From Eurosta solidaginis (taxonomy: Eukaryota; Arthropoda; Insecta; Diptera; Tephritidae), in NCBI RefSeq assembly GCF_040869045.1, contig NC_090319.1:391669601-391733600 (forward strand): 64,000 nt of DNA, in the 5' to 3' direction. The notes below the pieces were generated by a model. That model did not search any database, was not told where the DNA came from, and saw only the letters and a program-made list of their open reading frames with translations. Of the stretch, positions 1 through 64,000 are shown piece by piece. The position numbers and the translations under genes were made by a program. Position 1 is the first letter of the stretch. The number at the start of each line of letters is the position of its first letter.

Positions 1-138
1 GAATGCAAACACTGTTCAAAAGCTGAGGCTAGAGAAGACATTATAGATATCCGGCCTATGCCTTTAACGTAAACGGATGAATGGGACAAGGAACAACTTA
101 GGAAGTGTCAGCTAGAAGATACAGATCTGTCTCATGTT

Positions 139-1245
139 ATGCAAGGGCTCGAACGATACGAAAGACCAAATAGAGAGAAGATGTCAGCCGAGAGTCACAT
201 TGCGAAGTCACATTGGGCACAGTTAAACAGTTTAGAGTTGATATCCGGTTGCTTGCATCGAGTATGGGAGAGTGAGGATGGTCAATGCAAGAAGAAACTG
301 ATAGTTGTTTCCAGAAAGAGGATTCCTGACGTGCTCAGCGAGCTGCATAATGGTCCAAGCGGAGGTCATCTTGGAATAACGAAGACGCTCGAGAAAATTA
401 AGGAGAAATTCTATTGGGTTGGTTGCCGTCAGTGGGTCACCGAGTGAATTGCCAACTGCGAGGTTTGCAGCAGAGCGAAAGGGCCCAAAACCCGAAGTCA
501 TAGCCAGATGAAGCAATATAACTCAGGTGCGCCATTTGAAAGGAAACAGTAGCAGAAGTGTTTATAAACAATTGGGTTGCAAGGTATGGTGTACTAATAG
601 AGTTACATTCTGACCAAGGCAGGAATTTCGAATCAGCTGTGTTCCAGAAAATGTGTAAATCATTGGGCATTCGAAAAACACGGACGACTGCATTGCATCC
701 TCAGTCCGATGGTATGGTGGAACGATTCAATGAAACATTGGAGGAGCACTTAAGGAAAGTAGTGGACAAGTTCCATAAAGAGTGGGATACCCGCATACCA
801 TTATTCTTGATGGCTTACCGATCAGCAGTGCATGAGACAACGGGCCAAGCCCTGCAAAAGTAATTTTTGGCAATGACCTTCGACTGCCAGCTGATTTGAA
901 GTTTGGGATAGATGCCGATGCGGAGAGAAATACCAAGAAATCCTCTGGTGTCTTGGAAGAAGAGAAATACACGATCTTGTAAGGCAACGAACAAAGATTA
1001 TGAGTGACAAGATGAAAGCCAGATACGATAAAGCAATTAATTTTCGGTATACAACACACAACGGAAAAAAGGTTTGTCCCCGAAATTGCAGTGTAATTGG
1101 GAAGACCCATACAAAGTTGTAAAACGGATCAACGATGTATTCTACCGCATACAAACCATTGGCAAACCACGAACCAAAATGAAAGTGGTTCATTTGGAAG
1201 GGCTGGCAGTGTTTAGATCAGAAAATTTGTCTGATCGGGACGATC
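139..1245 (+). pseudogene. gypsy integrase, broken reading frame
   Basis: An HHCC-type zinc-binding domain is readable from about 330 to 480, including HNGPSGGHLG and, after an in-frame stop at 445-447, NCEVCSRAK. The DDE core continues from about 558 with the motif HSDQGRNFES (second catalytic Asp) and HPQSDGMVERFN with the catalytic Glu. The segment that should hold the first Asp, near 540, is deleted or scrambled. A C-terminal domain similar to the one encoded by 8225-8560 (-) follows and ends about 20 bases before the LTR. The stop codon, frame change and loss of the first Asp make a functional enzyme impossible. Confidence 0.85.
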
Positions 1246-1264
1246 CGACTTAGGTGGAGGGCAG

Positions 1265-1616
1265 TGTGACGAATATTAGTACCACTAAGCGATACTACCA
1301 TCACTAAGCCGATACTAAGTAGTATGCACGTAAAAACTCAATCATCAATTACACATGTACATACAAGGCAGCAGAGAGATACTCACCATCAGCGAAGTAG
1401 TAATCAGAAGTGGGTGAAAGAGGCAGCAGAGAGTATAAAAGCAGCGAAAGCTGAGTAATCATTTTGATGTAAGCACGCTATTGGTTGCGAAGTATAAGTG
1501 TTATTGTGAAGTGCTTTCAAAGTAGTCTAATAAAGACCATTTTTGCATTATTGAATATTGGAGTTATTTATTCAACAGTTTAGCGATTCGAACGGAATTT
1601 CACTAAATTCGTTTCA
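1265..1616 (+). repeat. gypsy 3' LTR
   Basis: It begins TGTGACGAAT directly after a purine-rich tract (AGGTGGAGGGCAG) and ends ATTCGTTTCA. The end is a one-base change from the inverted form ATTCGTTACA seen in the related LTRs. A TATAAAAG box (about 1434) and AATAAAG (about 1530) lie inside, as expected for LTR promoter and polyadenylation signals. Confidence 0.85.
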
Positions 1617-2109
1617 ATATAAAAAAAATACGAAAAGTTCGCGACTTCACAGGGTTGCCGTATCTGATCGCTTAAATTTACGAGGTGTTTGACATTTACC
1701 CCTATTTCCTTTTCCATGATTGTACGTTATATAAGCCTATATGCATATGTTCATATAAAGGGGAATGTGCATACATATATGTATGTACGAGTATATGGGA
1801 ACTACTTTGATACAATAATGAACTGTGATATGAATAAGGAAATTAATGCAGTTGTTAATGATGTAATTTACAAAGTCGCACAGTTCAAAAACCGCAAGCC
1901 TGCGTGTTCGTTGTGAAGAGTATTTGCAATATGTATTTATTGTTTTTAGCATTTTGCATTAACCTCATTCTAACATTGTGAGCCACAAGAGAATACCCAT
2001 ATAAATACTCAGGAGCCCGATATTCCAGACAAGCCACAGAAAAATGTTTTATCTTAGAAGTCAGACATCGAAGAGCGTAATGCAGACTGGGCTATATTTA
2101 AACCATTAA
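1617..2109. other. unassigned AT-rich sequence
   Basis: No coding region, repeat boundary or RNA structure could be recognised. The small open frames here are AT-rich and have no protein-like composition. Confidence 0.6.
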
Positions 2110-2560
2110 GATTTAACATACGAAACTATGAAACTTTTAGGCTGTATTTTATTCACAAGTTTTATTAACGAAATTGTTAGTTGTTGCCAAAACATGTCAG
2201 TACACTTGTACACCGACGACACTCAGACCTAGTGTGCAGAGTGAATGATGACTTAAAAGGCATATCAATCTGGGCCAAGGAGAATGGCCTTAGCTTAAAA
2301 GCAGCAAAAATGCAGGTTTTACCAATATCACACAGTTCTTTTGATCCCAATGAATTGCCACCTATTTTCCTTGACGAAACGAAAATTCCATTACTTGCCC
2401 AGATCACATTATTTATGTCATTTCAAAAATCTACTGTATCCCAAGGAATTTGCAGCTTTGATGCTTTTGTCTGCCTGTTATTACAAAAATGAAACTAGTA
2501 AAGGCATTCGTTGTTCCATAAATCAAATACTTTGAATCGGTATATGGAAATCCCGACTCA
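2110..2560 (+). pseudogene. LINE reverse transcriptase fragment
   Basis: A short piece of a non-LTR reverse transcriptase. One frame reads FINEIVSCCQNMSVHLYTDDTQ, carrying a YADD-type box changed to YTDD. After a frameshift the next frame reads NDDLKGISIWAKENGLSL, the segment that normally follows the active-site box in Jockey/CR1-type elements. Both ends are truncated and no endonuclease is attached. It is a dead fragment; the clade is not resolved. Confidence 0.75.
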
Positions 2561-3369
2561 GAGTCCAAAAATAAATGGCGCCTAGCTCTGAGCCTTTCTT
2601 CAAAATTTATTTATTACAAACGAAAGTTTGATCACCAGGAAACCTGGCTATCTCTTCGAGAAATGTATGCTCGGTTTTCACTATATCAAATTTGAACACA
2701 AACTTGGCCATATCACTGAAAAACGCTTTGCATTCAACGTCAAATGTGTTTGCCGTCTGTTTTGACTACAAAGTGACAACTAAATTGACCAATAAGTGAA
2801 AACGGCAATTGCCCAAAGGTATGGTAAATTTTACATTCAAATCTCATTTGCTCACATGTTGGCTATTAATTTTATTTTGCCAACTATCGTCCCATCAACA
2901 AGTAATACCACAGCATGTGAAACGGGTTGTGAAATAAATGAACACAACGTGGTTTTGACCGCGCACTGCTTTATCGACCCCGAGTCAGTAATGTGACTTA
3001 AGCAAAAGTTTTAAAATATGTGAATAATGCAGCGAAACAGTCGTCTACAAAAATATCTGAAAAACACTATTGAGCAAATGATTTAGGTAACCGAACAGCG
3101 ATTTACAGAATTTTTTTTTCAAACATTTGCCACTTGCAATGTGGATAAAACAAGTGAGATATCTTATCTGTCAACTGTCTGACAGTATGTTCGAAATGGC
3201 AACTTTTTAGCGTTTTTACAGGATGTTCAATACGGCGGCGCATACCGCGGCTATCTTCAACGGGTGATAGAATGAGACCACGACAGTCAATTTAAAATCA
3301 GGTGATCGCTTCTATTTGTAATTTTGACGTCTATGCAGAAGTTATCACACTTGTCTTATCCACAATGGT
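2561..3369. other. no recognisable feature
   Basis: AT-rich non-coding sequence between two LINE remnants. I see no gene, repeat array or RNA motif that I can support. Confidence 0.6.
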
Positions 3370-3419
3370 TGTTGGTGTTGTTGTAGCAGTGCTTCGCCCC
3401 ACCTAATAGCTGCGACCGA

Positions 3420-4001
3420 TCACAAATTTTCATCAATATCCTCTAACGGGAGTCCAAGGAAACTTGCTGTTTCAACGGGGGTGGACCATAATGAAAGGGG
3501 TGTTAGAGGCGTTGGTTCCACATTACAATTAAAGAGATGGTTGGTGTCATGTGGGGACACATTGCAAGCGGGGCATACATTTTGTATGTCGGTGTTGATT
3601 CTGGATAGGTAAGAGTTTAACCTGTTACAGTATCCAGAACGAAGTTGAGTCAGAGTGACTCGCGTTTCCCTGGTTAGTAAGCGCTCCTCTTCCGCAAGTT
3701 TTGATAATGCCAGGTTTCGCGAGGCGAAAAAACTGGAGAGATCAGGGAGGTAGCCGTTTATTCTGTTACAAAGCTCATCGATCTGTAGGCCTGGGCCTGT
3801 GGCCCTTATTGTGCAGTCATCGGCGTAGGAAACGATAGTAACTACTTCTGGTGGCGAAGGTAGCTTAGATATGTAGAAATTAAACAAAAGTGGGGATAGG
3901 ACACCACCCTGTGGCACCCCCTGTTTAATTCTTCTTGGTTTTGATGTTTCATTTCTAAATTGCACCGATGCTGCCGACCGCCCAGATAATATGCGGTCCA
4001 C
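3420..4001 (-). pseudogene. LINE reverse transcriptase palm and C-terminus
   Basis: It carries QGVPQGGVLSPLLFNFYIS and the active-site box SYADDC. The thumb region appears shortened near residue 103. It then has a C-terminal Cys/His segment, VCPACNVSPHDTNHLFNC, which is usual at the end of Jockey-type ORF2. The stop is about 50 bases before the CAA-rich tail. Confidence 0.85.
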
Positions 4002-4208
4002 CTTTTAGGACATGGGGGAAGGGAAGACCCTTCCAGGTCTTGCAGTAACGTGTCATGGTTGACCATATCAAAAGCTTTTGATAGGTCTAGCGCAACGAGT
4101 ACTGTTCTATGGTGGGGTTTTGATTTAAACCGTAATTTATCTGGGTGCTGATGACATTTAGCGCGGTGGTGGTGCTATGGAGTTTTCTGAAGCCATGCTG
4201 ATGACAGG

Positions 4209-4655
4209 CTAGCTGCACATTTGCTTTGAAGTAGGGGAGCAAAACGGCTTCAAGCGCTTAGCTACTGGCGATAGGAGAGATATCGGGCGATATGACTCTC
4301 CTATGTTAGCTGGTTTCCCAGGCTTTAGTAGCGGGACCACCTTGGCAATTTTCCATTTTTCGGGTATGACAAAGGTGGAAGGAGACAGGTTGAAGACATG
4401 TGCTAAATATTTGATACCCTCTTTCCCTAGGCTTTTAAGCATCGGCATGGCTATGTCGTCTGGGCCCACTGCTTTGGATGGTTTAGCAAGGCCGATGGCA
4501 TCCTCAACCTCTTTGGCGATGATGGTAATTGATGACGCACTAAATTTATGTTTATGTGCGTGTCTGTTGGCCCTCCGTCTGTCTTTGTCGACCGTAGAAT
4601 GCATTATATATTGTCGGCAGAAAGCGCTCGCGCATTTTTTCGCATCCGACAGTAC
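4209..4655 (-). pseudogene. LINE reverse transcriptase, N-terminal part
   Basis: The frame includes AVGPDDIAMPMLK, the fingers-domain motif that precedes the RT core, then WKIAKVVPLLKPGKP and SYRPISLLSPVAK. It is cut on its upstream side by the solo LTR and shifts frame near 4220 before reaching the catalytic palm. Confidence 0.8.
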
Positions 4656-5187
4656 TGTGACGAATATGAGTGACACTAAGTGATACTCACATCCCTAGTC
4701 TGATGCTAAGTAAATGAAGTCACAAAAACAATAAAGCAGACAGTCACTTGTATCTACATAAACGAATCAATCATTATGTCTACACATATGTACGTACACG
4801 CAGCTGAGAAGCAACGCACAACCACATGCATATATCTGAGATACTCCCGAAAGTATGCAATGAGAGAAGCTATAAAATCGTGCAATTGTAGTTACAGCTG
4901 AGAAATTTGATAGCTGATGGCCAACTAGTAGATTCTGGAAATGGAAGCCCCTAGAATATGCGAACGAGGAAATCAGAGAGTATAAAAGGCGATACCAGTA
5001 GAGGCGCTAAATTCAGTTTCGATTAAGCACGCTATCTGTCGGGCAATAGTAGAGTTATTTATTGTGAAAGTACTTGAATAAAGGCCATTTTGCATTATTA
5101 AATATTGAATTTATTTATTCAACAGTTTAGTGATTCGAACGTTGGTAGAAGATTGCAAATAAGAGGATTTGCAGTAAATTCGTTACA
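4656..5187 (+). repeat. gypsy solo LTR
   Basis: It starts TGTGACGAATATGAG and ends AAATTCGTTACA, giving the same inverted termini as the LTR at 1265-1616. It carries TATAAAAGG (about 4980) and AATAAAGG (about 5076). LINE coding sequence continues on both sides, so this is an insertion reduced to one LTR by recombination. A convincing target duplication is not visible: the flanks are AGTAC and GTCCT. Confidence 0.82.
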
Positions 5188-5595
5188 GTCCTTTATCGCC
5201 AAAGGCGGTGGAAACTTTGTCATTGTGCCTAGACCGATTCGATAGGATTTTACGGTGGGCCAAAGTTTACCTACACCGGCAGAGAGGTTACAACCGCTTA
5301 GGTGCTCCTCCAATTTCGCCCGCTTTCGTTCATCCACAAGCAATCTGACGCGTTTGTTTATATCCCTTATTTGGGAGTCGCTGAGATCGAGCTGTCTTAA
5401 AAGGTCACGTTCTCTCGCTAAACTTGCGGCCTCTGCCGGGAAGTGGAGCCGAATTTCTGGAATTCTACCGGCGGGAATGAAACGAGCCGAGGCGGATTCA
5501 ATGACCTTGCGGAAAGCACGCTCCCCTTGGCGGGCATCAGTTGGGATAGGGAAGGCAGCAAAGCGGTCTGTAAAGGATTTATATTCGTCCCACAT
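5188..5595 (-). pseudogene. LINE linker between endonuclease and RT
   Basis: A helical, charged region (RERDLLRQLDLSDSQIRDIN, with DERKRAKLEEHL further on) typical of the linker joining endonuclease and reverse transcriptase in Jockey-type elements. It is broken at its downstream side by the solo LTR at 4656-5187, whose sequence supplies the last residues of the open frame. Confidence 0.7.
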
Positions 5596-6460
5596 TCCTT
5601 TTTTTAAAGTTAATGAAAGTGCGTTTTTCTGTGACGATGAAGTCGGCGGAACGCTCGAGCGAAATAAGTATAGACAGGTGGTCGGATGCCAATGTTACCA
5701 TCGGCTGCCAGTTGACGCAGTTTACGAGTTCTGCGCTCACGATTGAAATATCCGGCGAACAGTGACAGCTTCCTACCATACGTGTGGGAGCGTCTCCGTT
5801 TATTGTGCAGAACGTCGTTTCTTCTATTTGATCCGCCAACATCTCACCCCTACTGTTCGCCCGCAAGTTTGAATGCCATAGATCGTGATGGGCATTGAAA
5901 TCGCCTAAGATAATGCGATTGTTGCCAGTGAGTAAGGCGCTGATATTAGGGCGGTATCCACTAGGGCAACAGGTGGCAGGAGGGATGTAGATGTTGATGA
6001 TTTCTAGGTTTGCATCGTCTGACCGGACAGATACGCCTTGACGTTCTAAGACACTGTCCCTGCGGTCGATGTCCGAATCAAATATATGATATTCCACAGA
6101 GTGGTGTATGATAAACGCGAGGCCGCCTCCATTTCCGCTCTCGCGATCTTTTCTGTGGACATTATACCCAGAACAGGTCTGCAGTGCAGATCTTGCTGTG
6201 AGTTTAGTCTCTTGAATCGCGGCAATGCGGATGTTGTGCCGCTTCATGAAATCGACTATCTCCGTGATCTTCCCAGTTAATCCATTACAGTTTAACTGCA
6301 GAATTCTGAAGTGCATAGGGGGAGACGTCGTCACTCTGGGAGTAAGTGACGGGTGACTACGCCTGGGTTGTGGAAGGCTAGGACGCGACTGCTGTTGTAG
6401 CCCTGGGACTGGACGTCCTTGGGTAAGCATTGGGGTACCCGGTATGCGGCCTGGCAACAT
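5579..6460 (-). pseudogene. LINE AP-type endonuclease domain
   Basis: This 293-aa frame carries the full set of AP-endonuclease motifs: LQLNCNGL with the first Asn, IQETKL with the metal-binding Glu, GDFNAHHDLW with the Asp/Asn pair, and a terminal SDHLSILI with the catalytic His. A proline- and arginine-rich stretch of about 50 residues precedes the domain. In live elements this enzyme nicks target DNA and starts target-primed reverse transcription. The frame is open through the domain but is separated by frameshifts from the parts before and after it. Confidence 0.85.
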
Positions 6461-6508
6461 GGCGCAATGAAGCCCGTCGGGGGCTTCCCGTCGCGGAGAA
6501 TAGAACGT

Positions 6509-6928
6509 CTAGGAAAGTGGCACCGTCCATGGCAGGAGCTGCAGACTACGGGACGTCCTAGAGCGTGAACAGCAAGGAGCCACAAAAGATTTATAGAAGT
6601 TACGTGGAAGTTTGGTTTTGGGATCTAGCCCAGAACAACCTGTCCGATGCAACCATCCCTTACACGAGACACACTGAAAAGAGTATGACCGTCCTAAAAA
6701 GATTCTTTTCCGGCAGATGCAGCAGAACCATTTCTCAGGACCGGGGTCAGGAGATGGACCCGGATTGGGTTCGATGACTTCCTGGAGTAAGAGAATATGG
6801 AGCAGTCTCGCTGCAAGGAGCTGCTGGGAGGATGACAATTTGTGGGAGGGACGCAACACATTAAATGGAGTTACACTGAAATGGCAGTCCTTTGTCGGGA
6901 AAATCCCGAGTCGCTCCACAATGGTCAC
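6509..6928 (-). pseudogene. LINE N-terminal region: 2A-like motif and PHD-like finger
   Basis: This 139-aa frame starts at the ATG at 6926-6928. Around residues 48-58 it reads LLLQEVIEPNPGP, which matches the 2A stop-carry-on consensus D(V/I)ExNPGP except that Val stands in place of the first Asp. It is followed at about residues 69-115 by a Cys-rich finger: CCICRK, a CVSCKGW block, a His-x2-Cys and a final CC. The frame then shifts and leads toward the endonuclease. 2A-like sequences at the start of LINE proteins are known from other invertebrates and trypanosomes. Whether this one works is not known. Confidence 0.75.
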
Positions 6929-7117
6929 TTGTATGAATTCACAATGGTGTATTTAACAAAGTGTGATTGAATTTAACAGTTCTCTCATAAGGAACCAGAA
7001 TATAATGTCAAAAAGAAAAAAATCCCATGCTTTTCAGAAAATGTTTCAAAATAAAATATCATCATGTGCGATAAGAACACGCCAAGAACAGTAGGATACA
7101 TGTACATTTCGCGGCTT

Positions 7118-7345
7118 ACAAGCCCATGTTGCTGTTATAGCGATAAAGGCACCCCCGAAGGTTTTGGGGGGTGTATCGATATTTATGGTCCGTTTCGGAA
7201 CATAGATAGGTTACAAGCACTATTAAGGTACAAGTCCGACCATCCCGGAACGATTTTATCTGACCACCTTGAACCTTGTAGGCAATCCCGCCATCCACCT
7301 CTAGTTCCATGAGGAACTTGGGGTATCTAGAGCCTCGCCAGCCCA
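7118..7345 (-). repeat. (CAA)n-tailed SINE, 5'-truncated copy
   Basis: On the minus strand this copy shares the body of the complete copy at 37178-37511: the GTGGATGGC and CCCCAAAACCTTCGGGGGT segments, then TATCGCTATAACAGC at the tail end. Similarity stops near 7345, so its 5' part is missing. Divergence is higher than in the other copies. Confidence 0.75.
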
Positions 7346-7356
7346 TATATTTGTAT

Positions 7357-8210
7357 TGTAACGAATTTAGGGATATTCCGCATATTTGAAACCTTCTGCT
7401 AAGTTCGAATCGCTGAACTGTCGCATAAACAACTCCATTATTCTGTATTGCAAAATGGTCTTTATTAAAGTACTTTGGGAGTAGTACAATTATACTGCAC
7501 TTCGCAACTAATAGCGTGTTTAAATCAAAATGACTCGTTATTACTCAGCCTACGCTGCTTTTATACTCTCGGTTTCCACGTTCACCCGTTTCTCCTAAAG
7601 TCTAGTAATTTCGCGAACAGTTGTAGCTCATGCTTGGTTAGTTACCAACTATATAAGTACATGTATATTTAGGTGTATTTTTTTTCAAGCGAGCTTGAAG
7701 AAAACGCTTCAACTAGCTAAACAGTTTCATTATGCCAAAACCATACAGATTGTGGAGGCTTATCAGCTAATTGTTATTTTTTCGCTGCTATGACATTTCT
7801 ACTTCTAGCGCAGTATGTTTTTGACATTCAACCAGAGAATTACAAAAACAAAATACATGAAATGCGTGTGTTTGTTTGTATGTATGTCACCCTGTCGCCA
7901 CGCTGTTATTATGTTATATTTTTTTATCTGCACATTCGTATGTTCATTTCATTCGCTCGTTCACAATAGTGCCCTATTTTTGAATATGCAACACTATACA
8001 ACACTATCAATCAGGTCGACAATTACCTAAGCGGTTTCAACTGAAAGCGCTTAGCGAACTCAACTCGATTACTTTTTATTGTTGCTTTCCATGCAATTCG
8101 GTAAGCTAGCTAGTGTTTTAATTGTACTAGTTAGCAACGAAATACAGCTTTTGTAGTTTATAGCCATATGCGTGTGTATGTGTGAGTAACTACTTCGGCT
8201 GGTGACGACA
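7357..8210 (-). repeat. gypsy 3' LTR (minus-strand element)
   Basis: On the plus strand it opens TGTAACGAAT and closes near GACGACA, so on the minus strand it runs from TGTCGTC to CGTTACA. The plus-strand opening matches the truncated copy at 10493. The far boundary is a best guess because the only partner copy is truncated. Confidence 0.65.
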
Positions 8211-8224
8211 TTTGTGGGTGTGAG

Positions 8225-8560
8225 ATAGCTCTTCGTCGCCGATCAGACAAATCTCTCGATCTAGCCGCTGCTAGCTTCTCCAAATGAACCACCATTCTAT
8301 TTCGTGGTTTCCCAATTGTTTGTATGCGTAGATGACATCACTGATCCCCTTCAGAACTTTGTGCGGGCCTTCCCAGCTACATTGAAATTTTGAATGATCA
8401 ACTTTCCCCGGTGAGGGTTGTATAACATTACCAAATCTCCCTCAAGGAAACCTTCCGAATTGTTGTTCTTGTCGTACCTGTGTTTCATCTTGCAACTCAA
8501 TATCTTGGTTCGTTCCTTCACACTCTGTTGTTTAGCCAATGAACTACTTCGTAGGGCTCA
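8225..8560 (-). pseudogene. gypsy pol C-terminal fragment
   Basis: A frame with KMKHRYDKNNNSEGF and EGDLVMLYNPHR resembles the C-terminal domain of gypsy integrases. It matches the end of the integrase region at 1010-1200. It ends a few tens of bases before the 3' LTR and abuts the protease-proximal part of pol without the enzyme domains between. Confidence 0.75.
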
Positions 8561-8604
8561 ATCTTGACGGATTGGCTTTGCATAATCAGTATCGTTTTGA
8601 CGTT

Positions 8605-9311
8605 TCACGACAGTAGTGCGCCCTGGCTTAAAACCACACTAGCATTTTTCTGGGAAATTCTTTCCTTCGTTTTAGTGCATCCATTTGGGTTTGTCAATGG
8701 CAGTGTTTTTCTCGCAGGTACATTCGGTTTTGATTTGTTTGGCTCATTCGTCCCATCAACCTTTGCCCGATCTACCGCCTTTGACTTTTGTGGTCTTTGT
8801 CGAATTTTCTTCACCAGTACTCGCTTACTGCTGAACCCTTTCTCCAAACTGAAGTTAAGTGGTACATCCTTGTTCTTATATTGCATAATCCTTCTCTGCT
8901 ATCGATCCTGATGCTATGGTCAAATAAGATGTCCACTCCCAATATGACCATCAACTATCCCTGCCACAACGAATTTGTGTAGACCGTGACCTTTCCTATT
9001 AAGACTTCACATACCACTTTTCCCTTTACTTGGTTGTACTAGCCAGTGACCGTACGCAACCTTGCTCCAGGTAATGGCTTTACTCTCCTGTTAACCAAAC
9101 CAGATCGGATTAACGAATGAGATGCGCCCGTATATACAGTCAGTACACGCTCCTTGCCATCCACATATCCTCCAACGGTAAGACTGCTCGATTTTCTTCC
9201 GATTTGTGATACAGATATCAAGGGACATTCAACAGCTGGAGCTAGCTCTCGATCTTTACATCTGACTCGCTCTTGCCCATCTTCTCCAACTTTGTGCTTA
9301 AGACCACCCAT
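8605..9311 (-). pseudogene. gypsy protease and adjacent region
   Basis: The protease segment reads VLTVYTGASHSLIRSG. The catalytic DTG triad of retroviral-type proteases is changed to YTG, removing the active-site Asp. The remainder (8605-8886) is a Lys/Pro-rich spacer. Upstream and in another frame, at about 9345-9390, lies the zinc knuckle CFKCGKLGHIARHC. Confidence 0.75.
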
Positions 9312-9393
9312 GCCGCTGGAACCACTAGGACCAAGATCGCAATGACGTGCAATGTGACCTAGCTTCCCACATTTGAAGCATTTGATAAGTCTT

Positions 9394-9780
9394 TCACTCC
9401 GCTTTTGCTTTTAGTTTCAGTGCCTCCAATATTGTGTCCACCCAGTCTGGCATTTCTACTTTCACACGGCGTGCTTTGAAGGCTGGCTTCGCTTCGACAT
9501 CCCGTATTCCATTAATAAAGCTCTGATTTTTTACCCTTTCGGTGTATTCCACGGGTGCATCCGCATTCGCTAAATATGCCAGCCTTTCAACATCCGAGGC
9601 AAACTCTTGCAATCTTTCAACAGCCCTCTGGAAGCGGTTTAGTAACTCCATTAGAGCGCCCATCAATGCTTCATAACAGTTCCGTTCGCGCTCTGGAATG
9701 GTCTGTAAGATTTCAGCTGCAGGCCCTTTCAATGTCACGAACAGTGCAGCAACTTTATCTTCCGCATTCCAGTTGTTCAC
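9394..9780 (-). pseudogene. gypsy Gag capsid
   Basis: A 128-aa open frame with the usual helical capsid pattern: WNAEDKVAALFVTLKGPAAE followed by further alpha-rich segments such as VEYTERVKNQSFINGI. It lies between the SAP/coiled-coil segment and the CCHC knuckle. The frame is separated from the N-terminal part by stops between 9780 and 10079. Confidence 0.8.
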
Positions 9781-10078
9781 TGTTGGCGTCTTCTCAAATT
9801 GAAGCTTAAATACCTGGAAACGAACAGAGCCGTAAAAAAGATGGAGTTTTTACCTTCGGATCGCTCACTGAAACATACGACCTTTTAAATCATCTACTTC
9901 TGCCTGAAATTTAGCCATTTTTGCATCCTGCGCTTCCAGTTTTGATGATACCTGTTCCAAAATTTGCGCCGACATTTCAGATATACGTGCCTCTTGTGCT
10001 TCCAGTTGAGATGCCATATATGTTTTTTAGTCTTCCTGTTGAGATGACACTTTCGAGGTCATTTCTGAAATACGTGCC

Positions 10079-10441
10079 TCACGTGATCCTCTTCTGTTCA
10101 TCCAGTTGTGTTTTCATCTTGGAAGTTATACGTGTCTCCTGTACTGCGAGCTGTGCTGACATTTCGGTTGATATTTGTGACGACATTTGCTTCAGGACTG
10201 CTAAGATCGCGTTAGTGTCAACACTTGCCAATGGATTCGGAGTATCTATCTTACCCTCCATTTTAGTCGCTGACTCTTCCACATCAGGATGAGATGTGTG
10301 TTCATCAACGTTGATTCCTTCCGATTCCATAGCTTCCCTTATTCGTGTTTGTAGCTCAGATTTATTGCCAGTAGTATTCAATCCACGTGCTTCCAACTCC
10401 TTTTTAAGTTGCTGAATCTTCAATTCACTCAACTTTGCCAT
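10079..10441 (-). pseudogene. gypsy Gag N-terminus with SAP domain
   Basis: Residues 1-39 (MAKLSELKIQQLKKELEARG, then NTTGNKSELQTRI) form a SAP motif: two amphipathic helices with the Leu and Gly-x-Lys pattern seen in SAF-A/B, Acinus and PIAS DNA-binding domains. Residues 75-120 form a coiled coil with repeated EMSAQL/ETRITS units that continues in another frame down to about 9900. The start codon is 51 bases after the LTR end. SAP domains in Gag occur in some insect gypsy elements. A chromatin- or DNA-tethering role would be inference. Confidence 0.75.
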
Positions 10442-10492
10442 GTCCTTGTTGTCCTCTGGAATTTATTCAACAATTCCTCTTCTGAAACCAAT

Positions 10493-10634
10493 TGCAACGA
10501 ATTTAGAGAAATTCCGCTTATTTGAAACCTTCTGCTAACGTTCGAATCGCTGAACTGTCGAATAAATAACTCCAATATCATGTATTGCAAAATGGTTTTT
10601 ATTAGACTACTTTGGGAGTAGTACAATTATACTT
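10493..10634 (-). repeat. truncated gypsy 5' LTR
   Basis: The plus-strand sequence TGCAACGAATTTAGAG through GTAGTACAATTATAC matches 7357-7494 closely. It is cut at 10634, where unrelated AT-rich sequence starts. The next minus-strand bases, ATTGGTTTCAGAAG, are a possible primer-binding region. Confidence 0.8.
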
Positions 10635-10789
10635 TTTTATTTAATTGTCTGATCAACGCCCTATATTGATGAGGAGTGTGATGACTAGTACCTAGGACCT
10701 ACCTAATTATTTTCTAGCTTTTAGTATTATTATTACTTAATGTAAGTATTGTTTTCAATAAAACCGTTTAACTTAAACATTTTTTTAAA

Positions 10790-11066
10790 TTAGTTTACAT
10801 TTCTATATTTTGTTGGCCTTATTTGGTATGATTAAATATGTTGGTTTGATGAGCTTGAGGCCGTAAAGTAAATAAAACACGTTTATTTTCCTTTTTTAAA
10901 AATATTTAATTGGTCGATATTTCGACTTCAACCTGAAGTCATCATCAGGACTAACATAAACAAGAAAACAAAAACCAAAGATATAAGAATTTTTACAAGT
11001 TAAAATATGTACAAACATATATATATATATATATATGTGGACAAACAGAACTTACACGCAATGATC
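10790..11066 (-). mobile_element. Penelope 3'/pLTR fragment with hammerhead-like core
   Basis: On the minus strand this matches the end of the Penelope element at 19974-20155: TCATTGCGTGTAAGTTCTG, a TA run, then GGAAAATAAACGTG and CCTCAAGCTCATCAAACC. It also matches 15916-16015. Between them this copy alone keeps CTGATGA, a 6-bp stem (GACTTC/GAAGTC) and GAAA, the conserved core order of a hammerhead ribozyme (plus-strand 10920-10948). Confidence 0.75.
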
Positions 11067-11696
11067 ATAGTGTACCTATACCAAGTGTGTCAACTAAGCG
11101 ATAAACGTCAAAACTACAAACAGCCTCGCTCACCTGATGCAAATCTCAGGTCTAGAGTTGCATTTTTGGTACGTAAGAGTACTTCAAGCTGAGTTGCATT
11201 TAATAGTTAAATAAAACTTTGTAGTATTTACAGATGTAATAGTTGCATATATTTCCGCGGAAATAAGAATACTAGATTTGTAGCCTGCAACAATGCGGAA
11301 ACATACGGAAAGCAAAATTTATTTAAATTATAGTCAAAATATGAAGCGCCACACGTGTAACATGGAAAAAATTCACTTCTAAGGCTGTTTACACAAATGC
11401 ATAAGGGCAAAATTATATAAAACGCTTTGGTCACTTCAAAAGCATATATGACACTACTTTATTTTTGCTTGGATTTCAAGCTAAAAAAACTAACGAAACT
11501 TTATCGGAACTTCAAAACACAAAAAAAATTTCTATCATGAAAAAGCGAGGCCACTATTCCCCCATAATTAGCGAGTTTGTCATGTTTTTGTTTATGTTTT
11601 ACATTTTATCTTTACATTAACATTTTTAACAATAAAACAATGCAAATAACACGCGCAAATTATTTCTTTCTCTAATGGTTCACTTTTTTCACAAGA
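11067..11696. other. no recognisable feature
   Basis: AT-rich, non-coding. A motif TATATGACACTACTTTATTTT near 11444 recurs near 12058, suggesting that it belongs to the decayed repeat that follows. Confidence 0.5.
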
Positions 11697-12345
11697 AACT
11701 TGATTCTAATTGTGTTTTTATGCACCAAATTTTCAAACTAAAAGAAAACTTTCATTTGTCTGAAAAAAATAAAGAAAAAACGGCCGAATGTCAAAAAAAC
11801 CTATCGAAAAACAAACTGGCTCGTTTGTTTTTAATGAAAGGTTGTATTTTTCTTGTATTTCGTTAGTTTTTTGAAATATGGTTTAGCGTAGGCACGCAAC
11901 CAAAGCATTTATGTAAATTTTTCGATACTTCGCCCGACAGATGAATTAATGAATGCAACACAACCAAAGCGTCTGTTTAAATCCGCCTTAATTTTTGTAG
12001 CTGTGAAAGCCTCCTGCAAATATAATGGTGCTGTAATTGCAAACAAATCAAACTCCTATATGACGCTACTTTATTTTCTATGTATTTTTCTTGTATTTTC
12101 TCTTATATTTTTTGTCGAGGGAGCCAATAAGGTTTCAATACTGGTGAAAGTATGTGAACTATATTTGAAAAAACTAACGAAATACAAGAAAAATTCAACG
12201 TAGTTCATTAAAAATAAACAAGCCAGTTTGTATTTCGATAGGGTTTTTTGACATTAGGCAGTTTTTTCTTTATTTTTTCTGACAAATGAATATTTTGTTT
12301 TTAGTTTCAAAATTTTGTGCATAAAAACACAATTAAATTCAAAGT
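11697..12345. repeat. degenerate long inverted repeat
   Basis: The left arm (about 11697-11890) and right arm (about 12152-12345) are reverse complements with scattered mismatches and small indels. Matching blocks include AATTGTGTTTTTATGCAC, AAATAAAGAAAAAAC, CCTATCGAAA and TTTTTCTTGTATTTCGTTAG. The spacer is about 260 bp. No terminal duplication or coding sequence is visible. It is most likely an old foldback-type or MITE insertion. Confidence 0.65.
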
Positions 12346-12772
12346 GTAAATTGTGTGTGCAAATGAGTTTTCAATAAGTGTACATTTTTCAGTTTTTCAT
12401 AGTGAACTTGGGTACAAAAATTCAAATTAAAAAGTTTTTCACAATAATTTGAAAAACTCTACGTTTTCTTTGCTTTTTACAATTAAAGGAGCAACCCTCC
12501 GTAATAAATTAAACTTTTAATGAAAATCAATAACTCTAAACTGAACACTGAACTGAACTGTGGAACAGGAGCAACACTTTTGTGACTACATAAACCCTGT
12601 TTCAATCTTTTACGTCTCTGCACAGAACCCTAATTGACCTTTTTCAACCGAAACAACAATGCCAACCCAGATTTTCCCGTTATGCCCACTTAAGCGAGTG
12701 CCTGTCAGAAAGAAGTCAACACACTTGTACTTGTACACTATGGCAATGATGTGCTTGATCGACTGATCAGGT

Positions 12773-13840
12773 CATGATACAAAAAAGAAGGTAGTTCCAC
12801 TCAAATTTTTTTGACGTAGTTGGGGATTTTTGAAGTTTCATGATGTTTGTTGTTTTGCCATAAGCGTTGCCATACCGTTACTGTTTAAGTCGAAATTGTG
12901 GTTTTTCGAAATGGAAATTTCCTTTAGGATGAAAACGAAATGGTCATCTCAGACAATAATAATATGCTTTAGTACGATTTATGTGTATATATATCGATTG
13001 AGAATAAAGTAAAACATGCAATTTTATTGAAAAATAGTGGATAATGGCTCATACATTGTTAATGACTCATATATTTATGGCAGCTTGACCCGTAGACGGA
13101 AAAAAATACACAAAAATCCTGTTGCTCTAACATGGCCCTGTTATCATACGACTACAGTAAATATTTCTGAAGGCGTGTTGATAAAAAGTGTACCTCCAAA
13201 GTCTGCACATCTATGTCAATGCTAAAAGGGCACAGAATGTGTATAGGCGGGCTGCCTCAAGGTGACCCCTGGTACAACTGGAAAAACCACTCTCATAACT
13301 AGTGGCTACCTCCAGAGCTACAGGGTAATGTTCTCCCTAAAAAATGGTTTGACAATTCCCTCCTAAAGCGCATCGCTTGAATTATACAATAAATAAAAAA
13401 ATAAAAAATTTGGACTTGTAGCCAATTTATTAAGAAATTGCGGTGTCTGTTTATAAGGACCTCCTTTGAGCAAGCAATTGACAAACGTGTATGTGTAAAA
13501 TGTTCTGAACAAACGAACGGACACTTAAGAAGGCTATATTCACTTGCTTTGTATACTTCGGTCCATGTTTCTTCCACCAAAACAATTTTCAAGAGCTCGA
13601 AAAACTTTTTAAAAACCTTCTTTTCTAGGCTGATATTTCGTATTAAAATATTTCCAAGACTCGTTTTTTCTTTTTTATTTAAAATAACTATGAAAGTAAT
13701 TTATTCGTCCATCAAAATTAGAGAAATTCGTAACATTTTTCAATCTGGTAGCTTGTTTTTGGTGATATTGTCATTGTCCCCGCAAAAGTCAAGTGGCTAA
13801 TGTCACACTAAATGGAACTACTTCCATTTTTTGTATCATG
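12773..13840 (+). mobile_element. P-like non-autonomous DNA transposon, copy 1
   Basis: Terminal inverted repeats CATGATACAAAAAAG and TTTTTTGTATCATG lie between perfect 8-bp duplications GATCAGGT at 12765-12772 and 13841-13848. The 8-bp duplication, the CATGAT start and the following AAGGTAGTTCC resemble P-element termini. No transposase frame is present. The copy at 44590-45929 shares the full length. Confidence 0.85.
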
Positions 13841-13848
13841 GATCAGGT

Positions 13849-14149
13849 GCATGAACCAATAAACAGATCCCGCATTAAAAAATGAGAGAGCAAAAAAATC
13901 ATAATTGGCTGGGAAATAAATTTCTCAGCGTGACGTCACGCTTTTGACAACATGTTTTATTGCTGACGTAGTGTTCAGACTTTATTCCAACCGGAGTATT
14001 TTGCTCCGCTCTTACCTCCTACTACTTTTTTTAACTTAAAGGTTTATTTGGGTCGAGTTGAGTTCAAAACTGAATAATATAACTACCTAATATCTTTTGG
14101 TTGAAGTTTTCAATGCATATGTACGTATGAAAAGCTGATTGTTTACAAG
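13849..14149. other. no recognisable feature
   Basis: Non-coding sequence with a TGACGTCACG palindrome at 13931. Nothing further can be supported. Confidence 0.5.
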
Positions 14150-14880
14150 TGACGATTGGACGAAATGATTGTTCGTGTCTTAAGACGCCAATTGGGAGCA
14201 CCAAGCGAGGTCAAAGCTTCTTTCAACTGTCTTTCCAAACTCAGTGAAGGTATTCTCTTTCCTATGTTTACAAACTGCCGGAGCGTATTCGTTCATCCGC
14301 ATAACATGACCTAGGTAGCGAAGTTTTCTGTTTTTATTGGCTGCACTATCGTCATATCTTCGAAAAGCTCAAATAGCTCATCATTATACCTCCTCGATAC
14401 TCGCCGTCGACATCACGGATAGGACTATAAATCCTCCGGAGAACTTTTCTCTCGAATACTCCAAGAGCCATCTCATCTTCTCTCGACACCTTTCATCATT
14501 CCGAGCCATACATCAGGACAGTTATGATGAGTGACTTATAGAGCGAGAATTTTTTTCTTCGAGACAGGACTTTACTTTTCAATTGCTTAAAGAAGCACTT
14601 GTTGGCAAGAGTTATTTTCCGTTTGATTTCTAGGCCGACATTGTGTTTGCTTTTAATGCTGCTTCCCAAATTGACGAAATCCTTCACAGTCTCTAATTTT
14701 GAATCCGTTAACAGTGACGTGGCTACACAGGCCATGATGATAGCAAGTACTTCGTCTTGTCCACATTTACTGCAAGACCCACTTTTTTGGTTATTTATCT
14801 TATACCAGATCATCGCCTCCATGTTTGAACAGCCCGGCGGGTATCCCGTCATTACTTGGCACCTTGTGATTTTTTAACCG
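14150..14880 (-). pseudogene. LINE reverse transcriptase C-terminal fragment (RTE-like)
   Basis: The minus-strand frame 14496-14852 reads VKDFVNLGSSIKSKHNVGLE, then IKRKITLANKCFF and SLYKSLIITVLMYGSE. This is the thumb and connection region of RTE/R4-like LINE proteins (in annotated genomes often mislabelled craniofacial development protein 2-like). Downstream, in shifted frames, YNDELFELFEDMT and MRMNEYAPA can be read. No catalytic box remains. Confidence 0.75.
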
Positions 14881-15532
14881 TAATATTGCTATTTACACTT
14901 CGCCAAAGTTGGATGCCGGAGCGTGTTTTTCATCATCGGCAATCGGGGTATCGGGTTCGTCTTCCCCCACACTCTGTAGTCAGTTACCAGGCCGCCATTA
15001 TCATTCCTACAGAAATCTGCCCCGGTCTTGAAACCTGCTGTCATTAAGAGAGTATGAAAAATGTATGATAAAGCAAAAATAATAATATTTTTCGCGATAT
15101 ATATCCGGGGAGATAGAGCCCACTTTTCTTCCAGAATGTTGTGTGCTAATGGGAGCATTATTTGGTAATCCTACACGTTTCAGGCCGACTCCATGTGCAT
15201 CTGATAACGCAGATAACTTTTTTGCTGAGAAACTTTTCATGACGAAAACACAATCGAAGGGATTGCCAAGCCACCAAATCAATTTGATGTTAGTTGTTCG
15301 CCCGCTTTCAAAAAGGAAAAAAAATATACTCCGAAAATTTTATTTTTACTCCTCCGTAGTCGTTTACTCAGGTAACAGTTTTTAATACTCCGAACACTGG
15401 TAACGAAATATGAGAGAAATGTAATAAATCGAAAAACTTCAAAAGCGCTACGTCATCAAACTTTTTTTTCAAATTCGATTACAAATACAACACATCCGGA
15501 ATGCGAGATCTTTGCTGATTTGTTTATGGATC
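14881..15532. other. unassigned sequence
   Basis: No confident homology. Short open frames on both strands lack recognisable motifs. It may include further decayed LINE sequence adjoining the fragment to the left. Confidence 0.5.
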
Positions 15533-15838
15533 AGGTGGTTGAAAAGTTTGTTCAAAAGGAATCAAATAAAAATATAAACAAATTTGAATACCGTAAGTAT
15601 AAACAATTTTAAGGTACCGTATATGTAAACAAAATTTAATACCAACAATACCTATATAGAAAGAGCATAGAATAATAAGACAGCAAGCATATGTATCATC
15701 TTCATTGTTGTTGTTGTAATCCAGGTTATTGAAAGTGGGATGTTTGTTGAAATATATATATATTACGATGAGCCATGCGCAGCCTGCATTGTGTGCTTTT
15801 GTTGTTTCAGCACCTTGCACATTGCTCAGTGTCTGATT
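15533..15838 (-). mobile_element. Penelope 3' fragment, inverted
   Basis: This is the reverse complement of 19417-19960. It shares the segments CCACCTGAT, AACAAACATCCC, CAATAACCTGGATTACAACA and GTGCTGAAACAACAAAAGC. It lies head-to-head with the longer Penelope copy that starts about 40 bases downstream. Inverted or tandem truncated partners are characteristic of Penelope-like elements. Confidence 0.8.
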
Positions 15839-16165
15839 TAAAATTCATTCTCCTACTATTAGTGGTGTTCAAAATATGAAGCATTGGTCAAAATATCGAC
15901 CAATTAAATATTTATAAAAAAGGAAAATAAACGTGTTTTATTTACTTTACGGCCTCAAGCTCATCAAACCAACATATTTAATCATACAAAATAAGGCCAA
16001 CAAAATATAGAAATGTGAAAACGGAGAGCACACCAAAAGAACAACAATACACTCAAAGTGTACCAAACTATCAAACATAAATATGATACGAAAACCAACA
16101 GATGCATTAAACACTACCAACATGCGGCACAATGAATTATTAAGTTAGAAGAATCGGCAAAATTT

Positions 16166-17712
16166 TTGGAAAGATGCAGAAAAAGTTGGTTGACACCGAA
16201 CTTCATCAACAACGCAACAAAAAACATCATGTACGCCATAAACAACAACATCTACAACAGAAGAATTCCACGTAAGTTCACGAATATGGTATCCACATAT
16301 ATTGATAAAGTACAGACGAAACTACTTAACATAATTATATGCATCAAACACGAACTTTTAAGACAAAACAGAAGAGAGACAAATATACTGAGGACTCAGA
16401 TCAAAGAAATACTTGACTCACGCTACTCAACCGCATTTTTTGAGAGCGAAGATTGTTTCTTGAACAAGCAAACGATTAACATTAGGAAGGCACATACAAA
16501 TAAGTACGATAATCTGAGACAGAAATAAATGGAGAAATTAAATATTAGGGTGGTACCAGAGTGGTTTTGTAACACAACAGAATTAAAATTCCGGAAGATA
16601 AAAAGTGGCTTCTTTCACAAGGTCCAAAATATGCCCTCCCATCAAATAACAGGAATTTCCCCCTTTTCAAAACCATTGCAGATGGGGAGAATGTTCTTCA
16701 AACTTTACAAGATAAAGAAAAACAGGAAATGGGGAGAAACAGCTTCACTACACACAGGATCACCTAAACAAAAAGACAATTTCACTGAGGGACAGGTTCA
16801 CATATGAGACCTTTCAGAAAACAAAACGTTTTCTTAAAAGCAACAACCAATTGCTTGCACTAGGCGCGGACAAAGGCAACGTCCCGGTAACAATGGACAA
16901 ACCGGAATACGATAAAAAGATGCAAACAATAGTGAACAATATTTCCACATACAGAGTTCTGAAACGGGACCCGACGAACAAATTGCAAGAGAAGAATAAC
17001 GACATAGTTGAAAATATGTTCAAGTTAGGTTGCATTGATTTGAAAGAAAATAATTTCCTCACTTGTAAAAACGCTAACCCCCCCAGAATATATGGCCTGC
17101 CGAAAATACACAAAGACGGCATACCGCTTCGGCCTATTTGTTCGTCCATTGACTCCCCATCATACAAATTATGTAAATATGTCGTCAAGATTCTGAAACA
17201 CTTAATTAAATCTTCCAATTACAACATGGAAGATGCGACAGAGTTCAAAGAGAAGATAAACGGTACATATATTTACGATGACGAAAGTTTAGTGCGACTT
17301 ATGTGACTTATTTGCTGTTGTCAGAACAGACGAGATTGACAACATGATTAATATGCTCAATGGGTACAATCGGACCATTCAGTTCACGATAGAGGTAGAA
17401 AAAGATGGTCATTTACCTTATCTTGATACTTTGATAATAAGGAAGAATAATAAATTACTAATCGACTGGTACAAGAAACCAACTGCATCTGGAAGGCTTA
17501 TCAATTACAACTCAAAACATGAACGCAAAACAAACTTGAATACCGCGAAGAATTTCATTAGAAAGGTTCTTACGATAAGCGATAAAGTGTTTCAGAAGAA
17601 GAACATACCCATAATTAAGAAAACTTTAGCACAAAATGAATTTCCCCACGAACTGATAAACTGGTACGAAATTTTCACAAAAGAACCCACAACGCCAGGT
17701 CAAGTGACATAA
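16166..17712 (+). pseudogene. Penelope RT region, catalytic core deleted
   Basis: The N-terminal region (16166-16528) is Asn/Lys-rich and stops at 16526-16528. The frame reopens in phase as MEKLNIRVVPEWF. After a frameshift (16851-17306) it reads LLALGADKGNVPVTMDKPEY, PRIYGLPKIHKDG and PLRPICSSIDSPSYK, the N-terminal Penelope RT motifs. The sequence then jumps, near 17300, from DDESLV to DLFAVVRTDEI. That removes roughly 100 or more residues including most of the YVDD box. The rest (GHLPYLDTLIIR, DWYKKPTASGRL) is the RT C-terminal part. Confidence 0.85.
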
Positions 17713-17719
17713 ATGCCAA

Positions 17720-18170
17720 AATATACAAATCAGTAACATATGTCCTGGGAATAGCAGAGAGAATCAAGAGTTCAAACTTATATGATCAGGAAAAATACAG
17801 ATCAGCGTTTTCATATTACAACACGCTCAGACAGGTATACAGCAACATGAAAGACATGATTCCTAAGATGGAGAAATCTGACTTAATTTATCAAATTCCA
17901 TGCACTGGTGACGGGTCCAACATATGCAACAAGGTATATGTAGGGACTACTAGGCAAAAACTGAGGCCGAGGATTTCCGGACACAAGTCGAATATAAAGT
18001 TAAGGAACAATTCTTCGGAAAATAAGACAGCCTGGTCTGCCCATTGCAATAATACTGGGCATCACCCTGATTTTGAAAACGTTAGAATTTTGGATACCAA
18101 GAAACACTATAACAAAAGATATATTTTGGAAATGCTTCATATTTTGAACACCCCTAATATAATAGAATAA
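17720..18170 (+). pseudogene. Penelope GIY-YIG endonuclease domain
   Basis: The domain reads YQIPCTG, then NKVYVGTTRQKLRPRISGHK, containing the Tyr/Gly core (VYVGTT) and the conserved Arg. Next come AWSAHCNNTGHHPDF and YNKRYILEMLHI with the conserved Glu. In live Penelope elements this nuclease makes the target nick. The frame is open from the ATG at 17847 but has no continuous link to the RT. Confidence 0.85.
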
Positions 18171-18204
18171 ATTTTAAATCAGACACTGAGCAATGTGTAA
18201 GGGT

Positions 18205-19410
18205 TTACCGAAACTTCCCAGCCAGCATTTTTTGAAAATTTTGATCAAAAAATATTCAAATATCATATCCTAAGATGATTAAAAACGTTCAAATTTAAAA
18301 GCATTTTCTGTTAGAATATTAGCGTATCGTCGGGAGAAAAATGTACCATAAATGTGATTATTCTTGAATAATCATTTATGATTCATATTTCGAAACGCTT
18401 TTTATTCATATTTGATATCATTGTAAAATTGAGTTTTAATTGTTTTAGAGTAATATTTGACTGCTTTTCACAGTCATTTTCTGATCATATTTTGACTCAT
18501 TTTTGAATGCGATTATGATGCATTTATTCTTCATATCTCATTCAAAATAAGATACTACATAATCTTATTTCACCAGGGGAATAAAGCATGCGGAAGTGAG
18601 CTATTTGAACCACAGGTCACTCGCAAACAAACTTGACCGATATTCACCTGCGACTACAACATCCAACATCAGCTATGATGGTCAATATCTTAAAATACGA
18701 TACGGTACGGGATGTTGAAGACATATCCAGGTACATATGTCAAGAGAGTTTCACTTACCTGGTCAAATAGCTCACAACTTTTGTATTGTCCAACTATTAT
18801 GTATTATCTTGGAGGACGAAGGTGGAGAAATTGTTGGGGAAATCTTCGGGCATGAGCAGCATTTGCATTAAATTGTCTTGAAGAATGTCTTAGTAATAAA
18901 AATTTTATATATGTACATATTTTTTCTGAACTTCATGATTGAAAAAATGTGTGTATGTGAAAAAAATAAGATTTTCAATGAAAAGTAAAATTTTAACAAG
19001 TATAAAACTCATTATTCAGTTAACAAATATAGTCAGAAACGATTCAGAAAGCTGAATTAAAAATGATTATAAATGTTTAATCACCTGAAGTAAACACATT
19101 TGATTCAAATATGGATCCAAAATATGATTGAAAAACTATATTCAGTTTTTGTTCATCGAAAGGTAAGTATATTTGATTATTCTTTTTGTTGACTTTTATG
19201 AAATATTAAAATTTAATCATCAAAGGACTTCAAAAATGATTCCAAAACATGATCGAAAAATGATTTTCAGTTTTTGATCATCAAAGGTATTCATATTTGA
19301 TTATTTCTTTTGTTCAATTGTATGATAACTCATTATTTAGTCAGAAAGAAGAATCAAATTGTATTTATATGTAGGGAAATTCAAAATTTAATCATCTAAA
19401 TGCCGTGTGG
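18205..19410. repeat. AT-rich insert within the Penelope 3' UTR
   Basis: The inverted fragment at 15533-15838 shows the uninterrupted order (GAGCAATGTGCAAGGTGCTG), so about 1.2 kb has been inserted here after GAGCAATGTG. The insert is full of TGATTAT/TTTGATCATCAAAGG variants. It also contains a clear inverted pair, GTGAGCTATTTGA at about 18596 and TCAAATAGCTCAC at about 18763. The ends (CCGAAACTTCCCAG and its weak counterpart CCAAACCACACGG inverted) suggest a MITE, but no exact terminal repeat is seen. Confidence 0.6.
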
Positions 19411-19990
19411 TTTGGTGCTGAAACAACAAAAGCACACAATGCAGGCTGCGCATGGCTCATCGTAATATATGTGGCGTATCAGCCTACGTTTTAAATCATT
19501 TAATCCTGCTACGTAAGCATATCTGCAAAATTACGTTCTCCAACACACGTATAATAGCAACTTTCGTAATAGTTATTCAACACTGTAAATTTTGACATTT
19601 GTATTGTTTACATTCCACCGTATTTCGCAATGACTAAACTAAATTATAAAATTGTAGTGAAGATGAATAAAGAAGTGAACTTAGAACAGTAAAGTCGTGT
19701 TTTAACATAACCACATATATATATATATTCCAACAAACATCCCGCTTTCAATAACCTGGATTACAACAACAACAATGAAGATGATACATATGCTTTTTGT
19801 CTTATTATTCTATGCTCTTTCTATATAGGTATTGTTGGTATTAATTTTTGTTAACATATACGGTACCTTAAATTTGTTTATACTTACGGTATTCAAACTT
19901 GTTTATATTTTTATTTGATTCCTTTTGAACAAACTTTTCAACCACCTGATCATTCGATCAAGCACATCATTGCGTGTAAGTTCTGTTTGT

Positions 19991-20031
<41 letters not shown>

Positions 20032-20160
20032 TGTACATATTTTAACTTGTAAAATTTTATAAATATTTTTTATTTTTAAATATTTTTAAAAAAAAGGAAA
20101 ATAAACGTGTTTTATTTACTTTACGGCCTCAAGCTCATCAAACCAACATATTTAATTATT

Positions 20161-21010
20161 TTACTTTCAAGTTTTTAGTCTTTATTTAATTGCCTATTAT
20201 TTCTCATTCTATTTAGTTCATTTCGTGACTCATTGTTACAAGGACTCTTTGCTGACAATTTGTTACAATCTAGGTCACATAATCCTTCCAAAGACTCTAC
20301 TCTATTCGGCGCCACGTATGTTTGTCCCTCCTCGAACTCCAAAATATTTTGATATCACTTCTACCGGACTGTATGGAATATTTGTTCCAAATGTGAGCCA
20401 AATCAGACCACAAATACGAGTATTTTTAATACCTCGATCCTTGCGCCACCTGGTGGGGATTTTTTTTCATATGTCGCTTTCTATTGATGTATGTAATATG
20501 TGTTCCAAATATGAGCCTAATCGGCCCACAAATACGATTTTCGTGAATATCTCGATCCATGCGCCACCTATCGGAGTTTTTCTTTCATATTATTGCATTG
20601 TCATCGGGTTCTTAACTATATTCCAAGTTTCAAGTTTGTAGCTTATCGGGAAGTTACTTAAATTTTAATTACAAAATTCGTTCACAACGGCCGTGCGGCC
20701 GGCCTGTCAAGTCAGGCTAAATAAAACTGTTTAAAAATGGATTATGTAAATGGTTTGTAAACAAATATGTTTTATTTTTAGCAAAATACCCTTTTAATAT
20801 GTCAGATAGACAAATGTTATTTGTGTGTTTGGTTTTATTGAAATAAGTGCGGTCGCCTTTTGAATTTCTCATATTATTTTCTTTGTGGTCGTAAATAATG
20901 TTGTCACACAAGCTAAAATGCAAACAAAAACAGAAATGATAAAATGCATCACAAAGGATTAATTCATTTGTTTACATTTGTTTGGCATAACAGTCCCTTA
21001 CAAGAGAATC
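20161..21010. repeat. diverged tandem repeat in non-coding sequence
   Basis: Two units about 120 bp apart (about 20365-20485 and 20486-20600) share GTTCCAAATRTGAGCC, CCACAAATACGA, CTCGATCC and TGCGCCACCT. The resulting open frame (20225-20641) reflects the repeat and has no known domain. The remainder is AT-rich and featureless. Confidence 0.55.
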
Positions 21011-21018
21011 GTATTTAA

Positions 21019-23123
21019 CAGAGCTGTAAAAATATTGAATCAATTGAGTGTGTATTCTCTCAGCATTATTTTAAAAATTTGTGATTTTTTGGTTGCATAT
21101 TATAAATCTCCATTCCTGAATGGCTTAAAATACTTTAACTCAAAGCTAAAGTGTGTGTTATTGAATGGTAAAATATAATTCAATATAGAGTGTGAATGTA
21201 AGAACCAGTCCCAATCTTTAATGAATGTAAACTTGAAATGAATGCACAGTTTTTTCCATTCAGTACTAAATACTTTTTCCCCAAGGTTATTTTTTGTATA
21301 CTTTCATTGCCATGAGATTATCTGATTCAGATATGTTAAATCAATTTAGGAGTTGGTGCAAAAAAGGCCTAAAATTGGTCAATAGCAAAAATAGCCCCTT
21401 CTAATTATTCAAGTAGTTTAATATTTAAAAATTCATGAGCTTAACGCCGGCTTATAATTATTGAATATGAATTATTATGTTTGTTTAAGACCAACTGAAA
21501 AGAAAGAAGTATTTACTGGTATATTGCGACGGTACCATTTCGAAAACAAACAAACAAGTAGTTAATTATAAACCAGGAAAGTCTTAAATCATCTTCATGG
21601 TGTCCAAACATAAGACATACAAGAAATAGTACTTCATAGCAGATTTTGTATACTTCGTAATTGGGTTGATTTTTTTAATTAATCGTGTGAAATCAAAAAA
21701 TGTTAGGCTCTTGTGAGTTGATTGGTTTCTTTTTGGGTAAATATCGCGCATAACTCGCTTACATAAAACCATAGGGCTCTTGATTATATAAAGTATTCAA
21801 AAGGCATGGAGATATAGTCGAATTTGGCATGAAGATATAGTAGAATTTGGCTGAAACTTCGCAAAGACAATCTATTGCTTTCTTGCTATATGTCAAAATG
21901 TTACTACTTATTTTGCTATTGTTGTAAAAGGGATTTTGTAAATGAACACATTGTGCATTGACCAAATAAAGTAAATTGTGGATATTTTTTATCGATAATG
22001 TAACAAAAACAGATACTTGAGTTTAAGTCATTTAAATACATCAAAGTGCATAGGTCCTCGGCGATTTCGTTGGAGCTTCATAATTCCGAGAATTTCGATA
22101 AACATATGTCTGTTTCCATGGCATCGTCCTACGGTGATTCAAGCTTTTTCTATTCACCTGATTCACCTTCCCCGTTTTCCTTCATCTGTGCCACAAAAAA
22201 AATGTTCCATTGGGAGAAACTCTATTTGACGGAATATAAATATAGGACCCGAGTGGTTGAGAATAGTCTCTCTGCCTATTTGCACGGCATTGGTAAAAGA
22301 TTGAAATTGTTTTGGTTGAATTCTACCTTACTTGAGCAGATTTTTATTCAAAGTTAATTTCCTTGCTATCAAAAAAGCTACAACTACCTATAGAGCCTAC
22401 TTTAAATGGCTGTAATTACAAACTATTGTGTTTAGGAGAATATTTTTCTTAGAAAATAGGATATTGCTGTTGCAATTAATCACAAACCAGTATAGATACA
22501 TTATTTGACCATATACCGCTAGGAAGAATATATGGAGGAACTTAAGAGCTTTTATAATGTATTGCCTTTTCTTCAATTGTTTAATCACCAATTGAGGACG
22601 TGCAAATGTAGGCTAGTACTTTTTAATGCAAGCCTTTTATATGGCACATTGGCAACACTCATTTAGAACGATGACAATTTTCGGAACAGAGATGTTGAAA
22701 TATTTGTAATTTGCTTTTTTTATTATTAAATTTTTAGGAAAATTTCAAAATGAATACTTTTCCAGTTAACTTCTTCTTACTTTATTGTCATTTAATATGG
22801 AAAAAATTGGCCATCACGGACAATAATTAAATTTTTGAGGTGATATTTTGAAGTGGCTTTAATTAAATGCAACCATGTGATATTTGAGCGGGCTTTGTGC
22901 ATGTACGACATTTTTCATAATTGATTGGTACTAGAAAAGTGTGTGCACACTCAGCAAAGGCTGCATTTATTTGAATGCTTATTCTGTGTTGAAAAATGTT
23001 TGTGTTTCATTCAATTATTGACTTTTAAGCCACATTCCGTAGCAAAGAATGAATGAATGAAGAGAAAGCATTCTTAAATCAATGATTTAAAATATCAAAT
23101 GATTGCACATTTTTACAGCTCTG
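21019..23123 (+). mobile_element. hAT-like non-autonomous transposon, copy 1
   Basis: It starts CAGAGCTGTAAAA and ends TTTTACAGCTCTG, between exact 8-bp duplications GTATTTAA at 21011-21018 and 23124-23131. The 8-bp duplication and CAGAG terminus fit the hAT superfamily; P-type elements also make 8-bp duplications. The copy at 30580-32162 is collinear but lacks about 500 bp present here. The frame at 22046-22357 may be a transposase relic but shows no diagnostic motif. Confidence 0.85.
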
Positions 23124-23131
23124 GTATTTAA

Positions 23132-23759
23132 CTGTCGATCACGCTTTGTTAAATTCACTTTGCAAGCGAGTCGGTGCAAGTTTGCTTTCCTCGTCCACCC
23201 TCTTCTTCAAGTAACGAGTTCCAGTAACAAAAGCATTTGTTTGTGAAAAGCGACAAATAGTGTCATTGAAACTAATGTCAATTAATATTAATTCGCTTTT
23301 GAAAGAGAATTAATGTCAATGACAGTAATTCCAAGCTCCAAAAAGGATTAATGTTAAAACCAAGTTGTAATTAATGTCATTAATGTTGGAATAAACGTCA
23401 TTGATATTAATTTTCTTTACAAAAGAGAATAAAAATCAGTAATACTTTTTCACGCCATTGAAATTAATTCTCTGTGCAAAAGCGAATTAATGCCAAAACT
23501 TTTTATGAATACCACCACCGAATATTGGAATAAAAAGTCGGAACAAATTTTAACTGCACGTTCATATTAGTTGTCTATTACGACACGATTCAAAAAGTTT
23601 TAATAGCATTAATTATTAATATCAAAAAAACAGCGCCACAGGAAATAAATTGGGAAGATTTCTTATTTCAAATTTTCGCTGGCGGAGCTTTGTATGCAGA
23701 TTTTGTTACTTAAATGTTAATTTACTATATATTTATGAACCTAAATGCATTTATTACAG
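23132..23759 (+). promoter_or_regulatory. Desat1 upstream region
   Basis: Non-coding sequence just before the first coding exon. It contains a cluster of GAATTAAT/ATTAATTC and TTAATGTCAATG variants between about 23260 and 23500, including the palindromic pair ATTAATTCGCTTTTG...AGAGAATTAAT. It ends in a splice acceptor, TTTATTACAG at 23750-23759. So the coding exon is probably joined to non-coding first exons upstream, as in Drosophila desat1. No core promoter was identified. Confidence 0.5.
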
Positions 23760-24070
23760 CGAAAAATAAAAAACTAAAATGCCACCAAATGCAACAGCAA
23801 ATACACAATCCATAACCAACTCTTTGGTTAATGGCGATAGAGATGACACAAAAACATTGACTGATAACTCTACTGGCGTACTCTTCGAACAAGATGCCGA
23901 AACGTATGATGGTGGTCTTGTAAAGGATATTGGAAAATTTAAAAAGGCCGAAAAGCGACGACTCAAGCTTGTTTGGCGAAATATTCTTATTTTCGGTTAC
24001 CTACATTTGGCAGCTGTATATGGCCTTTGGTTAATACTGACCTCGGCTAAATGGCAAACGCTCGCTCTTG
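23760..24070 (+). CDS. Desat1: acyl-CoA delta-9 desaturase, first coding exon
   Basis: The ATG at 23779 opens MPPNATANTQSI, matching the conserved start of fly Desat1. 97 codons plus one base end at the donor TTG|GTAAGT. Included are the STGVLFEQDAET and DGGLVKDIGKFKKAEKRRLK stretches and the first membrane helix (LVWRNILIFGYLHLAAVYGL). The enzyme is an ER-membrane desaturase. It puts a cis double bond at carbon 9 of palmitoyl/stearoyl-CoA, using cytochrome b5, and in flies supplies cuticular hydrocarbon and pheromone precursors. The acceptor at 23758-23759 gives a 19-base 5' UTR segment. The exon joins in phase 1 to 63533. Confidence 0.93.
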
Positions 24071-25962
24071 GTAAGTACATAAATATAGATACATACATAC
24101 GCATATATCAACATCCATATTGAACGTAAACCGCAAAAACAATAGGGGGACTCATGTAACCATATAAGTGTGTAAACGTATAAATTTATCTAGTGCGTAA
24201 ACGAACTGTCAAATTTTGTATGAAAAATCATTTACACAATTTGTATAAATTTACGCGCACATTTCATTGTGTAAACGCGGTAAACTCAAAGGAATGCAAC
24301 CTTGCAGACATTACAGCAGGCATTTTCGTCAGAAATCTCCAACATCAGCAAGTCATTTACAAGAATATCTTAGTAAAGACGTTTTAGTTTTGGTTTTTCA
24401 CTTACTCTTAACATTTTTTAATTTGTATAACAATCAAAAAATTTTTGTTTGGCAATAATACAGCTGATAAACAATCAAGTTTATCAAGAGTATTACTAGG
24501 TGCGAGAGTCGGACGAGACGACACGACCAAGTTACCAATAAGGCAAAAATGCCGCGAATATTTTGTGGAACGTGTCGCTACGTGTCGCGTCGCTTAGTGT
24601 GCACGGATCTTAAAATGGTACAAATCAGAAATAAGGAAATAAACCCTCCCACAGGCGTTATTTTTCTGCTCTTTACTTCATATTTCAGAAAGGCATTAAT
24701 GCAATTTATTTTAAAAAAAATCAATGTTGCAAATAAATCAAGAAGCAACACTTATAGCATTTTCTTTTCTGAAATAAATTGTTGCCTAAGTAAATGGTAA
24801 AGCCTTAATAGTGTTACTCCTACCCCAGAAAATTGTCAACATTTATAGCGCATACAAAGAACCTTTCATCTCACCATATTCACTCATATCACAAATCACA
24901 CAAGAAGATTGCGCATTGCGCATGTAAACATTAGATCATCTCTTTTTTATGGGCAGTTCTTACGTAATTTTCCTTTAGCTCTTGTTTTTTTCTCTCTTTC
25001 TTTCATTCACTCAAATAGTCAACTGTGACGTAGATGCGCATAACGAACCAATTGTGAACTCGTGAATGCGCAATCTGGTAGGTGACCTGTGCACTCATAT
25101 TAGACACAAAAGCCATGCGCAAATATAAAACGACGGAATTTGTGCAAATGAAAATTTTGACATACACGGCTCAAAAACACTGCGCAATATTCATTTTTAA
25201 TGTAGCGCAACAAATGAAACATGTGTTTTAATTGTATAAAAAAGGCACTAATTGTATAAGTCGAAAAACTGGCACCAGAAGCGTTTATTTTCCATTGTAT
25301 TCATAATTTTTATAATTAGTTGCAAGACCAGTTCAACTCATTGCAGCACTGCGCAATATTCATTTTTCAACTAGCGCAACAAATGAAACGTGTTTTAATT
25401 GTATAAAAAATTATTATGTATTATTGAATTTGTGTGAATTCCTGTTACAAGCTAGAGATGGTCCTTACGCCTCCGATATTAACATTTTTAAGCAACAATT
25501 ACTGATGTTATATTATCAGAAACCACAGGTAAACTGTGTAACATTCACCACACACGAAGAAAAAAGCATGTGCAATATTTGCAGACATGCGTAAATATCA
25601 AAATCGTTTTGATTTTAGCGCAGTTCTCAGCGCAACCAGTGCACACACTGGGCAAATCATTTTGCGAATTGATAATTGGCACAAGGATACTTGAGCCGTG
25701 TAATTGGCGTATTAACAAAGTATATGTGGAACTCAAGAGCGAATTGAGAGTTTCACAGAGTTGCACTGCCACACCGCCATTTTATACAGCGTAAAAGTGT
25801 AACGCTTTTGCGTTGCGAGCAGGCAACAATTTTCACAAAAGAACGAAATACCCCATAAATAGAACAACAACCCTTGCGCGGTGTACAACAAGCGCAAAAC
25901 TATAGCCAGAAAAGAAAACGCTATTAAATTTATGAGGGCGAGTATTGTCCAATGCGACTCGA
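24071..25962 (+). other. proximal intron sequence with short repeats
   Basis: No gene. A block of about 65 bp, ACTGCGCAATATTCATTTTT followed by GCGCAACAAATGAAAC and TTTTAATTGTATAAAAAA, occurs at about 25178-25245 and again at 25348-25415. GCGCA/TGCGC words are frequent from 24900 to 25900. Three ACACGAC/GTGTCG words lie near 24515-24590. None of these matches a feature I know. Confidence 0.5.
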
Positions 25963-26774
25963 TTTTAACACGCTTTTATTAGCTTGGCCTGTATGTAACG
26001 GAATTTTTGAGCTTAATTTTCACCGGTTTCTAGAAGTCTGATTAATTTGAAACTTTGCATACGTATCAAGGACCAATGACAATGCATTAATGTGGTGGTG
26101 TGGTGACATAAGGTCAACGGCTATAAGGTCAATTGGACTTATTATCACTTTGAATGCCCATAAGTTTGATTGCAACTTTGCACACGTATCAAGGCTCGAT
26201 GACAATGCATTAATGTGAAATAAGGTCAACGGCCATAAGGTCTATTGGCCTTATTACCACTTTGAATGGCCATAAGTTTGATTGAAACTTTACACACTTA
26301 TCAAGGCTCGATGACAATGCATTAATGTGATGGTGTGGTGACATAAGGTCAACGGCCATAAGGTCAATTGGCGTTATTACCACTTTGAATGGCCATAAGT
26401 TTGATTGAAATTTTGCACTCGTATCAGGGCTCGATGACAATGCATTAATATGATGTTGTGGTGGCATAAGGTCAACGGCCATAAGGTCAATTGGCCTTAT
26501 TACCACTTTGAATGGCCATAAGTTTGATTGAAACTTTGCACACGTATCAAGGCTCGATGACAATGCATTAATGTGATGGTGTGGTGACATAAGGTCAACG
26601 GCCATAAAGTCAATTGGCGTTATTACCACTTTGAATGGCCATAAGCGCATTCCTTTATTAATGATAGAAGGTGATGCATGGCACATCTACGAAAGAGCAT
26701 ACTGAAGCCCTTTTTAACACGCTTTTATTAGCTTGGCCTGTATCTATCTATGTATCCATGTATGTATGTAACGG
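25963..26774. repeat. 123-bp minisatellite between direct repeats
   Basis: About five tandem units containing AAGGTCAACGGCCATAAGG start near 26106, 26221, 26342, 26465 and 26588. The last three spacings are exactly 123 bp. The array is flanked by copies of TTTAACACGCTTTTATTAGC and TTGGCCTGTAT...GTAACGGAAT at 25963-26002 and 26713-26774. The minus strand stays open for 158 codons because the unit is 41 codons long and has no stop in that frame. Such arrays are typical inside Helitron/DINE-like non-autonomous elements, but terminal signals are not visible. Confidence 0.75.
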
Positions 26775-26888
26775 AATCTGGAGTGGAGCTGAGAGCCCCG
26801 GTAATGCAGAGCTCCGAACTCCGTTGCACCTTTTGAAGCATTTTAAGATAGGTATTTTAGCTAGTCCAGGCCACCAGACCAAGGCACC

Positions 26889-27690
26889 TTAAAGAAGAAT
26901 CGGGTGCACAATGGCTGTGTAAATCCAGTAGGTCACCTTAAGGGAGAATTCCCAGGAGGTGCCAATTGCCCTCTTGCAGGTGAACAGCTCTGCTGCTGCC
27001 TTCTTGGATCGCTCCACCATATGGTCACTCCATAATAGCTTCCTATCCAGAATGACTCCCAAATACTTGACTTGATCGCTAAACGCTAAGAACGTACCCC
27101 CAATTCTTGGCGGTGTAAGATTTGGTACTATGTACCTCCTCGTGAAGAGGACAAGCTCGGTTTTATCTGGGTTGACTTCCAAACCTCTGGCGGGTTGTAC
27201 ACCTGGAGCAGCTCCAGGATGTCAGCTGGGTCCGTTGGCGTCACTGGAACACAGGCTCTAGCCCTTGGTCGTGAGGAGATATCACGCGCCTCCACTACCT
27301 TGAGGCGCGAGCCCGGATATACCACCTCTATCAGCGTGACGGCGGCCCTATAGAGGTTTACCGACCTGGCGTCGTTACAGGCAATTCTCTTGACATTGCC
27401 CTGGAACCACCCTGCATCGGTGTAAGATGGCTGTGGACCAGGTTGTCTTTCTTAATCTTAACGGCCACCGTAGCGGGCGCGGCCTCGATCCACTTCCACT
27501 GTTGTTTCGGGATCCTGCCATCTTCGCTGCTCTCGTCTATAATGCCAATGATCTGCCGACCCTTGGCAATTTCGGCGAAAGACCGCGTCCAGCCCCCGTG
27601 CGTCTTGGCCCTTTTCGGTGCCGTGGGGTTGGATTCATCCATGGACCGCTGGCGTTTCGAGGTTTCATCACTCTCGACTACAACTTTTAA
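26889..27690 (-). pseudogene. LOA/Jockey-type LINE with internal deletion
   Basis: The ORF1 start (27358-27642) reads PTAPKRAKTHGGWTRSFAEI, IIGIIDESSEDGRIPKQQWK and, in the next frame, LKVVEARDISSRPRARACVP. This matches fly LINE ORF1 proteins of the DUF4780 type. Near 27190 it runs directly into the RT thumb segment EVNPDKTELVLFTRRYIVP, KYLGVILDRKLLW and KAAAELFTCKRAIG. That segment resembles the ORF2 thumb at 42740-42960. The rest of ORF1, the endonuclease and the RT palm are missing, and the join is out of frame. Confidence 0.8.
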
Positions 27691-27718
27691 AATTACTTGA
27701 ACTAAAAAATTAAAAATA

Positions 27719-28198
27719 AATAATAGTTTAAAAAAACTAAAAAAACACGGTTTTATAGCTAACCGAACTAAAAAATAGAAAATAATTTTCAGTTAAAAAG
27801 AGTTTATATAACTGTAGTAGAAGGTCAAACAATCTTTTATAGTTAATCATCTCAAAATAAAATTATAATAAAATTTAAGTTATTAACAGAATAATTTAAT
27901 TCACAGTAAAAAGCGTGGGGTGCTTGATATTGAATGTTACAATCATTCTATTGGCAACTATCTGATAGGAAAGATATGAAACGTAGTCAAATGCACCCCA
28001 CGCTTTTTAATCTGAATTAAATTATTCTGTTAATAACTTAAATTTTATTATAATTTTATTTTGAAGTGATTAACTATAAACGATTGTTTGACCTTCTACT
28101 ACTGTTATATAAACCCTTTTTAATTGAAAATTATTTTCTATTTTTTAGTTCGGTTAGCTATAAAACCGTGTTTTTTTTAGTTTTTTTAAACTATTATT
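27719..28198. repeat. large perfect-like hairpin (foldback element)
   Basis: The left arm 27719-27923 and right arm 27993-28198 are nearly exact reverse complements (about 205 bp), with a 69-bp loop. The arm tips are AATAATAGTTT/AAACTATTATT. The inner ends are AAAAAGCGTGGGGTGC/GCACCCCACGCTTTTT. No coding capacity or certain target duplication. It lies about 395 bp upstream of the nested gene and next to the LINE 5' end. Confidence 0.85.
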
Positions 28199-28592
28199 GA
28201 TTGTAATATTTGCTTCACCTGTCTGGTTTATTGCATTACACGTCATGCCACTACTCCCAACTCTGCTGTCCCAATTGCTCAAGGTCCTAATTTCTTTTAT
28301 TTGGAATCTTAAAACAACCTGCTGGAACAATCGAATCTATGTAATCAAAGTTTGAATTGTCATATCAGTCAAACATTGATAAAATTATACAAAAATTTGT
28401 ATTATATATTTTTTTAAGTTAACTTAATTTTTTGTTCCCCAAAAAAATAAACTAGCGTTATTTGTAAAATTTTTTGTTTTTTTTTTAGAAAAAGTTTGCC
28501 AAATTTTTGTGTGTTGCCTCAAGATATTTAAGAGTTAATAGTTATATTAATCGAAATAGATAGAACTAAAATACACAATAGAAATTTAAAAA

Positions 28593-29764
28593 ATGGACCA
28601 CTTTAACGTTCCGAAGAAAGTAAATCGTCATGTGTTGAAAGCTTTGGGTGCTTTGAGTGGCGGAGATCGCAAGCAAGCCATTAGTATGAAACACATAATA
28701 GATCAAGTAAAACATCAAATGCGAAATTTAGTTCCGGTTCCAAATATTGAGAATGTTGTACAGAAATCATTGAAAAATCTAAGCGAAATTGGGTTGATCG
28801 AACGTCGTGGCATCAATCGATATGCGCTTGGACGTTGTGCCGCTATTTTACCAGGACCCAGTGTCCCAACTAATTCAAAAGGCCCAGACCGTCGAGTATT
28901 TCGTGGCAATGTTAGCACAGTTTATAGTTTTGAAACAATTTCTTCAATACATATATCTTTTCGTTTAAATAGGATCCACGGAGATGCAGTAAAAGCACTT
29001 TAGATCCAAACATGAAACGTGGTCGAGGCTGTAGTGATGAAGAATCTCTTTCAGGTGATGAGTTTGAACGGACACGTAAACGCATGCGTACGAATAATAA
29101 ACAAGTACGTCATAGTGGTCGATGGGCGTACCTTCCGCGTGTACGCCAACACGACCAACCAAATAATACAATCGAGCAGCGCACTGATTTTAGTGCAGCC
29201 ATCGATACACCCTTAATTCCTCAGGATTTATATTCATTGCATCACCCACATACGAGATTGCAAGAATGTGATGTAACTCGTTGCTGTCGAGATGATCTTG
29301 GAGTTGCAAGTAGCGGAATGTTAAATAAACCCGCAATGGATTTTATGCTGTCTAATGTAACACCGTCACCATCAATAGAAATATCTGAAATCACAGATGA
29401 TGTACAAAAGATTGTAGATGTACGCATAATAGTCGAGACCCCGCCGTTACAACAGCAACAGAAAGATAACGAGGAAATTAATGATTACGAGGAAGCGGAA
29501 GAAGGCGTGCAAACAGACGGTCTATTGTCGGCTAAAACATTCGGCTATAGCACCGTAGCATCCAGTAATGAAATATCTAGCAAAAGCAATGGCGGAATCA
29601 AACAATTACAACCTGGAAGTAAAATAGCGACTGATCAAAATCAAATACCATCCAAATCGTGCACGTCCCGACGAATTTTGAATCCAACCAATGCAGTTGC
29701 AACTATTTCCCAAAATTCTTCCAAATCACTTTTGCTTGACTGCACTAAATCATATATTAAGTGA
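28593..29764 (+). CDS. nested host gene, winged-helix-like protein (372 aa)
   Basis: Two exons, 28593-28919 and 28973-29764, are split by a 53-base intron (GTTTAT...TTTAAATAG, phase 0). Joined, they give NVST|DPRRCSKST and keep one frame to the TGA at 29762-29764. Residues 1-85 (VNRHVLKALGALSGGDRKQA, NVVQKSLKNLSEIGLIERRG, NRYALGRC) look like a compact winged-helix or H15-like fold. It recalls an uncharacterised Drosophila family that I think is DUF4777. The rest is polar, with a basic stretch (RTRKRMRTNNKQ), an acidic stretch (NDYEEAEEGVQTD) and Ser/Asn-rich sequence, so probably disordered. The long intact frame and proper splice sites argue for a real gene. Function unknown; a nuclear role is inference. 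Confidence 0.8.
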
Positions 29765-29924
29765 ATTTGTATATATATATATATCTATTCTGAACACTGA
29801 TTTATTTTTAATGTCGATGTAATGAAAAATACGTTTATTCGATTGAATGTACATATGTAAGGACTTAAGTTTACAGACATCGTTGTAAAAACTGTGAGCT
29901 TATTATTAAACAATGCTTTAATCT

Positions 29925-29930
29925 AATAAA
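29925..29930 (+). promoter_or_regulatory. polyadenylation signal of the nested gene
   Basis: AATAAA lies 161 bases after the stop codon. A TA microsatellite (29772-29783) and AT-rich sequence lie between. This is a plausible 3' UTR length. Confidence 0.5.
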
Positions 29931-30246
29931 ATGCGTAGTTAGTTGTGAATTCTATGTCGTAATCTGCAGTACTATCTAAAAATTATACTCGTACCTATTA
30001 CGGTATCCGACGGATGCCTTGCGGAGGGAGTGCGGATCGATTCGCGACAAAACTGATGCAGATTTGAGTTTAAAATTACATTTTTTTAAAATTCATTTGA
30101 ACTCTTAATCCGAAGAAAATACAGAATAAAATTATAAAATAATTTTTTTTTCTAATTTGAAAATTCAAATGCGCAACTGGCTAATGTTTTGATTCAAATG
30201 TAGCTAAAAATATTCGTTAACTTTGTTAATGTTTTGGTTAAACTAT
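29931..30246. other. no recognisable feature
   Basis: AT-rich spacer between the nested gene and the gypsy solo LTR. Confidence 0.5.
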
Positions 30247-32345
30247 TGTGACGAATATTAGTATCACTATGCGGTTATTTAATAAAGCACAACAACAATA
30301 AGCAACCTCTCACTCTTGGTACGTAAAAAAATCAATCATCATTTACACACATATGTACATACAAGGCAACGGAGAGATACACGCAAACACATGTAATATC
30401 ATCAGCTGAAGTAGTACTCACATATACACACGCTATTCGAGAGGCTATAAACTACAAATACACATGCATATAGCTGGTAACCAAGTAGTAGATTCTAGAA
30501 GGAGAAACGTCTAGACATTTGGAGAAATATGCGGACAAGGCAACAGAGAGTATAAAAGCAGCACAGGCTGAGTAGTCAGCTGAGCTGTAAAAAGATTGAA
30601 TCAATTGAGTGTGCATTCTCTCAGCATTCTTTTAAAAATTTGTAATTTTTTGGTTGCATATTATAAATCTCCATTCCTGAATGGCTTTACTTTAACTCAA
30701 AGCTAAAGTGTGTGTGAATGTGTGTGTTGAATGGTAAAATATAATTCAATATAGAGTGTGAATGTAGGAACCATTCCCAATCTTTAGTGAATGTAAACTT
30801 GAAATGAATGCACACTTTTTTTCCATTCAGTACTAAATACTTTTTTCCCAGGGTTATTTTTTTGTATACTTCATTGCCATCAGATATGTTAAATCAATTT
30901 AGGAGTTGGGTGCAAAAAAGGCGTAAAATTGGTCAATGGCAAAAATAGCCCCTTGCAATTTTTTCAAGTAGTTTAATATTTAAGAATTCATGAGCTTAAC
31001 ACCGGCTTATAGTTATTGAATATGAATTATTTTGTTTGTTTAAGACCAACTGAAAAGAAAGAAGCATTTACTGGTATATTGCGACGGTACCATTTCGAAA
31101 ACAAACAAGTAGTTAATTATAAACCAGGAAAGTCTTAAATCATCTTCATGGTGTCCAAACATAAGACATACAGGAAATAGTACTTCATAGCAGATTTTGT
31201 ATACTTCGTAATTGGGTTGATTTTTTTTTAATTAATCGTGTGAGATCAAAAAATGTTAGGCTCTTGTAAGTTGATCGGTTTCCTTTTAAGGTAAATCTCG
31301 CGGATAACTCGCTTACATAAAACCATAGGGCTCTTGATTATATAAAGTATTCAAAAGACATGAAGATATAGTAGAATTTGGCTGAAACTTCTCAAAGACA
31401 ATCTATTGCCTTCTTGCTATATGTCAAAATGTTACTACTTATTTTTATATTGTTGTAAAATGGATTTTGTAAATGAACACATTGTGGATATTTTTTGTCG
31501 ATAATATAACAAAACCAGATACTTGAGTTAAAGTCATTTAAATACATCAAAGTGCATAGGTCCATCGGCGATTTCGTTGGAGCTTCCTAATTCCGAGAAT
31601 TTCGATAAACATATGTCTATTTCCATGGCATGGTCCTACGGTGATTCAGGCTTTTTCAGGCAGAGATGTTGAAATATTTGTAATTTGCTTTTTTATTATT
31701 AAATCTTTAGGAAAATTTCAATAGGAATACTTTTCCAGTTAACTTCTTCGTACTTTGTTGTCATTTAAATATGGAAAAAACTGGTCATCACGGACAATAA
31801 TTAAATTTTTGTGTTGATATTTGAAGTGGCTTTAATTAAATGCAACCATGTGATATTTGAGCGGGTTTTGTGCATGTACGACATTTTTCACAATTGATTG
31901 GTACTAAAAAAGTGTGTGCACACTCAGCAAAGGCTGGATTCATTTGAATGCTTATTCTGTGTTGAAAAATTTTTATGTTTCATTCAATAACTCCATTCTT
32001 CCTTCAAATGAGCTAAGGATTGCATTCTTTTTTTTCACTACTGAATGAAGAATGGGTTAGCTTTTAAGCCACATTCCTTAGCAACGAATGAATGAATGAA
32101 AAGAAAGCATTCTTAAATCAATGATTTAAAATTTCAAATGATTACTTAGTTTTACAGCTCTGGTAGTCAGTAATCAGTTTAATTTAAACTCGGAATTAGT
32201 TGTGAAGTATAAGTGTTATTGTGAAGTACCTTAAAGTAGTCTAATAAAGACCATTTTTCATTATTGAATATTGGAGTTATTTATTCGACAATTTAGCGAT
32301 TTGCAGAAGGTTGGAAATAAGCGGGATTTCACTAAATTCGTTACA
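30247..32345 (+). repeat. gypsy solo LTR split by a hAT-like element
   Basis: It starts TGTGACGAATATTAGTATC and ends CTAAATTCGTTACA, as in the LTR at 1265-1616. Removing the nested element (30580-32162) and one duplication copy leaves about 510 bp, similar to the solo LTR at 4656-5187. TATAAAAGC (30551) and AATAAAGACC (about 32245) fall on opposite sides of the insertion. Confidence 0.85.
30580..32162 (+). mobile_element. hAT-like non-autonomous transposon, copy 2
   Basis: It starts CTGAGCTGTAAAA (second base changed relative to copy 1) and ends TTTTACAGCTCTG. Exact 8-bp duplications GTAGTCAG occur at 30572-30579 and 32163-32170. It is collinear with 21019-23123 but lacks the segment corresponding to about 22150-22680. 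It lies inside the gypsy LTR, so it inserted after the LTR. Confidence 0.87.
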
Positions 32346-32448
32346 ATATATTTAGAAGTGTTGCTTGTGATGGTTAACGAAATAGCTGAAAAGCAGATCG
32401 AAATATTTGATGAAGTAGCTCATAAAAAGCTAGCATGAGGTTAATGCT

Positions 32449-33087
32449 TGTTGGAGACATGATCCCAAATTTAATTGACCTATAAATTGTAGTATACAAT
32501 GATTTTACAAAATTTATTTGTAACATGAAGTATTGAAATATTAACTATTTTTAAGATACTTACCTTTTGCTAAAAATACTTACCTAATGAAATATTAACT
32601 ATTTTTAAGATACTTACGTTTGCTAATTTACTTACATGTTGCAAAAATACTTACCTAATGAAATACCTTGCAAATGTGTAAAAATACTCACCTTAATGAA
32701 CCACCCTCTAAACAAAGAATTTATAAATTTTTGCTTATTGTAATTACCGTGCACTCAACTTTGTACATTCCTTTTACATACATATGTACGAACATATAAA
32801 TAGTTACCGTTTCCTAGCTGCGCAGGAGGCTGAAAATTGTATAGCTTAATATGTAAGTTTTTAGTTCGCTAATTACCGTCGATCGATCCGCCACTATTCG
32901 TAGAATATTTAATGCTAACAATTGTGAAAGTTCAGTGAAGTAAAAGTTATTAAATCGACACATATAAATAAGTTAAAATAAATCGTGGACATTAAGTTAT
33001 ATATAATAGTTTCTTTAAATAAATTTATATTATATTTGGAAAGGAAGACTACTGAAATCCCCTACCCAATACCCTGAAACTTAGCCA
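32449..33087 (+). repeat. BEL-A 5' LTR
   Basis: It starts TGTTGGAGACATGA and ends TTAGCCA, followed directly by TGG as expected for a primer-binding site. Inside is a repeated word, ATTAACTATTTTTAAGATAC, at about 32537 and 32588. Relative to the 3' LTR it has about 115 extra bases (about 32750-32880) and lacks about 29 near its end. Confidence 0.85.
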
Positions 33088-34254
33088 TGGTCCATTGACG
33101 CCATTGGAACCAGCGACCTAAAAAAGTGGAAGAAACAAAAAAAGGAGATAAATCCAAAAGTTAAAAACAAAAAATTCTTTACAAAAATACATATTGAAAG
33201 AAAAGAAGTGCAAAACATATATTAAATTAAAAAGGTTAAATACAAATATACATACCCGTGTTTTACATACCTACATACGTGCATACTAACCTTATTACCC
33301 TAGTCGGTAAAAAGAAGAAAATTTAAGGAAAACAACAAAAACGTACAAATTAATAAAGATATAAAATACTTACCCGGTACGCGGCGCGCATATAACGAAA
33401 TAAAAGTGCAAAAGCTATAAAAGGGAAAAATAAAAACTAAGTAAAAGTGCTAAGCTAAGAGCTACATACATATAGATACATATATATACAAAGTAAACGC
33501 TGAAAATAGGAGTGAGAAAAGCTGTGGAAAAAAGAAAGATAATAAAAGATTAAGTAAAAAGTGCAAAAATATATATACGTGAAAAGATTTAAATAAAGTG
33601 CTGCAAATAAAAGTAAAGAAAGCATATATATTGCAAAAATAAATAAATTAGAATAAAGAAAAAGAACAAAAAAGGTTTGCTTTATAAAATATTTTCCTCG
33701 AGTGAAGAAAAAAAAATTAGTGACCCGTCTACGGCACGGATACACATAGCGCATAAACACACATACATACAAGAAAAAGCGCTCGAAAAAGGCACAGAGG
33801 CAAATTTGCATAAGGAAGCAGCAGAGTTTATTATAGCCACGAGCAGTATACCTGAACAAGTGGTACGCCAACAACAACAACAACACATACACAGCACACT
33901 CAGCGCAGCAAAACAGGTGACGAACAAGAGTACCGAGGATGCCAAAGTAAGTACACCTTTGCACAAAAGTAAAATACGCATAATATACCCAAGTACAGCA
34001 AAATACTCCCCCCGCGATCGGTATATTAAACCGTTCGTTTTATAAAAAAAAACCGCATTACCTTGTTATATAAGCAAAAAGGTACAGTCTCACCTTAGTT
34101 ACCCCTTGTTCGTGCATATACATATGTATGTATAAAGCATAAATTAAAAGTCAAGCGGTAAATTTCATCCAGGAAATCCCATAGCGGTAACCCAAAAACT
34201 GTACTTGGTACTCACACATAAATACGTATACCAAGAATAACCCACATATACACC
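33088..34254 (+). other. long A-rich leader of BEL-A
   Basis: No Gag capsid can be read. The sequence is dominated by A-rich words (AAAAGTGC, AATAAA, ATACATA). The 122-codon frame at 33677-34045, with a CAACAACAACAACA run, may be a Gag N-terminal relic but has no diagnostic motif. The reverse-strand 169-codon frame here is a composition artefact. Confidence 0.5.
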
Positions 34255-34710
34255 AATTATTGCACAAATTGTTTAGCTTGCTCACATTTGGAAAAAAATT
34301 GTGGTAGCAATTTCACTTGTGTATATTGCCAAAAACGGCATCACTCTTTACTACATTTTCAAACAAACTCCAGCCCTCAAAACTCAGCACGGAGACAACA
34401 AAGGAGCAAGGCGCAACCCCTAGTTGAAGACCCAGACAGAACATCAACTTCAAAAGATGCCAGTCGAACCCAATCAACTCAAACCCCATTCAAGAAAAAC
34501 ACGACATCGGCTCACTTCGCAAGTAGTAGCGAAACCACCCTCTTACCCACAGCATTAGTCACAGTGTCAGCTAACGGCGAATATCATAAAATTCTTGCAC
34601 TGATAGACCAAGGCTCTGAAAAAACCTTTCTAGCCTCTAGAATACAAACACTACTTCAACTGCCAACCAAAGAACCCCTTATAAAATATCGGGAATGGGA
34701 GGTTCGGTAG
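34255..34710 (+). pseudogene. BEL-A zinc knuckle and protease
   Basis: It begins with CTNCLACSHLEKNCG and FTCVYCQKRHHSLLHF, the paired Gag knuckles of Pao-type elements. A Ser/Thr/Gln-rich spacer follows, then the protease stretch ILALIDQGSEKTFLASR, where the active site is DQGS, a variant seen in BEL proteases. The frame shifts after 34710. The next segment (NLKEIATLPLAD, WLIGSDL-like and FGWILSGPL) is recoverable only across frames. Confidence 0.8.
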
Positions 34711-35049
34711 TTCAAAACTCGAATAAGATCTGTGAAATATCTCTCTGCTCGGCGGATCTGAAAAGCAAATTTATACCCAATCCATTTTACTGCCTAAATT
34801 GACTCATTTCTTACCCAGATTCAAAGTGTCGACAGTAAATTTGAAGGAAATTGCAACATTGCCACTCGCCGACCCTCAAAAATCGACATGGTTATAGGCA
34901 GCGATCTTACTCCCCAAATATTAGTCCAAGGGTTACAAGCCAACGCAAGTGGCTCTTTATTAGCCCAAAACACTATATTTGGGTGGATACTCAGCGGACC
35001 CTTAAAGAGACTGTAAATACATTCTCGACTCAAGTACTCGAGAGTCCGG

Positions 35050-36518
35050 ATGATACTCTCAGTAAAATACTCCAGCAGTTCTGGCATCAGAAAGAGAGAG
35101 CTACCCATGACTCAAGCTCTTTCGGAAGATGACAAATTTTGCGAGGAACTCTACCGCAAAACCACCCACCGCCAAGAAGATGGTAGATATGTAGTGAAAC
35201 TACCATTTAAGAGGGAATTTCCAAACACGCTTGCCCTGGGACCCTCACGTATTGCTGCACAACAACAATACCTCAGCGTTGAAAGATCCCTCGAAAAAAG
35301 TCCAGATCTAAGAGAAAAATACTCGGAAGTTTTGGAAGAATATATCACCCTTAACCATATGGAGGCAACCTCCTCCCGCGAGCTCATCGATAAAGGAAAG
35401 TATCTTTCCTTCTATCTCCCCCATCATGCGGTATTAAAACCCGACAGCAAAACAACGAAGGTGCGCGTTGTCTTCAACGCATCTGGGACTACCCATTCTG
35501 GAAACTCGTTAAATGACGCTCTACACTCAGGCCCCATACTCCAAAACGACTTAATGCTCGTCCTATTCAAATGGAGATTTTTTAAGTACTATTTAACGGC
35601 GACATCGAAAAGATGTACCGCCAAATACTCGTTCATAAAGAAGATCAGGATTTTCAAAGAATTCTCTTCCGAAGATCTCCACAGCTGCCGATGGAGGACT
35701 TCAAATTAAAGACAGTGACGTTTGGCGTCAACTGTGCCCCATATCTCGCGATACGGACTCTGCACCAACACGCAGAAGACACAAAACCCACCCAACCACT
35801 CGCCTATGATATATTGCTACACGAAACCTACGTAGACGATATACTTTCGGGCGAACATAGTATACAGTCCGCTCACGACTCTCTACACCAGGTTATCGAA
35901 GCGTTGAAATCAGCCGGTTTTCCACTCAAGAAAATAACGGCGAATCACCCAAAATTATTGGAACCCATCCCAGAATCTGATCTCCTAGATGCAGATTTTC
36001 TCTCAACAAAGACCCTCGGCATAAAATGGAATGCCATAAACGACTCTTTCTCATACTCTTACGACCCTATACCCGCAGAAAACTCGAACACAAAGACGCA
36101 AATTTTATCGGCGGTTGCGAAATTGTTTGACCCGACAGGATGGCTATCGCCAATAATGATACTAGCCAAGACTCTCCTCCACCAACTCTGGTTAGAAGGA
36201 ACTGACTGGGATGAACAAGTCAAACCCAGCGATTTCCACAAATGGAACACATTTCGCGAAAATCTCTCCGCGATAAATGAAATTAAAATCCCTCGATGGG
36301 TTGAATTTTCACCCAATAAACCCTTTCAGATGCATGGATTCTCAGATGCATCTGAAAAAGCATTCTGCGCTTGTGTGTACCTGCGAGTGCAGAATAGCAA
36401 GGACAAGTTTTCTACTCACCTACTCGTGGCGAAGAGCAAAGTGGCTCCCGTGAAAACCGTGAGCCTGCCTCGTCTAGAACTCTGTGGAGCAGTACTACTC
36501 ACAAAATTAATAAAATAA
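35050..36518 (+). pseudogene. BEL-A reverse transcriptase and RNase H
   Basis: The first part (35050-35600) has YLPHHAVLKP and TTKVRVVFNASGTT. After a frameshift near 35595 it continues [40 protein letters not shown] and the YVDD box ([10 protein letters not shown], about 35828). RNase H begins with [17 protein letters not shown] near 36340 and includes [15 protein letters not shown] stop at 36516-36518 ends the frame inside RNase H. Confidence 0.85.
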
Positions 36519-37163
36519 ATTCTCTCACACCTAACTCTGACTCCACATGACCTGTTTCTCTGGTCGGACTCCGCCATCGTACTAGCATGGCAAATAGAAC
36601 CTCACAAATTCTGGAAAACGTGAGTAACGCCCCTTGGAAACACGTACCCAGTGGAGATAATCCAGCAGATCTTGGTACCCGTAGATGTACACCCAAGGAT
36701 CTAGCCGAATGCTCCCTTTGGTGGAAGGGCCCAGAGTGGTTGGCCAAATCCCCAACTTCCTGGCCGAAACTAGTGACACAAACCCCTACTCCACCGGAAC
36801 AAAAGCGCACTCAAGCATTTCATACTGTAGATATGCCTGATCTACTCGAACGCTTTTCTTCCTACTCAAGAGCTCTACGAGTCGCTGCTTATATGTACCG
36901 ACTTATACACAGGGCACAAGGTCTTGATACTCTGAAAACGATCACGCTAACCCAAGAGGAAGCTCATCAGGCAAAAGTTCGTTTGATCCTGTTGGCGCAA
37001 CATAAATACTTCTCTGCCGAAATTTGCAGATCTACAGTCCAACAAACCACTCCACAAAAAGATTTTATAGTATTATAATTCCCGATAACTCTCGGTGTTG
37101 CTATTTACTCCTAGAATTTATTCACTCTACCTTGTTGCATGCCGAAAAACAACTGATGATCCG
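36519..37163 (+). pseudogene. BEL-A RNase H end and integrase N-terminus
   Basis: It reads LFLWSDSAIVLAWQIEPHKF, then in a shifted frame WKHVPSGDNPADLGTR, the conserved end of BEL RNase H. A linker leads to FIHSTLLHAEKQLMIRMIQQ, the start of the integrase zinc-binding domain, where the SINE has landed. Confidence 0.8.
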
Positions 37164-37177
37164 CATGATACAACAGG

Positions 37178-37511
37178 GGGATTCAAGGGGTTGTGTAGCG
37201 CAACATATAGCTTCTCCAACCCAATTGTCAACCTCACCTTCGAGCGGCGAATCCCGTTTCACTAACAGACGAGGCTCTGGCGACCCCAAGCTCATCATGG
37301 AACTTGGGGGTGGGGAGGGAGGGATGGCCTGAAGGTTCAATGTGGCCATATAAATCGTTCCCGAGATGGTCGGGCCAGCACCTTAATGGTGCTGTGTTAC
37401 CGGAGCGTATCGGATCTGTATCCGACAAAGGACCATCACATCGATAACACTCCCCAAAGCCTTCGGGGAGTAACCTAATCGCTACAACAACAACAACAAC
37501 AACAACAACAA
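37178..37511 (+). repeat. (CAA)n-tailed SINE, full body
   Basis: Flanked by exact 14-bp duplications CATGATACAACAGG at 37164-37177 and 37512-37525, which sets both ends. It starts GGGATTCAAGGGGTTGTG and ends GCTACAACAACAACAACAA. It contains GACGAGGCTCTGGCGACC and CCCCAAAGCCTTCGGGG. Relatives lie at 7118-7345, 39758-39895 and 58703-59123. I associate this sequence with tephritid genomes. The tail resembles the LINE tail at 3370-3400. Confidence 0.88.
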
Positions 37512-37525
37512 CATGATACAACAGG

Positions 37526-38190
37526 AATACTACATCCCTCGACCGCGTGATACAACAGGAATACTACATCCCTCGACTCAAACAAAAGGTGAAGAAGTGC
37601 ATATTCCATTGTAAATATGCACGATCTACAAACAACAAGCTAAATCCCAAATAATGGCCGCACTCCCTCCGGAAAGGTCCACATACTCTCTCCCATTTCA
37701 CACGACCGGGATCGACTTTGCTGGACCAGTTCTCGTTTGAAACATCAATCTTACGGAAGGCATCTTACTCAAAGTTTGTGTATTCGTATGTTTCTCAACA
37801 AAAGCAGTCCATCTTGAAGTCTGCTCAGATCTGACGACCGCTGCTTTTAAAGCAGCATTTGCTCGTTTTGTTAGTCGTCGTGGACTCCCACACAAAATAA
37901 TGTCAGACAATGGCAAAACCTTTATTGGAGCAAGTCGTGCAATTCAAAAGGAGCTTTCTTCTTTTCTCAAGGAAGCCGCAACTGACATAGCTCAAAAATA
38001 TGCTACTCATGGACTGTCCTGGCAATTCATCCCACCATATGCTCCTCACATGGGCGGATTATGGGAAGCGGCAGTTAAAAGCTTTAAAACCTATTTCCTT
38101 AAAGTTGCAGGCAGTCAAAAATTCACATTTGAAGAATTTACTACCCTACTCACTCGAATCGAAGCGGAATATACAAACGGCCCATAGCAA
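37526..38190 (+). pseudogene. BEL-A integrase core
   Basis: The core runs from TTGIDFAGPVLV (first Asp), which is followed by a stop, through FSTKAVHLEVCSDLTTAAFK and IMSDNGKTFIGA (second Asp), to PHMGGLWEAAVKSF (catalytic Glu). A 33-bp tandem duplication (GATACAACAGGAATACTACA...) at about 37514-37578 damages the zinc-binding region. The end, EAEYTNGP, lacks bases of the usual LNSRP motif. Confidence 0.82.
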
Positions 38191-38347
38191 AAGTGTGTGT
38201 ACTTCCCCTAGCAGACTAAATTTTTCACCCTCACCCTATATATCTCTCCAAACCGTGTCAACTGTAGGGATTCATATCACAGCCCACTCTCTACACCCAT
38301 ACTCACTTGACCCCCTTTATTTTGACTTCTCTTTTCAGGCCACGTTA

Positions 38348-38822
38348 TGGAAACTTCAGCACCTGCCGGCTGTGTTGCTAAAGGCATTCGTTGCGCTACT
38401 GCCATGCGTTTATGTATATGACCCCGGACGAACGCTATGAGTCGGTGCGGGCTCACAAATATTGCATAAATTGTTTGGCAACATCCCATGTTACGGGCGC
38501 ATGCAGCTCCCCTGATAGCTGCCGCCGATGTGGCCTCGCTCACCACACGCTGCTTCACCGTGAGCGGCCAAAGGAAGAACGCCGGAAACGATTCAACAGT
38601 AAACCCCTGACTCCAGCCCCGAAAACGAAGACAACAAAAAGGACTGTAATTTTAAAGCCAAAGAAGAAACGGGCAGACAATAATACCACTCAGAAGCGCT
38701 TGAGGAATTTGTTTTCAACAGCGGTTAACACTTTGGAGGAGATGCAGAAGTTGCTGCTTCCCTCATCGGAGCAGGCCGGCCGCCATGTTGGAGACATGAG
38801 CCCAAATTTAATTGACCTATAA
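38348..38822 (+). pseudogene. extra 3' zinc-knuckle frame of BEL-A
   Basis: A strong 3' splice site (TTTTGACTTCTCTTTTCAG, ending 38338) is followed 9 bases later by ATG GAA ACT. The frame reads METSAPAGCVAKGI, shifts near 38385, then continues LRYCHAFMYMTPDERYESV. After that come YCINCLATSHVTGACSSPDS, CRRCGLAHHTLLHR, a basic stretch (KTKTTKRTVILKPKKKRAD) and a stop inside the 3' LTR. The C-x2-C-x4-H-x4-C and CRRCG-x2-HHTLLH modules are Gag-type knuckles. Their place after integrase is that of env. I recall similar short knuckle proteins in Drosophila genomes. Role unknown. Confidence 0.65.
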
Positions 38823-39325
38823 ATTGTAATATACAATGATTTTACAAAATTTATTTGTAACATGAAGTATTGAAATATTAACTATTTTTAAGATACTTAC
38901 CTTTTGCTAAAAATACTTGCCTAATGAAATATTAACTATTTTTAAGATACTTACGTTTGCTAATTTACTTACATTTTGCAAAAATACTTACCTAATGAAA
39001 TACCCTGCAAATGTGTTAAAATACTTACCTTAATGAACCACCCTCTAAACAAAGAATTTATAAATTTTTGCTTATTGTAATTACCGTCGATCGATCCGCC
39101 ACTATTCGCAGAATATTTAATGCTAACAATTGTGAGAGTTCAGTGAAGTAAAAGTTATTAAATCTACACATATAAATAAGTTAAAATCAATCGTGGAAAT
39201 TAAGTTACATATAATAGTTTCTTTAAATAAATTTATATTATATTTGGTGAAGGAAGTGCCGTGGGTTTTAATTTGGAAAGGAAGACTACTAAAATCCCCT
39301 ACCCATATACCCTGAAACTTATCCA
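38786..39325 (+). repeat. BEL-A 3' LTR
   Basis: It starts TGTTGGAGACATGAGCCC and ends ACTTATCCA, followed by ATGAT. It is close to the 5' LTR apart from the two length differences noted there. It contains AATAAATTTATATTA as a possible polyadenylation region. Confidence 0.85.
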
Positions 39326-39330
39326 ATGAT

Positions 39331-39757
39331 ATTAGTTAAAGTGGTTAATGAAATAACTGACAGCTTTCCGATAAATAAAACAAAATGAAGAATAATTTAA
39401 TATATACTTATGTATATACTTATAAAATGTTTTTATTTTTAAGCAAGACCACGATTAAATGTAGGTTTTATATATATTTTTCTGGAATCTCCAAACAACA
39501 AACTTTTTTGGAATTCAAAAATCAAATTTGATAATTAGTAATGAAATACCTATAAATACAAACTCATAAGTGATATAACAATTCATTTGAATTAAAGTAA
39601 AGTTATAATCTTGAATTAAATAATACAAGAACCCTATATTGTATATTAAGCATGCATTTTATTGCTGTTTTATGAAAAAATTAGTAACTTATTTGATAAA
39701 ACTAAGTTTGATTATATAATTTAAATGTTAAAGTCCAATAAAGAAGAAAAGAATACC
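39331..39757. other. no recognisable feature
   Basis: AT-rich intron sequence. Confidence 0.5.
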
Positions 39758-39895
39758 CCCAGCGGGTTAGAGGACCTAGAATATAACCGCGGCACGCATT
39801 CCTGTCGTAAGAGGCGACTAAAATACCAAATTGATTCAAGGAGTTGCCAGCGCAATATATAGCTTCTCCAACCCAATTGTCAACCTCACCTAACT
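39758..39895 (+). repeat. (CAA)n SINE, 5' part only
   Basis: It contains CCCCAGCGGGTTAGAGG, CTGTCGTAAGAGGCGACTAA and CTTCTCCAACCCAATTGTCA. The second half matches the start of the copy at 37178-37511. The first 70 bases extend further 5' than that copy, so this piece shows the fuller SINE head. It stops after CAACCTCACCTA, so the body and tail are missing. Confidence 0.75.
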
Positions 39896-40139
39896 AAGGA
39901 CCAAATGCTTTAAAACTTACATATATCGTGCTAGAACATGCGTCTCCCGAATCTTTCGGAAAAGATGTGTCAGCATCGTTTCTATTAGGTTCAATATAAC
40001 AGTTGTCCCGGATTTAACCGTACCACAAACAGATTTCGTTATTTGTTTGCAAATTCATAGTTCCCGACTTTCACGATTATCTTCATTTTCGTACTTAACT
40101 CTTAATCGTTAATTATATAACTAGATTTCCCATATAAAT
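39896..40139. other. no recognisable feature
   Basis: AT-rich spacer, no assignable content. Confidence 0.4.
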
Positions 40140-40480
40140 TTTTTCCTTCAATAATCGGTAATTACTCTCAAAAAAAGCTGGTATCAGGGCAATGCTAAAT
40201 AATCATCAATATGCAACTTTCGAGTATCAATTATTCTTTATCAAGCGTGTTATGCAATTGATATTTTCGAAATTGGCAATTTGATATTTTCGAACTGTAT
40301 GGTTTGATACTAACAAGTATCAATTTGATATTTTGTACGTGTTATCAACTTGATACTCTCTCCTATTATTTCTGCCATAACATAGTATCTATTTGATAAT
40401 TTTTTTTATCCAATTGATACCTTTTTGGTACAAGTTGAAATTATTTTTTTATTAAATTGATAGTTTTTTTTTTGCTAAAA
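40140..40480. repeat. cluster of TTGATA/TATCAA words
   Basis: About a dozen TTGATA or TATCAA hexamers occur in roughly 320 bases, several inside longer related phrases (CAATTTGATATTTTCGAA, GGTTTGATACTAACAAGTAT). Spacing is irregular, so this is not a simple tandem array. It ends at the 5' boundary of the LINE. Confidence 0.55.
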
Positions 40481-40729
40481 CCCTAACACGCTAGATGTGG
40501 GCGAAGTCGAAAAGGACCTCAAAAGCCTAAGGGAAAAAAGACAGGTGGAGGTCCCCGACGTCACCACGAACGTGCTAGAAGAGGACCAACCGCTAAATAG
40601 TGCTGTGACTCGCACAGAGGAACACCCTGCACAACAGTCACGAGAGGCTGAAGGGGGCCTCTAAACCAAAAGGGCAAGGGGAGGACGACGACGTCAAGAC
40701 GAACGTGCTGGAGGGGGACAAACAGCCCA

Positions 40730-43018
40730 ATGGTGCTGCGAGTCCTACAGTTTGACGTGGCGCTGATCCAGGAGCCGTGGCTCTCATCGGAAGGAAAGGT
40801 TTCTGGACTTAGCGCGCGCGGGTTTGGCGTTTACTACGCGCAAACGGAAGGACGGGTGCGAGCTGTAGTAATGGTAAGGAAACAGCTGCATTCATATATG
40901 CTGCCTAATTACACCACTGAGGATCTCGTAGCGGTGGCCGTTGAGCAAAAGAATAAGCAGGCATTTATCCTGGCGTCCTGCTACATGGCCCATGCTGCGG
41001 AGGTCCCACCGATGGAGTGCAAAAGGCTAGTACAGGAGGAACGGCGCAAAGGGTGGTTGGTCATAGGCGCAGATGCAAATGCGCACCACAATACGTGGGG
41101 AAGGGCAGATACGAGCGAGAGAGGCGAATCTCTGTTTTGTTACATCCTGCAAACCAATTTGCAGATAGCCAACAGGGGAAATGTCCCTACATATATTGGT
41201 CCAACATCCAGCAATGTTCTGGATATTACATTGAGCTCCGAGCGTGATATATCAAGGTATGATTGGATGGTTCTTGATAGACCCTCCTTCTCCGACCATG
41301 CGTATATCAGCTTCAACATCCCCCTAAAGAGGGTAGATAAGGGAGGAACCTTTAGAAACCCTAGGTCAACGAACTGGACTAAATTCCAGAAACATGTAGA
41401 AACAAAACTGGGACAACCCAAAGAGGTTGCTAATGTAGAGGAACTGGAGGAGTCGAATGAATTCCTAACAAGGACGCTTATGACTGCGTATAACAAAGCT
41501 TGCCCTCTAAGAAGATTCAGAGGAAAAGCAAAGCCGCCATGGTGGAGCAATGAACTGAGTCTTCTAAGAAGACAGGTTAAAGAAATGTTTAAGCTCGCAA
41601 AGACCGCGGAAAGCGAAGCGTGTCGGGACGAGTACAGGGATCTAGTGAGGATCTACAAGCGTGAAATTACCAGGGCGAAGAGAAACTCATGGAAAAGTTT
41701 CTGTACGGACATCGAGTGCTCCAGCGAAACAGCACGGTTCAAAAAAGTCCTAGCAAAGGGAAACATAGTCCAGGGACTAATAAAGAAAGAGAACGGGGAA
41801 TGGTCACGTAATAGTGAGGAATCCCTTGAGGTGCTTCTCGATACACATTTCCCATCGGGAGACGGTTTAGAGGAGCCAGCAGACATCACTCACACTCCGA
41901 TCACGGAGCTAGTAGTGCCGGGCTTGGTGACCGATACCAAGATCGAGTGGGCAGTGAAGACGTTTTCTAAGTTTAAATCGCCGGGCCCAGATGGTATATT
42001 CCCGGCCATGCTACAAGTCTCAAGTAGGGCGGTCGTGGAATGGCTTAAAATAATATTCGATGGGTGCATACGACTGAATCATGTACCGCACTCTTGGAGA
42101 ACTGCTCGTGTAGCTTTTCTACCAAAGGCGGGGAAGATCGGTCACATGTATTCCAACGACTATAGACCCATTAGCTTAACATCATTTCTGCTCAAAACCT
42201 TTGAGAGGCTGATAGATGTGTACATAAAGTCCAACGTGGATGAAAAGCTGCTCTCCACAACACAGCATGCGTACACCAAAGGCAAGTCGGTAGACACCGC
42301 ATTGCATAGGGTGGTAATAAGCATAGAGAAATCCCTGGAATATAAGGAGTATGCTCTAGGAGTCTTCTTGGACATTGCCGGGGCTTTCAATAATGTTGCA
42401 AAATGGGCGATTATGGATGGTCTTAATTACATTAAAGTACATCCTGCCTTAATCAGATGGATCGGCTGCATGTTAAATTGCAGAAAGATTACATCACAAT
42501 GGGGATTGTACGAGGCCACGAAATCAGTGGACAGGGGCACGCCGCAGGGAGGGGTGCTATCACCTCTGCTGTGGACGCTGGTCATCAACCAACTGCTCAG
42601 GCAAATCGATGAGGGACCCGTAAAACTTACGGCTTACGCAGATGACGTTGCAATTGTCATAAGTGGAAAGTGCCTTCCAACGATTAGTTCTTTGATGGAT
42701 CGGGCGCTTCGCGATATTCATACCTGGGCATCTAATGTCGGGTTGAAAGTCAATGCGGAGAAGACGGATATGGTCTTGTTTACAAAGAGGTACAAGGTCC
42801 CAAATTGGACCAGGCCTAAGTTAGGAGGGGTGACCTTACAGGAGAAACCTTGCACAAAATATTTAGGAATCATCCTAGACAGTAAGCTGTCATGGAAGCT
42901 CAACGTGGAAGAGAGGGTCAAGAAGGACTTAACGGCACTCTACGCATGTAAAAGAATGCTGGGTGTACGTGGGGCCTATCGCCCTCTCTTTCTCATTGGG
43001 TTTTTACAGCGATTGTAA
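40730..43018 (+). pseudogene. LINE ORF2: endonuclease and reverse transcriptase
   Basis: A 762-codon open frame. Endonuclease motifs are IQEPW (metal-binding Glu), IGADANAHHNTWG and SFSDHAYISF (catalytic His). The N-terminal strand with the first Asn is absent, because the frame starts LRVLQFDVALIQEPW. RT motifs: FKSPGPDGIFPAML (about 415), DYRPISLTSFLLK (about 480), FLDIAGAFNN (about 545), GTPQGGVLSPLLW (about 603) and the active site AYADDVAIVI (about 635). The thumb has KYLGIILDSKLSW. The frame ends at 43018 only because a single base is missing near 42966. Confidence 0.88.
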
Positions 43019-44247
43019 GCCCTATTCTATACTATGGAGTTCTTTTTTGGTGGAAAGCCACACAAAAAACAACATACCTTAAAAAATTAGAGGGGGTATG
43101 CAGACTATCGATGCTTAGCATTACGGGAGCCCTGAAAACAACCCCGACGGCTGCACTGTATGCCATTTTGCACATCCCACCTGTAGACCTGGTAGCAAAG
43201 AACAAAGCGTTAAAGACCGCAACCAGGCTCGGTGCTTCGGGGCAGCTTGAGCGCCGACCATATGGCCATAGTAGTATAGCGTCATCAATCACAAGACGAA
43301 CAGACTACATGATTCCCTATCTGCGCTTCGAGGGAGATCTTAAGGCCACAATAGAAGTGGATGGTTGGCGCAAGGGTGCGCAAATGGCGGACGAGGCGAT
43401 ACATGTGTACACCGATGGTTCCAAAGTAGTGGAAGGAGTAGGGTCTGCGGTATACTGCGCTGATCCGGAGATAAGCAGATCCTACAGGCTGCCGGATTAC
43501 TGTAGCGTTTTCCAAGCGGAAATATTAGCCGTAACCAAAGCAGTAGAAACCCTGGAAGAGAATAACTTAAGCTGCAACCGTGTTAACTTTTATATTGACA
43601 GTCAAGCAGCAATTAAGGCAATAATCTCGCATAGCACAGCATCTAAATGCGTGTTAGAGTGTAAGCAGTCTCTGGAGAAAATCGGGACAGGGAAAAGCAT
43701 ACATCTATATTGGGTGCCAGGGCATATGGGAATAGATGGGAATGAAAAAGCGGATGAACTAGCTAAAAAGGGCGCATCCCTTGAAGCTTGCTCCGTAGAT
43801 GTCCCAATTAGATTGGGCGAGATTAAGCGAAGGCGAGAGGTGCACATGAACGACCAAGCGGGAAAGGCGTGGGTTCAAGCGGGGGGCTGTAAAGTGTCGA
43901 AGATTATGTGTAGGTCTTACAACCTTAGACTAACTCAGTTGCTCCTATCATTAAAAAGAGAGGACTGTAGACTCATGACGGGTATTCTGACTGGACACTG
44001 CCTTCTGGCGTCACATGCCTCTAAACTAGGCTTGGTCAGTGATAGCAGATGTAGGAAGTGCGGGTTGGAGGAGGAAACGATCGAGCACGTTCTGTGCTCG
44101 TGCCCTGCACTTGCCAGGCTAAGACTCCAGCTATTAGGAGTGATACAGCTGTCAGATCTAGAAGCAGCAAGTGGCTTAAGTCCTAGGAAGCTTCTAGTAT
44201 TTGCCAAGAGGACGGAGTTATTTTATAACATAGGTCCTGGTTTTTGA
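43019..44247 (+). pseudogene. LINE ORF2 continuation: RNase H and C-terminal finger
   Basis: This is the continuation of ORF2 after the one-base loss. The correct frame is already readable from about 42967 (TWGLSPSLSHWVFTAIVSP). RNase H carries all four acidic residues: VYTDGSK, FQAEILAVTKA, YIDSQAAIK and GNEKADELAKKG, plus the YWVPGHMG loop. The C-terminus has CRKCGLEEETIEHVLCSC, a Cys/His finger usual in LOA and Jockey ORF2. The stop at 44245-44247 lies about 110 bases before the CTAC tail. Confidence 0.87.
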
Positions 44248-44356
44248 TAGGGTTTTTCAGTTTGGTCGTTAAAACAAACTTCTGGTAACACTACGGACTC
44301 AATCAGTCTATGTGAGGTCCTCATGGACCGGCCAGTTCAACCTACCTACCTACCTA

Positions 44357-44581
44357 GTTTTTGCGCTCTAATGTGATCGGAGCTGCTCAAGCCCTATACA
44401 CTTGTAACACTTTTCTTTTTGTTTTGCCCTGAATCATAGGCACAGATTCAAATTCACACTTTGAATATAAAAAACATTTTAATAGCACTCCCATATGCCC
44501 TCACATATAATTTCGAACCATATGAAAATGCTTGAATTTCTTATGAAAGTGCCAAGAAAAAGCACTCCCGTATGAAGCTCA
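44357..44581. other. no recognisable feature
   Basis: Short intron spacer between the LINE tail and the second P-like element. Confidence 0.4.
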
Positions 44582-44589
44582 GGCACTTG

Positions 44590-45929
44590 CATGATACAAA
44601 AAAGAAGCTAGTTCCACTCAAATTTTTCTACGTATTTGGGGATTTTTGAAGTTTCATAATGTTTGTTTTGCCAGAAGCGTTGCCACACCGTTACTGTTTA
44701 AGGCGAAATTATGGTTTTTCGGGATGGAAATTTCCTTTAGGATGAAAACGCGAGATAATAATACTATGCTTTAGCACGATTTATGTGCATATATGTATAT
44801 CGATTGAGAATACAGTAAAACATGCGATTTTATTGAAAAATAGTGGATAATGACTCACACATTGGTTAATGTCTCATATCTTTATGGCAGCTTGACCCCT
44901 AGACAGAATAAAATACACGAAAAATCCTGTTGTTCTAGCATGGCCCTATTATCATGCCCCTGAATGAATATGAAGTGAATATTTCTCAAGGCATGTTGAG
45001 AAAAAGTATACATCCAAAGTCTGCACATCTATGTCAAAAAAAGGGCACAGAATGTGTATAGGCGGGGCTGCCCCAAGGTGACCCCTGGTACAACGGGCAA
45101 AAACACTCTCATAACTAGTGGCTAACCTGCAGAGCTACAGGGTAATGTTCTCCCTAAAAAATGGTTTAACAATTCCCTCCGAAAGCGCAACGCTTGAGTT
45201 ATTCAATAAATAAAAAAATAAAAAATGTGGACCTGTAGCCAATTTATCAAGAAATTGCGGTGTCGGTTTATAAGGACCTCCTTTCAGCAAGCAATTGACA
45301 AACGTGTATGTTTTGTCAAAATGTTCTGAGCAAACTTACGGGCTATATTCCCTTGCTTTGCATAATTCGATCCATATTGCTTCCACCAAAACAATTTTCG
45401 GGAGCTCGAAAAACTTATTGAAAACCTTCTTTTCTAGGTTGATATTTCGTATTAAATGCATGGTGCTCATGGCATGGTGCTCATTGTTTTTTTTCTTTTT
45501 TATTTAAAATAACTATGAAAGTAATTTAGTCGTGTTCGTTAATATGAAATCCATCAAAATTAGAAAAATTCGTAACATTTTTCAATCTGGTAGCTTGTAT
45601 TTGGTGAAATTCAGGAATAATAAATAAAAATATATTCGAATAATTCCCAACTCTGGCTATAACGTGATTTTCAGTTTCTCTCGAAATCCTAGATTAAGGG
45701 AAACAAAACACAACTGTGAAAATTTTCCCAATGAACAACTTTTTTTTTTACATTTTTCGAGTATCGTCAACTTTGGTGCTATAGTGCAAAGATGTTCGAA
45801 GAATTTGGATAACGGAGTCATGCCACAACAACATCCATAAAACTGCAACTAAACAATTGTCATTGTCCCCGCAAAAGTCAAGTGGCTAACGTCAAACTAA
45901 ATGGAACTACCTCCATTTTTTGTATCATG
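44590..45929 (+). mobile_element. P-like non-autonomous DNA transposon, copy 2
   Basis: Ends CATGATACAAAAAAG and TTTTTTGTATCATG, with exact 8-bp duplications GGCACTTG at 44582-44589 and 45930-45937. It is collinear with 12773-13840 and carries about 250 extra bases near 45605-45855. No transposase frame. Two copies sharing ends, length pattern and duplication size define the family. Confidence 0.88.
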
Positions 45930-46002
45930 GGCACTTGTGTATGATAAAAAAATTTACACTAACAATTTGACAACTAAAAGTTATTCAAAAACATTATCAG
46001 CC

Positions 46003-46102
46003 CGATTCTAAACAAAAATTCCGTGCGAGTTTTTTCACTTCTCCCATTCCTCGTATTCTAAATAAAAATTCCTTGTGAGTTTTTTCACTTCTCCCTTTCC
46101 TC
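46003..46102 (+). repeat. two-unit tandem repeat of about 49 bp
   Basis: ATTCTAAACAAAAATTCCGT and ATTCTAAATAAAAATTCCTT each begin a unit that continues GCGAGTTTTTTCACTTCTCC or TGTGAGTTTTTTCACTTCTC. No function visible. Confidence 0.65.
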
Positions 46103-46926
46103 CTATTCTGAACAATGTTCGAAAAAGCGGAAACGGGTTATGGGAGAAAAGTAGGTATTATGAATGTGAGGGAGAGGGAGATTTCTCTGCCATTTCTTAG
46201 GATTTTTTTACTTGTTAAATTAAAGGGAATGCATCAAAATAGTTAAAGGAAATTGGTTCTTTTAAGAAAGAACACTTATTTGTACAAATTTGTGCTAAAA
46301 TATGAATGTACATTCTACCACAATATTCTCACTGTTAATACAACAACAACAACAACCACAAAAGCCTTTACTTTAGTAGAAAAGTATATCATAAGCAACA
46401 GAAGAGCTCTTGGTATATTTGATGCAGCCATCCAGAAATTGCGTAAGAATTTTTAAGAAGGCTTAAATAGATTTTGGCATATGGCGAAAGGCGAACTCAA
46501 CTCGACTTGGCCGCCAGAAAATTGCTTTGCTGAATGAAAGCAGGCAACTCCAGCGGATTTGTGTTATCCCGCCGTCTTCTTCTTCTTATGCTCCTCTGTT
46601 GATGTTGCTGTGGCACAAATTCATTACTCATTTCAGTGAATAACACATGAAATGCAATACTGTGCATTGTTTATATTTTATTTCTTAATTTCAAACAAAT
46701 TTGCAACAATAAACTTTTCAATTTTTGAAACGAAATAAGAAATGCGCAACGAAATTTCAATTCACAAAACAGCTGAGTTCGAAAATTTGAAATTCCTATT
46801 CCCCAATTATTCTTCTCCCTAGGAGAAAAGAATTGGAGGAACTTTTCCTCGAGAATGTTTAGAATTGGTCTGTATAGCACTGAAAAAAATTTGTAAATAA
46901 AATTGATTCTTAAATAAAATTAAAAT
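46103..46926. other. unassigned sequence
   Basis: No clear gene. The frame 46253-46456 ends SNRRALGIFDAAIQKLRKNF, which is protein-like but short and without a known motif. A 24-bp near-palindrome around TTCTCCCTAGGAGAA lies at about 46815-46830. Confidence 0.45.
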
Positions 46927-47574
46927 ATTCAAGGTTCGAATCGAGCTCAAGGCCAGAACAATAATTTTTTTCTAATGATAATTGTTATTTTTTAATTTTT
47001 CTAAATTTGAAAAATTGTATTTTGTTTTTGGAATAGTAAGTAGAAAATTTTTCAGACAACCTGCCATAGCTGCGCAGATAAATCCATTTCGAAGGGTGCT
47101 AAGCCTTCATCATCAGTACGCTTTAGGCATGCTGCGCTAACCATTTAGCTATACAGCGGTGGTTTGTTTGACTGGCAAATGTGCTACTTCTATTCCTTTT
47201 TTACCAACTATATTTATTCAGTGTTGCGCCATCTGGTGCAAATCACTGATAATGTTGGATTTTTGTTGGCGCAACACTGAATAAATATAGTTGGTAAAAA
47301 AGGAATAGAAGTAGCAAATTTGCCAGTCAAACAAACCACCGCTGTATAGCTAAATGGTTAGCGCAGCATGCCTAAAGCGCACTGATGATGAAGGCTTAGC
47401 ACCCTTCGAAATGGATCTATCTGCGCAGCTATGGCAGGTTGTCTGAAAAATTTTCTACTTACTATTCCAAAAACAAAATACAATTTTTCAAATTTAGAAA
47501 AATTAAAAAATAACAATAATTATCATTAGAAAAAAATTATTGTTCTGGCCTTGAGCTCGATTCGAACCTTGAAT
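46927..47574. repeat. 304-bp-arm foldback hairpin with tRNA-like motifs
   Basis: The left arm 46927-47230 and right arm 47268-47574 are almost identical reverse complements, separated by a 37-bp loop. Each arm contains TAGCTAAATGGTTAGCGCA, close to a Pol III A box, and GGTTCGAATCG, close to a B box. The two boxes lie about 200 bp apart on opposite strands, so this is not an ordinary tRNA or SINE order. The outer tips are ATTCAAGGTTCG/CGAACCTTGAAT. No duplication is certain. If transcribed through, it would fold into a long double-stranded RNA. Confidence 0.88.
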
Positions 47575-47644
47575 GATTTATCAATAGGCCGATAAAAACA
47601 AAAACAATTTTAAAATTAAAATATATAAATGACCGCAGAGCTGT
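47575..47644. other. spacer ending in BEL-B target duplication
   Basis: The last five bases, GCTGT (47640-47644), are repeated after the 3' LTR at 54363-54367. Confidence 0.7.
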
Positions 47645-47986
47645 TGTTGCGGCGCCCGTAAAACAATACGCCGGCGTTAGTGTCATCGCAAACCGGCTGT
47701 GCCTTTCGCTTACTTCTATTCCCATTCATTCGTTGTCAAGTTACTGCGCTCTCACACGATACTTATATTTACGTTCAATAGCGGCAAAACAGCGAGTTCC
47801 GCTAATTTCTATATATTTTGTTATATTAAATTCATTTTAAAGGAATAGTTCCGCTAGTTGCCTTTTTCGATATATAAGTCAAGGAAACTTTAAATTGTAC
47901 TCGTTTAAGCTGAATAAATTTGCAGATTTTAGTGCATTTGTATCATCACTGAAAATACGTTTATTTATTTCACACCTGGCGCTACA
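47645..47986 (+). repeat. BEL-B 5' LTR
   Basis: It starts TGTTGCGGCGCCCG and ends CCTGGCGCTACA. It is 342 bases long. Relative to the 3' LTR it lacks 75 bases after TTTAAGC. Visible substitutions include CTGTGCC for CTGGGCC and CTCGTTT for CTCTTTT. Confidence 0.92.
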
Positions 47987-48146
47987 AAACTAAAATACTT
48001 TGGTTTAGGCAATATATTGAGCAATTTCGGCGAAGTTTTGTTTAAAAGCCTACAGAAGTTTGCAATTGACACGGTTCAGCCACAATACAATTTGTGTAAG
48101 CGGAGCTCCTGCGGTACCATAACCTCAACTTTAACTTGGGCTGAAA

Positions 48147-49199
48147 ATGTCGGACGAAGAACAATTGGCGGCTGCTAAAGCAACAGAACTACCTAGCGCA
48201 ACCTTGCAAAATCGCAATACTGCTGCTTCTACCACATTGGCTGCGTCAACAGGTATAAACGCCTCGACCGGCGCCCCAGCATCAGCAACTGGCAGCGCGC
48301 CCCCAGAGGCACACATATCAACAGAAGCACATGTTTCAACGGTAGATAACTTACAGCCAGGTTCTTCCCAGCAGGTCACCGCTTCAACGCCGCGAGTTTC
48401 TACAGGTAACACTATTCCAAGTTTTATGCCAAATCAGAATTTAAACAACCCTGATATGTCACCACTTCGCACACGCTCTAGTATCTTACGTCTGGCGCCA
48501 CCCCAAAAACGACCGAGAATTCCTCGTGCCGTAAGTAATAATGCTAATAAGGAAAGAGGTCCGCAAGTGACTTGGGCACCCCCGGCACCCACCACGGACA
48601 ATAGGGCGCAAAATCTTAGTGCGCAGTTTTCTACTCTTGACATAGAGAACAATATTTTTAGTAGTGCCTCACGCGGCACGCAAGGTGCGCCTCGAAACTT
48701 TAACGCACCCTCCTCATCCACCGCGTTTAGATTCGGAGCCAACTTCCAACCAGCTACGCAAAATTACTCTGTAGCTCATTCTCAGGTTAGTGACAGTCGT
48801 GATACGGCGCAACACGCCAACTTATTTGCGACAATGGGTACGCAAATAAATCCTACAACTTTCGGCAATCACATACTGCAAAATAATGTGGCCTCTTCGA
48901 ATACTACGTTTACCAATGTATCTGTTCCACATCTAATGCCGTCTGCCGCAATAACTCAGGGTCATCTTTCGCACCATTTCACTCCTACGCGCGTACCAAA
49001 CGCATTACCCAATAATAATTTTGGCAGTTATACAGCGCCCACAACTTCATTTAATGTGGCCAATACAACCTTTCCCTTTTCACGAAACTCATTAGAAGAG
49101 ATAAATTTATCTACATCGCACGTAGCTGCACGTCAGGTAATGTCCAAGGACCTGCCAACCTTTTGGCAACCCCGAAGAGTGGCCGCTCTTCATAACTAA
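48147..49199 (+). pseudogene. BEL-B Gag N-terminal region
   Basis: A 350-codon frame starting MSDEEQLAAAKATELPSATL. It is Ala/Ser/Thr/Asn/Pro-rich and low in hydrophobics, with basic motif PPQKRPRIPRAV near residue 119. It reaches RQVMSKDLPTF, the start of the capsid-type domain, where it shifts at TTTT (49161-49164) and ends in WQPRRVAALHN. In the other frame the sequence goes on GNPEEWPLFITNFEQSTIRC. Loss of two bases, or gain of one, explains this. Confidence 0.85.
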
Positions 49200-52100
49200 T
49201 TTTGAACAGTCGACGATAAGGTGTGGCTTCACAGACCAAGAAAATTTAATTCGGTTGCAAAAATGTTTAAAGGGTTCAGCTTTGGACGCCGTAAGGGGAA
49301 AGTTAATGATGCCTAGTACTATATCCTACGCCATAGAAACACTACGCATGTTGTATGGGCGTCCGGACGTTATCCACCAGACTCTTCAAAAGAAATTAAG
49401 ACAGCAACCCGTTGTCAAAACTGAAAATCTGAATACCTTAGTTAACTTTGCCCTGGCCGTGCAAAATTATCGAGCTACAATGCAAGCCATTGGTCTAGAG
49501 GATTACCTGAACGATTCTATGCTCCTGAATGATTTGATAAGCAGACTTCCATGCGACCTTAGGTTGGATTGGGGTAAACACCGTATGTCTCACGCGCGAG
49601 TTGATATAGCACTATTTGACGAATGGCTGTTCAATCTTGCCACCTGCGCTAGCCAAGTTACACCTATCGAGCATAGTAATGCGTCACTTTATGCTAGTGA
49701 GGAAAGAAAAGGACGTCGTAAAACATCTAGAGAGAGGGTTATGCTTCATGACTTCAGACGCTCCGAAGTAGAAAACTGTCCTAGGTGTTCAAAGACACAT
49801 ACCCTGTCGGATTGCGGGGAATTTAAAGCAATGAGTATAGATATGAGGTGGAAATTTATTAGGGAAAACAAACTATGTATAAGATGTTTCAAACGGCATT
49901 TCGTACGGCGCTGTAATTCTAAAAGGAAGTGTACTGTTGATGGCTGCAAAATGCCGCATAACATACTCCTTCACTCACCTCATGGCAACATTAGCCCACT
50001 ACAAGTTTCTGAGCCCAAGGATAACCTTTCTCGTAATCAAACAGTCTTGTTTCATGCCAAGGAGAAAAAATGCGCCATATTCCGCTATATAGCAGTTACA
50101 CTTCAAGGTAAACTAGGTTCAATAGATACGTATGCCTTTATTGACGAAGGGTCAGCATGTACTCTCATCGAAGACGAGTTGGCATCACAACTCGGCCTTG
50201 ACGGACCTAAGGAAGAACTCTGCCTTCAATGGACCGGCGAGGTTACTCAAAACGAAGCTAACTCAAAGTCCGTTGCGCTGCATATTTCTGCTCGAAGTCC
50301 AACCTCAAGAAAGTTCCTTATAAAGGGGGTTCGAACAGTAACTAGTCTTAATCTACCTATTCAAACACTCGAGGGCAGCGCTATAACGCATAGAAATCAT
50401 TTGAAGGATTTGCCAATGGAGCCATATATTGGAGCGCAAGCTCGCATTCTTATCGGTCTCGATAACATTAAGCTTGGTGTACCAATACAAATTCGCGAGC
50501 AGGATGGAGACGACTTAATAGCAGCAGAGTGTAAGCTAGGGTGGTCCGTTTATGGGCGTAACTATGTAGGCGGAACCTTTCACCAACGCGTAATGCATGT
50601 TTGTACATACAGTTCTGATAGCAGTATTGAGGAGCTAGTTAAGTCACACTATGCCGTCGAATCAATTGGTATAAAAGAAGTACCCACTTTACTTTCTAAG
50701 GAAGACGAACGTTCGCAACGTATAATGGATTTAACCACGAAATATTTACCGAGTGATAAACGATGGGAAACTGGTCTCCTTTGGAAGCATGACTATATTC
50801 ATTTGCCTGAGTCCCAACCCATGGCTACGCGGCGGCTACTGTGTCTCGAGAAGAGGATGGCAAAGAATCCAAACTTGAAGTCATTTCTAGTAGATACCAT
50901 TAAACAATATGAGGAGAAAGGCTATGTCAGAAAACTGCGCGATGGGGAAGTTCTGGCCGGTCCAAAATCTTGGTATATACCAATATTTACTGTCACCAAC
51001 CCTCGCAAAAATAAAACCAGGTTAGTTTGGGATGCAGCAGCTGCTGTAGGAAAGACCGCCTTAAACTCTGTCCTTTTAAAAGGCCCAGACCTAATGAAGT
51101 CGCTGTTGGGTATTCTCATCAGGTTTCGCGAAAAGCCTATAGCATTGTGCGGTGATATCCGTGAGATGTTTCACCAGATACGCATTAGACAGGAGGATCA
51201 GACTGCTCAGAAGTTTTTGTGGCGTGAAGGTGACACATCCAAGCAACCAAACGAATACGTCATGCAAGCAATGACATTTGGGGCAACTTGTTCTCCATCG
51301 CTAGCTAACTACGTTAAGAATAAAAATGCTGCCCGCTTTGAAGCCCAGGTCCCATGCGCTGTTAAAGCGATCTTGGATAACACCTTCGTAGATGATTGGC
51401 TTCAGAGTGTGGAAACTGAAGACGAGATTATCGAATTGGCCAAGACAGTACGTTTTATTCACTCTGAGGGAGGGTTTGAAATGCGAAGCTGGAAATCTAA
51501 CTCCAGGAAGGTTTTATTGGCTATAACAGGGCAGTCCACACAGAATGACAAGTATATTGAAGAACCACTCTCTCGGCATGAAAAGGTACTTGGTATGTGG
51601 TGGTCACCCGCAGAAGACGTTCTAACATTCTTCGAAAATTTTCCTGAACAAATTTATGATGAAAACCATATACCAACAAAGCGTCAAATGTTACGTATCA
51701 TAATGACAGTATTCGACCCTTTAGGACTTTTAGGTTTCCACATCATCTCTGCAAAGATTTTGATGCAAGAAGTATGGCGATCAGGCGTTTCATGGGACGA
51801 GCCTGTACGTATAGAGCAACAAGATAAATGGTGGAAGTGGCTACGATGCATGCCGGCAATCGCAAAGATCCGGGTTCCTCGGTGCGATCCATTAGTAAGT
51901 GGTGGTGAACGAATCCAGCTACATACCTTTGTCGATGCCAGTGTAGACGCGTACGCGGCCGTAGTATACCTCCGAGCAGAGAAAGGGTCAATCGTCAGTT
52001 GCTGCTTGGTTGCGTCTAAGACCCGAGTGGCGCCGCTTAAGCCCTTATCTATTCCAAGACTGGAACTAATGGGCGCAATACTTGGTTTGCGACTTTCAAA

Positions 52101-52866
52101 ATTTATTTCTGAAGAGCTGTCAATTTTCATCGAAAAACGAGTATTCTGGACGGATTCAAAAAATGTTTTGTGCTGGATTAAATCAGATGCGAGAAAGTTT
52201 CATCAGTTTGTGGCGGTGCGCGTTGGCGAGATATTGGAAAATTCCAGAGTAGACGAATGGAGATGGGTACCGTCGGGGGATAACGTTGCCGACGAAGGTA
52301 CAAAATTTAAACATGACGTAGAATTCAATGGAGCTGCGCGTTGGTATATCGGACCGTCGTTTTTGTATCAAGCAGAAAAGAACTGGCCACCCACTGATGT
52401 TAACCATAATCATGATAACGATAAAGAACTGATCTGCCATGTAGGTTTAAAAACGGCCGTGAGATCATCATGGTCACTGATTAGTGTGGATCCGCAACGG
52501 TTTAGCAAATGGGAAAAAATGCGGAATGCACAAAGCTACGTGTTTATGTTTCTTCAGAAAGTCACAAAGCGAACAAATTTATCAAAACTCGCCACATTGC
52601 CCAAAATAAATGATATTGCCGGTGTTGAATGCTTCATAATTCGTTGCTGTCAAGAAGAAGTGTTCGCTGAGGAAATACACCTTCTCAGGAAAGGGAAAGC
52701 AGTTCTAAAAACTAGTTCGATTTTTAAAGACTCTCCGTATTTGGACGAATATGGTCTCCTAAGGGTAAAAGGAAGAATAGACGCCGTTCAACACGTACCT
52801 TTCATATCTCATAACAGAATTTTACCACCGAAAGTTTCATCATCACCACAACGAAATTGTGGTTAA
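49165..52866 (+). pseudogene. BEL-B Gag C-terminus and Pol
   Basis: After the frameshift the frame is open for more than 1,200 codons. Capsid: LQKCLKGSALDAVRGKLMMP. Zinc knuckles: CPRCSKTHTLSDCG, LCIRCFKRHFVRRC and CTVDGCKMPHNILLH (from residue 175 counting from the ATG at 49255). Protease: AFIDEGSACTLIED (about 295), the DEGS form of BEL proteases. RT: RLVWDAAAAVGKTALNSVLL (about 590), CGDIREMFHQIRI and the FVDD box (NTFVDDWLQS, about 711). RNase H: LHTFVDASVDAYAAVVY, IPRLELMGAI and FWTDSKNVLCW. Integrase zinc-binding region starts GRIDAVQHVPF and shifts frame near 52835. Confidence 0.9.
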
Positions 52867-53962
52867 TGAAATGAGACAGCGGTACTACGTGCAGGGCTTG
52901 AGAGCCTTGGTCAGAGAAACGGCAAAGAATTGTCAACTATGCCGAAACCGCAAAGCTCTACCAGCTTTCCCGGAAATGGGAAATATTCCACCAGAGAGAT
53001 TTGCAGCGTACGAAAGGCCATTCACAAATACTGGTGTAGACCTTTTTGGGCCCATGGAAATAGTGATTGGCAGGCGACGAGAGAAACGCTGGGGGGTTGT
53101 GTTTACCTGTTTGACTATCAGAGCAGTGCATATTGAGGTTTGCAACTCGTTGTCCACAGATTCGTTCCTGCTCGTGTTGAAACAGTTTATGTCTCGCCGT
53201 GGTGTACCAAAGTGCATATGGTCGGACAATGGAACTAATTTTCGCGGGGCCAGCCGTATACTGCAAAACGAAATGGAACGCATGATATCCGGAGAGCTGG
53301 AGAGGCATCATCCTGAAATAAAATGGCACTTCATTCCGCCTATAACCCCTCATATGGGCGGTGCCTGGGAGCGCATGGTCCGATCAATCAAATCCATTTT
53401 GATGGACATTCGAATGGATATTCGAGAAGAGGTGCTCAGGGCAGCTTTGGCCGACGTCGAGTATACTTTGAATTCTCGTCCATTGACTTACATACCTTTG
53501 GATTACCCCGAAATGGAGGCACTAACTCCAAATCATTTTCTCTTGGGCAATTCTAGCGGCATACGAGAAAAGGACGAGCATAGCCCATGTGTAAAAGATT
53601 TGGGTAAACATTTTAGAATATCCAGTCAAATTTCAGATGAGTTTTGGAAGAGATGGATCCGTGAGTATCTACCCTGCTTAACCAGACGAACTAAGTGGTT
53701 CCAAAAGACACCACAACCTATTGCAGTGGGCGATGTGGTTATAATCGCAGATGACAACTTAAAGAGGAATACTTGGCCAAAAGGGGTGGTAATCGATGTT
53801 CACGCTTCCAAAAACGGGCAAGTACGAAGCGCTGTAGTGAAAACCGAGGTAGGGCTGCTCACTCGACCTGCTGTAAAACTCGCAAGATTGGACGTGAAGG
53901 GTAAACCTTGCACAGAGAACTGCTCAAAGTTTACGGAGGAGGGGATGTTGCGGCGCCCGTAA
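52859..53962 (+). pseudogene. BEL-B integrase
   Basis: A 367-codon frame (true frame readable from about 52835 as FHHHHNEIVVNEMRQRYYVQ). Zinc-binding Cys pair NCQLCRNRKA. Catalytic DDE: NTGVDLFGPMEI (first Asp), CIWSDNGTNFRGA (second Asp) and HMGGAWERMVRSIK (Glu). EYTLNSRPLTYI and ALTPNHFLLGN follow, then the BEL C-terminal domain DVVIIADDNLKRNTWPKGVV. The stop lies inside the 3' LTR. All catalytic residues are intact, so the domain itself is not decayed. Confidence 0.9.
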
Positions 53963-54362
53963 AACAATACGCCGGCGTTAGTGTCATCGCAAACCGGCTG
54001 GGCCTTTCGCTTACTTCTATTCCCATTCATTCGTTGTCAAGTTACTGCGCTCTCACACGATACTTATATTTACGTTCAATAGCGGCAAAACAGCGAGTTC
54101 CGCTAATTTCTATATATTTTGTTATATTAAATTCATTTTAAAGGAATAGTTCCGCTAGTTGCCTTTTTCGATATATAAGTCAAGGAAACTTAAAATTGTA
54201 CTCTTTTAAGCGTTCGGGTGTTAAGCTAAACACAAGTGTAAGTTTATTCATTAAATTAAACGTGAGCCTTGTATGTAAATAATCGCTGAATAAATTTGCA
54301 GATTTTAGTGCATTTGTATCATCACTGAAAATACGTTTATTTATTTCACACCTGGCGCTACA
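53946..54362 (+). repeat. BEL-B 3' LTR
   Basis: A 417-base version of the 5' LTR with the same termini. The extra 75 bases (about 54210-54285) include AAACACAAGTGTAAG. The duplication GCTGT follows at 54363-54367. Confidence 0.92.
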
Positions 54363-54367
54363 GCTGT

Positions 54368-55645
54368 AATAAATGGGGCATATGACCAAAGAATGTAAGC
54401 AAAAGTCTACCAAAACACGACGAGCCTATTCTAACTTCATATGATATTAGTTAATTACCCCCAAGAGGGAAGTCAGTAGATAGTGATACAAAATTCTGGT
54501 TCAGAACTAGACCTTGAGTGCCAAATAAGTATTAGTTCGTTAATAGCTAGCTACTAGCTTTAACGAGCTGCGGCTACATATGAGTATGCCCCTTTCTCAA
54601 CACTATTCCACCAGTACGTAAATATTGAAAAGGTACCAAAGTAGAAATTTATATATATGTAGTTAGGAACTAGTGGAAAGTTAAAGCAGCGGGACAATTT
54701 CCACCGCCTAGGACATCGCCATGTTAAATTCGCCAGTGGAAAACATGTAAAAGAGGTAGATGGCGAAATATTAGTGGTTCAGAATGCAGTAGAAATGCAC
54801 TTATTTTGAACTAGAGATTCTCCTTACGGGGTAGTTTCTTTGACTTTTTATTTCAATTCGGTATATTATTTTTCTTGTTTATGAGACATTTTTTGGCTGG
54901 AAGTGGGAGGAACCGTAAAGTAACCATGCCTATCATTTTAGCACCTCAGTAATCTCTGTTGCTAATATATACATATATGTAAATTTGAACCGCATTTTAA
55001 AACAACCCACGCGGAGCCCTCTAATTAAGCATTTCAAAAGTTATAAAATTCAATTTCCAATGCAAAATTTGTGGAAATCTACATTCACATTTGGTATGAT
55101 TATTGAAACACAAATTCCGGCGATATCTATAAATAAATAAATATAAATATATAAATAATAAATATAATAAATAATTAAATATAAATCTTTTAAAATAAAG
55201 TCGCTAAATGCCATGTACGCACATAACTTCACACAGAATGCTACGATTTTAAAACGGTTTTTTGCATTTGAAAGCTTAGCTACGTGAGATGGTACAGTTA
55301 ATATAATTTGAAGGTATATATTATAGGGGCATGGCGAATTGCCAAAATGTAGTAAAAAACATAAAATTTTTGTTTACACAGCTATAACACATAAAATAAA
55401 ATAATAAAAAAATTCTACTTTTCAGTAAAATTTTGAAATATTTACCTTCGATATGCATCAAAAAAATACTTGATTCCTTTCTTATATCAGCCAAATTATT
55501 TAAACAAAAGTAAAATTTTTACCAAAAAATGCGTGTGTGTGGTTCTTCGCTGTGAACTGTGCGCGATAATTGCTTTTGAGTGAAGCATGATGCGACACAT
55601 ACATACGTACATATATAGCATTCGCCGCGTTATTTAACTTCGGGC
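54368..55645. other. no recognisable feature
   Basis: AT-rich intron sequence with short TA and ATAAATA runs (about 55125-55190). No coding or repeat structure that I can support. Confidence 0.5.
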
Positions 55646-56186
55646 GTAGGTTTTTTATAGGTATGTATGGATGTACATCACTACATAGTATAAAACAAAG
55701 TCGCTTTTTCTGTCCCTATGTACCTTTGAATGCTTAAACCTTTAAAAATACGCAACGGATTTTGATGCGCTTTTTTTTAACAGATAAAGAGTGATTGAAG
55801 ACGAAGGAACGGATGAACATATTTGACTGAAAATTAGTGGAGAGGTAGCTTAGAACCAGGAGCAAGACATAGGATAATTTTTATCCCGTTCTGGCTAGGG
55901 TCTTGAGATCAAAACGTGGACCTGGGCAATCCTGGGATATGTTTGTACAATATGGGTATCAAATGGAAGCTGTTTATGAGTACTTTGATACGGGGTCTTT
56001 TTCGCACCCGCGGGTAGCTAGGGTCTCGAAATATAAGCGAAAACGTGGACGCGGGTACCCCTAGAATGTGTTTATAGAATATGGATAACAAATGAAAGCT
56101 GTTGATGAGTGCTTTAGTACAGGGTAGTTTTCATACCTATTGGTGACTATGGTCCCGAGATTGAGGCCAAAACTTGGACCCGGGTA
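55646..56186 (+). repeat. Helitron-like sequence with internal tandem repeats
   Basis: The block AAAGTCGCTTTTTCTGTCCC, CGCAACGGATTTTGATGCG and AACAGATAAAGAGTGATTGA is a phrase I recall from insect Helitron-type repeats. It is followed by about 2.5 units of a roughly 125-bp repeat (ACGTGGACC/GCGGGTACCCC, GGATATGTTTGTACAATATG, AAATGRAAGCTGTT, GAGTRCTTTRRTACRGGG). Identification is from memory of the family, not from visible termini. Confidence 0.5.
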
Positions 56187-56389
56187 CTAGAGGTTTACGC
56201 CGATCGCTTTATCGGCGGCGGCGGCGTGGGCTCTATTATATACCGGCGGCGGTGTTCTTACTTTAAAAAGCTTGATTTTTCTATTTAAAAAAATAATATT
56301 TAGGAAAGGTTTTGTTTGTATGTATTTAAGGAAATCAACGTGTTGGCCATTTCGATCCGGGGTTTTTGCCGCAAGATCTCGCAGACCGT

Positions 56390-56990
56390 TCAAAAATGTA
56401 CAGGAGTAGCTCCTTGCGGAGGGATTGTCCCTCGTTCACTTACTCCAGAGAGGCTTCGAACCTAACCCCGGTCTTTGGAAATGGTACTGCTGCGTCTGCT
56501 GAAAAGAAATAGAGATACATAAAATAGCCACATTTTGTCTGCATATCTCGTGCAAAGCGTAGTTTCACCTAGGGTTAACTCCTAATAATCGTCGCGAACA
56601 CAATTTCTTTAAATCATTTGTGGCTCCTTGGCGGTCACGCACAAAGGCGACTTACGGTTGCCATTAATGGTCTATTAATACTCATGACTCTCGTAGCACA
56701 GGGCGCCACCAGTGTTTTTCGGCTGTTTTTAAGAGCTACAATTCCCGATGTGCGAACAGTAGCAATCCCTACAACCAGTCGCTACCACCCACGCCTCCTG
56801 ACCCGCACACCATATGCCAGTACAGAAGCTATAGGACTGCGACTTCGAACTCATACCTTCGTCGACTTCACTTTCCTAGAAGCTCAAGGTGTAGCCCCGA
56901 AGACTTTCCAACGGATGCTTTTGTCGCGCTATGCTGCCGAGCTACACCAGAGAAACGCCATGAAACGTTAGAGAGTGACTATTCGGTCAA
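56390..56990 (+). pseudogene. LINE N-terminal fragment with degenerate 2A-like motif
   Basis: The plus-strand frame reads LLQRGFEPNPGLWKWYCCVC, then stops. It parallels the 2A-like and PHD-like start of the LINE at 6509-6928, and the following FFKSFVAP matches its linker. The later frame 56618-56971 (MWLLGGHAQRRLTVAINGLL) is downstream sequence of the same element or a relative, in decay. The final P of NPGP is changed to Leu. Confidence 0.65.
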
Positions 56991-58029
56991 GGATGCCGCC
57001 TTCGAAATCATAAGCAATCTAAGTGGAAGTCATTGCGTAATGGGTGAAAATCGTATAATCCTCGGCGCATCTGCATGATTAAAATTTTACAAGGACCCTG
57101 GATAAAATTTTTAAAATGTAGACCAAAGTTTGCAGACGTTTGTGTTCACAACATTGATTTCAATTTAAATCAAAACTATATTTTAGAATGAGAGTCGACC
57201 GATTTTAAGTTGAAAGATGTTTACTGCTGTTTTCCGGTCTTATGATATAAAAGCTCATTATGGATGACCGCGTAGCTTCAGTTTTCAGACTAGTTCGAAT
57301 GTCCACTACGTTAGGGTAGTAGCACACACGGTCATTAGTTCGACTGTCTTCGGAAAGCTTTTGCTTCACCACTTTGAGTGTTCTTGCGAAGGACAAAGCC
57401 TCACCTGGTAAATATATGTGCCTACGTATTCACATTTGTAAAAGGAGCCGTAACGTGTAGTTGATATTTAAACTTGGTTGATAGGCTATAATCAATGTAA
57501 TTCACTCCAAGGGACTAGTTTTGGATAGGGCCGCCAACTTTAGGAAATGTCAAACCGGGAGACTTGGGTGTTGAAAGATGAAGTGTGAAAATCAAAATTA
57601 AATTTTCAGACGCTATTGTATAATTTCGCAATAAACAACAGGTGTTTGAATGTAATCCCAAGCGATTTTTCAAACTCTTCTCATACGTACATATATCCTC
57701 AACTTAAGTAGAATCATTTCAATGGACTGTTTATGCCCCTAAAACCTACTAAAGGATTTTGCATCACTGATTTCGATTATTCTTTCAGCCAATCGCAATA
57801 TAATATTTTAAAAAAAAATCGGCACCTTTTTTTGGTATTTTGGTTTTTTTTTACAACTTGAGGACAATTTGAAAACAATTTGAAACGCCTTGGGTCATTT
57901 TATTTGAATTCATGGTTCATTATTAATTTTTTGAAAAAAGTATGCAAAGTGAGCATATACATTTATTATATAACTTTTCTTTTAGTGTTTTGTTTTAATA
58001 ACTTGGTGAATTGGGTGATGGAAAGTCCG
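56991..58029. other. no recognisable feature
   Basis: AT-rich non-coding sequence. Small frames lack motifs. Confidence 0.5.
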
Positions 58030-58281
58030 TGTTAAGCTGACATCGAAAACGCCTGTTTTTTTAAATAACTTTTGAACATTTCGAACGAGTTAAATTTCGC
58101 AATTAGTTTCTTATAACTGGCAGTTATGCGCATCCGTTGATACCACTTTCCACCATATCCGACCAATTTTCGACATGAACAATAAATGGCATAAACAGGA
58201 GCAGAGTTAGACCGAAAAAGCTTATTAAAATGTATGCAGATAGACCAAACGGCAGAACAACGCGTGACGGGTCTGCTAGTA
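58030..58281 (+). repeat. possible Helitron 3' end
   Basis: Ends AACGCGTGACGGGTCTGCTAGT, similar to insect Helitron 3' termini with a GC-rich stem and a terminal CTAGT. The body (AAATAACTTTTGAACATTTC, GCCATTTATTGTTCATGTCG complement) looks like decayed repeat. It may belong with 55646-56186 as one Helitron interrupted by the LINE piece. Confidence 0.4.
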
Positions 58282-58702
58282 TGTATATAGATAATGCTCC
58301 CACAAAACTTGGGGCAAGAGGTCAATGTAACAACACTGTCACAATTAAATTTATTGGCTCTGTTGGTGACGTAACTATTGACGTAATATTTTAATCAAAT
58401 ATTTTGTAACATGAAACCAAATATCGCTTAATGTGAAAATGTGCTTAGTCACTTTTTTTGAAGAATTGTATTTTAATGCAGTTTTAAAACTGAATTCAAA
58501 ATACATCGATAACAAGAAAAAAATATTTTAATTTTTACGTGCTGTTTGCAATGATGTGTAAATGTGCTAAGTCGTCAACTGTTCAAAAAAGATGTGCTAA
58601 GTCAACCAGTCAATAATATCAATCTGAATTACTAGTAATTTCTTTGTGCGCGCATTTTATTTACTTATTTAATTCATTCAGTCTAAAAGTACATGCTTTG
58701 TT

Positions 58703-59123
58703 GTTGTTGTATTAACGATAAAGACACTCCCCGAAGGCGTTGGGCCGATGTTGATGGTCCTTTGCCGCATATAGATCCGGTACGTTCCGGTAACAAAGCA
58801 CTATTAACGTACTACTCCGACCATCTCCGGAACGATTTATATGACCACATTAAACCTTATAGGCCATCCCGTCCTCCCCACCCCCTAGTTCCATGAGGAA
58901 GTTGGGGTCGCCAGAGCCTCGGCTGTCAATGAAACAGAATTCGCCACGGGTAGGTGAGGTTGGCAATTGGGTTGGAGAAGCCATATATTGCGCTGGGAAC
59001 CCCTTGAGAGGGTTGCCTACACAACCCCTTGAAATTGGATTCACCCAATTGAGACATACCTTTGGTGTTTGATAAATGCTTTGCGCTTACCATAATCTAC
59101 TTTAATTCTTACATGTCGATAAC
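58703..59123 (-). repeat. (CAA)n-tailed SINE copy
   Basis: On the minus strand it shows the SINE body, with GACAGCCGAGGCTCTGGCGA and CGTTAATACAACAACAACAA at the tail. A 13-base word, TACATGCTTTGTT, occurs at 58690-58702 and 59124-59136, a likely target duplication. If so, about 80 bases at the 5' end (59040-59123) are not found in the other copies. Confidence 0.75.
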
Positions 59124-59136
59124 TACATGCTTTGTT

Positions 59137-59565
59137 ACAAACTAGTTAAACATAGAAAACAATTCAAGCTTAAACTTATATAAGCTGTTATTAAAATTAA
59201 GAATACTACTGAATCGATTTGCTAGATGTATAGTCCTAGTTATAGGTTCATTCATAGCATAATTCGTTTTATTAGTTATTTAGATAAATAACACTGGGTC
59301 AACAACATTTTTGTACATGGGTCGTGCGTATATTTTTTTATTGCTTTTGCACCCAGACATAAGAATATGAACATAAAAATGTTTTTGATTTAGTTTTGTT
59401 CGAAAAAAATGAGAAAAAGGAAAAACATGAAAATTCATCAAAATTTGACATAGATTTGATTTATTCTAGTATAGTAAAAACCAATTTAAGATTTATTCTT
59501 ATAAATTTAGTTTTAGAATACAGTTTAAATGTTTAAAAATGCTTTTTCCTGCTTTTCCTGCCATA
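59137..59565. other. no recognisable feature
   Basis: AT-rich 3' flank of the transposase-like gene inside the element. No further coding sequence seen. Confidence 0.5.
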
Positions 59566-61360
59566 TTAGGTAACATTTTCTCTTATTAACGTCCAAATAT
59601 AGCCCCCCATCATGCTTTCCGTATACTGGCCTTGGTAGCGTTTCTCAAACTCCATTATATCTTGATGGAATCGCTCCCCGTGTTCTTCTGAATAAGCTCC
59701 CATATTATCTTTGAATTTATCCAGATGTGAATGTAACATGTGCATATTTAGCGATATTCTACCTCCGATGGCGGAAAATTTTTTAATCATGCCAGTTGTC
59801 AGTTCATCATAATTTTCATCCCTATGATTTCCAAGAAAGCCATGAACTACTGCCTTAAAACTGTTCCACGCTAGTTTCTCCTCATTGCTAAGTAGGTCCG
59901 GGAAATTATCGCAGTTCATAATTTTTTTTTATTTGAGGGCCAACAAAGACTCCAGCTTTAATTTTCGCCTCTGACAGCTTTGGAAAAAAGTCTGCAAATA
60001 TTTGAAAGATTTAGACTGAATATTAAGAGCCTTCATAAATTGTTTAATACGGCCCAATTTAATATGCAATGGCGGCATCAATATATTTTTAGGATAGACA
60101 ATTGCTTCATGTTTAATAATAAATCTTCCCACTCCATACTCAGTACGTCCAGGCCAATGTTTTTGGCGATAGTGGGCGGCATTTCTGCTATCCCATAGAC
60201 AAAGATAACAGACAAACACAGATGTTTGGTATATCCACCTTGCATTCCAGTAAAAAAAACAAACCATCTTGAAGTCTCCAATAACTTCCCACTTGTATTC
60301 CGTATATTTGATTGCAGTTAATAGCATTTTAATACTGTCATAATTTTCTTTGAGATGTATGGAATGTGCCAGTGGAATAGATGGAAATTTGTTCCCATTG
60401 TGTAGTAGAACTGCTTTTAGACTTTTTGTTGAGCTGTCGATAAAGAGGCGCCATTCATTTGTATTACAAGGAATACCAATTGCTTCAAATAAACCTTTCA
60501 CGTCATAGCAAAAACAGAGTCCATCTTCCTTACTGTAGAAACAAGAAAATTCTTCATGACGCTTTCTTTGCCGAGATTTTCGAACATCAGAAGTAAGTAA
60601 ATTTCGTTCTTTAAGCCGCGATGCTAATAACTCTGCTTTGTCTTTTGATAGATTTAAGTCTCTTAATAAGTCATTGAGATCTTTAGAGTTGATGAGATGT
60701 GATATTCCTGGTTCAAATTGAGGAACAAAATCGGAATGTACGGATGCAGATGAACTCGGTATTTGAAAGCTGCCTTGAGGGAATAGTTGCTTTTCCAACA
60801 GAGGTGGATCAGGTACAGGATTTTGTTCCGAATGTGGTACTGGAGCGGATGTCGATGGTAGTTCCGGATATATTGTTTTCCTTAAACGTTTCGCTTTCAG
60901 TGGTTTCACTACACAAAAATAGCAATCAGTGTCATGATTACTCGGTTCCCTCCAAATCCTCTGCACTGCGAACTGCATGGCTCTTTTCTCACCCTTATAC
61001 CAAGCTATAATAAAACGTAAAGCATTTCATAACAATTTCAGTTATTATGCAATTATATATATGTAGATATATGTATATATATATGAAACAGTTAGTACAA
61101 TAAAAAAGATAAAATAAACTTACGCTCCAGAATGCTTCTGCAAGAGTTACATAAAAACATGTGCAGCCCATTTTTTGTCCTGGTTTTTAACAGGTAGACC
61201 GAAGTAGGCTAGGTAGGTCTCGCAAATCCTTGTGTTTTTAGTTAAATCAAACTTTTTTGTCTTCTTTTAATACATTCGCCACATATATAGCAAAACGAAT
61301 TAGCCGCTCGTTTACAACTTCTCGACAAAACATAGTGTCGCCCACAACGAGTGACCCAAG
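59566..61360 (-). pseudogene. uncharacterised transposase-like gene, spliced, decayed
   Basis: Exon 1 (about 61124-61360) reads SCKRAANSFCYICGECIKRR and, after a frameshift, YFGLPVKNQDKKWAAHVF then CNSCRSILE: a Cys4-type zinc finger. A GTAAGT donor at 61123 and TTATTATAG acceptor at 61005 remove a 119-base intron in phase. Exon 2 continues WYKGEKRAMQFAVQRIWREP, DCYFC, ELPSTSAPVPH, LNLSKDKAELLASRLKERNL, WRLFIDSSTKSLKAVLLHNG, MPPLHIKLG, and in shifted frames VFVGPQI, FLGNHRDENY and EEHGERFHQDIMEFEKRYQG. I know this motif series from unnamed proteins in aphids, Hydra and other invertebrates. At least five frameshifts disable it. The HGERFHQD block may be part of a catalytic centre; that is inference. 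Confidence 0.75.
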
Positions 61361-61829
61361 AAACTACAGCGTCTTAAAAAAATTTTACTTTTAAAAACGC
61401 TATCAGGTAGCTGGCATGCTCTATTGCTAGGCCTACCAATCCGTAAGTAAAAGTTTCGATGAGTTTCTTAATATGTACTTAACGAATTGCCAATTCTACC
61501 TAAAATCATGTGTATCTGGGACCTTTTATCTCCTTTTTACTGTTTCTCAGCCACATTTTTTGTTTTTTTTTTTAGATGAGTATGTTGTGCTTTAAGTAGA
61601 TCTTTTTTCGATGCATCGCTGCATCAGGTAGCTACCCGCCGCCCTCTATCGACCGAAATAGCGCGAAAGGACCTACATTAGCCTGGTGCAAAAATGCAAA
61701 ATATTCAAATCGCTATAACTTCTACAAAACCAAATATTTTTGATTCGTAATTGCATTTTTTTTTATAGAATTGAACATAGAATCCGAATATATAGGGCAA
61801 AACCCATGTACAAAAAAAAAATTTTTTTG
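61361..61829. other. 5' region of the transposase-like gene
   Basis: Non-coding sequence between exon 1 and the LINE insertion. A short motif CAGGTAGCT(A/G) occurs at about 61404 and 61626. The start codon of the gene could not be placed. Confidence 0.4.
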
Positions 61830-62780
61830 TTGACCTGTGTAATCTATTATGCCGAAGATCACGCATTGGAATATATGGAATGAACAAATTAGATAAATCA
61901 GAGCAATTCGTGCTAACGTTTATTACATTATAGGCAAGCATGAGTGAGATTCAAGTTGTTCTGTCATGCAAAGCCTGAAGACCAAGCAATTTGCACCTGC
62001 ATATGATGGGAGGCCGTCTGGCCAATGAAGCATACGTAAAGCAATTTTTGTAAAAAATGTTTGAACTCTCTCAATTTTATAGGAGTTATATTCATAGAAT
62101 TGAGCGGCCACCGTGGTATGATGGTAGCGTGCTCCGCCTATCACACCGTATGCCCTGGGTTCGCACCCCGGGCAAAGCAACATCAAAATTTTAGAAATAA
62201 GGTTTTTCAATTAGAAGACAATTTTCTAAGCGGGGTCGCCCCTCGGCAGTGTTTGGCATGCGCTCCGGGTGTATTTCTGCCATGAAAAGCTCTCAGTGAA
62301 AACTCATCTGCCTTGCAGATGCCTTTCGGAGTCGGCATAAAACATGTAGGTCCCGTCCGGCCAATTTGTAGGGAAAATCAAGAGGAGTATGACGCAAATT
62401 GGAAGAGAAGCTCGGCCTTAGATCTCTTCGGAGGCTATCGCGCCTTACATTTATTTTTTATTTATAATATTCATAGAAAGGATTCCACGTTATTGAGCAA
62501 TATTAAAGACGACTTCTGACCAAGGATATATAAAGTGCCTTCGACGTCATAGGGTCCTTAAAGTCACTGGTGTTACGTCTACTGAACCCAAACAGTGCAA
62601 CAAATTTTGAAACAACGAAGTCAATGGTACTAGAAAAAGAGAGTTTGGAGCTAAAAATTACACTCAAGTCTTTACTCTCTTGACAACGATTAGCAGATTT
62701 AGTATTTAGTTTGTAGATAAAGTATGTGGCAGTTGTCTTTTTGGAATAAGACACAACACAGCATTGGTTTGAATTTAAAT
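61830..62780 (-). pseudogene. LINE reverse transcriptase C-terminal fragment
   Basis: Minus-strand frames read ESKDLSVIFSSKLSFSSTID, VVSKFVALFGFSRRNTSDFK and DPMTSKALYISLVRSRL. Beyond the SINE they continue FYEYNSYKIERVQTFFTKIA, LRMLHWPDGLPSY and LSNLFIPYIPMRDLRHNRLH. This is the thumb and C-terminal part of a Jockey/CR1-type ORF2. It is interrupted by a tRNA-derived SINE at 62100-62466. No catalytic core remains. Confidence 0.8.
62100..62466 (+). repeat. tRNA-derived SINE
   Basis: Exact 12-bp duplications ATATTCATAGAA at 62088-62099 and 62467-62478 fix the ends. The head is tRNA-like: an A-box-like TGGTATGATGGTAGCGTGC at about 62114 and a B-box-like GGGTTCGCACCCCG at about 62157. The body contains GGGGTCGCCCCTCGGCAGTG and GTCGGCATAAAACATGTAGG, and the tail is TTTATTTTTTATTTATA. 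I associate this SINE with tephritid flies. It lies inside the LINE fragment and is the youngest layer here. Confidence 0.88.
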
Positions 62781-63532
62781 ATAAATTATTGTCTGCGCAC
62801 CATCCGGCAAGAGTCCAGATCAGAACCGTTAGAATAGTTTGACAAATAAATAGTATTTTTTGTGAAATATATAGTTTTAGTGTTTTATTTCAATCATTAA
62901 AGGTGAGGAGTGATGGGAAAACATATTGAGTAAAAAGTGCTAAGTCAGGAGAAAAAATTTGTTATGAGTGCGGAAATTTGCTAAGTCATAAAATTGCTTT
63001 TTCAAAGCTTCTACACCCAAAAGCATTGCAATTAAGGTATCCTCATTCACAGTTTTGATAAAAGAAGGTTATTTCAAAAGTTATTAATTTTTTTCGTCTC
63101 CTGTAAAATTCGTAAAAAGTGACTTAGCACATTTTCACATTAAGCTAACGATATTCAACTTTTTCCGACCCCAAACATTTGAAATTTTTTAAATATAGTT
63201 TTTCAATACAAAAAAGTTTCAGTGCACTTACAATTTTGTACATGTGTTGTGATTCGCATTTCCATATAAAAAATTTTGAGCAGCACTGTATATAATAAAA
63301 GGCAACAAATAGGCGGCAACCTTGTAAAAACACCATAACTCCAGGAAATTTTTTAATGCGACCTAAGCGCGGTTTTTCAGTTTAACCTTACCACTTGGTT
63401 CGATAACATAAAATTCTGCTGCGCACTGAAAAACCGGGCCTTTAGTTTAATTTTTATGTTTCTCATGCATATATGTGTGTATATCTAATTAAAAATTTGC
63501 CTAGTATATTTATTTTTCTTTTCTGTCAATAG
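62781..63532. other. right end of the TIR element and distal intron
   Basis: It holds the right-hand decamer repeats and inverted end of the 58432-63139 element, then AT-rich intron. Two oppositely oriented GGTTTTTCAGT/ACTGAAAAACC words lie at 63371-63439. A pyrimidine-rich tract precedes the acceptor at 63532. Confidence 0.5.
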
Positions 63533-63869
63533 CGTTTTCCTTATATTTGACTGGAGGATTGGGCATAACTGCGGGTGCACATCGCCTTTGGGCTCATCGC
63601 TCCTACAAAGCCAAATGGCCTTTGCGCCTTATATTGATGGTTTTCAATACAATTGCCTTCCAGGATGCTGCCTATCATTGGGCGCGGGATCATCGTGTGC
63701 ATCATAAATATTCAGAAACTGATGCTGATCCACACAATGCCACACGTGGTTTCTTCTTTTCTCATATCGGTTGGCTCCTATGTAAAAAACATCCGCAAGT
63801 GAAGGCTAAAGGCAAAGGTATGGATTTGTCCGATTTACGTGCCGACAAAATTTTGATGTTCCAGAAGGA
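63533..63869 (+). CDS. Desat1: acyl-CoA delta-9 desaturase, second coding exon in window
   Basis: Begins after TTCTGTCAATAG and completes the split Ala codon from 24070. It reads AFSLYLTGGLGITAGAHRLW, with the first histidine box HRLWAH. Then comes WARDHRVHHKYSETDADPHN, with the second box HRVHH. These His residues bind the di-iron centre. WPLRLILMVFNTIAFQDAAY is part of a membrane segment. The exon ends ATG TTC CAG AAG GA|GTAAGT at 63869, phase 2. Sequence is fully conserved with fly Desat1. Confidence 0.94.
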
Positions 63870-63935
63870 GTAAGTAAATTCTGTGGACAATGAAATGAAA
63901 TTGAAATAATCACAATGCTTCTTAATTTTCTATAG

Positions 63936-64000
63936 GTATTACATGATTTTGATGCCGATTCTGTGCTTCGTGCTGCCAACTTTGGTTCCAATGTTCGGTT
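63936..64000 (+). CDS. Desat1: acyl-CoA delta-9 desaturase, third exon (runs off the window)
   Basis: After a 66-base intron ending TTCTATAG the frame continues (GA)G TAT TAC ATG, giving EYYMILMPILCFVLPTLVPM, the next membrane segment of the desaturase. The third histidine box (HNxHH) and the C-terminus lie beyond the window end. Confidence 0.92.

What the first reader, a model, noticed from the sequence alone, without database searches (positions are those of the whole stretch)
58432..63139. TIR element carrying an unnamed transposase-like gene family
Seen: 25-bp inverted ends with one mismatch, TTAA on both sides, five same-strand GTGCTAAGTC-type decamers near the ends plus one inverted, and a spliced minus-strand gene with a CYIC/CNSC zinc finger, DCYFC, MPPLHIKLG and HGERFHQD motifs. 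Known: I recall these motifs only from unannotated proteins in arthropods and cnidarians, with no superfamily name attached. Inference: the gene and the ends belong together, so the orphan family is a DNA transposase using TTAA or a nearby target. This is the best candidate here for an undescribed mobile system.
Basis: partly seen in the sequence, partly recalled or inferred. Interest (0 to 1): 0.82.

Follow-up and report, generated by a model that had tools for sequence, protein, structure and literature searches.

The report
Chapaev3 transposon nested inside another repeat
The gene belongs to a 2.5-kb jumping gene of a known animal group (Chapaev3, related to the RAG1 enzyme of the vertebrate immune system) that landed inside an older, unrelated repeat whose ends had been mistaken for its own; one domain of its protein resembles a domain of insect gene regulators.

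The parts
59292..61839 (-). Chapaev3-type DNA transposon (2548 bp); gene on the minus strand; copy broken
   Evidence: ends shared with genomic copies; precisely absent from three outer-repeat copies
59289..59291 (.). target-site duplication TAA, low-coordinate side (preceded by A)
61840..61842 (.). target-site duplication TAA, high-coordinate side (followed by T)
59292..59327 (+). terminal inverted repeat at the gene's 3' end, CACTGGGTCAACAAC...
   Evidence: (arm I7)
61797..61839 (-). terminal inverted repeat at the gene's 5' end, CACAGGTCAACAA... on the minus strand
   Evidence: (arm I7)
61124..61333 (-). exon 1 (N-terminal C-x2-C ... C-x2-C finger), frame disrupted in this copy; limits read from the sequence by comparison with copy L025 and P0001
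61005..61123 (-). intron with GT..AG ends, read from the sequence
59566..61004 (-). exon 2 (DDE core); stop codon inside at 59929-59931
   Evidence: 2655 matches of the end in the genome, control 2
58441..63130 (.). six GTGCTAAGTC-type decamers (58441, 58564, 58594, 62937, 62978 on +; 63121 on -), all in the outer repeat

Best explanation
A degenerate copy of a Chapaev3-type cut-and-paste DNA transposon (CMC/Transib/RAG1 group), inserted into an older repeat of another kind. Shown: the ends, the 3-bp TWA duplication in an A-TWA-T target, the precise empty site, the two-exon gene, and conserved D, D, C(2)C, LH, H(4)H and E. Inferred: a transposase of about 555 aa pairs the two CACWGGTCAACAA ends, cuts them with an RNase H-like DDE core folded like Transib and RAG1 (probably by nicking and hairpin formation, as recalled for those enzymes), and joins them to target cuts staggered by 3 bp. 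Also inferred, less surely: the N-terminal finger is ZAD-like and helps the transposase dimerise.
Confidence: 0.94

Rival explanations
1. One reading: the gene and the TGTGAAAATGTGC ends form one undescribed transposon that targets TTAA.
For: Gene and ends lie together in the window.
Against: 20 of 20 fetched gene copies have no match to the outermost ~670 and ~270 bases of the interval; three outer copies lack the gene part with a clean 3-bp empty site; TTAA is inside a longer inverted repeat.
Confidence: 0.01
2. Another or new lineage of the CMC/Transib group that resembles Chapaev3 without belonging to it.
For: No Chapaev3 sequence was compared. C(2)C and H(3-4)H motifs are shared by the wider group (PMC12730594, passages).
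Against: A-TWA-T targeting, protein length, exon number and the LH motif fit Chapaev3 as published. Chapaev3 is listed for a blowfly (PMC3630058, one table passage).
Confidence: 0.05

Closest known systems
Chapaev3 transposons Merrow and Garfield (Zhang et al. 2014, PMC4079192; passages and section 14 seen)
   Same: CAC/GTG termini, TWA duplication between A and T, empty sites, C(2)C/LH/H(4)H, two exons, about 556 aa, 2.3-kb scale
   Different: 2548 bp here against 2289 bp for Garfield_BM; sequences were not compared because none was on hand
Transib and RAG1/RAG1-like transposases
   Different: 3-bp TWA duplication rather than 5-bp (recalled for Transib/RAG1); sequence identity in the fold alignments 10-14%; N-terminal finger
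ZAD domain (zf-AD, PF07776) of insect C2H2 regulators
   Different: Sequence matches are sub-threshold where the cut-off is shown; here it precedes a transposase core, not C2H2 fingers

Membership tests
Chapaev3 | 5'-CAC ... GTG-3' termini | tested here: met
   single-base variants in a few copies (CAT in L035, CGC in L040, AAC in L031, CTG at the 3' end of L022)
Chapaev3 | 3-bp TWA duplication between A and T, with empty sites | tested here: met
   14 of 15 pairs, A before and T after in 15 of 15, though L027's end is damaged and its A may be accidental; empty site in three outer copies
Chapaev3 | C(2)C, LH and H(4)H motifs with a DDE triad | tested here: met
   (103 of 120 listed proteins match all five patterns); catalysis itself not tested
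Chapaev3 (Merrow/Garfield type) | two exons, about 556-aa transposase | tested here: met
   P0001 555 aa; GT..AG intron read in four copies
Chapaev3 | N-terminal Chapa zinc finger | tested here: inconclusive
   a C4 finger is present, but no Chapa sequence was available for comparison
Chapaev3 | falls inside Chapaev3 in a tree with reference sequences | not tested
   Repbase sequences not on hand
TTAA-targeting superfamilies such as piggyBac or Kolobok | TTAA target duplication | tested here: not met
   inner element has TWA; in the outer repeat TTAA is inside the inverted repeat in 13 of 13 pairs
Transib/RAG1 | RAG1-like core fold | tested here: met
   a shared fold is not by itself membership
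ZAD domain (PF07776), N-terminal finger only | Pfam curated cut-off (28 bits) | tested here: not met
   best shown 24.7 bits
ZAD domain (PF07776), N-terminal finger only | ZAD fold | tested here: met

The most novel reading that the evidence does not exclude
The N-terminal zinc finger of Chapaev3 transposases is a true ZAD homologue. Then the ZAD that heads a very large insect family of C2H2 gene regulators and the finger of a RAG1-related transposase share an origin: a host captured a transposase domain, or the transposon captured a host one. Chapaev3 transposases would dimerise through it.
Probability: 0.5. Interest if true: 0.6.

Novelty: new member of a known kind. Interest (0 to 1): 0.38.

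Why it matters
It gives a name and exact ends to a large family of 'uncharacterized' animal proteins (2374 homologues; the 120 listed carry no precomputed Pfam domain), so that they need not be read as host genes. It shows how a nested insertion can create a false composite element. If the ZAD-like finger is confirmed, a RAG1-related transposase is linked to an abundant class of insect gene regulators.

Tried and rejected
Rejected: one TTAA element. Rejected: a single-copy host gene (at least 119 matches). Led nowhere: relatives in viral contigs (41 pattern matches, none confirmed) and in prokaryote genome contigs (61, none confirmed); the one exact outer-end match in a viral contig, of which I read only 301 bases, looks like chance; PDB by sequence gave no relative; ARAGORN and Rfam found nothing around the element. 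PHROGs and NCBIfam, four homologues each, gave one weak match (phrog_11636, E 0.21) and none. A profile-profile comparison of the finger with only four ZADs was weak (probability 9.9%, E 0.0032, 25 columns) and counts against the ZAD reading; some finger sequences also match LIM, BIR, C1 and RING models weakly. None of the four full outer copies fetched (L042, L043, L044, L065) looks autonomous; L043 and L065 hold long LINE-like ORFs (LINE likeness recalled). Library searches for a published ZAD-transposase link: 0 papers; 672 hold at least 3 terms, 12 listed; 199, 15 listed; 1; 1; 3. I read passages of PMC10547256, PMC7655104, PMC9004415, PMC12730594 and PMC9810180 (which speaks of THAP, not ZAD, as transposase-like); of the other listed papers I saw titles and abstract starts only. 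Papers outside this open-licence library were not searched. Yuan and Wessler 2011 is not held and was not read.

Full report
What is there. The ends are beyond chance (4 matches to the 20-mer, mean 0.01 expected).

Two elements, not one. The window lies in a 1.9-Gb genome of 569 contigs. The exon-2 frame has 119 matches there, a lower bound that includes several fragments of one copy. I fetched the 20 best other copies with about 10 kb each and compared them with the 4.7-kb interval. They share roughly window 59290-61840. None of the 20 gave a match (E <= 1e-5) to the outermost ~670 bases on one side or ~270 on the other; scattered matches further in fall on two other repeats. Reading the edges and mapping them gives ends CAC[A/T]GGTCAACAA flanked by TTA or TAA. 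Of 21 copies (20 plus the window) 15 have both ends readable. 14 of 15 have the same TWA on both sides; A before and T after hold in 15 of 15. 19 of 19 readable 3' ends and 14 of 16 readable 5' ends have TWA. The exceptions are L027, whose 5' end is damaged, and L039, which reads ATA and has no 3' end. Six copies lack one or both ends (L025, L026, L028, L034, L039, L041). In the window the element is 59292-61839, with TAA at 59289-59291 and 61840-61842.

Empty sites. The outer end has 2655 matches at up to 3 mismatches in the genome, against 2 for the reversed control. I fetched four full outer copies, chosen from the first 100 listed places, all on one contig. Three (L042, L043, L044) align to the window's outer repeat on both sides of the inner element with exactly 3 bp of overlap: a single TAA stands where the window has TAA, 2548 bp, TAA. 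The fourth (L065) is rearranged there and cannot be read. This shows insertion of a discrete element with a 3-bp duplication. In 13 of 13 non-window pairs (10 read at the ends only, plus L042-L044; L044 and L045/L046 have near-identical flanks) the outer inverted repeat continues beyond TTAA, so TTAA is not its target duplication. Its true duplication, ATAT or TA, is unresolved.

Comparison with what is known. Zhang et al. 2014 (PMC4079192; passages and section 14 seen) describe Chapaev3: CAC/GTG termini, TWA duplications between A and T with empty sites, C(2)C, LH and H(4)H, and for silkworm Garfield 2289 bp, two exons and 556 aa. Each of these that I could test is met. Kapitonov and Koonin 2015 (PMC4411706; passages) place Chapaev3 in the Transib superfamily and name an N-terminal Chapa zinc finger. 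PMC12730594 (passages) uses the term CMCT for the wider group. PMC3630058 (one table passage) lists Chapaev3 in a blowfly. A tree with reference sequences was not possible. I file it as a new member of Chapaev3, confidence 0.94.

State of the window copy. Exon 1 (about 61124-61333) changes frame and exon 2 has a stop at 59929-59931, so this copy as it stands cannot make a full transposase.

How it works. Shown: ends, TWA duplication, insertion into ATWAT, gene structure, conserved motifs. Inferred from Transib and RAG1 (recalled): DDE catalysis at D259, D313 and E506 or E509, excision through nicks and hairpins, strand transfer with a 3-bp stagger.

Noticed in passing
window 58421-63154; L042-L065: The outer repeat is a very abundant family (2655 end matches) with a long inverted repeat and subterminal GTGCTAAGTC copies. 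Listed pairs on one contig span about 1.4 to 6.5 kb; superfamily and target duplication are unresolved and no autonomous copy was seen among four.
   Followed up: partly
window 58681-59136 and 62074-62478: Two stretches edged by imperfect direct repeats (families D12 and D7) and with similar sequence in several fetched loci look like short retroposons; ARAGORN and Rfam found nothing.
   Followed up: partly
window 62503-62889, minus strand: A 128-aa frame resembles the end of a non-LTR retrotransposon reverse transcriptase (recalled; no Pfam match). Similar frames lie in L042 and L043.
   Followed up: no
L024, L026, L027, L028, L031, L032, L033, L036, exon 1: These 8 of 20 fetched copies share the same change of frame near residue 25, as if they descend from one broken copy moved in trans.
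   Followed up: no
L026 about 1739-2601 and 8451-9157; L029 about 8431-9293, minus strand: A second, distant relative of the transposase (34-39% identity to P0001) lies next to these copies.
   Followed up: no
G000:C5:105407737-105443894: Five matches to the gene within 36 kb suggest a local duplication.
   Followed up: no
window 63505-63873, plus strand: Exon-like frame of a fatty-acid desaturase (PF00487, E 1.3e-7) begins about 0.35 kb from the outer repeat.
   Followed up: no
G000:C4 about 17-24 Mb: Dense run of ZAD matches among the 149 found in the genome, as in a large array of ZAD genes.
   Followed up: no
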